DNA of 64,000 nt from Myxococcales bacterium. GTDB lineage: Bacteria; Myxococcota; Myxococcia; Myxococcales; JAJYLH01. The position numbers were made by a program, and so were the translations under genes. The notes under the pieces are model-generated. The model ran no database searches. It was not told the DNA's origin and saw nothing but the letters and a program-made list of their open reading frames with translations. Position 1 is the first letter of the stretch. Every line of letters begins with the position of its first letter. Where the stretch lies: assembly GCA_021787845.1 (NCBI GenBank), contig JAJYLH010000004.1:124001-188000 (forward strand), in the 5' to 3' direction. This document shows, piece by piece, positions 1-64,000 of this stretch.

Positions 1-857
1 TGCTCCGCCGCCGCCGTCTGGAGCTGGTCGTCCCTCTCCCGCATCGCCGCCGCCGCCCGGTCGTCGCGCTCGGAGAAGAGCTTGATCAGGTCGTCCTTCT
101 CCCGAAGCCCCCGCTGGGCCGCGTCCGCCTCGGCCGCCTTCGCCGCCGCCCGCCCCTCGAGGTCCTTGGCCTGCCTCTCGAGCGTGTCGAGCTGCCGCTT
201 GCTCTCCAGGAGCACTCCTGCTTCCACCCGCTTGCGTTCTCGCTCCAGCTCCTCGGGGCTGTAGTAGGCCTCTTTTTCCTGGAGCGAGGCCGCGAGCCGC
301 CGGTTCTCCTCGTCGCGCTCGCGCATCAGCTCCCTGAGCTTCGCGAGCTCGTCCTTGGTCCCCGAGACCGCCTGGTCCGCGGCGAACTTCTCGCGCTCGG
401 CGAACTCCGAGCGCATCCGGTCCATCTCCTGCTCCAGGGTCTTGTAGCGGGCCTGGAGCGTCGAAAGCTCGAGCTGGAGCTCGCCCGCCCGCGCGCCCTC
501 CTCTGCCTTGGGGGGCGGCGGCGCAGCCGCTGGGGCGGAGCGCACCTGCTGAGGCGCCTTCCGGGCCGCCGCCGCGGAGACGAACTGGCAGACCACCGGC
601 CCGAAAGCGAGGCGGTCGCCGTTCTTGAGCGCCTCCCGGTCGATGTCGGCGTTGTTGACCAGGGTCCCGTTGGTCGACCCGAGGTCCATCACCCACCACT
701 GGTCGTTCTCGGCCCAGATTTTCGCGTGCTTGGAGGAGACCCCCGCGTCCGGCAACCGCACGTCGTTCGAGGGCGCCCGGCCGATGAAGTTGGGCTCGAG
801 CTGCAGATCGATCTCCTGGCCCTTGAGCGAGCCATTCAAAATTCTTAACGTCGCCAT
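1..857 (-). CDS. FHA-domain protein with long coiled coil (C-terminus cut off)
   Basis: A gene reading leftwards off the window; the first 285 codons are present. Residues about 1-90 form a forkhead-associated domain, a phosphothreonine-binding fold, shown by IGRAPSNDVRL, the SSKHAKI segment and LGSTNGTLVN. A short Ala/Pro-rich linker (APAAAPPPPK) follows. From about residue 125 to the edge the sequence is Glu/Arg/Leu-rich heptads, for example LERERKRVEAG, typical of a long coiled coil. No signal peptide or membrane segment is seen, so a cytoplasmic phospho-dependent scaffold is the natural inference. The start ATG gives a canonical FHA N-terminus (MATLRILNGSLKGQEIDL). A sigma-70-like promoter lies just upstream. 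The partner kinase and the C-terminal part are unknown. Confidence 0.85.
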   Translation of the reverse strand, partial: MATLRILNGSLKGQEIDLQLEPNFIGRAPSNDVRLPDAGVSSKHAKIWAENDQWWVMDLGSTNGTLVNNADIDREALKNGDRLAFGPVVCQFVSAAAARKAPQQVRSAPAAAPPPPKAEEGARAGELQLELSTLQARYKTLEQEMDRMRSEFAEREKFAADQAVSGTKDELAKLRELMRERDEENRRLAASLQEKEAYYSPEELERERKRVEAGVLLESKRQLDTLERQAKDLEGRAAAKAAEADAAQRGLREKDDLIKLFSERDDRAAAAMRERDDQLQTAAAE

Positions 858-905
858 CGGCGGCACCCCAGATGTCGGGCCGAACAGCACGGCACCGGAA
901 GAGCG

Positions 906-934
906 CGAATATCCCACACCGGACAGCAAATCAA
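906..934 (-). promoter_or_regulatory. Candidate sigma-70-type promoter of the FHA gene
   Basis: On the minus strand, TTGATT (934-929) is followed after 17 bases by TATTCG (911-906). This places a transcription start near 899, about 40 bases before the FHA ATG at 857. It was assigned by eye and only the -10 to -35 spacing supports it. Confidence 0.4.
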
Positions 935-1014
935 CAACGCGTTCGCGGGGTCGCCCGCCGGCCGGAGGCCGGGCGGGGCGGTCCGGGGAGCGGGCTGGCC
1001 GGCGGTCCGGGGCC

Positions 1015-1044
1015 TTGACCTTCGCCTCCGAGTCCAGTTAGTAG
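1015..1044 (+). promoter_or_regulatory. Candidate sigma-70-type promoter of the pyrophosphatase gene
   Basis: TTGACC (1015-1020) and TAGTAG (1039-1044) are separated by 18 bases, giving a start near 1051 and an untranslated leader of about 118 bases before the ATG at 1169. Confidence 0.4.
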
Positions 1045-1168
1045 GGCGCCCGTTTTTCGCAGGCCGCACCCGATGGGCAAGAGGTGGCGGCGCTGTTTCT
1101 CAACACGCTTGCGCTCCCGCCGAGGCGGCACCGTCGCCGAGGTCCAGAAAGGGAGCGATGGAGGCGAC

Positions 1169-3682
<2,514 letters not shown>

Positions 3683-3709
3683 GCGGCGAACCGAGTGAAC
3701 GCGTGATGG

Positions 3710-3741
3710 CACGGCCTCCTGGAGCGGTTCAGGGGGCCGTG
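3710..3741 (+). terminator. Possible terminator hairpin after the pyrophosphatase gene
   Basis: CACGGCCTCC pairs with GGGGGCCGTG (one G-U wobble) across a 12-base loop, starting about 28 bases past the stop codon. No T-tract follows, so intrinsic termination is uncertain. Confidence 0.3.
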
Positions 3742-3816
3742 TCCGTCTCGGGGGAACCCTGAGGGCGGCGGGCGGGCGCAAGAGCCGGCACTACCCGACG
3801 GTCCTGGCATCAGGCC

Positions 3817-3849
3817 GATCAGACCGATCGGTCCGATCGGTCCGATTGA
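3817..3849. repeat. 9-bp GATC tandem repeat, copy 1
   Basis: Units GATCAGACC, GATCGGTCC and GATCGGTCC plus a decayed fourth, in the gap between the convergent pyrophosphatase and SDR genes. It belongs to the same family as the arrays at 10649, 48918 and 54608. Confidence 0.8.
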
Positions 3850-3968
3850 CGCCGACGGCCAGCGCGCGGCAGCGGGGGTGAAGGGCGCTGGGCCGCTCCG
3901 CGACGCTCTTCAGCTCCGCTCCTGGTCAGCCCGAAGCGACGAGCCGCACGCGGCGTGAACGCCAAGGC

Positions 3969-4736
3969 CTACTTCGGCTGCATCCGGAGCGCGCCGTCGA
4001 GGCGGATGGTCTCGCCGTTGATCATCGGGTTCTCGCAGATGTGGACCGCGAGCTGGGCGTACTCGGCGGGCCGTCCGAGGCGAGAGGGGAAGGGCACCTG
4101 CTTGCCGAGAGAGGCGCGGATCGGCTCGGGAAGCCCGGCGAGCATCGGGGTGTCGAAGATGCCCGGCGCGATGGTGTTGACGCGGATGCCGAAGCTTGCG
4201 AGCTCGCGGGCGATGGGGAGGGTCATCCCGACGATGCCGCCCTTGGAAGCGGAGTAGGCGGCCTGGCCGATCTGCCCTTCGAACGCGGCGACCGAAGCGG
4301 TGCCGACGATGACGCCGCGCTCGCCGTTCTCGTCAGGCGTGTTCGCGGTCATCGCCAGGGCGGCGAGGCGGATGGCGTTGAACTGGCCGACGAGGTTCAC
4401 CTCGATCGTCTTCTCGAACTTGGCGAGCGGCATCGGGCCTTCCTTGCCGAGCACGCGGCCGGCGGTGCCGATGCCGGCGCAGCCGACCAGCACGTGGACG
4501 CCGCCGAGCTCGCTCTTCGCCAGCTCCACCGCCGCCTGGACGGCCTGTTCGCTCGCGACGTTGGTCTCGACGAACCGGGCGGCCGCGCCGATGGCCTTCT
4601 GGGCGGCCTCGCCGGCCTCGCGGTTGACGTCGAGCAGGAGCACTTTCGCTCCCTTCGCGACCAGCGCCTCCGCGGTCGCGCGCCCGAGACCGCTCGCGCC
4701 GCCGGTGACGAGCGCCACCTTGCCCGAAAGATTCAT
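3969..4736 (-). CDS. SDR-family NAD-dependent dehydrogenase (3-hydroxyacyl-CoA dehydrogenase type 2-like)
   Basis: A 255-residue classical short-chain dehydrogenase. Visible are the Rossmann glycine motif TGGASGLG, an acidic LLLDV at the end of strand 2 that favours NAD, VGCAGIG in place of the usual NNAG, and the catalytic Ser...Tyr-x3-Lys in [11 protein letters not shown]...YSASKGG. The C-terminus ([32 protein letters not shown]) resembles the HSD10/3-hydroxyacyl-CoA dehydrogenase type 2 group, which acts in fatty-acid and branched-chain amino-acid breakdown. It stands alone between a convergent neighbour and a lipoprotein gene, so context gives no pathway. AGGAG precedes the ATG. The family is certain; the substrate is inferred. 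Confidence 0.88.
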
Positions 4737-4911
4737 GTCGGCTCCTGCGCGCGGAGGTCCTCATCGCCGCGCCTCGATGAACGACGGCGGCGGTCTAGCG
4801 CGAAAACGCGAGACGGGGAAGCGCCCGGTTTCGTGAGGCGGAAGCGGCCACGCTCGCGCGGGCGGCGTCACCGCGGCGGCGGGATGGCGAAGCGCGGTCC
4901 GGACCGCGAGC

Positions 4912-5973
4912 TCAGTTCGACTGCGGCAGCGGGTAGCAGGTGCCGTAGCCGTCCTGATAGCTCCAGTCGGCGTTGCAGACGCCCTGGAGCTTGCACGGGT
5001 ACCCGCCGAGGCTGGAACACTCCTCGGCCGCGGTCGTCAGCCCTCCAAAAGCGCAGTAGGTCCCCGTCGGGCAGCTGTCCGGGTCGACCGAGAGCCCGTT
5101 CGAGTACTGGTTGATCGTCACCTGGCACTGGATGGTGCAGTAGCGCTCCCCCGTGTCGGCTTCGAAGCAGGCATACCCGCTCTGGCAGTCCGACGGCTCG
5201 CCCTCGCGACACGGCGAGCAGATCTGACCGGCCGCCTCGTGGGGGAGCGTGCTCGGCCCGTGGCAGACCCCGCCGATGGGCTGGCAGACCTTGCCCTTCC
5301 CGCCCGGGTCGGCCGCGCAGGTCTCGAACGGGTCCCCGACGGTCACGATGTTGCCCTGGCTGTCCTGATCCTTCTCGGGCCTCGGACAGTCGCTGTCGCT
5401 GCTGCACGTCTTCGCGCAGTAGTGCTCGCCGTTCTTGTCGGTCGCGCACTTGTCGCTCAACGGGCACTGGTCGTCGGTCGCGCAGGGCGTGCACTCGGTG
5501 CGCTTCAGACACACGCGCTCGGTGGGCTTGGTCGCGTCGGGAACGCCGCAGAAGAAGGTCGGGGGGCAGTCGCGATCGGACTGACAGGAGGTCGTGCAGT
5601 AGGCGGCGGCGTCGCAGGCGGCGGCATAGAGGCAGGAGAAGCCGTTCGCGCAGGGGTTCTCGCCGCCGCAGCCGCCGGCGCTGACCGCGCAGTTGGTCCC
5701 GTACCCGCCTTGCGCAGGGTTCTTCCAACTCGCCTTCAGACACGACGAGGTGGAGTCCTTCGGGTCGGCGAGACCGCAGTCGAACCCCGTCGGACAGTCG
5801 CCCTGGACGGAGCAGTCGCGGGTGCAGACCCCGTGGGAGCAGTTTCCGCTGTTGCAGTCGGCGGAGGCGTGGCACGAGGAGCCGATCAAGGCGAGCGTCT
5901 TGGCCGGCGAGCCAGAGTTGCAGGCGGAAACCACCGCGGCGAGCGCGGCGAGAACGACGAGTGCGCGGCGCAT
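4912..5973 (-). CDS. Cys-rich secreted lipoprotein
   Basis: A 353-residue protein with a short lipoprotein signal (MRRALVVLAALAAVVSAC; acylated Cys about residue 18). The mature part has more than thirty cysteines arranged as repeated Cys-x(n)-DC-x(n)-C units, such as SSCHASADCNSGNCSHGVC, DCPTGFDCG and DCPPTFFCG. Such disulphide-rich surface lipoproteins are common in Myxococcota and have no assigned enzymatic activity. The next gene rightwards is divergent and encodes a thioredoxin-fold protein, so a disulphide link between them is possible but speculative. No known catalytic domain is recognised. Confidence 0.75.
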   Translation of the reverse strand: MRRALVVLAALAAVVSACNSGSPAKTLALIGSSCHASADCNSGNCSHGVCTRDCSVQGDCPTGFDCGLADPKDSTSSCLKASWKNPAQGGYGTNCAVSAGGCGGENPCANGFSCLYAAACDAAAYCTTSCQSDRDCPPTFFCGVPDATKPTERVCLKRTECTPCATDDQCPLSDKCATDKNGEHYCAKTCSSDSDCPRPEKDQDSQGNIVTVGDPFETCAADPGGKGKVCQPIGGVCHGPSTLPHEAAGQICSPCREGEPSDCQSGYACFEADTGERYCTIQCQVTINQYSNGLSVDPDSCPTGTYCAFGGLTTAAEECSSLGGYPCKLQGVCNADWSYQDGYGTCYPLPQSN

Positions 5974-6076
5974 GGACGCATCCGTTAGCCGCGATCGCGC
6001 AGGAAGTCAACTGACCGCGCGGCCGGCCGCGTCTGCGCCGGACGATCGCGGAAGAGCGCCCCGGCCCGGGCCCCGG

Positions 6077-6106
6077 TTGACAGGGCGGCCGGCCGGCCCC
6101 TAATAG
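6077..6106 (+). promoter_or_regulatory. Sigma-70-type promoter of the thioredoxin-fold operon
   Basis: TTGACA (6077-6082), 18 bases, then TAATAG (6101-6106). Transcription would begin near 6113, downstream of an ATG at 6111. This excludes that ATG and supports translation from 6135. Confidence 0.55.
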
Positions 6107-6134
6107 TCGGATGATTTTCGTGGGCGAGGTGCGC

Positions 6135-6776
6135 ATGCGGGTTGGGACACTGGGGGCGATCGTCGTGCTGTGCGGCGGGTTGATGGGGGCTCAGGGAAGC
6201 TGCGGCGGCTCGTCGGGGCCCTCGACCGTCATCGAGCAGGGCAAGGGCGGTGCCGCTGCCCAGTGCGACCCGAAGACCTACCCGTGCGGGCCGTACGGCA
6301 CCCAAGTCGGCAGCGTGATCCAGAACCTCTCCTTCCCAGGCCGGGTGAACGCGACCGCGCCGGTGACGACCATCAGCCTCTCGGACTTCTATCAAAACAA
6401 GAAAATCCAGGCGCTCGCCATCTCGGCGACCGCGTGGTGGTGCCCGCCCTGCAACGACGAGCAGCCGCCGGCCGAAAAGCTGTACCAGGGCTACCAGGCC
6501 GAGGGCGATGGGGTCGCGTTCCTGGAAGCGTCCATCCAGAAGACGGACGGTTCGCCGGCGGACATGACGTCCACCGACGCCTGGCGCGCGAAGTACAACC
6601 TGACCTTCGACCTGGTCTGCGACCCGACCAACGTCCTCCAGCCCTACTACAACATCAACGCCTTCCCGATGAACATGGTCGTGCGCACGAGCGACATGCG
6701 CATCGTCTGGCAGTTCAACGGCGAGGACATGGCCGGACTCAAGAACGCCATCGACCAGGTGCTGGCGAACCCGTGA
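6135..6776 (+). CDS. Secreted TlpA/ResA-like thioredoxin-fold protein
   Basis: 213 residues. The start at 6135 is preceded by GAGGT at proper spacing and fits the promoter. An N-terminal export signal contains a Cys near residue 23 (AQGSC), but this is a poor lipobox, so lipidation is uncertain. The redox motif is WWCPPC (Cys about 103 and 106) in ISATAWWCPPCNDEQPP, as in periplasmic thiol-disulphide oxidoreductases. The C-terminal thioredoxin half (VCDPTNVLQPYYNINAFPMNMVV) includes the cis-Pro position. Other cysteines (AQCD, YPCG) are unusual for the family. The stop overlaps the GTG of the next, also thioredoxin-like, gene by four bases, so the two are translationally coupled. The target protein is unknown. 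Confidence 0.82.
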   Translation: MRVGTLGAIVVLCGGLMGAQGSCGGSSGPSTVIEQGKGGAAAQCDPKTYPCGPYGTQVGSVIQNLSFPGRVNATAPVTTISLSDFYQNKKIQALAISATAWWCPPCNDEQPPAEKLYQGYQAEGDGVAFLEASIQKTDGSPADMTSTDAWRAKYNLTFDLVCDPTNVLQPYYNINAFPMNMVVRTSDMRIVWQFNGEDMAGLKNAIDQVLANP

Positions 6777-7291
6777 GGCGCAGGGCGCTCTTCCTCTCGC
6801 TGACCCTCGCCGCCTGCGCGACCTCCCCCGCGACGAAATCCTCGAGCACCGCGGGGCCCTCCGGGCAGGCGACGGATTTCTCGCTGGAGGACCTCGACGG
6901 CCATGAGGTGCGACTCTCCGACTTCGCCGGCAAGGTGGTGCTCCTCGACTTCTGGGCGACCTGGTGCACGCCGTGTCAGGCCGAGCTGCCCTATCTCGAG
7001 AAGATCTACGAAAAGCACAAAGCCCAGGGCTTCGTCCTCCTCGGGATCTCGATGGACGGCCCGGAAACCATCGCCACCGTTCCGACCATCGTCCGCCAGT
7101 ACGACCTTTCGTTCCCGGTCTTGCTCGACAAGGAAACCGAAGTGGTCGGCATCTACAACCCGATGCGGACCGCGCCCTTCCAAGTCCTGATCGATCGTCA
7201 CGGCCGGATCGTGAAAACCCGCCAGGGATACGACCTGGGCGACGAGAAGCTGATCGAGCGCGACGTGGTCCAGACCTTGAAGGCGACGTAG
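6773..7291 (+). CDS. Thioredoxin-fold lipoprotein (TlpA/ResA family)
   Basis: 172 residues from a GTG that overlaps the previous stop (GTGA). The leader MRRRALFLSLTLAAC is a good lipobox with Cys15 as the acylation site. The redoxin domain follows: DFSLEDLDGHEVRLSDFAGKV, then FWATWCTPC (Cys65, Cys68), then FPVLLDKETEVVGIYNPMRTAPFQVLIDRHG, with the TAP cis-Pro. This is close to classical ResA/TlpA membrane-anchored reductases that keep extracytoplasmic thiols reduced, for example in cytochrome c maturation. It is coupled to the upstream CPPC protein and followed after 15 bases by a probable outer-membrane barrel, so the three form one operon. Confidence 0.88.
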   Translation: MRRRALFLSLTLAACATSPATKSSSTAGPSGQATDFSLEDLDGHEVRLSDFAGKVVLLDFWATWCTPCQAELPYLEKIYEKHKAQGFVLLGISMDGPETIATVPTIVRQYDLSFPVLLDKETEVVGIYNPMRTAPFQVLIDRHGRIVKTRQGYDLGDEKLIERDVVQTLKAT

Positions 7292-7306
7292 GATCGCGCT
7301 CCACCG

Positions 7307-8869
7307 ATGATTCGCCGCGCGCTCCTCGCCACCGCTGCCGCTCTCTTCGTCTCGGCCACCGCGCGGGCGTACAATGCCCAGCTCTTCGGCCACCCGCTCC
7401 GCCTCGACCTGACCGATTCCTTCGACCTCGCCTGGCACGGCGACTCGGGCGACCCGACCATCGCCAAGAACTTCGGCGAGCTCGTCAATCACCTGAACGT
7501 CGACGGCGCCACCGGACCGTGGCTGTTGCAACTGAGGCTCGACACCTCGGACTACGCCTACTCGCCGCAGGAACAGAACCGGTACGAGCAGAACCCGGTC
7601 GACCTCCAGAACCAGATTGGACCGGTGCCGCGCATCTTCGAGAAGATGGCGCTCAGCTATCGCAGCCGGCACCTCGACGCGACGCTGGGCGACTTCTACG
7701 CGAGCTTCGGACGCGGGCTGGTGCTGTCGATTCGGAAGTTCGACGAGCTGGGCATCGACACCACGCTCTTCGGCGGCAAGGTGGTCGGCCGGCTCGGACG
7801 CTTCACGGGAACGCTCCTGGCCGGCGAAACCAACACGCAGAACCTGGACCCGACCACCGCGACCTACACGCTCGACCCGAACGACGAGATCGCCGCGGCT
7901 CGCGCCGCCTACCGCCTGCCGCACGAGGTGACCGTCGGCGCTCACGGCCTTATCGGCCAGGCGGCGACCAAGGAATCGTTCCTCCAACGAAACCCGGACC
8001 GGTACCGGAGGGCTGGCGTCACCGTCGACGCGCCGCGGGCGGCGAAATGGCTCTCGCTCTACGGCGAATACGCGCACCAGGACGACACGGTGCAGGATCA
8101 CGGAACGACGGGCGACGCCTTCTACGCCTCGGCGACCGCGTACGCCGGCAAGACGACCTGGCTCTTCGAGGGCAAGCGCTACGACCACTACCAGGCGTGG
8201 TTCCCCTCGAACGACACCCTTCACGTGGCGCCGTACATGGTGCCGCCGACGCTCGAACGGATTACGGTACCGCTGACGGAGAACGACAACGTTACCGCTG
8301 GGCGTCTGCGCGCGGACGTCGACCTGTCGCCGTCGCTCACCGTCTACGGCTCTGGAGAGTATGGAAACGAGCCCCAGGAAGCGGACCCTCTGCATCTCGC
8401 CGACGCCTACGCCGGCGCGAACGTGCGCTGGCAAGGCGGTCTCGGACACGTCTTCCCGCTATTCGAATGGCGCGAGGAGACGCGAGACTCCGACGGGTCC
8501 ACCTACTCCAAGCTCGTCGCGTTCGAATACGACCTCGCGCAGCCTGTCCGGGGCGCGTGGTCCGTCGAGAGCGACGGGCAGGTATGGCTGCGCGAGGAGA
8601 CCGGGGTCGCCTGGCGCGAGGGGCAAGCCTACCTCGCGCTCAAGCACGCCCCCGATTGGGTCGTCACCGTCGGCTACGAGTTCAACGACCGGCCACCGCA
8701 GAAGCAGACGAGCTTCTTCAACGCCAGCGCCGTGTGGAACATCACCTCCGCGACCAGCCTCACCTTGTTCGTCGGCGGCCAGCGCCCGGGCCTCAAGTGC
8801 GTCTCCGGCGTCTGCCGCACCTTCCCGGCGTTCAACGGCGCGCGCCTGGAGCTCGTCGCCCGCGGGTGA
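7307..8869 (+). CDS. Probable outer-membrane beta-barrel protein (DUF6029-like)
   Basis: 520 residues with a signal peptide (MIRRALLATAAALFVSATARA). The mature protein is built from alternating polar/hydrophobic strands with many aromatic residues at strand ends (WLLQLRLDTSDYAYSP, SLYGEYAHQD, KTTWLFEGKRYDHY, DWVVTVGYEFNDRPPQ, SLTLFVGGQRPG), as expected of a transmembrane barrel. DFYASFGRGLVLSIRK resembles a segment I associate with DUF6029 proteins, but this is memory, not a search. It sits last in the operon with the two thioredoxin-fold proteins. Function is unknown; it could carry a disulphide the oxidoreductases maintain. Confidence 0.65.
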   Translation: MIRRALLATAAALFVSATARAYNAQLFGHPLRLDLTDSFDLAWHGDSGDPTIAKNFGELVNHLNVDGATGPWLLQLRLDTSDYAYSPQEQNRYEQNPVDLQNQIGPVPRIFEKMALSYRSRHLDATLGDFYASFGRGLVLSIRKFDELGIDTTLFGGKVVGRLGRFTGTLLAGETNTQNLDPTTATYTLDPNDEIAAARAAYRLPHEVTVGAHGLIGQAATKESFLQRNPDRYRRAGVTVDAPRAAKWLSLYGEYAHQDDTVQDHGTTGDAFYASATAYAGKTTWLFEGKRYDHYQAWFPSNDTLHVAPYMVPPTLERITVPLTENDNVTAGRLRADVDLSPSLTVYGSGEYGNEPQEADPLHLADAYAGANVRWQGGLGHVFPLFEWREETRDSDGSTYSKLVAFEYDLAQPVRGAWSVESDGQVWLREETGVAWREGQAYLALKHAPDWVVTVGYEFNDRPPQKQTSFFNASAVWNITSATSLTLFVGGQRPGLKCVSGVCRTFPAFNGARLELVARG

Positions 8870-9024
8870 GTCGGAGCGCTTCCGCACCCTCGCCCGTAGG
8901 AAGTCGGCGCGTTCGGTCTCGGTCCGGGACCTTCGCTCAGGGTGCGGACGAGACGTCCGTGCTCCGACTCCGATGCCGCGCGCCCCTTGCGCCCCAAGTC
9001 GATCGCGGGCACGCTCGCGGAGCG

Positions 9025-9411
9025 ATGCGCGCACTGCTGCTAGTGCTGGTCATTTCGCTCCTGGGCGCGCCCGCGCGCTCGACGCCGCCCGACCCGTACG
9101 CGGGCGCGAGCGAGACCCGCGAGCTGAAGGTCGGCCAGACGGTCGACTATCGGCCGCCCGGCGTCGTCGTGCAGCTCATCTGCGATCACGTCGGCAAGCT
9201 GATATCGGTCACCGCGACCGGGCAGGTGCTCCACATCACCGGGCTCGCGCCCGGCGTGACCGCGTGCAGCATCCACGGCGTGCGCGACCGCGACGACGCG
9301 CCCGACGGGGGGCACAGCGGCGCTCTCGACTACCGAATCCTGGTGAAGTTTCAGGTCCTGCCGCGCGAGCGGCCGCCCCGACGCCATCAGGTCCCCCGCC
9401 CGGCCCCTTAG
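9025..9411 (+). CDS. Small secreted protein with pilus-assembly N-domain-like fold
   Basis: 128 residues starting at an ATG preceded by GGAG. A signal peptide (MRALLLVLVISLLGAPARS) leads into about 85 residues: RELKVGQTVDY...GVVVQLICDHVGKLISVTATGQVLHITGLAPGVTACSIHG. The arrangement (a log-like beta strand, VGKLISVT, then a GLAPGxT turn) resembles the N-terminal domain of CpaC/type II secretion-related pilus proteins, where it precedes a secretin. No secretin domain follows, and the tail is a short Arg/Pro stretch. The similarity is weak, so this is a tentative fold call with no defined function. Confidence 0.5.
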   Translation: MRALLLVLVISLLGAPARSTPPDPYAGASETRELKVGQTVDYRPPGVVVQLICDHVGKLISVTATGQVLHITGLAPGVTACSIHGVRDRDDAPDGGHSGALDYRILVKFQVLPRERPPRRHQVPRPAP

Positions 9412-9564
9412 GCGCCTTTGCGCTCAGCCTCCCGGCCGGCCTTCCAAAGGTTCGGCAGCCCTCCCTCCGAGCGGTAGCGCAGCCGCCAGGTCAGCGGCCG
9501 CCGACGGCTCGCCCCGCCGGCCGCGAGAAATGCGAGCGTGCGCCGAACGGTTCGCGTGGGGACG

Positions 9565-10572
9565 ATGCCGCGCGCGCACGACAGACCGATTGCTCGGCTC
9601 GCCCTCATCGTGCTCGTCTCGGCGGGCTTGCACACGCTGTTGTGGCTCGGGCTGCGCCATCGTCCTCGACCGGCGCCGCCGAGGAAGAACGAGCGGATAT
9701 CGATCGAGGTGACCGAGGTCGCGCCGCCGAAGCCGGCCGCGCCTCAGCCGCCGGTCCGACCGCCGCCCCGTCCGAAGGCGCCCGCGCTCGCCGTCCGCCG
9801 AATACGCCGGCCGGCAGCGCAGCCGAAGCCCGTGCGACGGCCGCCGGTTTCGCCGCCTCGGGCTCCGCGGCTCGCCCACCGGGGCGGCGCGCCGACCACG
9901 CCACCGGGACCTCCAGGAGCGCCGAAGCCCAGCGGGCGGCCGGTGAGCCTCTTCGACGCCTCCGTGGTCGGGCTCGCGTTGAAGGGAACGAATCCGCTCC
10001 TGCCCAACGCCCACCGCCTCCAGGTGAACGGCGACGACCCGAGCTCAGCCGCGGCGGAGAAGGCGCGCGTGGAACAACGCCTGGGGCAAGCGGTGCAGCA
10101 AGCCGTCGTGGGCGCGGCCGTCAAGAGCCGCTTTCTCGCGACCAACTGCGACGACGGGATCGACAACAACTTCGACGGCGAAATCGACTGCGCGGACGAA
10201 GGCTGCCGCCAGCTCGCGATCTGCGACTTCACCGGCGTCTATCTCGACCACCGGTCGGAGCCGATTCCCGGGCAGGGCACGGTGACGCGGACGTTCCGCG
10301 TCGGGCAGGAGGGCCGGGTGCGCAAGCTGTCGCTGAAGATCGACGTCTTCGCGTCTTCGCCGGGCGACCTCGCGGTGACGCTCGTCGGCCCGAACGGCAA
10401 GCACGCCGTCCTCCGGCAGCCCGACCGGGCGGATGGGACCTGGACGAGCGGCTACTACGTGCGCGACTTCAACGGCATCCCAGCCGCCGGCCGCTGGACG
10501 CTGATCATCCAGGACCGCTACGCCGGAGCAGGAGGGATGCTGCGCGACTGGGCGATGTACGTGACGAGCTGA
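9565..10572 (+). CDS. TonB-like protein with C-terminal proprotein-convertase P domain
   Basis: 335 residues. The N-terminus is TonB-like: one transmembrane helix (ARLALIVLVSAGLHTLLWLGL, residues about 10-30), then a Pro/Arg-rich stretch (PPKPAAPQPPVRPPPRPK). The middle has TNCDDGIDNNFDGEIDC, the Asp/Cys motif often seen in myxobacterial surface proteins. Residues about 235-335 match a P/homo B domain: VRKLSLKIDVFASSPGDLAVTLVGPNG, GTWTSGYYVRDFNG, AGRWTLIIQDRYAGAGGMLRDWAMYV. P domains normally follow a subtilisin protease, but none is present here. The TonB C-terminal domain is replaced by the P domain, so classical energy transduction is unlikely. ATG 9565 is preferred over 9538 because GGGGAC is correctly placed. 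Confidence 0.7.
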   Translation: MPRAHDRPIARLALIVLVSAGLHTLLWLGLRHRPRPAPPRKNERISIEVTEVAPPKPAAPQPPVRPPPRPKAPALAVRRIRRPAAQPKPVRRPPVSPPRAPRLAHRGGAPTTPPGPPGAPKPSGRPVSLFDASVVGLALKGTNPLLPNAHRLQVNGDDPSSAAAEKARVEQRLGQAVQQAVVGAAVKSRFLATNCDDGIDNNFDGEIDCADEGCRQLAICDFTGVYLDHRSEPIPGQGTVTRTFRVGQEGRVRKLSLKIDVFASSPGDLAVTLVGPNGKHAVLRQPDRADGTWTSGYYVRDFNGIPAAGRWTLIIQDRYAGAGGMLRDWAMYVTS

Positions 10573-10648
10573 AAATCGCCCGCCGCGGGTGACGTTCAAG
10601 CGGTCGGCGGGTTCGACCGTGCCTCGAGGCCGCCAAGTCCTCCACGTC

Positions 10649-10689
10649 GATCGGACCGATCCGACGGATCCGACCGATCGGTCCGATCG
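10649..10689. repeat. 9-bp GATC tandem repeat, copy 2
   Basis: Units GATCGGACC, GATCCGACG, GATCCGACC and GATCGGTCC plus a partial fifth, lying between the convergent P-domain gene and uvrA. Confidence 0.85.
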
Positions 10690-10785
10690 CCCGCGGCGCC
10701 AAGGCAGCTCCGGGTGAAGCCGAGACCGTTCTGCGAGAGCGGTCCTGCCCGCCTTCGCGAGCGGCCCGGCGCTTCGCTCGCGCGC

Positions 10786-13647
10786 CTAGCCCCTTCGCGC
10801 GCGCCGCTGCTGCTTGAGCAGCCGCTTCAAGTAGACGCCGGTGGCCGAGGAGCCGATCGCCGCCACCTCTTCGGGGCTTCCGACCGCCACCACCTGCCCG
10901 CCCTTGTCGCCACCCTCCGGCCCCAGGTCGACGAGGTGGTCCGCGCTCTTCACGACGTCCAGGTTGTGCTCGATCACGACCACGGTGTTGCCGGCGTCGA
11001 CCAGCCGGTTCAGGACGGCGAGGAGCTTGCGGATGTCCTCGAAGTGCAAGCCGGTCGTCGGCTCGTCGAGGATGTAGAGGGTATGACCGGTGTCGGTCCT
11101 CGCCAGCTCTCTCGAGAGCTTGATGCGCTGCGCCTCTCCTCCGGAGAGCGTCGGCGACGGCTGGCCCAGCTTGATGTAGCCGAGCCCCACGTCGTCGAGC
11201 GTCTTCAGGATCCGCACGATCTCCTTGTGCACCTTGAACAGGTCGAGCGCCTCGCGCACGCTCTGGTCGAGCACCTGGGCGATGTTCTTGCCCTTGAAGG
11301 CGACCCGCAGGGTCTGCTCGTTGAACCGCTGCCCGTGGCACACCTCGCAGGGCACGTAGACGTCCGCGAGGAAGTGCATCTCCACCACTTTCGAGCCGTC
11401 GCCCTCGCACGCCTCGCAGCGGCCACCCTTGACGTTGAAGGAGAAGCGCCCCGGGTCGTAGCCGTAGGCCCGCGCCTCCGGCGTCTTCGCGAACACCTCC
11501 CGGATGAGGTCGAACACCTTGGTGTACGTCGCCGGGTTCGACCGCGGAGTCCGCCCGATCGGCCGCTGGTCGATGTCGATCACCTTGTCCAGGTACTCGA
11601 TACCGCTGATGGCCCGGAAGAGCCCGGGTGCTTCCCGAGAGCCGTAGAGGGCCCTCGACAGCGCCGGGTAGAGGATGTGGTTGACGAGGCTCGACTTCCC
11701 GGCGCCGGAGACGCCGGTCACCGCGACGAAGGTGCCGAGCGGAATCTCCACGTCGACGTTCTTCAGGTTGTTCGCGGTCGCGCCGAGAATCTTGAGCTTG
11801 AGCCCGCTGCCCGGCCGGCGCGCCCGGGGGATCTCGATCTGCTCGCGGTAGGAGAGAAACCGGCCGGTGACCGAGGTCGGATGGCGCCGAATCTCCTCCG
11901 GCGTCCCCGTCGCCACCACGTCGCCGCCGAGCTCCCCCGCTCCCGGCCCGAAGTCGACGATGTAGTCCGCCTCCTCCATCGTCTCCTGGTCGTGCTCCAC
12001 CACGATCACCGAGTTGCCCAGGTCCCTGAGACGCTTGAGCGTCGCCAGGAGGCGCAGGTTGTCCCGCTGGTGCAGACCGATCGACGGCTCGTCGAGGATG
12101 TAGATCACCCCGGTCAGCTCGGACCCCATCTGCGACGCGAGCCGGATGCGCTGGCTCTCGCCCCCCGAAAGCGTTCCCGCACTCCGATCGAGCGACAGAT
12201 AGCCTAAGCCCACGTCGAGCAGGAACCTGAGCCGGGAGCCGATTTCCTTCACCAGCTCCGCCGCGATCACCTGGTCGTTGCCCGACAAGGGCAGCGTGGT
12301 CACGAACTGGTAGGCGTCCTCGATGGTCATCCGCGACACGTCGACGATCGACTTCTCGTGGATCAGCACCGCCCGCGTCTCCGGCCGCAGCCGCTCCCCC
12401 CGACAGGCGCCGCAGATCTTGTCCGAGAAGTATTTCAAATAGAATTTACGAAGGCTCTCGCTGGCCGCCTCCTGGTAGCGGCGCATCAGCATCGGGATGA
12501 CGCCCTCGTAGGCGGTCTCCAAGACGCCGGTCCGCCCGCCCTCGCTCCACTTGATTTCGAGGGTCCGGTCCTCGTCGCCGTACATCACGAGCTCTTTCTG
12601 CCGGCCGGTCAGGTCGCGCCAGGGCGTGTCCAAGGGCACCGAGAGCGCCTTGCCCATCGCCTCGACCATCCGGAACGTCCAGCCGCCCTTGCGGTCGAGC
12701 GAATTCGCCCACGGCTCCACCGCGCCGTCGCGAATGGACTTCGACCCGTCCGGCACGATCAGGTCCGGGTCCATCTCCGGCCGGGTCCCGAGCCCGTTGC
12801 ACTCGACGCACATCCCGAGCGGCGAGTTGAAGGAGAACGACGGCGGCGACAGCTCCGGAAACGACAGGCCGCAGGTCGGACAGGCGAGGTGCTCGGAGAA
12901 CATCCGCTCCTCTTCCTCGCCGCCCGGCTTCTCGACGAGCGCGACCAGAAGCCCCTTGCCCTCCTTGAGCGCGACCTCCACCGAGTCGTAGAGCCGCTTT
13001 TCCAGGCCCTCCTTCGTCACCAGCCGGTCGACCACGATGTCCAGCGAGTGCTTGCGCTTCTTGTCGAGCTCGATCGGCTGGTCGAGCGGGCGCACCTTGC
13101 CGTCGACGCGCACCCGCGTGAACCCGCGCTTCTTGGTCTCCGCGAGGACGTCCTTGTGCTCGCCCTTGCGGTTCTGCACCACCGGCGAGAGAAGCTGCAG
13201 CTTCGTCCCCTCCGGCAGCGCCTTGAGATCGTCCGCAATCTGCTGCGCGCTCTGCTTGCCCACCGGCCGCCCGCAGGAAGGGCAGAACTGCTTGCCGATC
13301 GACGCGAAGAGCACCCGCAGGTAGTCGTGCACCTCGGTGATCGTCCCCACCGTCGAGCGCGGGTTCGAGCTCGCCGCTTTCTGCTCGATGGAAATCGTCG
13401 GCGACAGCCCCCGGATGATGTCGTAGTGCGGCTTCTCCATCTGCCCGAGAAACTGCCGCGCGTACGAGGACAGGCTCTCCACGTACCGCCGCTGCCCCTC
13501 GGCGTAGAGCGTGTCGAACGCCAGCGAGCTCTTCCCCGACCCGCTCGGCCCCGTGAACACCACCAGCTTCTTCTTCGGGATTTCGAGCGTCACGTTCTTC
13601 AGGTTGTGCTCGCGCGCTCCCTTGATGAGGATGACCTCGGGCTCCAT
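10786..13647 (-). CDS. uvrA: Excinuclease ABC subunit A
   Basis: 953 residues, full-length UvrA, the damage-recognising ATPase of nucleotide excision repair. Two ABC modules are present, with Walker A GPSGSGKSS and GVSGAGKSS, LSGGE signatures (GTLSGGESQRIRLASQ; PTLSGGEAQRIKLSREL) and D-loop segments ILDEPSIGLH and ILDEPTTGLH. Zinc-binding clusters are CPTCGL...CVECNGLG and CEACEGDG...CEVCHGQ. IEQKAASSNPRSTVGTITE is the conserved UvrB-contact region. I start at the internal ATG (MEPEVILIKGAREHNLKNV), which matches family N-termini; an upstream in-frame extension is Arg-rich. It is the last gene of a leftward run beginning near 20.4 kb. An unusual inverted repeat lies about 200 bases upstream. 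Confidence 0.97.
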   Translation of the reverse strand: MEPEVILIKGAREHNLKNVTLEIPKKKLVVFTGPSGSGKSSLAFDTLYAEGQRRYVESLSSYARQFLGQMEKPHYDIIRGLSPTISIEQKAASSNPRSTVGTITEVHDYLRVLFASIGKQFCPSCGRPVGKQSAQQIADDLKALPEGTKLQLLSPVVQNRKGEHKDVLAETKKRGFTRVRVDGKVRPLDQPIELDKKRKHSLDIVVDRLVTKEGLEKRLYDSVEVALKEGKGLLVALVEKPGGEEEERMFSEHLACPTCGLSFPELSPPSFSFNSPLGMCVECNGLGTRPEMDPDLIVPDGSKSIRDGAVEPWANSLDRKGGWTFRMVEAMGKALSVPLDTPWRDLTGRQKELVMYGDEDRTLEIKWSEGGRTGVLETAYEGVIPMLMRRYQEAASESLRKFYLKYFSDKICGACRGERLRPETRAVLIHEKSIVDVSRMTIEDAYQFVTTLPLSGNDQVIAAELVKEIGSRLRFLLDVGLGYLSLDRSAGTLSGGESQRIRLASQMGSELTGVIYILDEPSIGLHQRDNLRLLATLKRLRDLGNSVIVVEHDQETMEEADYIVDFGPGAGELGGDVVATGTPEEIRRHPTSVTGRFLSYREQIEIPRARRPGSGLKLKILGATANNLKNVDVEIPLGTFVAVTGVSGAGKSSLVNHILYPALSRALYGSREAPGLFRAISGIEYLDKVIDIDQRPIGRTPRSNPATYTKVFDLIREVFAKTPEARAYGYDPGRFSFNVKGGRCEACEGDGSKVVEMHFLADVYVPCEVCHGQRFNEQTLRVAFKGKNIAQVLDQSVREALDLFKVHKEIVRILKTLDDVGLGYIKLGQPSPTLSGGEAQRIKLSRELARTDTGHTLYILDEPTTGLHFEDIRKLLAVLNRLVDAGNTVVVIEHNLDVVKSADHLVDLGPEGGDKGGQVVAVGSPEEVAAIGSSATGVYLKRLLKQQRRARRG

Positions 13648-14038
13648 CGGCTCTTCTTCTCGTCCTGTCGTGCAAGGTGGCCCCGAAAAGGGGGGCGGCA
13701 TCCTACGACATCGACCGAGCCGGCGAGACCTCCGCCGCACCGGCCGATGCGCGGCTCAAGCCCCCGTCCATAAGCGCCCCAGGCTCGCCTCGCACGCCGC
13801 AAGGGACCCGGGGGCCCCTTTTCGAGCCCCGAATCGCGAGTGGCAGTTTACTGCATGTCGTCTCGCGAGCCCGGCAAGTCATGCACTATACTGCCATCCG
13901 AGGAATCGGCGCCGAAAAGGAAGCCCGGCGGCCCGGGGGCGCGCGGGCGAAAGCCTCTGCTGCATCCAGGCATTCGCCTGCGCGGCTTGCTCGTCGAACG
14001 TTGAACGCGGTCCCGGCCCGAACGAGTGCGGAGCCGGA
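13648..14038. other. 391-bp gap between the Ser/Thr kinase gene and uvrA
   Basis: Noncoding by inspection. It contains the uvrA leader and the inverted repeat described separately. TATAGT on the minus strand (13890-13885) could be a -10 box for uvrA, but I find no -35 at the right distance. Confidence 0.5.
13842..13895. repeat. 18-bp inverted repeat upstream of uvrA
   Basis: The left arm GGCAGTTTACTGCATGTC (13842-13859) and the reverse complement of the right arm at 13878-13895, GGCAGTATAGTGCATGAC, agree at 15 of 18 positions; the arms are 18 bases apart. It lies about 145-200 bases beyond the kinase stop and about 200 bases before uvrA, and is AT-richer than its surroundings. It could be a bidirectional operator, a terminator hairpin or an extragenic palindrome. 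Confidence 0.6.
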
Positions 14039-16222
14039 TCAACACCGGACGGTGCCGAGCGCTTGCGCTACCTCCCGGCAGGAGCCGTACCGGTCGGCGG
14101 GATCCTTCTGGAGGAGCTTGAGGATGATGTGCTCGAGCTCCGGGGGGATCGCCGGATTGCGAGCGCCGGGGGACGGCGGCGGATCCTGCATCTGCATCAC
14201 CAAGAGCGGCATGATCTCGGCGTGGTGGAAGGGCACGGTGCCGGTGAACATCTCGTAGGCGACGATGCCGAGCGCGTAGAGGTCGGTCGAGCCGGTGACC
14301 GAGTCGAACCCGCGGATCTGCTCGGGGCTCATGTACTCGGGGGTGCCGGCGATCATCCCCGCGACGGTGAGGCCGGGGGTCGCCTGCCGCTTGGCGATGC
14401 CGAAGTCCATCAGCTTGATGATCCCCTCGCCGGTGACGAAGAGGTTCGCGGGCTTGATGTCGCGGTGGACGACGCCGTGGTCGTGGGCGTGCTGGAGCGC
14501 GGCGCAGCACTGGAGGAGGTAGCCGATGCCCTCCCGGAGCGGTAGCGGCCGGCTGAGCTTGCTCTTCAAGTCGCCGCCGCGCAAAAGCTCCATCGTGATG
14601 TAGCGCAGACCTTCGACCATCCCGATGTCGTAGAGCCGGAGGATGTTCGGGTGGTTCAGCCGCCGGGAGAGCGTCAGCTCCTGCTTGAACCGGGCGATCA
14701 TCTGCTCGTCGTCGGCGAGCTTGGTGAACACCTTGAGGGCCACGTCCTCGTCGAGCTCCAGATCGCGAGCGCGGTAGACGGAAGCCATCCCGCCCTGCCC
14801 GATGCGCTCGACGATCCGGTAGCGGCCGGCGAGGATGCTGTCGGGCTCGAAGGTGGTCGCCGCGGGGGGAGGCGGTGCCGAGGGTGCCGGCGGCGTCGGC
14901 GGAAGCGACGGCAGACGCCCGTCCGCCGGCCGGGCCTGGGGGAGCGGCGGCGCTGCCCGAGGGCTCGCAGCCGCGAACGGGTTCGTCCCGGGCGCTGGCG
15001 TCATCGCGCCCGGGGCGAGCTGCGCCTCCGGCGGCGGGCGGTCGAGCGCGCTCGGCGGCGGGGTGACCGGAAGCGGTTCCGGCTTGCCCGGGCCGAACGG
15101 CAGCACCTCGGGCGGCCGGGGGAGCGCCGGCAGCTCGGGCAGCTCCGGCAGGGCGGGCGCCGGGTCCCCCGGGCTTCCCGGGAGCGCCGCGGCGCGAAAC
15201 GCTTCGTCCTCCCGGGAGATCCTCTCGAGCGTGGCCTGCGACCCGCGCGCCTCCGCCTCGATCTGCCCGAGCCGCCGGCGCGCGTCCCGGTAGGCGCCGC
15301 CGTTCGCGCGCAGCACCTTGGTGTAAGCGTCCCGAGCGTTCTCGGGAAAATCGTTCCTCTGGTAGAGCCTCCCCAAGAGGTAGAGCGCCTCGATCTCGGC
15401 GTCCACCGCCGGCAGCTCCTGCACGAACCGGGTGAGGAAGTGTTCGAGCGGGAAGTCCAAGGTGTTCGTCTGGGAAGCGAACCGAATGGCGAGCACGGCC
15501 GCTTCCCGATAGCGCGGGCTGTCGACGGGCACCCGCATGAAGGCGTCGATGGCCTTCGTCCACTCGCCGGCGCGGGAAAACGCCTGGCCCGCCTCGAAGG
15601 GGAGCCCGGCCGACTCGAACATCTCGCCCGCCTGCGCCGGACGGCCGGCGAGCAGGGCCACCCGGGCCGCGTCGGCGGGCTGGCGCACGAGGAGGTAGGC
15701 CTCGATGGCCAGGGTGTGCCTTCCGGCCCGCTCCAGCGCCTGGGCGGCGGCGACGCTGGTCTCGCCAGCGACGGGCGCGGGGCTCATCCCCGCCGAGGCG
15801 GGCGGCGGGATGACCGGGCTGACGGCCGACGAAACCGGTCTCGCAGGGGGCTTGCTCTCCTGGAGAACACGAGCGGCGCCGAGGGGGTCGCCGGCGCGGC
15901 GCAGCACCTCGGCCGCCCGCTGGCGCTCCCCGAGGGCGAGGAACCACTCGACCGCGGGCGCCGGGTCACCCGCCCGGGCGAAGCAGATGGCCGCCTGCAT
16001 CGCGAGCCGCCGGCCCGAAGGCGAAAGCTGCGACGCCTGGCCCGGCTCGAAGCCGAGCGAGCGGACCAGCAGCTCTCCCGCTTCCCGGAAGCGTTTCTTC
16101 GAGAACAACAGCCGTGCGGCATCCTCGACGGCGCCCGCGGCGACATACGCCTCGACGGCGGCGTCGGTGCGGCCGTGCTGCTCGAGCGTCTGCGCCAGCG
16201 CTTTCGAGGCGATGTAGATCAT
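14039..16222 (-). CDS. Ser/Thr protein kinase with N-terminal helical repeats
   Basis: 727 residues without a transmembrane segment, hence cytoplasmic. Residues 1-330 are tandem TPR-like helical hairpins rich in Ala/Arg (AVEAYVAAGAVEDAARLLF, AIEAYLLVRQPADAARVALL). Residues about 345-460 are a Pro-rich linker. The kinase domain runs about 468-725: glycine loop GQGGMASVYRA, Lys497 (VALKVF), HRDIKPAN about 586, DFG about 606, activation segment GTPEYMSPEQIRG, and a final Arg in DRYGSC. All catalytic residues are intact. The domain order (sensor-like repeats first, kinase last) is the reverse of the common PknB layout. Upstream in the same direction are two PilT-type ATPase genes, so control of pili or motility is a plausible inference. 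Confidence 0.93.
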   Translation of the reverse strand: MIYIASKALAQTLEQHGRTDAAVEAYVAAGAVEDAARLLFSKKRFREAGELLVRSLGFEPGQASQLSPSGRRLAMQAAICFARAGDPAPAVEWFLALGERQRAAEVLRRAGDPLGAARVLQESKPPARPVSSAVSPVIPPPASAGMSPAPVAGETSVAAAQALERAGRHTLAIEAYLLVRQPADAARVALLAGRPAQAGEMFESAGLPFEAGQAFSRAGEWTKAIDAFMRVPVDSPRYREAAVLAIRFASQTNTLDFPLEHFLTRFVQELPAVDAEIEALYLLGRLYQRNDFPENARDAYTKVLRANGGAYRDARRRLGQIEAEARGSQATLERISREDEAFRAAALPGSPGDPAPALPELPELPALPRPPEVLPFGPGKPEPLPVTPPPSALDRPPPEAQLAPGAMTPAPGTNPFAAASPRAAPPLPQARPADGRLPSLPPTPPAPSAPPPPAATTFEPDSILAGRYRIVERIGQGGMASVYRARDLELDEDVALKVFTKLADDEQMIARFKQELTLSRRLNHPNILRLYDIGMVEGLRYITMELLRGGDLKSKLSRPLPLREGIGYLLQCCAALQHAHDHGVVHRDIKPANLFVTGEGIIKLMDFGIAKRQATPGLTVAGMIAGTPEYMSPEQIRGFDSVTGSTDLYALGIVAYEMFTGTVPFHHAEIMPLLVMQMQDPPPSPGARNPAIPPELEHIILKLLQKDPADRYGSCREVAQALGTVRC

Positions 16223-16417
16223 CGAGCCACCCCTCTTCGACCGCGCTTCTCCTGTCGCCCGCTCCGGGCTGAGGACTGAAAGGTCTAGCTCACAAGGAGC
16301 GCCAGCTCAACACGTTTCCCCACCCGGAGGACCGGGGGCCGGTCTCGGTCGGGTCGATTCCCCGGGCCGAGGGATTTCACCGCGGCCGGCATCGCCTCTC
16401 CGACCCTCAACGGCCCG

Positions 16418-17494
16418 CTACTCCTCTTGCAGCTCGGCGGCCAGCTTCCGGATGTTGTCGGGATAGTTCGCCACCAGCGCGGCCTCTTCCACGGTGATCA
16501 GCCCCTCGCGGATGTACCCCAAGAGGCAGGTGTCGAGGCTCTGCATCCCGCTGCCGTCGTTCTCGGCGGATTGGAGGTGCCCCTCGATCTGGTGAATCTT
16601 CCCTTCGCGGATCATGTGCGAGACGGCGTAGGACTGGACCAGAATCTCCAGCGCCGCCACCCGGCCCTCCCCGGAAGCCTTCTTGCAGAGCTGCTGCGCC
16701 ACCACCCCCCGCAGCAGGACGCTCATCGCGCCGCGCGCCTGGTCCTGCTGCTCCTCGGGGAACGCGTCGACGATGCGGTCGACCGCCTTGGCCGCGGAGT
16801 TCGAGTGGAGGGTCCCGAAGACGAGAACCCCGGTCTCCGCCGCCGAGAGGGCGAGGTTGATGGTGTCGAGGTCCCGCATCTCGCCCACGACGACCACGTC
16901 GGGGCTCTCCCGCAAGGCGCTGCGCAGCGCGGCGGCGAAGCTCTCGGCGTGCAGCCCCACCTGCCGCTGGGTGGTGACGCTCTCCCTCGGCTCGTGCAGG
17001 AACTCGACCGGGTCCTCGATGGTGATGATGTGCCGCTTCGAGGTGCGGTTGACGTAGTCGACGATCGCCGCCAGGGTGGTGGTCTTCCCGGACCCCGTCG
17101 GGCCGGTGACCAGCACGAGGCCGTTGGCGCTCTCCGCGAGCTTCTTCAAGACCTTCGGCAGCCCCAGCTTCTCGAAATCCGGCACCACCGGCGGAATCAC
17201 CCGGAACACCGCCCCCACCCCGCGGGCCTGCATGAAGATGTTGGTGCGAAAGCGGCCGACCCCCGGCATCGAGTAGACGAAGTCCAGGTCCTGCTCGCGC
17301 TCGAAAATGGCGCGCTGCTCGGGCGAGAGAATCTCGAGGATGAACCGGCGCGCCTCCAGGTCGGAGATCGGCCGGAACGGCAGCGGCACCATGTCGCCAT
17401 CGTGGCGGATGAGCGGCACCACCCCGGCGTGGAAGTGTAGGTCGCTCGCGGATTGCTCGACCACCAGGCGGAGGAACGAATCGAGGCGGGCCAT
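16418..17494 (-). CDS. pilT: Type IV pilus retraction ATPase, PilT family
   Basis: 358 residues, the normal PilT length. Walker A is GPTGSGKT (131-138), the Asp box is TIEDPVEF, Walker B is DVVVVGEMRD (about 199-208), and the His box is GTLHSNSAAKAVDRIVDAFP. PilT hexamers at the inner-membrane pilus base hydrolyse ATP to retract the fibre and drive twitching or gliding motility. The C-terminal helix SHMIREGKIHQIEGHLQS corresponds to the AIRNLIRE region that is essential for retraction in canonical PilT, but it is altered, so this may be a PilU-like paralogue. It lies 53 bases downstream of a HEAT-PilT fusion and is probably co-transcribed with it. Confidence 0.92.
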   Translation of the reverse strand: MARLDSFLRLVVEQSASDLHFHAGVVPLIRHDGDMVPLPFRPISDLEARRFILEILSPEQRAIFEREQDLDFVYSMPGVGRFRTNIFMQARGVGAVFRVIPPVVPDFEKLGLPKVLKKLAESANGLVLVTGPTGSGKTTTLAAIVDYVNRTSKRHIITIEDPVEFLHEPRESVTTQRQVGLHAESFAAALRSALRESPDVVVVGEMRDLDTINLALSAAETGVLVFGTLHSNSAAKAVDRIVDAFPEEQQDQARGAMSVLLRGVVAQQLCKKASGEGRVAALEILVQSYAVSHMIREGKIHQIEGHLQSAENDGSGMQSLDTCLLGYIREGLITVEEAALVANYPDNIRKLAAELQEE

Positions 17495-17547
17495 CCGCTA
17501 AGCCCTCCGCCGGCGGTTATGGCCACCGAGGCCGCTTCTGCCCATCG

Positions 17548-20382
17548 TCACTTCCCGGCCGCCCGCGGCGCCACCGGCGCTCTGGCCGGCATGCTGGGCG
17601 GGACCGCCGCCGCCGACTTCGCCGCCAGCGCCTGCTCCTTCGAAAGCTGCTCGATGAACTCCTCCACGTCCTTCTTGTTGTTGGCCTTCATGTAGGCCTC
17701 GTCCCGGCCGACCACCCCCTCCTTCAACAGGCGCTTCAGGTCCCAGTCCATCGACTGCATCCCCAGGTCCTTGCCGGTCGTGATGAGCGACGGAATCTGG
17801 TAGGTCTTGCCCTTTCGAACCAGGTTCCCGATCGCCTCGTTGTTGACCATCACCTCGACCGCGAGCACCCGTCCCGGCCGGTCCACCCGCCGCAAGAGAT
17901 GCTGGCAGAGCACCGCCCGCAGGCTGTCGGCCAGCATCGAGCGCACCTGCCCCTGCTGCCCGCCGGGGAAAGCGTTGATCAACCGGTCCATCGTCGTGTC
18001 GGCGCTGACCGTGTGCAGGGTCCCGAAGACCAGGTGCCCGGTCTCCGCCGCGGTCACCGCGAAGGAGATGGTGGCGAGGTCCCGCATCTCGCCGACCAGG
18101 ATCACGTCCGGGTCCTCCCGCAGGACGCTCCGGAGCGCGGTCTCGAAGGAGCGGGTGTGGGTGCCGATTTCCCGCTGGTTGATCAGGCTCTTCTTGCGCT
18201 GGTGCACCGCCTCGATCGGGTCTTCGAGGGTGATGATGTGCAGGTCGGTGTCCTGGTTGATCGAGTCGATCAAGGTGGCGAGAGTGGTCGACTTGCCGGC
18301 TCCGGTGGGCCCGCCGACGATGACGAGGCCGTTCTTGAACTTGGAGAAGCCGCGCACCACCTCCGGGAGCCCGAGCTGCTCGAAGGAGAGGACCGTCCCC
18401 TTGACGATCCGGAAGACGGCGGAAAGCCCGTTCTGCTCCTGGAAGATGTTGGCCCGAAAGCGCAGATCCTCGGTCTTCACCTCGTAGCTGAAGTCGACGT
18501 CGCGCCGGCCCTCGAGCTCCTGCTGCTGGGAATCGCTCAAGTGGGGCAGGAGCAACGCCGCCACGTCGTCCGCCGACATCGGCGGCTGGCTCAGCGGCGT
18601 CACCTTGCCCAGCTTCTTCAGGTACGGCGGCCGCCCGGGTGCGATGAGCAGGTCGTCCGCCTCTTCCCGCGCCATGTGCACGAGGAGCCGGTCGAGCGGG
18701 CTCAACCCGGCAGTGACCGTGATGTGCCCGCTCGTCACCGAGAGGTTCCACTTGACGAGCAGCTCCTTCGCCGCTGCCCGGGCCCGGTGGTCGATGTCCC
18801 CCAGAACCTGTTGCACGGCGGGCGCGAGCTCCGCGCTTCCGATTTCCCCGAGGCAGCGCAGCGCCCCGATGCGCACGTCGACGTTCTCCACCGTCAAGAG
18901 GGCCGCTACCGCTCCTGCCGCCTGGCGGGCCTGCATCTCGGCGAGAGCGGACAAGCAGGCCAGCCGGAACTCGTCGCGCTTCTGCATCAGGTCGACGAGG
19001 TACGGCGTCGCGCGCAGGTCGCGCAGGAGCCCGATCGTCTCGATCGCCCGCTCGCACACCCACCAGTCGGTGTCGCCGGTCGCGGTCCGCACCAGCGCCC
19101 CCAGGGACTGCGGGTCCTTCAGGCGCATCAGCACGTCCACCGCGTAGCGCCGGACCACGTCCGACGGGTCCTGCAAGTAGGCGACGACGTGCCGGGTGAG
19201 CTGCGTGCCGGCCATGTCGACGAGCGCGTCGACCACCCGCTCGCGCACCCACCAGTCCTCGTCGCGCAAGAACCGCAAGAGGCTCGGCCACAGCTCTCCG
19301 GTGGGGTCCCCCACCTTCTTCGCCAGGTCGACCGCGATGCGCCGCACGTCCACGTCGCGCGAGCGCAACAGCCACATCAGAGTCCGAGCGAGGCTGATCT
19401 TCTTCGCCAGCGCGAGGTTCGAGAGCGCTTCCGCTGCCCGGTTGCGGACCGGAAGCTGCTTGATGTTCAGCGCCTCGGTGAGAATCGGCAGGGTCGCGTC
19501 GGAGCCGATCGCCTCCAGGGTGTTGAGGACCGCGATGCGCAGGGCGTTGGGGCCCATCCGGAAGCGGCGCTCGAGGGCCCGCATCGTCCGCGGCGTCGGA
19601 AAGCGCCGCGCCCCGTCGACCACCGCCCGGACCAACGCCGGGCTCTCGGCGTCCCAGTAGGGCTCGAGCTGGGCGTCGAACTGCTCCTTCGTGCAGACGT
19701 TGGCGAACGAGAGCACCGCCTGGGTGCAGATCGCCTCCGCCGGGTCGCCCAGCGCTTTCTGGACCGCCGCCGCGGCGCCGGGAAGGTCGCGGGCCATCAG
19801 CCGGGCGTCGCCCAACAGCTTGAGCGCCAGCACCCGGTGCTCGGGCCGGGAAGCGTTGGTCGCCACGAAGTCCAGGACCGGTACCGCATGGTACCCGCCG
19901 ATGGACGCCGTCAGCTCGATCGCCTCCAGCCGCCCGGGAATCTCTTCGCACGCGAGCTGGCTCGCCAGGTCGAAGACGCTCTTCCCCGCGATCTTGGCCA
20001 ACACCGCGTACGCCGCCCGCCGCACCGCCTGCTCCGGCTGGCGCAGGGCCGAGGCGAGCTCGGCGTGGCCGTGGACGCTGTTGACCTTGGGAAGGAGGTC
20101 GACGAGCACCGCCCGGGTGCTCGAGTCGGCGGTCTTGAGCGCGCGGGCGAAAGGGACGAAGAGGCCCGGGTCGGGCGCCTGCTCCACCAGCCGTCGAAAG
20201 GCGGTGCAGCGGTTCCGGTGGGCGGCGACGTCGCTGCCCAGCGTCCGGTCCGTCAGGTCGCCGAGGAGCTTCGCCAGCTCACCGGGCATAACCTTGCCCG
20301 CGGCCTCCAGGAAGGCGTCGAGCGCGGGGCGCGTCGGCCACGCCGCCGCGCGAAACTGCTTGTGCAAATCCTTCGAATCCAT
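17548..20382 (-). CDS. HEAT-repeat / PilT ATPase fusion protein
   Basis: 944 residues. Residues about 50-545 are HEAT-type helical repeats, about 30-38 residues each (for example VRRYAVDVLMRLKDPQSLGALVRTA and VDVRIGALRCLGEIG). Residues about 555-905 are a complete PilT-like ATPase: PAS-like N-half (DDLLIAPGRPPYLKKLG), Walker A GGPTGAGKST (690-699), ITLEDPIEAV, Walker B DVILVGEMRD (about 759), His-box GTLHTVSADTTMDRLINAFP, and C-terminal IGNLVRKGKTYQI. An Ala/Pro tail ends the protein. The HEAT array makes it almost three times normal PilT length and probably binds a regulator or base component of the pilus. GAGGCTGG precedes the ATG. Catalytic residues look intact, so an active motor is expected. 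Confidence 0.92.
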   Translation of the reverse strand: MDSKDLHKQFRAAAWPTRPALDAFLEAAGKVMPGELAKLLGDLTDRTLGSDVAAHRNRCTAFRRLVEQAPDPGLFVPFARALKTADSSTRAVLVDLLPKVNSVHGHAELASALRQPEQAVRRAAYAVLAKIAGKSVFDLASQLACEEIPGRLEAIELTASIGGYHAVPVLDFVATNASRPEHRVLALKLLGDARLMARDLPGAAAAVQKALGDPAEAICTQAVLSFANVCTKEQFDAQLEPYWDAESPALVRAVVDGARRFPTPRTMRALERRFRMGPNALRIAVLNTLEAIGSDATLPILTEALNIKQLPVRNRAAEALSNLALAKKISLARTLMWLLRSRDVDVRRIAVDLAKKVGDPTGELWPSLLRFLRDEDWWVRERVVDALVDMAGTQLTRHVVAYLQDPSDVVRRYAVDVLMRLKDPQSLGALVRTATGDTDWWVCERAIETIGLLRDLRATPYLVDLMQKRDEFRLACLSALAEMQARQAAGAVAALLTVENVDVRIGALRCLGEIGSAELAPAVQQVLGDIDHRARAAAKELLVKWNLSVTSGHITVTAGLSPLDRLLVHMAREEADDLLIAPGRPPYLKKLGKVTPLSQPPMSADDVAALLLPHLSDSQQQELEGRRDVDFSYEVKTEDLRFRANIFQEQNGLSAVFRIVKGTVLSFEQLGLPEVVRGFSKFKNGLVIVGGPTGAGKSTTLATLIDSINQDTDLHIITLEDPIEAVHQRKKSLINQREIGTHTRSFETALRSVLREDPDVILVGEMRDLATISFAVTAAETGHLVFGTLHTVSADTTMDRLINAFPGGQQGQVRSMLADSLRAVLCQHLLRRVDRPGRVLAVEVMVNNEAIGNLVRKGKTYQIPSLITTGKDLGMQSMDWDLKRLLKEGVVGRDEAYMKANNKKDVEEFIEQLSKEQALAAKSAAAVPPSMPARAPVAPRAAGK

Positions 20383-20650
20383 CCAGCCTCGCGAAGAACA
20401 CCGTGGCGCTCAAGGCCATCCTACCGGCATCGCCAGACCCGCCCAAGCGATGCCGGCCGGCCGCGGCGAGCCGACCGCCTCTTCTCGCGCGCCGCGGGGA
20501 GCACACCCGCGCGCACATGGGCGACGCGACGCATCGGGTGGCGCGGGACTTCCTGGCGACGGTTCGGGATCAGCATCGAGAAGATGAGCTCGAGCTGCCA
20601 GCAAGAGCGCTAATGGCTGGGTGAACCGCTCTCGTGGCCTTGGGCAACCC

Positions 20651-21700
20651 CTACGAGACCCGGCGGCGGACCGCCTCGCCCACCTCGGCGCAGGTCGCGG
20701 TCCCGCCCAGGTCTTTGGTCCAGGGGCCCTCGTTCACCACCTGGGCGACCGCCGCTTCCAGACGCTCCGCGGCGGCGCTCTCGCCCAGATGCGCGAGCAT
20801 GAGCGCGCCCGTCAGACACATCGCGAGCGGATTCGCCTCGTTTCTTCCCGCGAGCTGCGGGGCCGAGCCATGCACCGGCTCGAAAAGGCTCAAGCGCCCG
20901 GGATGGATGTTGCCGCTCGCCGCCAGCCCCAGGCCGCCGCACAGCGCCGCGCCCAGGTCGGTCAGGATGTCGCCGAAGAGGTTGTTCGTGACGATCACCT
21001 GGTAGCGCTCGGGCGCCCGCACGAGGTCCATCGCCAGGGCGTCGACGTACATCGCGCTCGCCTCGATGGCGGGATGCTCCTTGGCGACCAGGGCGAACAC
21101 CCGCCGCCACAGCCCGTGCGCCTTGACCAGCACGTTCGACTTGTCCGCGAGGCATACCCGCCTCAAGCCGCGCGAGGACGCGAACTCGAACGCGGCGCGG
21201 ATGATCCGCTCCACCCCCTTGCGGCTGTTGACCTCTTGCGCGAGGGCGATTTCGTCGTCAGTCCCGCCCTTGAAGACGAGCCCCTCGTCGACGTAGAGCC
21301 CTTCGGTGTTCTCGCGAAAGACCGCGAAGTCGAGCTCCTTCGTCCCCTTGCCCTTGAGGGGCGAGAACCGGTCGGCGTAGAGCCGGCAGGGCCGCAGGTT
21401 GATGTAGAGGTCGAGCTTCGCGCGCATCCCGAGGAGGATGTCCTTGGCATGCTCGTTCGAGGGCACCCGGGGGTCGCCGACCGCGCCGAAGTAGATGGCG
21501 TCGAAATCACGCCTGAGCCTCTCGAGATCGCTCTCGGGAAGCGTGGTGCCGTCCTTCAGATAGCGCTCGGCGCCGTAGTCGAACCACTGGAAGGCGAGGT
21601 CGACTCTCTCCGCGCGGGCGAGGGCCTCGAGCACCTTCACCCCTTGCTCCACCACCTCGGGACCGATGCCGTCCCCTGGAATCACCGCGACCCGATGCAT
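20651..21700 (-). CDS. 3-isopropylmalate / isocitrate dehydrogenase family enzyme
   Basis: 349 residues of the NAD-dependent beta-decarboxylating dehydrogenase family. Visible are VIPGDGIGPEV, the substrate loop MRAKLDLYINLRP, FRENTEGLY, the Lys and Asp catalytic region (CLADKSNVL; VDALAMDLV; VTNNLFGDILTDLGA) and the cofactor loop EPVHGSAP...ANPLAMCL. Those features fit LeuB (leucine synthesis, oxidation of 3-isopropylmalate) best, but FRENTEGLYVDEG and the long substrate loop also occur in tartrate- and homoisocitrate-type relatives. No leuACD neighbours are present, so I withhold a gene symbol. The ATG at 21700, with AGGTGAG upstream, matches the family start; open frame further upstream is not conserved in character. 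Confidence 0.85.
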   Translation of the reverse strand: MHRVAVIPGDGIGPEVVEQGVKVLEALARAERVDLAFQWFDYGAERYLKDGTTLPESDLERLRRDFDAIYFGAVGDPRVPSNEHAKDILLGMRAKLDLYINLRPCRLYADRFSPLKGKGTKELDFAVFRENTEGLYVDEGLVFKGGTDDEIALAQEVNSRKGVERIIRAAFEFASSRGLRRVCLADKSNVLVKAHGLWRRVFALVAKEHPAIEASAMYVDALAMDLVRAPERYQVIVTNNLFGDILTDLGAALCGGLGLAASGNIHPGRLSLFEPVHGSAPQLAGRNEANPLAMCLTGALMLAHLGESAAAERLEAAVAQVVNEGPWTKDLGGTATCAEVGEAVRRRVS

Positions 21701-21838
21701 GCGCTCACCTCGAGAAATGGCGGGGGAGTATACGGCGAGACACCGCCGCTCGAGACCTGCCTCGGACCGTCGGCGCTCATCCCTCGAGCCCGCTCGTCCA
21801 GAGCGCTCCGTCGGTCGCGGCGGAGACCTCCGCCAGGA

Positions 21839-21966
21839 TTGGAGCCGGACGCATCGGTGTCCGGGTTCATGCGCGGCCGCGGGCCGTTTGCGGCGACGGC
21901 CTGCTGGCCGTACGACGTTTGGATCATGTCCCCCGCACCCGGACGCTGACGTGTGTCCGGCTCCAA
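21839..21966. repeat. Paired TTGGAGC palindromes (REP-pair-like), copy A
   Basis: A 128-bp element in the 391-bp gap (21701-22091) between the dehydrogenase and NFACT genes. The left end TTGGAGCCGGACGC (21839 on) includes a GGACGC...GTGTCC hairpin. The right end (21937-21966) is its inverted counterpart, ending GTGTCCGGCTCCAA. The 70-bp core holds a CGCGGCCGCG run. The same ends flank the 78-bp element at 51979-52056. The rest of the gap shows no gene. Confidence 0.75.
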
Positions 21967-22091
21967 CTGCGGTTCCCACTCCAAACGGCAGCGCCAAGGA
22001 CTTCTCGATGCCCCGCGTCGCTCCCGCTCGCCAACGCGGGCCCGCGAGGATCGACTCGTTGGTGGCGAGCGCGGGCGGCTCTTCGTCAAGC

Positions 22092-23531
22092 TCACGTCTC
22101 GCTTTGAAGCAGGCGCTCGAGACGCGCGCGCTCCAGACGCAGGACGACGTTCTTGTCCTGGGTGAAGCGGACCGCGCCCGGCGCGGCGCCCTTCGCCTTC
22201 TGGACGTATTTGCGGCGGGTGACCGCCACGTCGACCACCGCCTCGGAGCGGCCCCGGCTGAAGTGCGCCGCGAGGGTCGCCGCGTCGAGGAGCGTCTCGC
22301 CGTCCGGCCAAGCGGCACCGCTCCCGGGAACCACCACGTGGGATCCGGTTTGCCCCCGCGCGTGCAGCCACAGGTCGTTCCCGCGCGCCAGCCGGAAGGT
22401 GAGCGTGTCGTTGTCGCGCGCGCTGCGTCCGACCCAGATCCGCCGGCCAGCCGCCGAGGTGAACTCCCGGTAGGGCTTACGCTTCTCGGGGACGCCTTTG
22501 GTCGGCTTGACCGCTGCCGAAGGGGGCAGGCGCAGCAGGAGCCGATCGGCCTCGACGGTCTCGAGCGTGGTCACGTCTTCGGCCGACTGCGCGCGCGCGG
22601 CGAGCGCCTCGCAGCTCTCGAGTTGCGCCGCCACCGTCCGGTGTCGCTCCTCGACGAGTTCCCGGCCGCGCGTCAGCCGCCGGTGCAAGTGGTAGTAGCG
22701 CTCGAGGTTCTCATGAGGGGTCAGCTCCGGCAGGAGCGGTACCGCTACCTCTGTCGGGCCGGCCTCGGTGTACCGGAGCACCCGCGCGAGTCGGTCGCCG
22801 CGCCTCAAGCGGGACAGGTGCGGCTTGAGCAGGTCGCCGAGCTCGCGGTAGCGCTGCGCCTCCCCGACGCGCGCGCGGTCCTGCTCGATTTTCCCGAGCG
22901 TCCGGCGGAGCCGCTTGATGGCTGCGCGAAGGGGCCCGAGCGTCGCCGCGCGCATCGCCTCCAGGCGCCGGGTCTGGCTTTCGGGCCCGTACCGCGCTTC
23001 GATTTCGACGCAGACCGGGAACGGTCCTGGCCCCTTGCCTGCGAACCGGCTGCGCCCGTGATCGCGTTCGGGGGGAGGGCAGTAGGCGTCGCCGCAGCCC
23101 AAGCCGCGATCGCGCAGCCGGTCGCCGCTCGACACGCCAAGAATGCTCCCGCTCGGCTCGAGCAGAACCAACTCGCCGCCGCGCCGGTCGATTTCCAAGA
23201 CCAGGCTGCGCGCGCCGCGGTCCGTCGAGAACGCGAGCGTGAGGCTCGACCCGCGCGGCGTCAGGCTGTCGAGCCGTGCGCCCGAGAGGTGGGCGCGTGC
23301 CAGCCCCTGAAACGCCAGCGGTCGCCTCGGCGCGACCGGCCGCCGTTCGATCACCACCGCTCGCCCGACCCCGGCGCCCGCATCCAGGAGAACTGCAGCG
23401 CTCCTGCCCGGCAGGCGGAGCTCCAGCGCCATCGCCCGCCGGTCGAGGACCGAGACCTTCTGCACCCGCGCTCCGGTCAGACTCGAAAGCTCGTCGGCGA
23501 CCTGGGCCAATTCGGCAGGTGAGAGACTCAT
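22092..23531 (-). CDS. NFACT-family RNA-binding protein (RqcH/FbpA-like)
   Basis: 479 residues. The N-terminal FbpA-type region is followed by a coiled-coil section (residues about 200-330, KRLRRTLGKIEQDRARVGEAQRY) and a C-terminal NFACT-R domain with WVGRSARDNDTLTF, DLWLHARGQTGSHVVV and RRKYVQKAKGAAPGAVRF. In this family RqcH binds split 50S subunits carrying stalled peptidyl-tRNA and recruits Ala-tRNA to add alanine tails for degradation. The protein is shorter than Bacillus RqcH (about 570), mainly in the N-terminal half. The WLHARG...SHV signature is intact. I am confident of the family and moderately of the quality-control role. Confidence 0.88.
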   Translation of the reverse strand: MSLSPAELAQVADELSSLTGARVQKVSVLDRRAMALELRLPGRSAAVLLDAGAGVGRAVVIERRPVAPRRPLAFQGLARAHLSGARLDSLTPRGSSLTLAFSTDRGARSLVLEIDRRGGELVLLEPSGSILGVSSGDRLRDRGLGCGDAYCPPPERDHGRSRFAGKGPGPFPVCVEIEARYGPESQTRRLEAMRAATLGPLRAAIKRLRRTLGKIEQDRARVGEAQRYRELGDLLKPHLSRLRRGDRLARVLRYTEAGPTEVAVPLLPELTPHENLERYYHLHRRLTRGRELVEERHRTVAAQLESCEALAARAQSAEDVTTLETVEADRLLLRLPPSAAVKPTKGVPEKRKPYREFTSAAGRRIWVGRSARDNDTLTFRLARGNDLWLHARGQTGSHVVVPGSGAAWPDGETLLDAATLAAHFSRGRSEAVVDVAVTRRKYVQKAKGAAPGAVRFTQDKNVVLRLERARLERLLQSET

Positions 23532-23637
23532 GCGCGCCCAAAGGGTCTAGCGCGAAAGGCGGCGCGAGGGAGAAAAGCAGCGAGGGCCGCTCCCCGTTGG
23601 AAGCGACCCTCGCGTAGCGAGCACGAAGCGGGTGAAG

Positions 23638-23898
23638 CTACAGCGCGGCACCGCCGGTCGGCGCCGGCTCGGAGGCGGGGGATGCCTTCTTCTTGGCCGC
23701 CTTCTTCGCCGGGACCTTCTTCGCCGCCTTCTTCGCGGCCGGCTTCTTGGCCGCCTTCTTCGCCGGGGCCTTCTTGGCCGTCGTCTTCTTCGCCGCGGTC
23801 TTCTTGGCCGCCGTCTTCTTCGCGGCCGGCTTCTTGGCCGCCGCCTTCTTCGCCGTGGTCTTCTTCTCCGCCTTCTTCGTTGCCTTCTTGGCCGCCAT
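23638..23898 (-). CDS. Histone H1-like Lys/Ala-rich protein
   Basis: 86 residues, almost entirely tandem AAKK, TAKK and PAKK motifs ([20 protein letters not shown]) with a short acidic/Pro tail ([12 protein letters not shown]). Such proteins resemble the tail of eukaryotic histone H1 and bind DNA nonspecifically; homologous low-complexity proteins occur in several Myxococcota. GGAGGG precedes the ATG and a good promoter lies 45-70 bases upstream, so it is a genuine gene rather than an artefact of G+C content. The length of the repeat tract is likely to vary between strains. Confidence 0.85.
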
Positions 23899-23940
23899 GG
23901 ATCCCTCCTCTAGGGATTGGGGTTAGTCAAACCGGGAGGC

Positions 23941-23970
23941 AGAATATGCAGTGGCTTGCCTGGCCGTCAA
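23941..23970 (-). promoter_or_regulatory. Sigma-70-type promoter of the H1-like gene
   Basis: On the minus strand, TTGACG (23970-23965) and TATTCT (23946-23941) are separated by 18 bases. The same two hexamers with the same spacing form the alaS promoter, which strengthens both calls. Confidence 0.6.
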
Positions 23971-24157
23971 CATCGATCCTTCCGGAAAACGCCGGGCCTC
24001 CGCCCCCCTTGGCTTCGAACATCCCCCGTCTCGAGCATCAATGCCTTGAGAAATCCCTGTAATCCATGGCAGTTGATCGATTTAATACGGTCTCGTACGA
24101 AAGCGCGGATCGAGCCGTCGTCGCCCTCACCACGCTTCCTCTGTTGTGCGTGTTGAT

Positions 24158-24172
24158 TTCACAGGCTGTGAA
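24158..24172. promoter_or_regulatory. Perfect 15-bp palindrome, possible operator
   Basis: TTCACAGGCTGTGAA reads TTCACA-3-TGTGAA, a typical dyad for a dimeric regulator. It sits in noncoding DNA between the H1-like gene and add. No T-tract follows, so a terminator is less likely. No regulator can be assigned. Confidence 0.4.
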
Positions 24173-24566
24173 TCCCAGGTCGACCACCTGTTCGCCCTAG
24201 ACGAGGTTCTCGCGTGGTAAAATCGGCAGCTTCAGGCCCGAGCCCACGAGTGCGCGCCCGACACAGCTCGCCAGGAGCCGGCACGGGAGCGCGCGAAGGC
24301 GGCTTAGCCGAGTGATGAATGTCATTCAGATCATCGTGCGACGACCCGTCGCGCCAGCCGCGGCCCCGGACGGAGGGAGGCACGCGGTCGACTCGAGCGG
24401 GTCGGGAGACGTCTCGTCCTCATGGTAAGCGGGTGCGCTGCCGCTGGCATTGGCCGGTCACAGTTGACGGTTGCGGTGCTACCGACCTGAACCGGTCGAG
24501 CCACCAGCCGGAGGTTCGAAACGCCCGGGGATTTCTCGGCGGAACGTGAATTGAGCTGAGCCGCTA

Positions 24567-24596
24567 ACGGTAGGCGGCAGCGTTGCTGCATACCGT
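24567..24596 (-). terminator. Hairpin downstream of add
   Basis: ACGGTA pairs with TACCGT, and inside it GCAGC pairs with GCTGC around a GTT loop, 50 bases beyond the add stop. There is no U-run, so termination efficiency is uncertain. Confidence 0.4.
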
Positions 24597-24646
24597 AATC
24601 ACCGCGTCGATCCGGATGGGCGAACGGGTTCCCCGGCGGCGCCCGC

Positions 24647-25771
24647 TCAGGCGCTCTTCTTGGACTCGTCGCGCGCCTCGCGCACCGGGGTCGGGCGGGA
24701 GAAGCGCGCGATGACCGTGTCCAGCTCCTTGTTCACCTCGCGCAGCAGCTCGGCGCGTTCGTGAAAGGGGACGAAAGCGCTCTTGAACCCGTTGACGACC
24801 AGCGTTCGCAGGTCCTTGAGCGAGAGGTCGAAGGTCTTCTGCATCAGCGCCAGCTCACGGGTGACGGTGGTGTCGGTGATGAGCCGGTTGTCGGTGTTGA
24901 CGGTCGCCCGGATGCCGAGGTCGAGATAGAACTTGAGCGGGTGCGCGGAGAGGCTGGAAATCGCGCGCGTCTGGAGGTTCGAAGACGGGCAGCATTCGAC
25001 CGGGATCCGGTGGTCGTTGACGTAGTTCAGGAGGTCCCCGTCTTCGCGCAGCCGCACGCCGTGCCCGATGCGGTGGGCGCCGCAGTAGTGGATGGCCTGC
25101 GCAATCGACGGCGGCCCGTGCGCCTCGCCCGCGTGGGCGGTGCAGTTGACGTTGTTGTTGAGGATGAGCTGAAAGCTCTCGGCGTGGTCCTTGGCCGGGA
25201 AGTTGTCCTCCGCGCCGGCGAGGTCGAACCCGCATACGCCACGGTTCTTGTAGGCGACCGCGAGCTCGGCGAGACGCAGGTTGGTCTCCGGCGAGAAGTT
25301 GCGGATGCCGCAGACGAGGACGCCGCCGCGGATGCCGCGCTCGCGCCGCGCCCGCCTGAACCCCTCGAGAACGCTCTCGACCACCGTGGTGAGCTTGAGG
25401 CCCCGCTTGGTGTGTAAGACCGGTGAGTAGCGCATTTCCAGGTACGTCACGTTCTCGTCGGCGGCGTCACAGGCGAGCTCGTAGGCGGCGCGGAAGAGCG
25501 CCTCCTCGGTCTGCAGGACCGCGACCGTCACCTCGAAGGCGGTCAGGTAGTCGGGCAGGGACTCGCAGATTTCGCCGCGGTGGATCGCGCGCGCGAGCCC
25601 CTCGGTCGTGTCGGCGGGCAGCTTCACCTTCTGCTGCTCGGCCAGCTCGAGAATCGTCCCCAGCCGCAGCGACCCGTCGAGGTGACAGTGGAGGTCGGCT
25701 TTCGGCAGGGCTCGGATCAGCTCTTCGGTCGGAGCCGGGAGGGCGGGCGAGACCGGCGTGGCGCGTTCCAT
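24647..25771 (-). CDS. add: Adenosine deaminase
   Basis: 374 residues. It deaminates adenosine to inosine in purine salvage and is cytoplasmic. Metal ligands His28 and His30 lie in DLHCHLDGSLR. The substrate/metal segment is TAHAGEAHGPPSI (His and catalytic Glu), followed by RIGHGVRL, VECCPSSN and the late Asp in TVNTDNRL (usually NTDDP). Length and motif order fit the family. I use the ATG at 25771; a TTG twelve codons upstream adds only an Arg-rich extension. It is 100 bases downstream of the LETM1-like gene in the same direction, and a hairpin follows its stop. Confidence 0.93.
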   Translation of the reverse strand: MERATPVSPALPAPTEELIRALPKADLHCHLDGSLRLGTILELAEQQKVKLPADTTEGLARAIHRGEICESLPDYLTAFEVTVAVLQTEEALFRAAYELACDAADENVTYLEMRYSPVLHTKRGLKLTTVVESVLEGFRRARRERGIRGGVLVCGIRNFSPETNLRLAELAVAYKNRGVCGFDLAGAEDNFPAKDHAESFQLILNNNVNCTAHAGEAHGPPSIAQAIHYCGAHRIGHGVRLREDGDLLNYVNDHRIPVECCPSSNLQTRAISSLSAHPLKFYLDLGIRATVNTDNRLITDTTVTRELALMQKTFDLSLKDLRTLVVNGFKSAFVPFHERAELLREVNKELDTVIARFSRPTPVREARDESKKSA

Positions 25772-25870
25772 GGGTGCGGTGTAGCGCGCCCGGTGCCGCC
25801 AGGGCAAGCGAAGGGCGGCGGCCTCGAGGCGGCCGGCGACCGGCCCAAGCGGCCAGGGGCGAAGGCGATT

Positions 25871-27178
25871 TCAGGCATGCCGAAACGCGCTCGGGCGCAG
25901 GTCGAACGGCAGGACCTTGATGAGCAGCGGCAGGAGGAGCGTTCCGCCGGGCGCCGCGAAGACCGCGAGGCTCGGAACGATCTTCGCCAGGTCGATGAGG
26001 CCGGTGCGCACCTCGCGCTTCTCGGCCGCCGACAGCGTCTCCCCGTCCGCCATCCGTGCGAGCAGGACGCCGAGCTCGCCCATGTTCTCGATCTCCCGCG
26101 CGACGTCCTCGGCCGCCTCGGTGAAGGCGTCGACCATTCCGGTCAGCGTCGCGCGAGCGACGTGCGGCGCCGACGGCGCGGCGAGCGATGAGACCTGCGC
26201 GCCGTGGGCGAGGACGAACGCCGCCGCGCGAGCCTTCGTCGCCTCCCACTCGTTCGGCGCGATTCCCACATCGAGGGCGGTAGCGGTCACCTTCGCCTGA
26301 AGCGCTTCGGCAAGGCTGCCCTCGAGCATCGCCGTCAGCGCGAGCTGTTCGAGCAGGAGCCGGCGCAGCGGCCCCGGGACCGGGCGGAGCAACTCCAGCG
26401 GCGGGCGTGGCGAGGCGAGCCGATGCCCGAGCGAGCGCCGGTCGGCGGGGAGAAGGCCTGCCTCGCGCGCTTGCTGGAGGACCACGTGACGGCCGGAGGC
26501 GCCGGCTGCTCCGACGACGCTGGCGACCAGCTCGATGGCGAGCGCCTTGAGCCGGCTGTGCCGCGCGAGGTACCGCTCGGCCCGCCGCGCAAGCGTCCCC
26601 TGGCGCAAGAGCTGGCCCAGCGCGAGCCGGACGACGTGGCGGGCGTCCAGCGCCGCGAGCAGGGCATGGAGCGGCAGCCCTCCGGAGGGGTTCCCCCGCA
26701 GGTAGGCGTTGCGGGCCACGCGGGAGCCGATGGCGCCGAGCACCCGGCGCTGATCGCGCTCCGACAGCCCCTCTGTCTTGCCCTCCGCCGCCCAGAGCCG
26801 CGTCGCCGCTGCGAGCTCGCCGGCCGACGCAGCCAGGAGAGCGGCGACGGTCCTCATCAACAGCGCTTTCGCATTCCCGTCGGGCGCGAAAGCGCGCCCG
26901 AGGGCGGCGAGAAGCGCCAGCTCGAAGCGGAGCAGCTCGACGTACGCCTGCTCGGTCGCGCTACTGCCGGTCACCGGACTCGGCTGGCCGCCCCAGGGGA
27001 TGCCCATCAGCGCTCCAGTGGTCCACAAGGGCTCCTGCACCTCGATATCGGCTTCGGAGAGCTTCACCGGCACGCGCGGGAACGCCATCGTCGGCGCGGC
27101 CACCGCCTCGGCGAGGAGCGGCTCCAGCCAGCCCGGCTCGCCCAGGCGTACCGCTTCTGCTCTCGACTCGACCGCCAC
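25871..27178 (-). CDS. LETM1-like domain protein
   Basis: 435 residues from a GTG with a strong GGGAGG site; longer upstream starts would overlap argC. The first 360 residues are Ala/Leu-rich helices with no motif I recognise. The C-terminus (about 365-432) resembles the LETM1 ribosome-binding-like core: LSAAEKREVRTGLIDLAKIVP, then AAPGGTLLLPLLIKVLPFDLRPSAF, matching the LVP...LLP...KLFP...LPSxF pattern. In mitochondria LETM1 is linked to K+/H+ exchange and ribosome contact; bacterial LETM1-like proteins are poorly characterised. The hydrophobic stretch could form a membrane hairpin. It lies 41 bases after argC, in a recA-argC-LETM1-add run. Confidence 0.7.
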   Translation of the reverse strand: MAVESRAEAVRLGEPGWLEPLLAEAVAAPTMAFPRVPVKLSEADIEVQEPLWTTGALMGIPWGGQPSPVTGSSATEQAYVELLRFELALLAALGRAFAPDGNAKALLMRTVAALLAASAGELAAATRLWAAEGKTEGLSERDQRRVLGAIGSRVARNAYLRGNPSGGLPLHALLAALDARHVVRLALGQLLRQGTLARRAERYLARHSRLKALAIELVASVVGAAGASGRHVVLQQAREAGLLPADRRSLGHRLASPRPPLELLRPVPGPLRRLLLEQLALTAMLEGSLAEALQAKVTATALDVGIAPNEWEATKARAAAFVLAHGAQVSSLAAPSAPHVARATLTGMVDAFTEAAEDVAREIENMGELGVLLARMADGETLSAAEKREVRTGLIDLAKIVPSLAVFAAPGGTLLLPLLIKVLPFDLRPSAFRHA

Positions 27179-27219
27179 GCTCGCCTCCCAGGCCCGTCGC
27201 CGGCCGCGATCCGGCCGGG

Positions 27220-28269
27220 TCAGGGAAAGACCGCGCCGCCTTCGAGCCCCCACGTCTCCGGCCAGCCCTGCGTCACGTTCAAGCACTGAACCGCCTGGCC
27301 GGCGGCGCCCTTGACCAGGTTGTCGATGACGCTCGTCACCACCACTCGCCCCAGGCGGGCGTCGACGGCCGCGCCGATCATCGCCCGGTTGGAGCCGCGG
27401 ACCCAGGCGGTCGACGGGAACCGGCCGAGCCCTAGCCATTCGACGAAGGGCGACGCCGCTGCCGCTTCCCTAAAGGCATCCTCCACCTCCACTGCGCTGC
27501 TGCCTGGCGTCAGATCGAGCGCGACCGTCGCGTGGATGCCGCGGCTCATCGGCGCCAGGTGGGGGACGAAGGACAGCGTCGCCGGTCGGCCGGCGGCGAA
27601 GGACAGCTCTTGCTCCATCTCCGGCTGGTGGCGGTGCGCCAGGGCGCCGTAGGCGCACGCGCCCTCGCCCGCCTCGCAGAAGAGCGACGGGGTCTTCAGC
27701 TCCCGGCCGGCGCCGGAGACGCCGGAGAGGCAGGCCGCGAGGATCCGCTCGCTCTTCGCGATCCCCGCGCGCAAGAGCGGCGCCGCGGCGAGCGACACCG
27801 CTGTCGGGTAGCATCCCGGCACCGCGACCAGTCTCGCGCCCCCGAGCTGTTCGCGATGGTGCTCGACGAGCCCGTACACGGCTCGCTGGAGCAGCTCGGG
27901 GCAAGGGTGCTTCGCGTAGACCCGTTGGTAGACGGCGACGTCCTTGAGCCGGAAATCGGCGGACAGGTCGAGCACGGTCAAGCCCCGTTCGACCAGCGGC
28001 TTCGCCACCTCGGCAGCGGTCCCGTGGGGCAGCGCGAGGAACGCCACCCGGGCGCGATGCGCGATGGCGTCGGCGTCGAAGGCTTCGAGGACGAGGTCCG
28101 TCCGCCCGGCGAGGTGCGGATAGATTTCGGCCAGCGGCCGGCCGACGTCCTTGCGCGCGACCGCGGCGGTCACCGCCACCCGCGGATGGCCCGCCAGCAG
28201 GCGCCACAGCTCCGCGCCGACATACCCGGTCGCGCCGATGAGGGCCACCGGCGTGCGTTTCTCGTCCAT
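27220..28269 (-). CDS. argC: N-acetyl-gamma-glutamyl-phosphate reductase
   Basis: 349 residues. It performs the NADPH-dependent reduction of N-acetylglutamyl phosphate in arginine synthesis. The Rossmann start is VALIGATGYVGAELWRLL. The catalytic Cys153 sits in AVPGCYPTA, and HLAPMSRGIHAT is the second signature. DLSADFRL and FVPHLAP are further conserved segments. No other arg genes are nearby; the gene follows recA after only 24 bases and is probably co-transcribed with it. Confidence 0.95.
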   Translation of the reverse strand: MDEKRTPVALIGATGYVGAELWRLLAGHPRVAVTAAVARKDVGRPLAEIYPHLAGRTDLVLEAFDADAIAHRARVAFLALPHGTAAEVAKPLVERGLTVLDLSADFRLKDVAVYQRVYAKHPCPELLQRAVYGLVEHHREQLGGARLVAVPGCYPTAVSLAAAPLLRAGIAKSERILAACLSGVSGAGRELKTPSLFCEAGEGACAYGALAHRHQPEMEQELSFAAGRPATLSFVPHLAPMSRGIHATVALDLTPGSSAVEVEDAFREAAAASPFVEWLGLGRFPSTAWVRGSNRAMIGAAVDARLGRVVVTSVIDNLVKGAAGQAVQCLNVTQGWPETWGLEGGAVFP

Positions 28270-28293
28270 CGCGCCCTTTCCTGTTCGCGGCCC

Positions 28294-29382
<1,089 letters not shown>

Positions 29383-29451
29383 CGCATCCTTCTCCGCGCC
29401 ATCGCACCGGGGCAGCGGTCCTGCTGCCCGTCGGCATCGTTGCTGAACAGG

Positions 29452-29480
29452 CGTATAGCAGAGGGGTCGGACACGGGCAA
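29452..29480 (-). promoter_or_regulatory. Candidate recA promoter
   Basis: On the minus strand, TTGCCC (29480-29475), 17 bases, TATACG (29457-29452). The start would fall near 29445, about 60 bases before the recA ATG. Confidence 0.5.
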
Positions 29481-29652
29481 CGATTGCCGGAGGAAACGGC
29501 TTCTTGCCCGGACCCGGACGCAATGGTCCGCGACGCCGAGGACCGCCTCGTCGGTCCGCCGAACCGACCGCTCCACGGCGGCGCGCCTTTTGTGGCCCGC
29601 GAGCGACCGTCGCGCTCACCACGAGCGCTGGTACCAAGCGATAGCGCTCTCG

Positions 29653-30129
29653 CTATCCGCCGTGGTGGATGAAGATGAGGAGGGTCGCGTTGCCCGTCTT
29701 GGGCCCGCCGACCAAGAGGTCGCCGCCCGGCGCGACGACGTAGTCGGCGTCGATGAGCTTCTGGTGGGTTCCGCTGTAGAGGTGCAGGTGGACGCGCAGC
29801 CGGCCGGAGCGCTCGAACCCGCGCGGAACGATCTCGAGGCTGCGGTGACCCGGCAGGGGCAGCACCTCCTCGCTGTGGAGCTTGATGAGCGAGCTCTTCT
29901 CGGAGACCAACCGGTAGCTCGTGAAGGCGAACTGGCTGAGGCGGGCCTGGAGGCTCGCGAGCCGCGGATCGGTCGGGCCCTTGGCGCGGGAGGCGCTGAC
30001 GACCTTGACGTCGATGTGCACCAGGACGGGCGGGGGAGGCTTGGCGCTCGACACGGACGCCGACGCCACCGCCGCGGCGAAGAGGCCGGCCCCGGCGGCA
30101 TGCAGGTGGGCGAGACGGCTGGAGCGCAC
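29653..30129 (-). CDS. Small secreted protein of unknown function
   Basis: 158 residues from a GTG 17 bases after the anti-sigma stop. A signal peptide (LAHLHAAGAGLFAAAVASASVSSA) precedes a mature part with alternating beta-type segments (VLVHIDVKVVSAS, FAFTSYRLVSEKSSLIKLHS, LRVHLHLYSGTHQKLIDADYVV) and a Gly-rich end (PGGDLLVGGPKTGNATLLIFIHHGG). I recognise no domain. Its place directly after a sigma/anti-sigma pair suggests a sensor or a target of that regulatory cassette, which is inference. Confidence 0.65.
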   Translation of the reverse strand: MRSSRLAHLHAAGAGLFAAAVASASVSSAKPPPPVLVHIDVKVVSASRAKGPTDPRLASLQARLSQFAFTSYRLVSEKSSLIKLHSEEVLPLPGHRSLEIVPRGFERSGRLRVHLHLYSGTHQKLIDADYVVAPGGDLLVGGPKTGNATLLIFIHHGG

Positions 30130-30146
30130 GGCTTCTTGTCCTTTCG

Positions 30147-30701
30147 CTAGGCCTGGGGCGGCTCGCTCACCCAGAGGACGGTCAGGTGGCCGGTAGCGGT
30201 GTTGAACACCATTCCGTCGGTGCCCGGCGCGAACGCGAGCTTGTCCACCTCGACCTCGCCGGCGCAGGCCGCGGCGGCCTGCTGGACGGGAGCGGTGCCG
30301 GGGGATTTCACGAGCGCAACCAGCACCAGGGCGACGGCGGCGGTGGCAGCCGCGAGGACGAGCGGCGCCTTCGCGAGGCGGCCGAAATCCAGCAGCCGGT
30401 CCCAAAGCGACTTGCTCGTCGTCGGCCGCGCCGGCTGGACCTCGGCGAGCACCCGGTCGGCGAGGCCGGCGAGAAGCGGCTTGGCGCGCTCGGCGGCGTC
30501 CTCGAAGGCGGCGACGATGGAGGCGGAGGCGACGGTCCAGGAGGCGACGAGGGGACCGCAGACCGGGCAACCCTCGGCGTGCGCGCACGCCGCGTCCCTC
30601 TGAGCGCCAGCCGCCCCGTCGAGGAGCGCAAGCGTCGACTCGAACGCCGCGCACGCCGGCGTCTCCTCGGAGGCGTCCTTTCTCGGCTTCGCTTCGCTCA
30701 T
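30147..30701 (-). CDS. Membrane anti-sigma factor with zinc-binding motif
   Basis: 184 residues. The N-terminal domain has His41-x3-Cys45-x2-Cys48 (HAEGCPVC) plus an earlier Cys17, the arrangement of the ZAS family that sequesters ECF sigma factors. A single transmembrane helix (APLVLAAATAAVALVLVALV, about residues 112-131) is followed by a short extracytoplasmic part. It lies 87 bases downstream of the sigma gene and upstream of a secreted protein. GGGGAGACG precedes the start. The role follows from motif and order; similarity to named anti-sigma factors is low. Confidence 0.75.
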   Translation of the reverse strand: MSEAKPRKDASEETPACAAFESTLALLDGAAGAQRDAACAHAEGCPVCGPLVASWTVASASIVAAFEDAAERAKPLLAGLADRVLAEVQPARPTTSKSLWDRLLDFGRLAKAPLVLAAATAAVALVLVALVKSPGTAPVQQAAAACAGEVEVDKLAFAPGTDGMVFNTATGHLTVLWVSEPPQA

Positions 30702-30788
30702 CGTCTCCCCTCTCGCCTCCTAGGCGCCGCTCCCGGGCACCATCGCGCCCGCGCCTTTGGCCTCACGCCGCCTCGCTGCCGCCGGGCT

Positions 30789-31466
30789 TCAGGACCCCTC
30801 GTCGTCGAGGTACCCCTTGAGCGCGAGCTGCATCTTGTGCCGCGCGTGGAAGAGCCGGCTCATCACCGTTCCCTTCGGCACCTTGAGCACCTGGGCCAAC
30901 TCCTCGTAGCTCAGGCCGTCCACCTCCCGGAGCAGGAGGATCGCCCGGTGGGCCTCGCTCAAGGTCGACAGCGCCCGCGTAAGCTCCCGCGACAGCTCCC
31001 CGCGCAGGGTGGCGGCCTGCGGGCTCTGGCTGCTCACGCCGTAGGGGTCGACCTCGGCGCCCTCGTCGGTCAGCGTGTTCTCCTCGACCGGCACCTTCTC
31101 GCCGCGGCCCGCCTTGCGAACCTGGTCGACCGCGAGGTTGTAGGTGATGCGGTAGAGCCAGGTGAAGAACGCCGCGTCGCCCTTGAACCCCGGCAGGTTC
31201 TGGTGGACCTTGACGAATGCCTCCTGCGTCACGTCCAACGCCTCTTCCGGGTCCTTCACGATGGAGAGGGCGAGCTGGTAGACCCGGCGCTGATGGCGCT
31301 CGACGAGACGCCGGAAGGCCGCGGCGTCGCCGGCCTTGGCGCGGGCGACGAGCGCGGCGTCCTCGGGCTCACCAGGCGCAACGCGCCCAGAGCTCGCTCT
31401 GGGACCCTTCGCCTCCGGGACGACGGGCGCCACCGGCCCCTCCGGCGCAGCCTGCCGTCCGCTCAT
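30789..31466 (-). CDS. ECF RNA polymerase sigma factor
   Basis: 225 residues. After a 35-residue Pro/Ala extension, region 2 is recognised by YQLALSIVKDPEEALDVTQEAFVKVHQNLPGFKGDAAFFTWLYRITYNLAVDQVRK, and region 4 by ALSTLSEAHRAILLLREVDGLSYEELAQVLKVPKGTVMSRLFHARHKMQ. No extra domain is present. It heads a cassette with a ZAS-type anti-sigma gene, so it is probably held inactive until an envelope signal releases it. Region 31467-31615 upstream should hold its autoregulated promoter, but I see no certain box. Confidence 0.93.
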   Translation of the reverse strand: MSGRQAAPEGPVAPVVPEAKGPRASSGRVAPGEPEDAALVARAKAGDAAAFRRLVERHQRRVYQLALSIVKDPEEALDVTQEAFVKVHQNLPGFKGDAAFFTWLYRITYNLAVDQVRKAGRGEKVPVEENTLTDEGAEVDPYGVSSQSPQAATLRGELSRELTRALSTLSEAHRAILLLREVDGLSYEELAQVLKVPKGTVMSRLFHARHKMQLALKGYLDDEGS

Positions 31467-31615
31467 CCGACGAAGGTCTCCGCCGTTCTATTCATCGCCG
31501 TCCCAAGAGAAGGCAGAGTCGTGCGGCTCCCATCCAGGCGAAGGGAGGGGTAGCACGAACCGCGCCCGGCCGACAGACCCGAGGCGGCGTCGGCAAAGCG
31601 TTCGGCCGGCTGCTC

Positions 31616-32710
31616 CTAGCCGGCGGCGGCGAGGGAGGCGAGGCGGAGGCGGGCGCGCTTGCGCCGGTCGCGCCACTCGACGAGGTGGGCGAGGCCGTAC
31701 ATGGCGAGGTTCATCGCGGCCATCGCGGCGATCGCTTGCGGGAGGGAGAGGACGCCGTGGAGCGGGTTCGACCAGTGGCCGTAGGCGAGCTCGACGTGGA
31801 TGAGGTAGATGGAGAGCGAGTGACGGCCGACGAGCTGGAGCGGATCCGCTTGGTGGAAGCGCTCCTTGTACCGCGTCACGACCTCGGCGCACAGCCAGAG
31901 GACGAGGAGCTGGACGCTCAGCCGCTCGGCCATGTAGGCGGGCGAAGCCTTCCACCAGTCGTAACGGGGATAGAGGTGGAACGATCCGTGATTGAGCGCG
32001 AAGGCAGCGACCCAGAGGGCGAGGGCGACAAGTCCCCAGCGACGGGCCCAGCCGCGCACCCGGGGGGGATCGGGGGCGCGGTCGAGCAGGCGGGCCAGTG
32101 ACTCGCCGACGACGAAGCCGAGCGCGGCGAAGGCGAGCCAGGGGAAGAGGGGAAAGAGAACGAGGGGGCCGGTGCCGGCGAAGTAGTTCCCCAGGAGCGG
32201 TGTCGGGAAGCTCAGCGGGTGGCCGGCGACCAGGGGCGCGCAGAGGAGGAAGGCGAGGCCGAGCGCCGCCGCGAGCACGCTGGAGGCGCGGCCGGAGCGC
32301 GCCAGCGCGCTGAGACCCGCGACCAGGGCCAGGGCGACGCCCATGCAATTCAGGATGTCGACCCGGAAGATCATCGGCCAGTCGTTGAGGTGGTTTCGGT
32401 CGAGGAAGAAGATCGCCAGGCGGAAAGCGAAAGCGATACCGAGGATGTAGAGCCCTCTCTGGATGCCGGTGCGCAGACGCTTTCCGGGAGCGATGCCCTT
32501 ACGCCGTTCGGCGGCGAGGACGAGGGCGCTGGAGAGGCCGGCGAGGAAGAGAAAGCCCGGCGCCGGCAGCCCGCCCAGGGCGCGCAGGGCGCGGTAGAGG
32601 TGCCCGTGCCGGTCGCCGTCCACAATCCAGGCGTCGATGGTGTGGTGGAGCACCATCAGCACCACCACCACGCCTCGGTGGACGTCGATGAACGGCTGCC
32701 GCTTCTTCAT
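31616..32710 (-). CDS. Membrane acyltransferase, DUF1624/HGSNAT-like
   Basis: 364 residues, about nine or ten transmembrane helices. The N-terminus QPFIDVHRGVVVVLMVLHHTIDAW carries the R-G...M...H pattern of the heparan-alpha-glucosaminide N-acetyltransferase catalytic family, which transfers acetyl groups across a membrane to sugars. Hydrophobic helices follow (LYILGIAFAFRLAIFFL, GLVALALWVAAFALNHG) with a basic C-terminus. The next gene upstream in the same direction is a glycosyltransferase 32 bases away, so decoration of a surface glycan is a reasonable inference. An OpgC-like acyltransferase is an alternative. Confidence 0.8.
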   Translation of the reverse strand: MKKRQPFIDVHRGVVVVLMVLHHTIDAWIVDGDRHGHLYRALRALGGLPAPGFLFLAGLSSALVLAAERRKGIAPGKRLRTGIQRGLYILGIAFAFRLAIFFLDRNHLNDWPMIFRVDILNCMGVALALVAGLSALARSGRASSVLAAALGLAFLLCAPLVAGHPLSFPTPLLGNYFAGTGPLVLFPLFPWLAFAALGFVVGESLARLLDRAPDPPRVRGWARRWGLVALALWVAAFALNHGSFHLYPRYDWWKASPAYMAERLSVQLLVLWLCAEVVTRYKERFHQADPLQLVGRHSLSIYLIHVELAYGHWSNPLHGVLSLPQAIAAMAAMNLAMYGLAHLVEWRDRRKRARLRLASLAAAG

Positions 32711-32742
32711 GAGCCATCCGGGCGCTCTCGACGCGCTGCCCT

Positions 32743-33819
32743 CTACAACAGCCCTGCCGCAGCCCGGTCGAGCAGGCCGTCGACCACCTCGAAGGTCCGG
32801 TCGTTCCCCGGCTGGTCGTAGGCCGCCAGCGCCGCCTCGCAGGAGGGGATCGCCTCGACGAAAGCGCCGACGGCCTGCGGGGTGAGCGCCTTCGCGTGCC
32901 GGCCGTAGCCGAGCTTCTCCAGGTAGAGCGCGTTGAGCACCTGCTCGAACTGGCCGACGAGGGGCACCGAGAGCAAGGGCTTGCGCAGGTAGACGGCCTC
33001 CCCCATCAGGGTGAAGCCGCCGCCGGCGATCACCCCGAGGCTCGTCGCCAGGTCCTCGATGAAGCCCGCCTCGGAGAAGGGGCGGTAGCGCAGCCGCCCC
33101 TCGACGACCTCCTCCTTCAGCTCGCGGCGCACCCCGTAGACGCGGCACTCGAGGCCGGTCGCCTCCAGCATCGCCGGCAGCTCCCGGTTCGTGTCGCTCG
33201 TCTGGTAGACGAGCAGGTGGCTGCCCCGGCGGACAAGCGCCCGGGCGGCGAGAATCTGCGGCCGGAGGATGGGCGGGACGAGCGTCGTGCGCTCCTTGCG
33301 GACCGGCGGGTAGAAGAAGGTCGAGATGACGTAGTGGTTCGCGAAGGGGAGCTTGCTCTTGACGACGGCCTTGGCGAGCTGGAACGGTCCTTCGTGCCCG
33401 GCCAGGAGCTCCGGGGCGTGCCGGCAGCGGTTGATCACCTGCATGTTGTCGATGTCGATCACCGGCAGCCCTCTCGCTTTCGCGTAGAGGTAGGTCCAGC
33501 TCTCGAAATCGCTCACCACCACTTCCGGGTCGAACTTCTGCATCAGCTCGAAGTAGGCGGCGATGTTCTCGGGGAGGCCGGTGAGCGCGGCGGCGACGTT
33601 CTCCAGCGCGGTCAAACGTTTTTGCACCTCGTTGTCCTGGTAGACCATCGTCAGGCCCCAGATCCGGTGCACCCCCGCGAACTTCTTCTGCAAGAGCTCG
33701 TAGGCGCGGTTCGAGACCATCACGTGGACGTCGTGCCGCTCGACCAGGCGGTCGAGCAGGACCTGCGAACGAATGGCGTGGCCCATCCCCTCGCCGACGA
33801 CGCCGTACAGGATGCGCAT
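32743..33819 (-). CDS. Glycosyltransferase, MJ1255/GT28-like
   Basis: 358 residues. ILYGVVGEGMGHAIRSQVLLDRL is the N-terminal Gly-rich donor loop of the MJ1255-type family related to MurG/UDP-glucuronosyltransferases, and VIAGGGFTLMGEAVYLRKPLLSVPLVGQFEQVLNA is the C-terminal nucleotide-sugar binding region. No membrane segment is seen. AAGGG precedes the ATG at 33819. It sits between a PPC lipoprotein gene and the acyltransferase, all leftward, as part of a surface-polysaccharide or lipid-glycosylation set. The substrate is unknown. Confidence 0.82.
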   Translation of the reverse strand: MRILYGVVGEGMGHAIRSQVLLDRLVERHDVHVMVSNRAYELLQKKFAGVHRIWGLTMVYQDNEVQKRLTALENVAAALTGLPENIAAYFELMQKFDPEVVVSDFESWTYLYAKARGLPVIDIDNMQVINRCRHAPELLAGHEGPFQLAKAVVKSKLPFANHYVISTFFYPPVRKERTTLVPPILRPQILAARALVRRGSHLLVYQTSDTNRELPAMLEATGLECRVYGVRRELKEEVVEGRLRYRPFSEAGFIEDLATSLGVIAGGGFTLMGEAVYLRKPLLSVPLVGQFEQVLNALYLEKLGYGRHAKALTPQAVGAFVEAIPSCEAALAAYDQPGNDRTFEVVDGLLDRAAAGLL

Positions 33820-33846
33820 CAAGAGCCCTTTCGGATGGCGGGGGCG

Positions 33847-35979
33847 CTACCGCCCATCGACGGTGAGGACGTAGTCGGCCGGGCCGCTCGCGGTGGCGAC
33901 CGACCAGTCGTAGCGGACCTCGGCGTAGTAGGTCCCCGGCGGCAGGGCAACCGAGGCGGTCGCGAGATAGGTCCCGTTGCCGCTGTCCGCGAGCGCGTAG
34001 TAGCCGCCCCCGCTGTTGGTGATGCCGACCAGGACTTGGGGGGTGCCGCCTCGCAGCCCGGGGTAGACCGTCGCGGTGATCGTGAGCGAGGTGGAAAGGG
34101 TGAACGCGTAGTCGTCGACGTCGGTGATGCTGTCGAGCGTTCCCGCGGCGACCGCGTGAAGGTTCTGGTCGAGCGGGAGCGAGGTCGCGGTCTGGGGCGT
34201 GTCGTTCGGCTCGGTTTCGAAGACCGCCTCGGTCTTGCGCGCGGACGCGGTGAACTGGAAGCCTCCCCCGGCGGCGGCCGCGACTTCGAAGAGCAGGAGG
34301 GAACCGGAGCCGGTGAGCCGCGGCGCTACCGTCTCGTCGGCGCCGGCGCCACCGGTGTCGCTCGTCTCGAGCGGGTCGACTGCGGTCTGGGGGAACATGC
34401 TCAAGGTGGCGTCGACGCTGGCCTCGGGATGGACGGTGGCGCCCAGGTCCTCGTCGTTGCCGGCATAAACGGCGAACCAGCTCGCGCCGGCGTCGGGCGA
34501 GGTCGCCTGGAGCGCCGCCTGGTCGCCGACGTTCAAGGGCCCGACCAGGGTCACGGGGAGGAGCGCCGCCTTCAGGGTGTACTCCTCCTGCACCTTGCCG
34601 GCGTTGTAGGTCCGATCGTTGGCGACGACGTAGTAATGCCCGGCCTCGCCGGCGGAGAAGAAGCGGGCGAGGTGGAAGGCTCGGCCGCTGGCGACGACCC
34701 GGTAGTGCTGGTCGCGAATCTCGATCAGCGGGTCGATCTGGGAGCCGCTCGGTGTCTCCATCGTCACGTCGAGGAGGGCGTTGGCGGGCACGTCGACCGA
34801 GTAGACGTCGACGCCGCCGTCGGCGAGGTCCGACCGGTACGAGAACGGCTGCTGCGACAAATCGCCCATCGCCACCGTGTGAACCGACGTCACGGTCAGG
34901 GTGTAGGGCGGGGTCGGCCCGAGGGCGTAGACGTCGTCGGCGAAGAGGAGCGCTCGCCCCGGGCTGAAGGCCACCCGCTGGGGGTTCATCGCGGTGAGGG
35001 TGCCGTAGGTCGTGTCGTCGGTCGCGTTCAGGGCGAGCGTGCCATCGGCGGAAAGCCCCCACAGCGCTCGCTGGCCGGGGAACGGCGCGGTGGGGTCGGG
35101 CGGCGCGAGGGTGACGTCGTAGAGCGGCGCGGCGGCGGTCACCTGCAGCGCGAGGGGCGTCAGGCTCTCGGTCTGACCGGTAGCGGCGGTGCCTGGCGTG
35201 AGCGGTGCGGGGGAGCCCAAGGGGAGCTGGGTCACGTCGACGGTGTAGGTGAATCCGCTCCCGCCGTAGGGCAGCCCCTGCTGGGTGAAGGCATCCTGGT
35301 CGGCCACCAAGACGAGCCAGTCGCCGTCCGAGGGAAGCACCACGTCGCGGGAGGGACGGCGCGAGTCGATGGTGAGCGCGAGGCGGACGAAGCTGCCCGT
35401 CTGGTCGAGGGTGCAGACGTCGGTGCCGGTCGAGGTGCAGGGCTCGAGGGCGATGCCGATGGTCGGCGCGCCGACGGCCAGGCCCTGGAAGTGGAGGCGC
35501 TCGAGCTTCTTTCCGCTGAAGATGAAGCCGTCGAAGTCCGGCACCGCGACGCCGCCGGCGCCGGCGGTGGGCGGGTCGATGGTCCCGCCGAGGACCACGG
35601 CAGGCGCGCCGATGGCCGGCAGCGTGAAGCGGGTGCTCTTGCCCGGCGGGATGTTCGGCTCGGGGCCTTCGGGCACGGTGACCCGCTTCATCGGGTCGAC
35701 GGTGTTGCAGACGCCGCCGTCGTCCTCGGTGCCCGGGCCGCAGGTGATGGTCTCGGCCGTGCACTGGCCATCCTTCTCGACGGTGCCGGTGCCGCAGGAC
35801 AGGGTGCTCGTCGGGACGCAGCTCTCGCCGACGAGCTTGGTTCCGGCGCCGCACTTGGAGAGGGCGGCGGGGACGCACTGTCCGTTCTGGTCGCGGGTGT
35901 CCGGCCCGCAGACGAGGCTCGCCTTGCACCCGGCCGCGCCGAGCGCGAGCGCGAGCATTCCCATCGGCCACCGCGCCAT
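33847..35979 (-). CDS. Large surface lipoprotein with Cys repeats and PPC domains
   Basis: 710 residues. Lipobox GAAGC (Cys18). Residues about 20-95 hold four short repeats of the form CGxGTxxxxGxC (KCGAGTKLVGESC, SCGTGTVEKDGQC, TCGPGTEDDGGVC). The rest is beta-rich. A C-terminal segment, FETEPNDTPQTATSLPLDQNLHAVAAGTLDSITDVDDYAFTL, is a clear pre-peptidase C-terminal (PPC) domain, and an earlier PPC-like copy spans about 380-480 (GGVDVYSVDVPANALLDVTMET). No protease is attached. The gene is divergent from the giant PKD protein, suggesting both belong to the cell surface. Confidence 0.75.
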   Translation of the reverse strand: MARWPMGMLALALGAAGCKASLVCGPDTRDQNGQCVPAALSKCGAGTKLVGESCVPTSTLSCGTGTVEKDGQCTAETITCGPGTEDDGGVCNTVDPMKRVTVPEGPEPNIPPGKSTRFTLPAIGAPAVVLGGTIDPPTAGAGGVAVPDFDGFIFSGKKLERLHFQGLAVGAPTIGIALEPCTSTGTDVCTLDQTGSFVRLALTIDSRRPSRDVVLPSDGDWLVLVADQDAFTQQGLPYGGSGFTYTVDVTQLPLGSPAPLTPGTAATGQTESLTPLALQVTAAAPLYDVTLAPPDPTAPFPGQRALWGLSADGTLALNATDDTTYGTLTAMNPQRVAFSPGRALLFADDVYALGPTPPYTLTVTSVHTVAMGDLSQQPFSYRSDLADGGVDVYSVDVPANALLDVTMETPSGSQIDPLIEIRDQHYRVVASGRAFHLARFFSAGEAGHYYVVANDRTYNAGKVQEEYTLKAALLPVTLVGPLNVGDQAALQATSPDAGASWFAVYAGNDEDLGATVHPEASVDATLSMFPQTAVDPLETSDTGGAGADETVAPRLTGSGSLLLFEVAAAAGGGFQFTASARKTEAVFETEPNDTPQTATSLPLDQNLHAVAAGTLDSITDVDDYAFTLSTSLTITATVYPGLRGGTPQVLVGITNSGGGYYALADSGNGTYLATASVALPPGTYYAEVRYDWSVATASGPADYVLTVDGR

Positions 35980-36141
35980 CGAAACGCCTCCGTGAGATCT
36001 GAAGGATCGTGGGCGCCCGGCGCGAGGTCGTCAAGCGGGGCGGGGCCGGTCTTGTCGCGGCGGCTGCCTCGGGTGTCGGTCCACGTTCGATCGCGTGTAC
36101 CATCGCGAGCCGGCTGGGAGCGGGGGATTTCGGAGCCGCGC

Positions 36142-39100
36142 ATGTCTCTGAGGACGAGCCTCATCGCGGTCGCGGCGCTCGCGACCCTCCTGCCGTCCGG
36201 CGTGGCGTCGGCGGACCCCTGCAACTTCGGCCCCCAGGATTTCTCGGGCGACTGGACCCTCGACGGCAGTGAGATCCTCTGCTCCGGGACCTACCACGTC
36301 AGCGGGACGGTGACGATACCGGCGGGCACCCAGGTGCAGCTCGGAACCACGAGCGGTGCCGGAACCCAGGTCGTCATCATCGCTCAGCGGGCGCTCGTCC
36401 ATGGCACCGTCGTCGGTGACGGGGTCGGGCGCGGGGGGGGCGCCGGGTGCCACGGCGTTCGGCTCGGGGGTGGCAACGATGGATACATCCCCGGCAACGG
36501 CGGCGGCGGGGGCGCGCCGGCCTACACCACGAACAACACCTTTCGGGGCGGCTCGGGCGGCGGGGGCGGCGGGTACGGCGGCGCCGGAGGAACCGGAGGC
36601 CAGGGCAACAACCCCGACACGACTCCGGGAACCGGCGGAATCGAGATCGGGACCGCGGGGATCGGTGCCAATCCCAGCATCTCGGATGTGGTCATCGGCT
36701 CCGGCGGCGGCGGCGGGAGCTGTTCGACGGATTCGAACGGCGACTACGGCGGCAACGGCGGCCGAGGCGGCGCGGGGCTCGCCATCGTCGCCAAGGACAT
36801 CGACGTCCAGCCGGACACCGGCTCGCCGCCGAGCATCAGCATGGGCGGCGGCGCCGGGCAGGACACGCCAGACGGAACCTCGGCGGGCGGCGGCGGCGGC
36901 GGCGGGTCGGGCGGGACGATCGCGCTGGTCGGGACCGAGCAGGTCACGATCAACTACAACGGGGCGAATCCAGCCCTCGCGGCGGATGGCGCTGGCGGAG
37001 GGCATGGCGGAGAGACAACACCCGGAGCTGGCATTGTCCGCAAGGGCGGCGGGGGCGGCGGCGGTGCCGGTGGGCGCATCAAGATCGCCCGGCCGCTGGG
37101 CTGTCCGAACTTCCCGAACGCCTTCGTCGGTGGTGCCGGCGGCAGCGCGCACTCGAGTGGGAAGCCTGGCTCCGCGGGCAGCGCCGGCACGTACGACTGC
37201 GCCATCCTCGACGCGCCTCCCGTCGTCTCGTCGCTCTCGCTGTCGCGCACCCAGTTGGACGTTTCGGATCCGACCGGCGTCACCCTGACCGCCGGGAGCA
37301 CCACCAACCCGTACCTGCGGCGCATCGAGTACGAGTTCGACTGCCAGGGCAACGGGAGCTACGGCGCCCCGCAGACCTCGAACAGCTACACCTGCCACTA
37401 CGCGAAGACCGGCGCCTACCAGCCGGTGGTGAGAGCGAGCGATTGGAACTCGATTCAGATCACGATTCCTCAGCATCCGAGCCCTCCAGGAGGGGCGACG
37501 CCGGGCACTTACGATCCCGGGACCTTCGCGTTCGGCGACACGTCGACGGCGACCGCGGCGACGGTCAGCGTCAACCCGCTCCCCCAGGTGACGATCAAGC
37601 AAAGCGGCAACAAAGAAGAAGGCGCGATTCAGACGTTCACCGCGACCATCACCGATCCGGCGAACGACACCTTCAGCACCCACTGGGATTTCGGCGACGG
37701 TTCGACCGCGGAGACCCCCCCGTCGGCGGCGAAGTCCGTGGCCCAGACCCACGCCTTCGCGGACGACGGGACCTACACCGTCACCGTCACCGTCACCGAC
37801 AACGACGGCGGAACAGACACGGCGACGCTTCAGGTCCCCATCGCCAACGTGCCGCCGACGGTGACGCTCGGTTCCCTGGCCAGTTCCTACGCTACGACGC
37901 CCGAGACGCTCTCGGCGAGCGCGACCGACCCGTCGAGCGCCGACAGCGCGGCGGGCTTCGCCTACGACTTCACGGTGACCGACCCGTCCGGCGCGGCCAC
38001 CGTTCTCCACGTCGCCGCGACCGCGAACAACGGCAGCGGCGTGTCGGCGACCTACACCCCGGCGACGGCTGGCACCTACACGGTGAGCGTCACCGCCACC
38101 GACAAGGACAACGGCATCAGCGCGCCGGCGACCGGCAGCTTCACCGCACTGGCGCCAGCGCCAATCGTGGAGCTGACCCCGACGCCGGCCGACGCCACGG
38201 TGCCCGAGTCCGGTACCGCTCTCCAGGTCGACGCCTCCTGGACCGATCCGCTCCCGGCGGACCGCAGCGCTCCTTTCTCCTATGTCTGGGATTTCGGCGA
38301 CGGCTCCGCGCTGGTGAGTGGCAAGACCGCCGACCCCGATTTCACTTCCACCTCGGTGACTCATCAGTACGCGAACAGCGGTAGCTACCCGTTGAAGCTC
38401 GAGGTGACGAACGCGGCGGGCGCGATGGGAACGGCATCGCTCCAGGTCACCGTGACGAAGGTGCCGCCGACGCTGACCCTGAGCCCGCCGAGCGCCATCG
38501 TCGAGGCGATGACGGCAATCTCCTTCCAGGCCAGCGCGACCGGGCCGTCGCCCTCGGACACCCAGGCCCCCTACCAGTACACGTTCACCTGGGGCGACCA
38601 AACCAACGACATCGTGTCGGGCGGACCGCAGGTGAACGAGAGCCATCGGTATCAGGATGTCGGCACCTATACCGTCACCGTGACCGCGACGGACCAGGAA
38701 GGCGTGACGAGCGCTCAGGCGAAGGCGACGGTGCAGGTGACCGATGTCGCGCCGACGGTCACCTTGACCGGAGCGCAGACCGGCAACGAAGGCGACACCC
38801 TCGCCTTCGCGGCGACAGGGCACGACGTGTCGCCGGCCGACCAAGCACGCGGGTTCACCTACACCTGGGATTTCGGCGACGGCACGCCGGCCGCGAGCGG
38901 CCCCGCCACCGACTCGCATGCCTTCGAGAAGGCGGGCGACTACAAGGTGACGGTCACCGCCAGGGACACCGCGAGGCTGAGCGGCTCGGCTACGCTCCCG
39001 GTCTCCATCGCGAACGTCGCGCCCACGGTCGACCTCGGCGGCGACCGCGACGCCCTGAAGAACGTGCCGCTCGTGTTCGCGCCGACGGTCACCGACCCGG

Positions 39101-41889
39101 GCACGCTCGACACTTTCACCTACGCCTGGGGTTTCGGAGACGGCACCACCTCCACCTCCGCGACCCCGAGCCACGCCTACACGGCCTACGGCACCTACGT
39201 CGTGAGGCTGACCGTCACCGACAGCAACGGCGCGACCGGGTCCGATTCGATCTCGGTCCACGTCAACGACCGGGCGCCGACCGCGACCGGGGTCGCGATT
39301 TCACCCGCGCAGCCGTACTCGACCGACGCCTTGACGCTTTCGTACTCGTACTCGGATCCCGACGGCGACCCGGAAAAGGGAACGCAAATCGTCTGGACCG
39401 CGGACGGCGTCGAGCAGCCAGCCTTCACCGGCAAGACCACGATTCCCGCGGGCGTGACCCATCCGAACCAGGTCTGGACGGCCCAGGTCACGCCGAGCGA
39501 TGGGCTTCTCTTCGGCTCCACGGTGGCGTCGGACCCGGTGACGATCCTCGACCACGCGCCGACGGTCACGAGCGTCGCCATCGCTCCGAGCGAACCCAGG
39601 CACGCGGACGACTTGACGCTGAGCTACGCCTACCACGACCAGGATGGCGACCCAGAGAGAGGTACGACCATTCTCTGGTCCAAGACGCCGGCCGGGGCGA
39701 CCGACGCGCAGCCAGAGCCGGCGTTCGACAACCGTTCCACCGTGCCGGGTCCCTTGACCAAGGGCGACGTGTGGGTGGCGACGGTCACCCCGAGCGACGG
39801 CTACCTCGCGGGGACGCCGGTCTCGAGCACGGTGACGGTGCAGAACACGCCGCCGCAGATCCTCGGGCCGAAGCTGGTCGCGGTGCCGGCGACGGGCAGC
39901 ACGGCGACGGTCACCTTCACCCTCGACGCGACCGACGTCGACGGCGACCCGCTCACCTATTCGTGCAGCGGGGACGGAACGCCGAGCGCCAACGGGCCGA
40001 CGGTGACCGGCACCTTCGCGGTGGGGACCTGGCAGGTGACCTGCTCGGTCTCCGACGGGACCGACACCACCACGACGACCATCACCATCGCGGTCGGCGA
40101 CGTGCCGCCGGTCGTCGACGCGGGACCGGACCAGGTGGTCGACCCGGGCGAGCCGTTCGTCCACGCGACCGCGAAGGACGCGCTCGGGCGCCCGCTCACC
40201 TACCAGTGGGAGTTCGAGTCGGCCGCGAGTAACCCTGTACCGGTGCTGCTCACCCCCAACGCGCCGGACACCGGTTTCTACGCGCGGACCGCCGGCGACT
40301 ACCAGTTGAAGGTGACCGTCTCCAACGGCGTCGAGCAGGCGAGCGCGCAAACGACGGTGACCGTGCGCAACCTGCCGCCCTGGGCGTCGATCGCGCCGGT
40401 CGGGACCGCCCACCCGGGCGACTTCATCCTGCTGGACGGGAGCGCTTCCAGTGACCCCAACGGCGACAGCCTGACCTACGCCTGGGAACAGGTCAGCGGG
40501 CCGGCCGCGACGTTCGAGGACGGTAGCGGCCAGCCGCTGTCGCCGCCGACCGGTGCCATCGTGCATCTGGTCGCGCCGGCGGCGGGTGAAATCGTGGTCC
40601 GGCTGACGGCGAGCGACGGCAGCCTCTCCGGGCAGGCGCTCGCGACGATCGACGTCGTCGGCTCGACGAACCCGATGGCGCCGATCGCGAACGCGGGGCC
40701 GGACCAGACCGTGCTGACCGGGGAAACGGTGCAGCTCGACGGGAGCGCTAGCGTTAGCCTGGATGGGGGAGCGCTCTCGTTCCTCTGGACGGTCACGCAA
40801 GGGGCAGAGCCCCGGCCGGCGATTCAGAGCGCGGACCAGGCGAAGGCTCAGTTCGTCGCGGCGAGCGCCGGGCAATGGACCCTCGAGCTGACGGTGACCG
40901 ACGGGACGCTCTCGTCGACGGACGACCTCGTCGTGACGGTGGTCGATTCCCAGGGCGATCACCGGCCGGTGGCGCACATCTCGCCGGCGACGGTGAACAC
41001 CCGCCTCGCGGAAACGGTGACGCTCGACGGGTCGAATTCGACCGACCAGGACCCCGGCACGACGCTCACCTACCGGTGGACGCAGGTCGCGGGACCGCAC
41101 GTCGCGCTCGCCGGCCAGGACCAGCCGCGGGTCTCGTTCGTCACCACCGCGCCCGGAACCCTGGTCATCGCCCTGGTCGTCGACGACGGGCAGGTGGACA
41201 GCCTCCCCGCGACCGCGACGATCCACGTCACGAGCGGCGCCGACGTGCAGCCGATCGCGAAGGCGACGGGACCGGCGGCCGGAGTCGTCGGCCGCCCGGT
41301 GACGCTCGACGGCACGAAGAGCTACAGCCCGAGCGGCGCCGAGCTCACCTACGCCTGGCGCCAGGCGGGTGGGCCGCAGGTCTCCTTGGACGACCAGACC
41401 AGCCCGGCGCCGACCTACGTTCCCGAGAAGCCAGGCACCTACGTCTTCGAGCTGACGGTCGACGACGGCGAGCTGCCGAGCGCGCCGGCGTCGGTGGCCA
41501 CCGCGGTCAGCCAGCACCCCCTCCCGATCGCGCGCATCGACGCGCCGGACGGCGGCTACGTCGGCGTGTCGGTCGCCGCGGACGGCAGCAAGAGCGTCGC
41601 GACGGACGGCGCCAAGCTCTCGTACACCTGGACCCTCGAGGGGCGTCCGGAAGTCACGCTCTCCGGCGCACACGCGGCGAGCTCGAGCTTCGTGCCCCCG
41701 GAGAACGGCAGCTACGTTCTCAAGCTCGTGGTCAACGACGGCACCTTCGATTCGAGCCCGGTGACGAAGACGATCACGGTTCACGACCTGCCCGTCGCCC
41801 GAGGTGGCTGCAGCCAGACGGGAGCGCTGTCCTTCTTCGCGCTGCTGGGCCTCCTCGCGCTGCTGCGGCGCCGGCGGGCCTGCGCGTAG
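36142..41889 (+). CDS. Giant PKD-repeat surface protein with MYXO-CTERM tail
   Basis: 1,915 residues. A signal peptide (MSLRTSLIAVAALATLLPSGVASA) leads to a Gly-rich region (about 60-340) with motifs such as GGSGGGGGGYGGAGGTGG. About residues 375-1880 are immunoglobulin-like PKD and related repeats, recognisable by WDFGDG (several copies) and YTVTVTATD strands. The C-terminal residues, RGGCSQTGALSFFALLGLLALLRRRR, are a MYXO-CTERM-like sorting signal, a Gly-Cys, hydrophobic helix and Arg cluster believed to be cleaved and to attach the protein at the surface. GGAG precedes the ATG. Open frame extends far upstream, but the signal peptide and ribosome site fix the start. Repeats like these usually mediate adhesion or spacing; no enzyme domain is seen. 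Confidence 0.9.
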   Translation: MSLRTSLIAVAALATLLPSGVASADPCNFGPQDFSGDWTLDGSEILCSGTYHVSGTVTIPAGTQVQLGTTSGAGTQVVIIAQRALVHGTVVGDGVGRGGGAGCHGVRLGGGNDGYIPGNGGGGGAPAYTTNNTFRGGSGGGGGGYGGAGGTGGQGNNPDTTPGTGGIEIGTAGIGANPSISDVVIGSGGGGGSCSTDSNGDYGGNGGRGGAGLAIVAKDIDVQPDTGSPPSISMGGGAGQDTPDGTSAGGGGGGGSGGTIALVGTEQVTINYNGANPALAADGAGGGHGGETTPGAGIVRKGGGGGGGAGGRIKIARPLGCPNFPNAFVGGAGGSAHSSGKPGSAGSAGTYDCAILDAPPVVSSLSLSRTQLDVSDPTGVTLTAGSTTNPYLRRIEYEFDCQGNGSYGAPQTSNSYTCHYAKTGAYQPVVRASDWNSIQITIPQHPSPPGGATPGTYDPGTFAFGDTSTATAATVSVNPLPQVTIKQSGNKEEGAIQTFTATITDPANDTFSTHWDFGDGSTAETPPSAAKSVAQTHAFADDGTYTVTVTVTDNDGGTDTATLQVPIANVPPTVTLGSLASSYATTPETLSASATDPSSADSAAGFAYDFTVTDPSGAATVLHVAATANNGSGVSATYTPATAGTYTVSVTATDKDNGISAPATGSFTALAPAPIVELTPTPADATVPESGTALQVDASWTDPLPADRSAPFSYVWDFGDGSALVSGKTADPDFTSTSVTHQYANSGSYPLKLEVTNAAGAMGTASLQVTVTKVPPTLTLSPPSAIVEAMTAISFQASATGPSPSDTQAPYQYTFTWGDQTNDIVSGGPQVNESHRYQDVGTYTVTVTATDQEGVTSAQAKATVQVTDVAPTVTLTGAQTGNEGDTLAFAATGHDVSPADQARGFTYTWDFGDGTPAASGPATDSHAFEKAGDYKVTVTARDTARLSGSATLPVSIANVAPTVDLGGDRDALKNVPLVFAPTVTDPGTLDTFTYAWGFGDGTTSTSATPSHAYTAYGTYVVRLTVTDSNGATGSDSISVHVNDRAPTATGVAISPAQPYSTDALTLSYSYSDPDGDPEKGTQIVWTADGVEQPAFTGKTTIPAGVTHPNQVWTAQVTPSDGLLFGSTVASDPVTILDHAPTVTSVAIAPSEPRHADDLTLSYAYHDQDGDPERGTTILWSKTPAGATDAQPEPAFDNRSTVPGPLTKGDVWVATVTPSDGYLAGTPVSSTVTVQNTPPQILGPKLVAVPATGSTATVTFTLDATDVDGDPLTYSCSGDGTPSANGPTVTGTFAVGTWQVTCSVSDGTDTTTTTITIAVGDVPPVVDAGPDQVVDPGEPFVHATAKDALGRPLTYQWEFESAASNPVPVLLTPNAPDTGFYARTAGDYQLKVTVSNGVEQASAQTTVTVRNLPPWASIAPVGTAHPGDFILLDGSASSDPNGDSLTYAWEQVSGPAATFEDGSGQPLSPPTGAIVHLVAPAAGEIVVRLTASDGSLSGQALATIDVVGSTNPMAPIANAGPDQTVLTGETVQLDGSASVSLDGGALSFLWTVTQGAEPRPAIQSADQAKAQFVAASAGQWTLELTVTDGTLSSTDDLVVTVVDSQGDHRPVAHISPATVNTRLAETVTLDGSNSTDQDPGTTLTYRWTQVAGPHVALAGQDQPRVSFVTTAPGTLVIALVVDDGQVDSLPATATIHVTSGADVQPIAKATGPAAGVVGRPVTLDGTKSYSPSGAELTYAWRQAGGPQVSLDDQTSPAPTYVPEKPGTYVFELTVDDGELPSAPASVATAVSQHPLPIARIDAPDGGYVGVSVAADGSKSVATDGAKLSYTWTLEGRPEVTLSGAHAASSSFVPPENGSYVLKLVVNDGTFDSSPVTKTITVHDLPVARGGCSQTGALSFFALLGLLALLRRRRACA

Positions 41890-42039
41890 CGGCGCTGGAG
41901 AAAGAGAGCGCTCTCGCCCGCCGCTGGGCGCGACCCGACCGACGCGGGGACGACCGGACCGGCCGTTTCGGTGGACCGGCCTCGAGCGCCGGCGCGCGCG
42001 GATTCCCTCGGGGGCCCCTCTCGCCTCCGAAGGCCGGCG

Positions 42040-44646
42040 CTACTTGTGGGTCATCGTGTAGACGCCGTCCCAGCCTTCGCCAGGCGGGTTCTTCTCGGAG
42101 GCGGCGCAGAAGTCGAGGTAGGCCTGCGACGGACCGTCCTCGGGCCACAGCTCGAGCACGCTCCGGAAGCTCTCCCGTGCCGCTTGCCAGCGGCGCTCCC
42201 GGAAGGCATGCACCCCCCGCTTGAAGCGGTCGATCACCTCGGCGATTTCGCCCGACGCCGGCCGGTCGTCGAGCAGCTCGAAGATCCGGACCGGCTCCTC
42301 GCGGCCCTTGACCCGGACCGCCCCCAGCTCCCGCGCCGCGACCTGCCCCTCGCACATCGAAAGCGTGCTCTCGCTCAAGATCACCCGGCTCTTGTACTCC
42401 TTGTTCGTCCCTTCCAGCCGGCTCGCCAGGTTCACGTTGTCACCCACCACCGTGTAGTCGAACCGCTGGTCGGCGCCCATGTTGCCGACCACCATCGGCC
42501 CCGAGTTGATGCCGATGCCGATGTCGATCGGCGGCCAGCCCCGACCTTCCATCCGCCAGCGCTCCTGCAGTCGCGCAAGCTCGCGCACCATCGCCATCGC
42601 CGTCCGGCAGCACTTGAGCGCGTGATCCGGCTGGTCCGCCGGCGCGCCGTAGATGGCCATCAAGGCGTCGCCGATGTACTTGTCGAGCGTCCCCTGGTGC
42701 TGGAAGACCAGGTTCGTCATCGGCGTCAGGTATTCGTTCAACAGCTTCGCGAGCTGCTCCGCCGGCAGCTTCTCCGAGATGCTGGTGAACCCGCGGATGT
42801 CCGAGAACATCACCGTCAGGACCCGCTTGTCGCCGCCCAGCTTGAGCTTGCTCGGATCCCTCAGCACCTCTTCCATCACGCTGCGCGACAGGTAGTACTG
42901 GAGCGCCCGCCGGGCGTGGCGTTTGTCCTTTTCTTCGACATTATATCGATAAATCGTCTGGAGGACGTAGATACCCATCACCTCGGCGATAGGAAGGAAG
43001 CCGAAGAGGACGAACCCGTGGGCGAAGAGGCCGAGGTCCAGGAGGTGGTAGGCGGCGATGGTCCCGAGCGCGACGGGGATGCCCTTGAGAACGCTGACCT
43101 GCGCGAGCAGGAGGCCGACGACCAGGGCGATCGCCAGCAGCACGAGGGCCTCCACCGGTAGCGCCCACCAGGGGCGGCGCAGGTAGTCGTGGTGGAGGAT
43201 GTTGCCGACGCAGGTCGCGTGGATGACCACCCCGGGCGTGAACTCGTCGAACGGGGTCACCCGCTGGTCATAGGTGCCGAGGGCGGTGGCGCCGATGAGA
43301 ACCACCTTGCCCTCGATCGCCCGCCGCGGCACCGCGCCGTTCCACACGTCCGCGAGCGAGACGGCGGGCATCGAGCCCTTCGGGCCGTAATAGTCGACGA
43401 GGAGCCGGCCGCCGGAATCGACCGGAATCCGAGTGAAGTCCTTGACCTTGGGCGTCACGTTCTGCCAGGCGGAGCTGTTCTTGACGTAGGCGATCGTTTC
43501 GATTTCGCGCCCGTCGCGGCTGGCGCTCCAGACCCGGGTGTAGTCCGGGCTGACCTGGTCGGCGGCGAGCACCGTGGCGAAGTCGAGGCCGGGGAGCAAG
43601 GTGCGGTCCTGCCAGTCCGGGCTCGAGCCGACGAGCATCACCAGCGGCTCCCGACGGACGACGCCATCCGAATCCGGCTCGACGTTGAAGAAGCCGACCG
43701 GCGTGGGCCGCCCGCTCGCTCCCGGCGCGACGAGCCTCGCGAGGGGCGGCATCACCGCCGCGTAGGTCGGCAGGTAGACGGGAGCGCTCGTGGTCTTCTC
43801 GGTGGTGCCGTCCAGCTCGTCGTCTGGCGAGAGCGCATCCGCTCCCCGGGTGGGGTCCGGCAGGCGCATGTGGATGACCTCCTTTAGCGCTGCCGCCTGG
43901 TTCAGACCGGTGATTCCCTGGAGGTCGGCCGGCCGCAACAAGAAGGAACCGAGAACCACGTTCCCGCCGTGATGGATCGCGTCGGCCAGGGCCTCGTCCG
44001 GCGACTCTCCCAGGCCCGCTTGCGCGAGGGAGACGGCGAACTGGGCTTGCTCGGCCTCGAGCTGGGAGAGCGAGCGGAGCACGTCGGACAAGGTCTGCGG
44101 GAGCGGGGAGAGGCGCGCGCGCACGTCGTCGACCGCGCCCGACCGCCCCTTCAGGTCCTCGGCCGCGCTCGCCGCTCCGGCCGCGTCGACCTGCGCCATC
44201 GACAGGCGCTCCAGGAGCGCCGCCGGTCCCTTCGCGGCCAGCGAAATCGCGTCGAAGCGCACTCTGAGCTTGCGTGCCCGCGCGTCCTTTCCCTCGAACG
44301 CCTGGTCGGTGAAGGCGACGTCGAAGACGATGGTCCTCGCCCCGAGCACCTCGAGCTTGTCGACCAGCGCCGCGAGGTCCTCGCGCGGCCAGGGGAAGCG
44401 CCCCAGGAGGTCGATGGCCTTCTCGTCGACCGCAGCGATCACCACGTCCTTCGGCGGCGGTCTCGTTCCCCGTTCGCGGAACAGGAGGTCGTAGAAGATC
44501 GACTCGATCCGCCCGACGACCGGAATCTGGTCGTCGCGGCCGGTGTGCAGGGCGTAGCCGACGTGCGCCGCCATCGCGAGAACGCCGACGAAGAGCGCGA
44601 TGCGGTACGACGAGAGCCGAAAGATCCACGAAACCAGCCGGCGCAT
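42040..44646 (-). CDS. CHASE2-domain adenylate/guanylate cyclase
   Basis: 868 residues. One transmembrane helix near the start, then a large extracytoplasmic CHASE2 sensor (about 35-480; DVVIAAVDEKAIDLLGRFPWPR, GVVIHATCVGNILHHDY), three more helices (about 490-560) and a class III cyclase domain (about 608-785). Metal Asp residues are in FSDIRGFT and DKYIGDALMAIYG; the substrate-selecting Lys in DKY and the RFDYTVVGDNVNLASRLEG segment favour ATP, so adenylate cyclase is inferred. About 80 TPR-like residues end the protein. GGAGG precedes the ATG at 44646. It is divergent from a glycosyltransferase gene and convergent with the giant surface protein. Confidence 0.92.
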   Translation of the reverse strand: MRRLVSWIFRLSSYRIALFVGVLAMAAHVGYALHTGRDDQIPVVGRIESIFYDLLFRERGTRPPPKDVVIAAVDEKAIDLLGRFPWPREDLAALVDKLEVLGARTIVFDVAFTDQAFEGKDARARKLRVRFDAISLAAKGPAALLERLSMAQVDAAGAASAAEDLKGRSGAVDDVRARLSPLPQTLSDVLRSLSQLEAEQAQFAVSLAQAGLGESPDEALADAIHHGGNVVLGSFLLRPADLQGITGLNQAAALKEVIHMRLPDPTRGADALSPDDELDGTTEKTTSAPVYLPTYAAVMPPLARLVAPGASGRPTPVGFFNVEPDSDGVVRREPLVMLVGSSPDWQDRTLLPGLDFATVLAADQVSPDYTRVWSASRDGREIETIAYVKNSSAWQNVTPKVKDFTRIPVDSGGRLLVDYYGPKGSMPAVSLADVWNGAVPRRAIEGKVVLIGATALGTYDQRVTPFDEFTPGVVIHATCVGNILHHDYLRRPWWALPVEALVLLAIALVVGLLLAQVSVLKGIPVALGTIAAYHLLDLGLFAHGFVLFGFLPIAEVMGIYVLQTIYRYNVEEKDKRHARRALQYYLSRSVMEEVLRDPSKLKLGGDKRVLTVMFSDIRGFTSISEKLPAEQLAKLLNEYLTPMTNLVFQHQGTLDKYIGDALMAIYGAPADQPDHALKCCRTAMAMVRELARLQERWRMEGRGWPPIDIGIGINSGPMVVGNMGADQRFDYTVVGDNVNLASRLEGTNKEYKSRVILSESTLSMCEGQVAARELGAVRVKGREEPVRIFELLDDRPASGEIAEVIDRFKRGVHAFRERRWQAARESFRSVLELWPEDGPSQAYLDFCAASEKNPPGEGWDGVYTMTHK

Positions 44647-44718
44647 GGGCCTCCACGGGAAGTCGGCCAAAGTCTAGACGAAAGCCGCTGGGGGCCGTGC
44701 GAGGATGCCGAGGCGAAG

Positions 44719-45840
44719 ATGCGCGTCACCCTCTTGACGAACCTCGTCCCGCCCTACCGCGAGCCGGTCTTCGCGGAGCTAAACCGCTTGCTCGACCACG
44801 AGCTGCGGGTCGTCCTCGTCGCCGGGAGAGAGGCGAACCGCGACTGGGATTTCGCGCCCGGCCGCCACCCCTTCGCGGTGCGGGTCCTCCACGGAACGAG
44901 CGTGCGCGGCCGGCGGCCCGACCGGTGGATCCACCTCACCGAGCCGCTGCTGCCCGAGCTCGTCCGCCACCGTCCGCAAGCGCTGCTGATCGGCGGTTTC
45001 GACCAACCCGCCTACTTCGAGGCCCTGGCGCTGTCGCGCCTCTTGAGGATTCCAGCGGCGCTCTGGTGTGGCGCGCATGCGGGCATCGTCCATCCCGGTC
45101 CGGCGATGCGCCTGCGGCGCCTGATGGTCCGGGGCGTGTCGGCCTACGTGTCCTACGGCACCGCTGCCGCCGAGCTGTTGGTCGAGCTGGGGGCGCCGGG
45201 CGAGCGGATCGCCGTCGGGCAGAACGCGGTGGACGTGAGCGCTTTTGCTCCCGAACCGCATCGGGCGGCCGCGCGCTCGATGCGCGAGGCGCTCGGCCTC
45301 GGGGAGCGCCTGGTGGTGCTGGTGGTCGGACAGCTCATCGGCATCAAGGGGATTCCGGCGGCCCTCGACGCGGTCGGACGGGTGCCGGAAGCGGTGCTGG
45401 TGCACGTCGGCCGGGGGCCGGACGAAAGGGCTTTGAGGGCGCGCGCCCAGGCGGTGGCGCCGGGGCGAGCTTTCTTCCTGGGACCGAAGCCCTACGCGGA
45501 GCTGCCGGCGATCTACGCGATGGCCGACGTGTTCCTCTTCCCTTCGTTCACCGACGCCTGGGGGCTCGTCCTCAACGAGGCGATGGCGGCAGGGCTGCCG
45601 GTCCTCGCCAGCGCTCGTGCTGGGGCGACGCGCGACCTGGTGCGGGAGGGCGAGACCGGGTTCGTCGTCGACCCGGCGCGGCCGGAGAGCATCGCCGAGA
45701 AGCTCTCGCTGCTCGCGAAGTCGCCGGAGCTGCGCCGGAAGCTCGGCGCCGCCGGAAGGGCGTTGATCGCGAGCGTGACGCCCGCCGCGTACGCCCGCGC
45801 GATGTTCGACGCCCTCAAGCTCGCCCGGGAAGGAGCCTGA
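44719..45840 (+). CDS. Glycosyltransferase, GT4 family
   Basis: 373 residues of GT-B fold. N-terminal MRVTLLTNLVPPYREPVFAEL is the acceptor side. C-terminal motifs are VVGQLIGIKGIPAALDAV, FFLGPKPYAELPAIYAMADVFLFPSFTDAWGLVLNEAMAAGLPVLAS (Glu-x7-Glu donor-binding motif region) and GETGFVVDPARPESIAEKL. It transfers a sugar from a nucleotide donor to a glycan or lipid acceptor. GAGG lies upstream of the ATG. No polysaccharide operon surrounds it, and the following gene is a DUF362 protein, so the product glycan is unknown. Confidence 0.88.
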   Translation: MRVTLLTNLVPPYREPVFAELNRLLDHELRVVLVAGREANRDWDFAPGRHPFAVRVLHGTSVRGRRPDRWIHLTEPLLPELVRHRPQALLIGGFDQPAYFEALALSRLLRIPAALWCGAHAGIVHPGPAMRLRRLMVRGVSAYVSYGTAAAELLVELGAPGERIAVGQNAVDVSAFAPEPHRAAARSMREALGLGERLVVLVVGQLIGIKGIPAALDAVGRVPEAVLVHVGRGPDERALRARAQAVAPGRAFFLGPKPYAELPAIYAMADVFLFPSFTDAWGLVLNEAMAAGLPVLASARAGATRDLVREGETGFVVDPARPESIAEKLSLLAKSPELRRKLGAAGRALIASVTPAAYARAMFDALKLAREGA

Positions 45841-45891
45841 CTAAGCGCGGCGCGGTGCCGGGGATTATGCTCTCGCGCCGGAGGTCGCCCC

Positions 45892-47409
<1,518 letters not shown>

Positions 47410-47413
47410 AGCG

Positions 47414-48805
47414 CTACTTCCGCGGCAGGAGCGACAGCTCCTGGTAGAGATGAACCGCGCTCTTGATGGCGCTCGCCCAGTCGCCCAGGTGGAGGCTCTC
47501 GTTCTCGCCGTGGGCGTTGGTGTACGGGTCCTCGACGCCGACCAGGAGCGCTGGCGCCCCCCCGAGCGCGCGGGCGAACGGCTCGACGAACCCGATGGAG
47601 CCGCCGGCGCCGATGATCTCCGCCCGGTGGCCGTAGCCCGCCTCCAACGCGCGCCTCGCCGCCTCGAACGCCGGCGCGTGGTGGTCGCACGTCCAGGCGC
47701 TCACCCCCTCGCCACCGCTGATGGTCACCTCGACCCCGAACGGCGCCGCCCGCCGCAACGCCGCCTCGAGCTGCCGCCGGGTCTCCGTGGGGTCCATGTC
47801 CGGCACGATGCGCACGCCGACGTGGGCGTAGGCGGTGTCGCAGAGGATGTTGCGCGCCTCCGCCCGGCTCGACGCCTGGAGGGCGTTGACCGACAAGCTC
47901 GGCCGCCGCCAGAGCTTCTCCCAGGCGGTTGCGCTGCCGCCGACCATCGTGGCCGAGTCGACCATCCCCGCCTGCGCGCGAAACGACTCGGTCGAGTACG
48001 GCAGTTCCTGGAACGCCTGCGCGAGGTCCTTTTCCAGCGGCCGCACCCGGTCGAGCATGCCGGGAATCGTGATCTCGCCGTTCTCGTCGACCAGGGTCGC
48101 GAGCATCTTCGACAGCGCCATCGCCGCGTCGGGAATCGGCCCGCCCCACATGCCGGAGTGGATGGAGCCCTTGAGCGCGCGCACCTCCACGTCGAGGCTG
48201 ACGAGCCCGCGCAGCATGGTCGTGATGCCCGGAACGCCGACGTCGAAGTTCGCGGTGTCGGTGAGGACGATGACGTCCGCTTGCAGCTTCTTCTTGTGCT
48301 CCGCGAGGAACAGCGCCAGGTGCGCGCTGCCGACCTCCTCCTCGCCTTCGATGACGAGCTTCACGTTGAGCGGCAGCGCTCCGGCCCCCTTGAGCCAGGC
48401 GTCGACCGCGCTCGTGTGGACGACGATGCCCGCCTTGTCGTCGGCGGTGCCGCGCCCGAAGAGGCGTCCGGCCACCTCGGTCGGCTCGAACGGCGGCGTC
48501 TTCCACTTGGTCACGTCCCCCGCGGGCTGCACGTCGTGGTGCGCGTAGAGCAGGAGGGTCGGTTTCCCCGGCTGATGCAGGTGGTCGCCGTAGACGTAGG
48601 GGTGCCCGCCCTCGACGTCGAGCACCTCGACGTGCTCGAAGCCGCGCGCTTCGAGAAGCCTCGCGACCGCCCGCGCGCTGTCGCGCAGGTGCCTGGGATC
48701 GAAGCCCGCGAAGCTTACCGACGGAATGCGGACCAGCTCCTTGAGGTCCCCCAGGTAGCCGCTCAGGTTGTCGTCGAGGTGGGTCAGAGCGCTCTTGATG
48801 GACAT
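47414..48805 (-). CDS. M20-family metallo-dipeptidase
   Basis: 463 residues. Metal ligands and catalytic residues are visible: His in LLYAHHDVQPAG, Asp in GRGTADDKAG, Glu-Glu in EGEEEVGS, Asp in TDTANFD and a late His in NAHGENESLHLGDW. The lid domain contains GSIHSGMWGGPIPDA. It resembles bacterial cytosolic dipeptidases/carnosinases that hydrolyse short peptides with two zinc ions. The start at 48805 fits family length. It is convergent with the DUF362 gene and divergent from meaB; the region between holds repeat copy 3. Confidence 0.92.
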   Translation of the reverse strand: MSIKSALTHLDDNLSGYLGDLKELVRIPSVSFAGFDPRHLRDSARAVARLLEARGFEHVEVLDVEGGHPYVYGDHLHQPGKPTLLLYAHHDVQPAGDVTKWKTPPFEPTEVAGRLFGRGTADDKAGIVVHTSAVDAWLKGAGALPLNVKLVIEGEEEVGSAHLALFLAEHKKKLQADVIVLTDTANFDVGVPGITTMLRGLVSLDVEVRALKGSIHSGMWGGPIPDAAMALSKMLATLVDENGEITIPGMLDRVRPLEKDLAQAFQELPYSTESFRAQAGMVDSATMVGGSATAWEKLWRRPSLSVNALQASSRAEARNILCDTAYAHVGVRIVPDMDPTETRRQLEAALRRAAPFGVEVTISGGEGVSAWTCDHHAPAFEAARRALEAGYGHRAEIIGAGGSIGFVEPFARALGGAPALLVGVEDPYTNAHGENESLHLGDWASAIKSAVHLYQELSLLPRK

Positions 48806-48917
48806 GAAGGCCTCCGGCCGCGTTGCGAGAAGCGCGGGGCGCGGATTCTGGCGAGCGCGCGACGCCGGCGCAAGGCGAGGCGAAAGCGCTGTCGTATTGC
48901 GCGCGTTGCGAGGTGGC

Positions 48918-48955
48918 GATCGACCGATCCGACCGATCCGACCGATCGGACCGAT
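48918..48955. repeat. 9-bp GATC tandem repeat, copy 3
   Basis: Units (one base short at the start) GATCGACC, GATCCGACC, GATCCGACC and GATCGGACC plus a decayed GATGGGG, lying between the divergent M20 peptidase and meaB genes. Confidence 0.85.
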
Positions 48956-49007
48956 GGGGCGCGGCGCGCCTCGTCCGATGCCGCCGCTGTGTTACCGTCC
49001 GCCGACG

Positions 49008-49970
49008 ATGTCTCTGGCCGAAGGAGTTCTCGCGGGTGACCGACGGCAAGCAGCACGGCTCCTGAGGGCCATCGACGACCGGCAACCGGCCGCCGAGGAA
49101 GCGTTGCGGGCGCTCTTCGCCCACACCGGCCGCGCCCACGTCGTCGGCATCACCGGGACGCCCGGCGCCGGGAAATCGACGCTCGGCAACGGCCTCATCG
49201 CGGCATGGCGGGCGAGAGGGCTCTCGGTCGGCGTGCTGGCGGTCGACCCGACGAGCCCGTTCACCGGCGGCGCGATTCTCGGCGACCGCATCCGGATGCA
49301 GGACCACGCGCTCGACCCGGGCGTGTTCATCCGGTCGCTCGCGACGCGGGGGAACCTCGGCGGGCTGTCCCGCGCGACCTTCGACTCGGCGAAGGTGCTC
49401 GATGCGATGGGCTGCGACGTCGTCCTCATCGAGACCGTCGGCGTCGGCCAGGACGAGGTGGAAATCGCGCAGCTCGCGCACACGACGGTGCTGGTGACGG
49501 TGCCGGGCCTGGGCGATGACGTGCAGGCCATCAAGGCGGGCATCCTGGAAATCGCCGACGTCTTCGTCGTCAACAAGGCCGACCGCGAGGGCGCGGACCG
49601 CACCGTCTTCGACCTGCGCGCGATGCTGGAGATGCGGCGGGCGCTCCTTTCGGCGGGCGCCAGCGCGTGGGAGCCGCCGATCGTGCCGACCGTCGCGACC
49701 CGCGGCGAGGGCGTCGACGAGCTGGTGGGCGCCATCGACCGGCACCGGCGGATGCTGGACGAGAGCGGCGAGCGAACGCGCCGCGAGGCCGCCCGCGCGA
49801 AAACCGAGCTGACGCAGCGGCTCTCGGAACGATTGTTGGAGCGGTCGCTCGGCGCGCTCGCCGAGCGCGAGGGTTCGATCGACGATCTCGCGCTGCGGAT
49901 CGCCCGCCGCGAGCTCGACCCCTACGCGCTCGCCGACCGTGCCATCGAAGCTCTCGGGCCGGAGGTCTGA
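49008..49970 (+). CDS. meaB: Methylmalonyl-CoA mutase-associated GTPase MeaB/ArgK
   Basis: 320 residues of the G3E-type P-loop GTPase family. Walker A GTPGAGKST (about 50-58), the switch region GGLSRATFDSAKVLDAMGCDVVLIETVGVGQDEVEI, and NKADREGAD as the guanine motif. MeaB protects and loads adenosylcobalamin in methylmalonyl-CoA mutase. The mutase genes are not in this window. The stop overlaps the following lipoprotein start (TGATG), and the run continues to rnc and era. Confidence 0.9.
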   Translation: MSLAEGVLAGDRRQAARLLRAIDDRQPAAEEALRALFAHTGRAHVVGITGTPGAGKSTLGNGLIAAWRARGLSVGVLAVDPTSPFTGGAILGDRIRMQDHALDPGVFIRSLATRGNLGGLSRATFDSAKVLDAMGCDVVLIETVGVGQDEVEIAQLAHTTVLVTVPGLGDDVQAIKAGILEIADVFVVNKADREGADRTVFDLRAMLEMRRALLSAGASAWEPPIVPTVATRGEGVDELVGAIDRHRRMLDESGERTRREAARAKTELTQRLSERLLERSLGALAEREGSIDDLALRIARRELDPYALADRAIEALGPEV

Positions 49971-50584
49971 TGAAGCCGCTTCTCGCCCTCCTGTTCGCGG
50001 CGCCTTTGCTCTCCTGCGGCGGCCAAGCGACAGCGCCCCTGTCCCTCACGTTTCCGATGGGCCCGAAGGAGGTGCGCCTCGCGCTCGGGCAGCAGTTCCC
50101 CGACGTGCTGGCGCCCGACGACGCGATCTGGCCGGCGACCGAGCCCGCGATGACGGTCGACGTGAAAGCGGTGGAAGCGGCGCCGTTCTCGCTCCCGAGC
50201 GCCCCGGCGTTCGCCGGCAAGACGCTCGAGCTCGACGGCGCGTCGGTCTCGGTCGACACCGCCGGCTCGCCCTTCGATTCCGTCGAGCTGTTCGTCGGTC
50301 CGGCCGGCGCAACGAGCGTGACCGACGCCCAGGTCGTCGACCTCGGCCACGCCTCGGTGGCGCGGAGCAAAGGGAGTGCGACAGCGCTGACGTGGAGCGC
50401 CAACGGTCCCGGGCTGCTCGCCGCCGCGCTCGACGGCAAGCTCGACGGACAGAACGGCAAGCGCTCGGCCACGTTTCTTCTCGAAGGCCGGGCGCCGGTC
50501 GGCCTGAGCCCAGGGCAAGCGCTGCCGGCGAGCACGCCGGCCGAGAAGGTTCGGGTGGACATCCCGATTCGGTACCTGCCGTGA
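49970..50584 (+). CDS. Lipoprotein of unknown function
   Basis: 204 residues. The ATG overlaps the meaB stop, with GGAGGTCTG directly upstream. Lipobox LLSC (Cys16: MKPLLALLFAAPLLSCGG). The mature protein is Ala/Val-rich and beta-like (SVELFVGPAGATSVTDAQVVDLG, KVRVDIPIRYLP) with no motif I recognise. Its stop overlaps the GTG of rnc by four bases. This tight packing suggests co-translation with neighbours, not a shared function. Confidence 0.75.
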   Translation: MKPLLALLFAAPLLSCGGQATAPLSLTFPMGPKEVRLALGQQFPDVLAPDDAIWPATEPAMTVDVKAVEAAPFSLPSAPAFAGKTLELDGASVSVDTAGSPFDSVELFVGPAGATSVTDAQVVDLGHASVARSKGSATALTWSANGPGLLAAALDGKLDGQNGKRSATFLLEGRAPVGLSPGQALPASTPAEKVRVDIPIRYLP

Positions 50585-51342
50585 GCTGGGACCTCGGCCG
50601 GCTGCGCCGCGCCCTCGCCGAACGGGGGCTGCGCGACGACGTGCCCTTCGCGAACGAGCTGATCATCGCCGAGGCGCTCACCCACTCGAGCTACGCGAGC
50701 GAAAGAGGTGGCCACGACAACGAGCGGCTGGAGATGCTGGGCGACGCGGTGCTCGGCTTTCTCGTTGCCGACCTGCTCTTCGACCTCTTGCCGGACGCGC
50801 CCGAGGGCGTGCTGACCAGGGTACGCGCGTCGCTCGTCGACGAGCCGTCGCTCGCGGAGAAATCGCGGCGCTTGGGTTTTGGGGAAGCGCTGATGCTCGG
50901 CAGGGGCGAGGAGCAGAGCGGCGGCCGCGACCGCGATTCGCTGCTCGCGGACGCGTTCGAAGCGGTGCTGGCGGGCATCTACCGGTCGGAGGGCCTCGAG
51001 GCGGCGAGACAGCTCGTCGCCGGCGTGTTCGAGGAGGAGGTGCGCTCCCGGCTGGCGGAGGGGCTGCCGCTGAACGACTACAAGACGACGCTGCAGGTGA
51101 AAGCGCAGCGGGAGCTCAAGGTCGCGCCGCAGTACCGAATCCTGGACATCCGTGGGCCCGACCACGAGCGGCAGTTCACCGCCGAGGTCAGCGTGCGCGG
51201 GCGGGTCGCGGGGAGCGGCGAAGGGCGGACGAAGAAGCTCGCCGAGCAGCAGGCGGCCAAGGCGGCGCTGGAAAGCTGGGAGACGTTCCAGGAAACGGAA
51301 GGCCCGGCGGCGCAGCCGGAGGACGGCTCGGCTGGCACCTGA
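50581..51342 (+). CDS. rnc: Ribonuclease III
   Basis: 253 residues from a GTG overlapping the previous stop (GTGA). The endonuclease signature ERLEMLGDAVLGFLVADLLF and the second acidic pair in DSLLADAFEAVLAGIY are intact. A C-terminal double-stranded RNA-binding domain follows (DYKTTLQVKAQRELKVAPQYRI...KKLAEQQAAKAALESW). It processes rRNA precursors and other double-stranded RNA. The rnc-era proximity, with a cyclophilin between, is typical of bacteria. Confidence 0.95.
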   Translation: MSWDLGRLRRALAERGLRDDVPFANELIIAEALTHSSYASERGGHDNERLEMLGDAVLGFLVADLLFDLLPDAPEGVLTRVRASLVDEPSLAEKSRRLGFGEALMLGRGEEQSGGRDRDSLLADAFEAVLAGIYRSEGLEAARQLVAGVFEEEVRSRLAEGLPLNDYKTTLQVKAQRELKVAPQYRILDIRGPDHERQFTAEVSVRGRVAGSGEGRTKKLAEQQAAKAALESWETFQETEGPAAQPEDGSAGT

Positions 51343-51379
51343 CGGGAGCGGTCTCGGAGAGCGATTGGAAGCGAATGGC

Positions 51380-51943
51380 ATGCCGCCGGGGGAGGACCCG
51401 CTCTTCGGCGCGTTGGACACGAGCTTCGGTCGCATCGTGCTGCGGCTGTTCGAGGCGGAAACGCCGCGGACGGTTGCGCACTTCGTGGGGCTCGCGACGG
51501 GCGCCAGCGCGTGGACGCACCCGTGCACGGGCGAGGCGATGGTGGGCGTGCCGCTCTACGACGGGACCCGGGTGCACCGCGTGTTTCCGGATTTCATGAT
51601 CCAGATGGGCGACCCGTTCACGCGGGCGGACGGCGCTCTCGCGCGGGCGGGCCGCAGCGGGCCGGGCTTCACCATCGCCGACGAGATTCGGCGAGAGCTG
51701 CGGTTCGACCGGCCGGGCCGGGTGGCGATGGCGACCCAGCGGCGGCCCGACTCGAACGGCTCGCAGTTCTTCCTCACCGAGGTGGCGTGCCCGCACCTCG
51801 ATTTCCGACACACGATTTTCGGCGAAGTGGTCGACGGCTTCGAACGGATACCGAAGCTCGCGCGGGTGAAGGCCGATGCCGAGGGGCGTCCGCTCGATCC
51901 GCCCCGGCTGGACCGGGTGACGGTTTTTCGAGGCGCGACCTGA
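51380..51943 (+). CDS. Peptidyl-prolyl cis-trans isomerase, cyclophilin type
   Basis: 187 residues. The active-site set is complete: VHRVFPDFMIQMGDP (Arg, Phe, Met, Gln), DSNGSQFFLT and HTIFGEV (His). It begins with the family strand GALDTSFGRIVLRLFEAETPRTVAHFVGLA. There is no signal peptide, so it is probably cytoplasmic. A TTG at 51365 has a better ribosome site (GGAGAG) and would add five residues; I chose the ATG. It lies between rnc and era. Confidence 0.93.
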   Translation: MPPGEDPLFGALDTSFGRIVLRLFEAETPRTVAHFVGLATGASAWTHPCTGEAMVGVPLYDGTRVHRVFPDFMIQMGDPFTRADGALARAGRSGPGFTIADEIRRELRFDRPGRVAMATQRRPDSNGSQFFLTEVACPHLDFRHTIFGEVVDGFERIPKLARVKADAEGRPLDPPRLDRVTVFRGAT

Positions 51944-51978
51944 CGAACGGAGCAACGATGGCCATCCGGTTGACACAC

Positions 51979-52056
51979 TTGGAGCCGGACACGTGAGTGT
52001 CCGGGTGGGGCACGGACGTCCCGGGCGAAACCGGACACTGACGTGTCCAGCTCCAA
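51979..52056. repeat. Paired TTGGAGC palindromes (REP-pair-like), copy B
   Basis: A 78-bp element. The left end is TTGGAGCCGGACAC (51979-51992) with hairpin GGACAC-GTGA-GTGTCC. The right end is its inverse, CCGGACACTGACGTGTCC...GCTCCAA (52031-52056). It shares both ends with 21839-21966 but has a much shorter core. It lies between the cyclophilin and era. Confidence 0.8.
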
Positions 52057-52098
52057 CATCGGGGCAAGTGCGTCGCCCGGATAGGCATGGGAGCAGCG

Positions 52099-53289
52099 AT
52101 GGCTCGCACGAAGGGCGGTAGCGCAGGCGGCAAACGGAAGCGGCAGCCCCCGGCGTCCCAGAAGAAGCGCGCAGCGCACAAGTCCGCTCATCCTGAGCGT
52201 TCCTCCCCCGCTCATCCTGAGCGTTCCTCCCCCGCTCATCCTGAGCGTTCCTCCCCCGCTCATCCTGAGCGTTCCTCCCCCGCTCATCCTGAGCGTTCCT
52301 CCCCCGCTCATCCTGAGCGCAGTCGAAGGATGCGCGCCAGCCTGCCCACCGGCTCCCGCTCGGGGTTTGCGCTCTTGTTCGGCAAGCCGAACGTGGGGAA
52401 GAGCACGCTCTTGAACCACCTTGTCGGCGAGCACCTGGCGGCGGTCTCGCCCCGGCCGCAGACGACGCGGCAGCGACTCCTCGGCATCGTGCGCCAGCCG
52501 GGAACGGAGCTGCTCCTCGTCGATGCGCCGGGGGTGCACCAGCCGCGGGGATTGCTCCATCGGGCGATGGTCGAGGCGGCGACGAGCGCGCTCGCCGAGG
52601 TCGACGTGGTGCTCTACCTCGCCGAGGCCGGATGGCCGGCGGGAGCGCAGCCAGGGAGCGGAGTCGACATCGACGTCGTCGGCCAGGCGCACCGCGACCT
52701 CTTGCGGGCGGTGAAGAAGGCCGGAAAGCCGGTGGTGCTGGTGCTGACGAAGATCGACCTGGTGGAGCGGCCGAAGCTGCTCCCGATCATCGACGCTTGG
52801 CGCCAGGCGTTCGACTTCGCGGACATCTACCCGCTCTCGGCGCTCACCGGGGAGAACGCGAGCGGTCTCGTCGGGGTGGTGCGCCAGTACCTGCCGGAAG
52901 GGCCGCCGCTCTATCCGGAGGAGCAGATGACCGACGCCTCGGAGCGGGCGCTCGCCGCGGAATTCATCCGCGAGCAGCTCTTTCTCAAGACGCAGGAGGA
53001 GGTGCCCTACGGGACGGCGGTGGCCATCGACGCCTTCGACGAGCAGGAGCGCGAGTCCGACCGCGGCCCGGGGCTCGTGCGCATCGAGGCGACGATCATC
53101 GTCGAGCGCGCGAGCCACAAGGGCATCGTCCTCGGCAAGGGCGGAGAGCGGCTCAAGGAAATCGGCACCGAGGCGCGAAAGCGGCTGGAGAAGCTGCTCG
53201 GCTGCCGGGTCTGGCTCGGGCTGCACGTGCGGGTGGTTCCGGGTTGGACCGAGAAGCGCGCGCTGCTTTCCGAGCTGGGTCTGACCTAG
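52099..53289 (+). CDS. era: GTPase Era with repeat-derived N-terminal extension
   Basis: 396 residues versus about 300 for typical Era. GTPase motifs are intact: GKPNVGKST (95-103), TTRQ, DAPG and TKID, and a C-terminal KH domain (GIVLGKGGERLKEIGTEARKRLEKLLG) that binds 16S rRNA during 30S assembly. The first 77 residues are foreign: a Lys/Arg stretch (KGGSAGGKRKRQPP) and six AHPERS units encoded by the palindromic repeat array. ATG 52099 has GGGAG properly placed; ATG 52330 (MRASLPTGSRSGFALLFG) lies at the normal Era start but has no spaced ribosome site. Which is used needs experiment. Era follows rnc and cyclophilin. Confidence 0.93.
   Translation: MARTKGGSAGGKRKRQPPASQKKRAAHKSAHPERSSPAHPERSSPAHPERSSPAHPERSSPAHPERSSPAHPERSRRMRASLPTGSRSGFALLFGKPNVGKSTLLNHLVGEHLAAVSPRPQTTRQRLLGIVRQPGTELLLVDAPGVHQPRGLLHRAMVEAATSALAEVDVVLYLAEAGWPAGAQPGSGVDIDVVGQAHRDLLRAVKKAGKPVVLVLTKIDLVERPKLLPIIDAWRQAFDFADIYPLSALTGENASGLVGVVRQYLPEGPPLYPEEQMTDASERALAAEFIREQLFLKTQEEVPYGTAVAIDAFDEQERESDRGPGLVRIEATIIVERASHKGIVLGKGGERLKEIGTEARKRLEKLLGCRVWLGLHVRVVPGWTEKRALLSELGLT
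52186..52333. repeat. In-frame 24-bp tandem array inside era
   Basis: Five exact 24-base units, each GCTCATCCTGAGCG plus ten C/T-rich bases, then a sixth unit that switches to CAGTCGAAGGATG. The final unit reproduces the whole palindromic element, whose separate copy is at 53333-53363, with its right arm supplying the ATG at 52330. As 24 is a multiple of three, each unit adds eight codons (AHPERSSP) without a frameshift. Confidence 0.9.
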
Positions 53290-53332
53290 TCCCCACACCA
53301 GAATAGCCTTGATATTCGTGCTGTCCTGGACC

Positions 53333-53363
53333 GCTCACCCTGAGCGCAGCCGAAGGATGAGCG
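53333..53363. repeat. Extragenic palindrome, TGAGCG-type
   Basis: GCTCACCCT, then GAGCGCAGCCGA, then AGGATGAGC: nine-base arms with one wobble-type mismatch, in the convergent gap after era. It is the same element that was expanded inside era. A weaker relative (GAGCGCAGTCGAGGGAG) occurs at about 54664-54680. Confidence 0.75.
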
Positions 53364-53434
53364 GGAACGAGAACGCGCCCGAACATGCTCAGGTCAGTTG
53401 TTTCCAGCACCTTGGGTCGGCGCTTCTTCGCTGG

Positions 53435-53857
53435 TCACGGAGGCGCCGGCTTTTCGGGCGGCAACACTTCGACCCCGATGGCCTCGGGAGGCTCGGCGCC
53501 CTTCGCGTTCTTGTAGTAGACGCGCACCGGGGTGCCGGGGGCGAGGACGGTGTGGCTCTTTGCGAGGCGCCCCAGGAGCACGGGCGCGGTCGGCAACAGC
53601 CGCAGCCGGAGGTGGCGCCGGGGCCCGGCGGTCGGGACGATGGTGAGAAAGCCGTTGCGTAGCCGCCGGACGTTTCCGGTCTCGTTTCCATCGGCGTCGG
53701 TGAGCATCGTGCGCAAGCTCGTCACGCTCGTCACCGGCGGCGCCGCGACCGCCTTGGGCGCGTCCATCTCGGTCTCGATGCGCGTGCGCCGGGACACCTC
53801 GGAACGGTTGCAGCCGGCCAGGATGATGAGGACGCTCACACCCGCTGTCAGGCGCAT
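53435..53857 (-). CDS. Small lipoprotein of unknown function
   Basis: 140 residues. Lipobox IILAGC (Cys16). The mature part starts with a Ser/Arg-rich linker and then has beta-type segments (RRLRNGFLTIVPTAGPRRHLRLRLLP, PGTPVRVYYKNAKGAEPPEAIGVEVLPP). No domain is recognised. It lies convergent with era and divergent from another lipoprotein gene 57 bases away, so the two may share a promoter region. Confidence 0.65.
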   Translation of the reverse strand: MRLTAGVSVLIILAGCNRSEVSRRTRIETEMDAPKAVAAPPVTSVTSLRTMLTDADGNETGNVRRLRNGFLTIVPTAGPRRHLRLRLLPTAPVLLGRLAKSHTVLAPGTPVRVYYKNAKGAEPPEAIGVEVLPPEKPAPP

Positions 53858-53914
53858 CGTCCCTCCCGCCAGACAACCTGAAGTTGATCCCGGTCAACGG
53901 CAAGGCGAGCGACA

Positions 53915-54577
53915 ATGCGCGGCGTGAGGTCGCTCGGCGCCACCGCTCTCGCCCTTCTCCTGCTCGGGTCGGCCGCTTGCGGAGGGAACCAATCGACGCC
54001 GTTTCCGCCGGGCTTGAAGATGATCGAGCAGGTGAGCCTTTCCGGCCCGCCGCCGGACGGCTCGGACAAGACGCCGGAGAAAGTGGTCACCAGCTCCGGG
54101 AGCACGTCGAGCTACGACGACGCGCAAGCCCGCGGCTACATCCACGAGCCCCTGAGCGTCGTCTACGCGGCCTTGCAGGATCCGGACGTGGTGGTCGACC
54201 GGCGTTCGGTGGCGAAGTACACCGTCACCCACAACGTCGAGAGTGGCTACGACGTGAGCTTCCGGGTTCACAACACCATTTACGACATCGTCACGGTCGA
54301 GTTCGACATGACCTGGCGCGAGGGCGTCACCGTGGGGACCAGGAGCGCTCCCACCCAGGTCAACGCCCGCGCCGAAAAGACCGCCGGCACCGCCTACATC
54401 TCCCTGATGGAGGTGTCGATTCAGCTCAACAGCGTCTCCGACGGCGTGACGCTGTTCCAAGCGGCGGAGCACATCAGCGCCGCGTCGAGCAGCGCCTCGA
54501 CCATCGAGCTGTATCTGAAAGACGTCTACGCCTCGCTCCTCGCGAAGAGCCACGGACAGCCACTGCCGACCTATTGA
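53915..54577 (+). CDS. Lipoprotein with possible SRPBCC-like fold
   Basis: 220 residues. Lipobox GSAAC (Cys22). After a Ser/Pro-rich linker, the segment RGYIHEPLSVVYAALQDPDVVVDRR and later beta strands (YDVSFRVHNTIYDIVTVEFDMTWRE) followed by a long C-terminal helix resemble START/SRPBCC hydrophobic-ligand folds. This is a weak pattern match. It is divergent from the neighbouring lipoprotein and followed by repeat copy 4 and alaS. Confidence 0.6.
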   Translation: MRGVRSLGATALALLLLGSAACGGNQSTPFPPGLKMIEQVSLSGPPPDGSDKTPEKVVTSSGSTSSYDDAQARGYIHEPLSVVYAALQDPDVVVDRRSVAKYTVTHNVESGYDVSFRVHNTIYDIVTVEFDMTWREGVTVGTRSAPTQVNARAEKTAGTAYISLMEVSIQLNSVSDGVTLFQAAEHISAASSSASTIELYLKDVYASLLAKSHGQPLPTY

Positions 54578-54607
54578 AGCTCGCTCCGAGGCGCTTCCGC
54601 CGTCGCT

Positions 54608-54652
54608 GATCGGACCGATCGGACGGATCGGTCGGATCGGACGGATCGGACG
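54608..54652. repeat. 9-bp GATC tandem repeat, copy 4
   Basis: Five uninterrupted units: GATCGGACC, GATCGGACG, GATCGGTCG, GATCGGACG and GATCGGACG. It is the longest and most regular array, lying between the lipoprotein stop and the alaS promoter. Confidence 0.88.
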
Positions 54653-54718
54653 CGGTACCGCTCCGAGCGCAGTCGAGGGAGCGGGAACGCGAGAGCCCAA
54701 CCGCGGCCTCCCTTCGCG

Positions 54719-54748
54719 TTGACGCTTGCCTGGCGCGGCCCTTATTCT
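54719..54748 (+). promoter_or_regulatory. Sigma-70-type promoter of alaS
   Basis: TTGACG (54719-54724), 18 bases, TATTCT (54743-54748); transcription would start near 54755, giving a 40-base leader before the ATG at 54795. Hexamers and spacing are identical to those of the H1-like promoter. Confidence 0.6.
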
Positions 54749-54794
54749 CCGCCGCTTTTCGCGCTCGATGGCTCGGGCGCTCGTGAGGTCGTCG

Positions 54795-57501
<2,707 letters not shown>

Positions 57502-57506
<5 letters not shown>

Positions 57507-57700
57507 GATGGACAGTCACGTCGAACGCGGCTCTTCGCGTTCGGCGGGCTGTCCGTCCGAGAGCGATCGTTCCGGATCTTCTGCGCGACTCGAGCGGCAT
57601 CGGCCTGTCGTCGCATACATTCGCTCTGGTACGACTGTCTGTCGCTCTGGAACGACGGGCAGCCCGAAGCCCTACGGGCTCCGGGACTGCCCATCCTACT
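57502..57700. repeat. Inverted-repeat-bounded segment after alaS
   Basis: AGTAGGATGGACAGTC (57502-57517) and the reverse complement of GACTGCCCATCCTACT (57685-57700) agree at 15 of 16 bases; the left arm includes the alaS stop. Inside is a perfect hairpin CGAACGCG-6-CGCGTTCG (57522-57543) and, next to the right arm, an imperfect one built from GGGCAGCCC and GGGACTGCCC. It lies between convergent alaS and the PurA-like gene, so bidirectional termination is a simple reading; a decayed mobile element is another. Confidence 0.55.
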
Positions 57701-57758
57701 CAAGTGCAAGTCCCATGAGGGAGCGGCGCATGCTGCTCGATTGGATAGCACGCGAATC

Positions 57759-59096
57759 TCATGCCTTTTCGGCGACGTCCTTCGCCATTGGGCCTCGCGA
57801 CACGACGTCGATGCGGCGTTCGAGACTCTGCTCGATGAGGCCGAGCGCTTTCGGCTCGGCGACGTCACACTCCTCGAAGTCAGGCTGCACCCGGGCGAGC
57901 CACGTTCCAAGCCAACTCTGGTGATGGAGGCTGCCGTCTCCTCGGGGCAGCCTCGTCACGGGCGCGATTTCCCCGTCGGCTCGATAGGCGACGCAGGCGC
58001 GGAAGCGTTCCAGGCGCGGGAGGAGGTCGACGTGCGTCAGGACGAGGCGCTCGACCGGCGCGACCTCCAACGCATGGCGCGCGAGGACCGCGTCGAACCA
58101 TCCGCGACGGACGGTGCCCTGCCAGGGATTCTCGCGATTGTGCTCGCGGACGAGGCCATCGAGCTCGGAGGTCTCGGTCGGTAGCGGACCAGGGCCGTGG
58201 CGGACCGCGTGCGTGCGCAGGACGCCGAAGCGGGTGACGGGAACGTCCGGGGCCCATCGCGCGAGAAGCTCGAGGGCGTTCGCCGCCGTGCAGCGCGAGA
58301 AGGTCGTGTGCGGATGGAAGCCCAACGTCTCGTCGAGCAGCACCCCTTGGGCACCTTCGAAAACTGTCGCCGGCGAATCGCGAATCCAGGAAGCCAAGAG
58401 GCTGTCCGGGGCCACCAGCTCGCGCGCGATGAACGGCCGAATCTGTTCCAGCCAGCGCTCGGCGATGGGCTCATCGAAGATGCGCCATTCGCGGTCTGCC
58501 TGTTCGTTGCCGCGAGTCTTCTCTCGGAGCTGGGCGAGCTCCTCGCGCTTGCGATCCCGGATGCGCTGGAGTCGGGAGGCGATCTCCGCAGCGTTCGCCA
58601 GCAGGTCGCCGGCGAAGATGGTCTCCTCAGGAAACGCGAGAGAGTCGCGGACGGTCTCGCCGACGCCGACGCCGCAGGAGCCATGGCGCCCGTCGCCGCG
58701 GGCGAGCTCCCGCAGTCGGTTGGCAGTCTGGTGAAAGGGCGTGACGACGCGCGCGCGCTCGCTGACGCGCACCCCCGCGAGGGCGCCGGCGACTCCCTGG
58801 CGTTCGAGGGCGGCCGCTTCCAGGAGCAGCGCCGCGGGATCGACGACGACCTGATTCGACAAGAAGGTCCGCACGCCCGGCACGAACGAGCCCGAGCCGA
58901 ATTGCGCGAAGGTGTGATGCCTCCCGTCCGGCGCGACGACGTTGTGCCCGGCCTGCGCGCCACCGTTGAAGCGGACGACGGTGCGCGCGTCGTGCTCGCG
59001 GGCGAGGTAGTCGGTGACCAGCCCCTTCCCCGCATCGCCGAAACCCAGGTCGACGACCACGAATGCCCGCGGGGAAAGCTGGAGGGTCCGGTTCAC
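57759..59096 (-). CDS. Adenylosuccinate-synthetase-like protein (PurA family, divergent)
   Basis: 445 residues from a GTG overlapping the upstream stop (GTGA). The P-loop is VVVDLGFGDAGKG instead of the usual GxQWGDEGKGK: the catalytic Asp (residue 21) is retained, but the following Glu is Ala and the Lys after the motif is Leu. The catalytic His is present in NGGAQAGHNVV (residue 51). Other PurA features: STFSRCTAAN-like TTFSRCTAANALELL, TRFGVLRTHAVRHGPGP and EGAQGVLLDETLG. It ligates IMP and aspartate in the family, but the substitutions and low overall similarity leave the real substrate open; a PurZ-type relative is less likely because the Asp is kept. A canonical purA may exist elsewhere. 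Confidence 0.78.
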   Translation of the reverse strand: MNRTLQLSPRAFVVVDLGFGDAGKGLVTDYLAREHDARTVVRFNGGAQAGHNVVAPDGRHHTFAQFGSGSFVPGVRTFLSNQVVVDPAALLLEAAALERQGVAGALAGVRVSERARVVTPFHQTANRLRELARGDGRHGSCGVGVGETVRDSLAFPEETIFAGDLLANAAEIASRLQRIRDRKREELAQLREKTRGNEQADREWRIFDEPIAERWLEQIRPFIARELVAPDSLLASWIRDSPATVFEGAQGVLLDETLGFHPHTTFSRCTAANALELLARWAPDVPVTRFGVLRTHAVRHGPGPLPTETSELDGLVREHNRENPWQGTVRRGWFDAVLARHALEVAPVERLVLTHVDLLPRLERFRACVAYRADGEIAPVTRLPRGDGSLHHQSWLGTWLARVQPDFEECDVAEPKALGLIEQSLERRIDVVSRGPMAKDVAEKA

Positions 59097-59386
59097 ACGA
59101 TGCCTATCCGGTCGATGCAACCGAAGGCAACAAATTCCTCCCGCGCGGGGGTGAGGTTCTCGACCGCGAAGGCATGGCCGCGGAAGGCCAACCGGAGGGC
59201 GTGGAGCAGGAGGCTGAGGAGCGCGACCATGGCCGGGTCAGCGTCGGCGGCTTCTGGAAAAAGGTCAAGAAATCCCGCATCATCGGGTCTTGGCGAGGGA
59301 CAGCATGGCAGCCGCGGACGACGGCCAGGCTCGAACGCGACCGTCTGGGCGATCCAGCTCCGATCACCCTCCGTGTCGGGGCGCAT
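59093..59386 (-). CDS. Small protein coupled to the PurA-like gene
   Basis: About 97 residues from the ATG at 59386 (59398 also possible), overlapping the helicase end by about 23 bases. The C-terminal half looks like a folded protein: [42 protein letters not shown]. Its stop shares GTGA with the PurA-like start, so the two are translationally coupled. I recognise no domain; the N-terminal third is low-complexity Arg/Pro. Confidence 0.5.
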
Positions 59387-60878
59387 GGCGCGGCTCATGG
59401 GGCCAGCGCTGTCGTCCGGGCTCCTGCGTTTTTTGCGTCTGGGGCGAGCCGCGACCCGGATGGGCGCGCTTCGGCGAAGGCATCTGGCGGTCCGGGTGCT
59501 GGCGGGGTGAATCGGATCCCGCCGCGGGTCTCCCAGTCGGATGCGGATTCGAAGGCTTCTTCCAAAGAGGCTTCTGCTGTCCCTGCTCGCGAGCTTGACG
59601 GGACGGGGAGGTCTGCTCCCTCCGAGAAGGATTCGAGGGCACGGGCTTTCGATGCGGCCGCGCTCGGAGCTCACGATTCCCCTTCGGCTCGGAAGGCCGA
59701 TGGGGGGCCGGCTGCTTGATCGCGGGCTCCGCGGGCGGCGGTGCGACCTTGGATGCGTACCCGTGCTCGCGCACCACCTCGACCTTGCGCCGGGTCAGCC
59801 GTTCGATGGCGGCGAGGTAGTCGCGCTCGTCAGCGTCGCAGAAGGAGAGAGCGATGCCGCTCGCGCCGGCCCGGGCGGTGCGGCCGATGCGGTGGACGTA
59901 GCTCTCCGGCACGTTCGGCAGGTCGTAGTTGATGACATGCGTGATGCCCTCGATGTCGATGCCACGCGCGGCGATGTCGGTCGCGACGAGAAAACGGGTC
60001 GAGCCGCCGCGAAAATTCGAGAGAGCGCGCTCCCGGGCGCCTTGCGACTTGTTGCCGTGAATCGCCTCGGCGACGACGCCCGCCTTGTCGAGGGACTCCG
60101 CCACCCGGTTCGCGCCGTGCTTCGTGCGGGTAAAGACGAGCGCGCGCGAGATGCTGGGGTCGCGAGCGAGATCGATGAGGAGGCTTCGCTTGTCGTTCTT
60201 CTCCACGAAGTAGACCGACTGCTCGACGCGGTCGACCGTCGAGGACACCGGGTTCACCGCGACCTGGACCGGGTCGATGAGAATCGAGTCGACCAGCTTC
60301 TGGATGTCGTCCGGCATCGTCGCGGAGAAGAGGAGGGTCTGCCGCTTCTGGGGAAGCCTGGCGATCACCTTGCGGACATCGTTGATGAAGCCCATGTCGA
60401 GCATCCGGTCGGCTTCGTCGAGCACCAGGATTTCGACCGCCTCGAGCGGGACGAGCTTCTGGTTCATCAGGTCGAGGAGGCGACCGGGCGTCGCGACCAG
60501 CACGTCGACGCCCTGGCGAAGCGCGCTCACCTGGGCGGACTGGCCGACGCCGCCGAAGATCACCGTGGCGCGTAGGCCGGTGTGCCGGCCGTAGGTGGAA
60601 AAGCTCTGGCCCACCTGCGCGGCGAGCTCGCGGGTCGGGGTGAGGACGAGGCAGCGAATCTTGCGCCGCGGGCCTTGAGCGACCTCGCCGAGCCGCTGCA
60701 GCACTGGCAGGGCGAACGCCGCGGTCTTCCCGGTCCCGGTCTGGGCGAGGCCGACGAGGTCGCGCCCGGCGAGCAGGTGGGGGATCGCCTTTGCCTGGAT
60801 GGGGGTGGGGGCCAAGTAGCCCTCGGCCTGGACGGCGCGCAGGAGCGCCGGCTGGAGGTGCAGGTCTTCGAAGCGCAT
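59364..60878 (-). CDS. DEAD-box RNA helicase, RhlE-like
   Basis: 504 residues. Motifs Q to VI are all present: [46 protein letters not shown] ([10 protein letters not shown]), [14 protein letters not shown] and [11 protein letters not shown] basic, Pro-rich tail of about 130 residues ([22 protein letters not shown]) follows, as in RhlE and cold-shock helicases. It unwinds short RNA duplexes in ribosome assembly or mRNA decay. The ATG at 60878 has AAGGA upstream. It begins a three-gene run with the small ORF and PurA-like gene. Confidence 0.95.
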
Positions 60879-60975
60879 GAAATCCTTTTTCGGTCGGGAG
60901 CTTCTTCTCCCGGGCTGGAGCCTCAGTCGAGCCCAAATCGCGGGCTCCGGTCGGGGCAGCACAACGACGCGCGTA

Positions 60976-61004
60976 CAAATACCGGAGTTTTCACCAGATA
61001 GCAA
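60976..61004 (-). promoter_or_regulatory. Candidate promoter of the helicase gene
   Basis: On the minus strand, TTGCTA (61004-60999) and TATTTG (60981-60976) are 17 bases apart, about 100 bases before the helicase ATG. Confidence 0.4.
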
Positions 61005-61066
61005 GAGGCCGCCGTTCTTCCGCCGAGAATGCGCGACCCCTTCCGCCATCCCCAGCCCTCGGCGGT

Positions 61067-62011
61067 TCACTTCCCCATCAGTCCGTCGAAGAGTTGTTTG
61101 ACCTTGCTCGAGGCGACGAGCCCGGAGGCCTCGGCGAACGGCCGGAGCGCGCGGAGGACGGCGCCGGTTCTCTTTTCCGGCATTCCTCCCTGCTTCAGCG
61201 TCGCGCCGAGCTCGTCCAGGCTCGAGACCAGCTTCTCGCCGATGAGCAGCGCGCCCGCATTGACGAAGCAGATGTCCTCGGCGCGGTCCATCCGGATCAC
61301 GTTGTCGCCGAGCAGGTCGCGCCAGCGGCGTTCGCAGTCGTGCGCCGGCTCGTGCGGGATGATGAAGAACGGCACGAAGCTCTTCTGCAGCTCGGCCAGA
61401 ATCTCTTCGACGGTCAGATCATCGTCCAGGCGGTCGCCCACGATGCCATCGGCGATGTGCTTGGACAGCGAAGGATACGGCAGCTCGTCACCGGTCATGA
61501 ACAGGTAGCCGCGATGCCCGCGCTTGACGACGCAATCCATCTCCGTGTGCTCGGCGAGGAAGTAGAGCCCGAGCTCATAGGACTCCTGCGAGGTGCCGCC
61601 GCCGCCGCCTTCGAGGTAGCTCCAGGTCAGCCATTGATCCATCAGGTTCGCGGTCGCCTCGAACTGCCCGACCTGGAGCGGCGCGCGGTCGCTCGTCGCG
61701 TCCCCGATGGCCATGAACAGAAGCTGCGGGTCCTGCACCCCGCAATCGGTCAGGACGCGCATGAACTTCGGAAGCTGCTCGGTCGCCAGAAGCCGCGGGA
61801 TGGCACCCATCGAGCCGGTCACGTCGAGCGCGAAGACGATGCCCAGCGAGTTCGGATGCTCGGCGCTGTCCCGGCTCTCCCGCACCCGCACCCCTTTCGG
61901 GTTCATCATCGGATGGCAGCTCGACTGGACGAACACCTCCTGGACCGGGCGCGACGCGCGGTCGCGCAGGAGCGCCTCGTGCGCCTCGTGACTGTAGCTG
62001 CCGTAACCCAT
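61067..62011 (-). CDS. VWA-domain protein (TerY-like), paired with a pseudokinase
   Basis: 314 residues. The von Willebrand A metal site is DVTGSMG in [20 protein letters not shown], with Thr/Asp later in [10 protein letters not shown]. The fold spans about 55-270, and a 30-residue tail follows. No signal peptide or helix, so it is cytoplasmic. It is 28 bases downstream of a gene for a zinc-ribbon pseudokinase, so the two make an operon. TerY-type VWA proteins with kinase partners occur in phospho-signalling and stress-response modules; the role here is unknown. Confidence 0.8.
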
Positions 62012-62039
62012 GACCGCTCCTTCGCTGACGATGCGCCCG

Positions 62040-63050
62040 TCAGTCGGGCAACTTGATCGGATGAAAAGCCGGAGGCCCGAACGCCTCGACGGCGACGGTG
62101 CCGATGCGTTCGCGCCAGGTCCAGGCGTCGCCCACGCCGGACGCGATGGCCGCTCGGAGGAGCTGCGCGAACGGCTCCGGCACCCAGGCGGACATCTCGC
62201 CCTTCTTCGGGTCGCCGCCGAGCGCCCACACGACGCAGCGAGCGCTCATTTCGATGTCGAGCTGGGGAGTCGCGATGCTCGCGCGCGCGCCGGGGGGCAC
62301 GAATGGGGTGATGGGATGACTGGCGCTGGGCGGGTCGAGGCGTTTGCCGGCTCTGGTCGCCCGGCCGAAGCCGATGAGCCGCGCGCCGTGCTCGCCGGTC
62401 TCGATGAGGACGTGCGCCGGCACGACCGCGCCGTGGACATAGCCCGATCGATGGACGAGCGAGAGCGCTTCGAGGATGCGCCGCCACAGCCACGGAGCCG
62501 CGGCAGGCGCGATGCCCCTGCGAGATGCGGTGCGCGCGTCGTCGAGGGTGTAGTGGAACCCATGCGCCCATTCGAGAACGAGCGCCGACCGGCCAGCGTA
62601 GAGGCCGTCGAGAATCACGCCGTGCGCGATGGGACCCGGCAGGCGATGGCGCAGGCTGTCCGCTCCGGCGGCGTCGCTCGACTGCAAGCCCGAGAGTACC
62701 TCCCATTCGTGGTCGAACCCCGCTAGGTTGATGGAACGCAGCACCTTCACCACCGCGCGTTCGGTCGGCCAGCGCGCGCGCACCGCGGCGAAGACGTCGG
62801 ACCGGTCACTCCCGCCGAGGCGCCGACCGATGGCCCAGGCGCCGGACCGGATGTGGCAGACGTTCTCGAAGCCGTGCCGGGCGGAGTCCTCCCACTCGAT
62901 GCGGGCGGCATGGTAGCGCGCGGCCGAGACCGCCGCCGGGTCGATGAGGACGGTGGCCGAACAGTAGGGGCAGACCGTCGAGCGCGCGAAGCGGCTCGGC
63001 GGGCGGAGGGGCGCGGAGCACTGCGGGCACTTGAGGACGCGCTCGCTCAT
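62040..63050 (-). CDS. Zinc-ribbon protein with degenerate kinase domain (pseudokinase)
   Basis: 336 residues. The N-terminal zinc ribbon has Cys8, Cys11, Cys27 and Cys30 (KCPQCSAPLRPPSRFARSTVCPYC). The remaining 260 residues follow a protein-kinase fold (GAWAIGRRLGGSDRSDVFAAV glycine loop region; VVKVL with the ATP Lys), but the catalytic loop is YVHGAVVPAH in place of HRDxKPxN and the DFG motif is GFG. Loss of both Asp residues predicts no phosphotransfer. The first ATG at 63068 adds six residues; I use 63050. It is co-operonic with the VWA protein. Confidence 0.8.
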   Translation of the reverse strand: MSERVLKCPQCSAPLRPPSRFARSTVCPYCSATVLIDPAAVSAARYHAARIEWEDSARHGFENVCHIRSGAWAIGRRLGGSDRSDVFAAVRARWPTERAVVKVLRSINLAGFDHEWEVLSGLQSSDAAGADSLRHRLPGPIAHGVILDGLYAGRSALVLEWAHGFHYTLDDARTASRRGIAPAAAPWLWRRILEALSLVHRSGYVHGAVVPAHVLIETGEHGARLIGFGRATRAGKRLDPPSASHPITPFVPPGARASIATPQLDIEMSARCVVWALGGDPKKGEMSAWVPEPFAQLLRAAIASGVGDAWTWRERIGTVAVEAFGPPAFHPIKLPD

Positions 63051-63130
63051 CGCGGCGGACGCTAGCACAGGTGCCTTCCGGGGTGCAATCCGCGCGCCGC
63101 CGGCGGGTGCGCCTGCGTCGACTGGGCGGG

Positions 63131-63382
63131 GAACGCGTTGAGGAGGCGCATCGACTTTCCGATGCGGGGAAAGAACGCGTTGAGGAGGCGCATCGACTTT
63201 CCGATGCGGGGAAAGAACGCGTTGAGGAGGCGCATCGACTTTCCGATGCGGGGAAAGAACGCGTTGGGGAGGCGCATCGACTTTCCGTTTCGAGAAAGGA
63301 TCACGTGCCGACGGCGTTCCGGATTTCCGATCTGGGAAAGGATCGCGTGCCGGCGGCAGTCGACGTTCCGATGGCCGGGTCC
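63131..63382. repeat. 42-bp tandem array with internal hairpin
   Basis: Six adjacent units of 42 bases starting at 63131, 63173, 63215, 63257, 63299 and 63341; the first three are identical, the fourth differs mainly at its end, and the last two are decayed. Each intact unit contains CGCATCG-ACTTTC-CGATGCG, a perfect 7-bp hairpin. There are no unique spacers, so it is not CRISPR. Read leftwards, one frame gives MRLLNAFFPRIGKS per unit with 12 of 14 third positions G or C. It fills the 441-bp gap between a histidine kinase and the pseudokinase; the rest of the gap shows nothing. Confidence 0.85.
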
Positions 63383-63491
63383 CCCATCGGGGCAGCGCGG
63401 TATAAGGAGCGGCAGGGTCGTAGGTAGATCCGGCCCGGCGACGAACGGGCGGCGGCTCCCCGACCGGGACGTCCGCCAGGGGCTACGGCGT

Positions 63492-64000
63492 TCACCGTTC
63501 CGGCGCGAAGGCGCTGGCCGATGGCGGGTTCTTGCTCGCGGGGGCACGCACGGGCAGCCGCATGGTGAAGCGGGCACCGGCACCGGGTTCGTTGGCGACG
63601 TCGAGGCTGCCGCCGTGGGCTTCGACCAGCTCGCGGGAGATGAACAGGCCCAGGCCCATCCCGCCGGGCTGGCGGTCGGAGGCGAGGCGGACGAAGGGCG
63701 CGAAGAGACGCGCGGCGTGGCTCGGCGAGATGCCGGGGCCGTGGTCGATGACCGAGACGGCGGCCTGTCCATCATGCGTGCCGACACGCACGATCACCGG
63801 TCCGCCCGGCGCGTACTTGAAGGCGTTGAGCAGCAGGTTCGTCAGCACCCGTTCGAGCGACAACGCGTCCCAGTAACCGACTACCCTCTCCGTAATCTGG
63901 AGCGACACCGGGCAGCCACGCGCCGAGGCGTGCTCCGATACGCGCTCGATGCAGTCGCGCGCCAAATCGCCCAGCCGCAGCGGCTCCGGCGAGAGCTTGA
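63492..64000 (-). CDS. Sensor histidine kinase, C-terminal part
   Basis: The last 169 residues of a kinase entering from beyond the right edge. HATPase motifs: N-box RVLTNLLLNAFKYAP, G1 DHGPGIS, F-box ARLFAPFVRL, G2 GGMGLGLFISRELVEAHGG. The segment just before (LSPEPLRLGDLARDCIERV) is the usual linker from the dimerisation helices. The phosphoacceptor His, sensor domain and partner response regulator are outside the window. Its tail ends ASKNPPSASAFAPER. Confidence 0.85.
   Translation of the reverse strand, partial: KLSPEPLRLGDLARDCIERVSEHASARGCPVSLQITERVVGYWDALSLERVLTNLLLNAFKYAPGGPVIVRVGTHDGQAAVSVIDHGPGISPSHAARLFAPFVRLASDRQPGGMGLGLFISRELVEAHGGSLDVANEPGAGARFTMRLPVRAPASKNPPSASAFAPER

Follow-up and report, generated by a model that had tools for sequence, protein, structure and literature searches.

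A probably translated, in-frame copy of a REP-like palindromic array at the start of era in a Myxococcales bacterium

Palindromic repeats that lie in frame within protein-coding genes have been published for Rickettsia, Wolbachia, and many REP-bearing bacteria. The Rickettsia and Wolbachia palindromic elements (RPE and WPE) are dispersed, occur in frame in unrelated genes, and add solvent-exposed peptide segments to the encoded proteins (PMC10969869, PMC3767692). GTAG and CGTC REPs, in the accessible part of a survey of these repeats, are palindromes of 20–40 bp that are mostly intergenic, sometimes in frame, and frequent at N-termini; the intragenic REPs described there include clusters coding for 43–82 residues, many of them N-terminal and some untranslated, and the CGTC REP is given as having a CGTC end, a stem of 8–9 bp, a loop of 4–5 nt, and a CCA tail (PMC3733652). 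PARCEL elements are palindromic DNA that codes for tandem peptide repeats and is spread among genomes, with an amphipathic unit of 25 residues (PMC2996958). A sequence-only reading of a 64,000-nt stretch of a Myxococcales genome (the window) had singled out a repeat array at the start of era as an unusual conversion of a repeat into protein.

The era gene lies next to a peptidyl-prolyl isomerase gene (cyp), with alaS downstream. The features of the locus, in window coordinates, are as follows.

51979–52056, no strand assigned: imperfect inverted repeat with 39-nt arms containing GGACACGTGAGTGTCC and CCGGACACTGACGTGTCC, in the cyp–era gap directly upstream of era
52087–52098, plus strand: in-frame ATG (52087) and Shine-Dalgarno sequence GGAG (52090–52093), the latter 5 nt before ATG 52099
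52099–52184, plus strand: probable true Era start, judged by accessibility and synonymous codons, and basic, low-complexity pre-array segment MARTKGGSAGGKRKRQPPASQKKRAAHKS
52184–52319, plus strand: tandem 24-nt array with a unit of a 15-nt hairpin (CGCTCATCCTGAGCG) and a 9-nt linker (TTCCTCCCC), reading AHPERSSP
52304–52336, plus strand: full palindrome closing the array (CCGCTCATCCTGAGCGCAGTCGAAGGATGCGCG), whose right arm supplies ATG 52330
52330–53289, plus strand: Era core, with the G domain (MMR_HSR1) and KH_2 domain identified by Pfam
53332–53363, plus strand: stand-alone palindrome of the same family, about 43 nt past the era stop codon

The protein is an Era GTPase, with Pfam matches to MMR_HSR1 (5.3e-20) followed by KH_2 (6e-18) and 48–56% identity to Era from 17 relatives. 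Direct reading and Tandem Repeats Finder (5.7 copies, 100% matches, score 272) agree on the array that the earlier reading had placed inside era: five exact 24-nt units and a sixth that is fused to the full palindrome, the whole tract (52184–52336) being in frame with era. The reading frame, already open before 52087, continues through the array as (AHPERSSP)x5-AHPERSRRM and into Era. The stand-alone palindrome matches the terminal palindrome of the array at 85% over 40 nt, and the claims that the last unit resembles it, that its right arm encodes ATG 52330, that each unit keeps the frame, and that 77 codons separate ATG 52099 from ATG 52330 all held on inspection.

When we searched the whole genome (6.24 Mb in 153 contigs, 98% complete), the 20-nt palindrome core gave 307 matches at up to two mismatches, compared with 3 for a reversed-pattern control, and strict 24-nt doublets numbered 85 compared with 0. 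The consensus of 149 copies, CCGCTC(A/G)TCC(T/C)GAGCGCAGTCGA(A/G)GGA(C/T)GAGCG, spans 33 bp with sharp borders, the left one included, and consists of 10-nt arms around a loop of about 12 nt. Further counts come from 0.91 Mb surveyed around listed copies; these regions were chosen for holding elements, so per-megabase frequencies in them are not genome averages. The survey gathered, by the 24-nt period, 33 arrays of one polarity, in which left units (15-nt left hairpin GCTCATCCYGAGCG plus 9-nt linker) are repeated and closed by a palindrome. The right half-palindrome directly follows the last unit in 32 of the 33, and a right-half doublet at 24 nt was seen just once. An independent count of neighboring left halves found 86 pairs spaced at 24 nt; the remaining spacings from 18 to 45 nt add up to 28 pairs (nine at 21 nt, one to three at each of the others), with a separate class at 13 nt outside that range. 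A single unit folds into a 6-bp stem with a 3-nt loop. Linkers are 92% alike inside an array and 50% alike across arrays, and a change of array length by slippage is plausible. The era array looks like a pre-formed type of element with its own period and polarity rather than a product of the adjoining palindrome. On another contig, two identical five-unit arrays with the same flanks lie 7 kb apart (L180:9722–9849 and 16740–16867), which suggests a larger duplication.

Like RPE and WPE, this family consists of dispersed palindromes that occur in frame in unrelated protein genes and add peptide segments to them; unlike RPE, which measure 100–150 bp and are found in Rickettsia and Wolbachia, it has a 33-bp consensus, grows by one-sided tandem steps of 24 nt, and belongs to another order, Myxococcales, so that it falls outside the Rickettsia palindromic element family. 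It shares with GTAG and CGTC REPs their general size, their preference for intergenic sites, and the occurrence of some copies in frame within genes, but bears neither end tag (consensus CCGCTCATCCTGAGCGCAGTCGAAGGACGAGCG), has CGTC only internally, differs in arm and loop length from the CGTC REP, has no CCA tail, and does not flank a RAYT gene. A polar array of left half-palindromes does not figure in the accessible part of the survey of those repeats (PMC3733652). The eight-residue unit, on ordinary housekeeping genes, also sets the family apart from PARCEL, with which it shares tandem peptide coding by palindromic DNA (PMC2996958). A search of the literature for the palindrome sequence or its peptide returned nothing relevant. 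By behavior, in-frame palindromes are of a known kind, of which the polar 24-nt array is a variant; as far as the literature, in the parts accessible, shows, what distinguishes the variant is the one-sided half-palindrome array at a 24-nt pitch together with its spread through the housekeeping genes of one lineage.

Relative to genes, which were called with a simple self-trained dicodon model and in most of the named cases are backed by Pfam, the elements are strongly intergenic. Of 116 element clusters, only 8 (7%) sit within a gene and strictly in its frame, compared with 53% of width-matched random positions (p = 2e-26), and in no case is a gene's frame broken by a cluster within it. Arrays are in frame more often than single palindromes (6 of 31 clusters versus 2 of 85, p = 0.005). 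Within the surveyed 0.91 Mb the element is present in frame in roughly twenty genes. One palindrome family is therefore carried in frame by several unrelated genes, which is the behavior of a protein-coding palindromic element of the RPE type.

When N-terminal cases with a credible upstream start are included, about 12 of the 33 arrays are coding, and era is consequently not the singular case that it had been taken for. Besides era, the array-bearing genes are those for cytochrome oxidase subunit I (ctaD), histidine ammonia-lyase (hutH), a DPP-IV-type peptidase, a molybdopterin oxidoreductase, an outer-membrane efflux protein, a DUF58 protein, a DUF4175 protein, a DNA methylase (the array lying downstream of the domain), a very large protein with a fatty-acid-synthase helical domain, a putative lipoprotein, and one protein with no Pfam match. 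Single copies are in frame in the genes for COX3, three RND pumps, an aldehyde dehydrogenase, glutamyl-tRNA reductase, and a solute-binding protein; the Pfam matches to ALDH, ACR_tran, and SBP_bac_5 span the inserts. The firmest case of a translated array is ctaD, in which AAAGGAGG stands 6 nt before the ATG and the product reads MSDSTT[PAHPERSAPAHPERSRGTA]AGTNYLNAQRGIKSWLTTLDHKRIG (COX1, 8.8e-152). Six residues, the array, and the conserved COX1 start follow one another there, and another plausible start is absent; with a strong Shine-Dalgarno sequence before the array and the conserved start of the protein after it, the array must be translated. In hutH the element comes after some 20 N-terminal residues, and from that point on the protein aligns to solved histidine ammonia-lyases. 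The alignment of the DPP-IV-like protein to 5yp1 is split into two pieces at the array (query 562–611 versus chain 481–495).

The reading frames of the element in use include AHPERSRG, STALGMS, LDCARDE-like, and LIPSAVEG, so no single peptide is selected, and coding arrays are found in both orientations relative to their genes. Intergenic and coding arrays share the 24-nt pitch, which is thus a property of the element, not of selection on a protein; it is tolerable within genes because it is a multiple of three, and a unit of 24 nt equals eight codons, so that gain or loss of units cannot break the frame.

Whether the era array is read as protein depends on where Era begins. The earlier reading had favored ATG 52099 on ribosome-site evidence, and this is the better-supported start by Shine-Dalgarno sequence, mRNA accessibility, and codon choice; Era probably starts there, and translation of the array is likely. 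The alternative is that the array forms an untranslated 5′ leader, that the palindrome-given ATG 52330 is the start, and that any effect of the hairpins is on mRNA stability or initiation. We consider this unlikely, though it draws weight from several sides: the elements are intergenic overall, N-terminal REPs are often non-coding in the accessible part of the literature on them (PMC3733652), and in most of the relatives compared, which are of the same order at nearest, the sole plausible Era start is no more than about 16 residues away from the conserved RAGF-x-GRPNVGKS, about where ATG 52330 falls. In that alignment, a few sequences that lack a clear start were begun at the aligned residue, and three (L078, L083, and L084) have more distant candidate starts; none of the relatives compared has an Era extension comparable to 77 residues, and homologs from a public genome collection were too distant to inform the N-terminus. 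Against a leader stands the calculated cost of opening the mRNA, 18.3 kcal/mol at ATG 52330, which sits in the 3′ arm of a −12 kcal/mol hairpin, and 10.6 kcal/mol at ATG 52099, compared with a median of 13.9 kcal/mol for 124 reference gene starts with a Shine-Dalgarno sequence. ATG 52330 has no spaced Shine-Dalgarno sequence before it, which is weak evidence because several relatives' Era starts also lack one. The 29-codon pre-array segment has a favorable synonymous-codon score of 0.75, at the 23rd percentile of real N-termini, that is reached by 9% of non-coding open reading frames with a Shine-Dalgarno sequence and ATG (its other frames score −1.8 or lower); its dicodon score of −0.5 fails to set it apart from those non-coding frames, lying at the 10th percentile of real N-termini while 45% of the non-coding frames score as high. 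The frame also stays open throughout, though the unit has a stop in one of its three sense frames.

The array might instead owe its unit number to misassembly, the locus holding a single palindrome or fewer units. Five identical units over a 136-bp tract in a fragmented assembly of 153 contigs invite that suspicion, but the genome has many further arrays with this period at unrelated places, their units diverged and their linkers not the same, and such arrays are therefore real; a length change by any multiple of 24 would in any case leave the frame intact, and we regard an artefact as very unlikely. Extremely improbable is an action of the arrays as RNA in the manner of CsrB sponges. The minus-strand unit hairpin does present CAGGAUG, the CsrA recognition motif, at its loop, and the array's minus strand scores 42.9 bits (E = 5e-10) with the Rfam CsrB model. 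That score is below the family gathering score of 71, which places the array outside CsrB RNA, the arrays occur in coding genes in both orientations, and the CsrA gene is absent from this 98% complete genome, in which the search controls were detected; the sponge is rejected for want of CsrA.

Taken as a whole, it is fairly probable that the era array is an in-frame copy of a lineage-specific, REP-like palindromic family, translated from 52099 and probably neutral. Building on the observed family, copy number, period, polarity, intergenic bias, and in-frame gene copies, we suggest that a REP-like palindromic element multiplied in the genome of this lineage, one form of it being the polar array of left units and 9-nt linkers closed by one full 33-nt palindrome. 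Movement of the element would have been by insertion or copying, mainly between genes, and copies inside genes would survive only where the frame is kept and the site is tolerant, such as just past the start codon, between domains, or in loops. An array would thus have entered the first codons of era downstream of the start at 52099 and would be translated within a 77-residue unstructured stretch that precedes a normal protein with GTPase and KH domains. AlphaFold, from a shallow alignment of 18 sequences, places residues 1–82 below a pLDDT of 50 and predicts an intact Era fold after residue 82. The extension is accordingly predicted to be a disordered, floppy tail, and we infer that it is probably a neutral passenger. 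That the arrays constitute a distinct class of protein-invading element, inserted or copied as a unit and then changing in eight-codon steps, with dozens of proteins (Era and cytochrome oxidase among them) bearing tails or loops that drift between strains, is a tentative proposal that we hold to be doubtful.

In a comparison of 195 genomes of the phylum, this one has 85 strict 24-nt doublets and no other has more than 6. In the order, for which 145 genomes were compared, the palindrome exceeds a handful of copies in just one further genome (G058, 42 copies at up to one mismatch), whose sampled copies mostly show another layout; inheritance from an ancestor of the order is thus unsupported. One locus of G058 (L233:4454–4624, minus strand) has palindromes of the same core 24 nt apart, with in-frame ALSGAEGP repeats flanked by coding sequence on both sides. 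Viral contigs contain no exact copy of the palindrome core. A plasmid search returned one distant array, on a Comamonas antarctica plasmid (NZ_CP054841.1), and a search started from that array recovered only itself. Left-half units there are followed by one full similar palindrome (GCTCACCCTGAGCCTGTCGAAGGGTG) in the same polarity, but the period is about 27 nt by reading, the array is intergenic, the linker is another one, and a single locus was seen. The similar polar array on this plasmid suggests that the layout is wider than this genome.

The genome has a single RAYT-like gene (L152, about 1324–1785), and its flanks are other palindromes, of the GTAG type (GTAGGATGGACAGTCC), with no copy of the studied palindrome nearby; mobilization by a resident RAYT is therefore unsupported. 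The REP-associated transposase-like gene between GTAGGATGGACAGTCC palindromes is seen in both L152 and L232, and that repeat has 33 matches in 0.91 Mb.

These observations show palindromic repeats inserted widely into the coding sequence of housekeeping genes in a GC-rich lineage that is neither Rickettsia nor Wolbachia, with a unit length that makes expansion harmless to the frame. Together, ctaD, hutH, the DPP-IV peptidase, and era offer clean natural cases for how non-coding repeats become protein, and they warn that the N-termini of such genes are easily misannotated.

Other repeats were met in the same regions. A second abundant palindrome family (GGACACGTnAGTGTCC / CCGGACACTnACGTGTCC), which includes the inverted repeat at 51979–52056, has about 100 matches per motif in 0.91 Mb. 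A 9-nt unit (GATCGGACG and variants) forms short, frame-preserving runs at 10648–10689, 48917–48955, and 54608–54652 of the window, and 63 runs of at least three units were matched in 0.91 Mb. At 63131–63348 the window holds a 42-nt tandem repeat of 3.7 copies at 99%.
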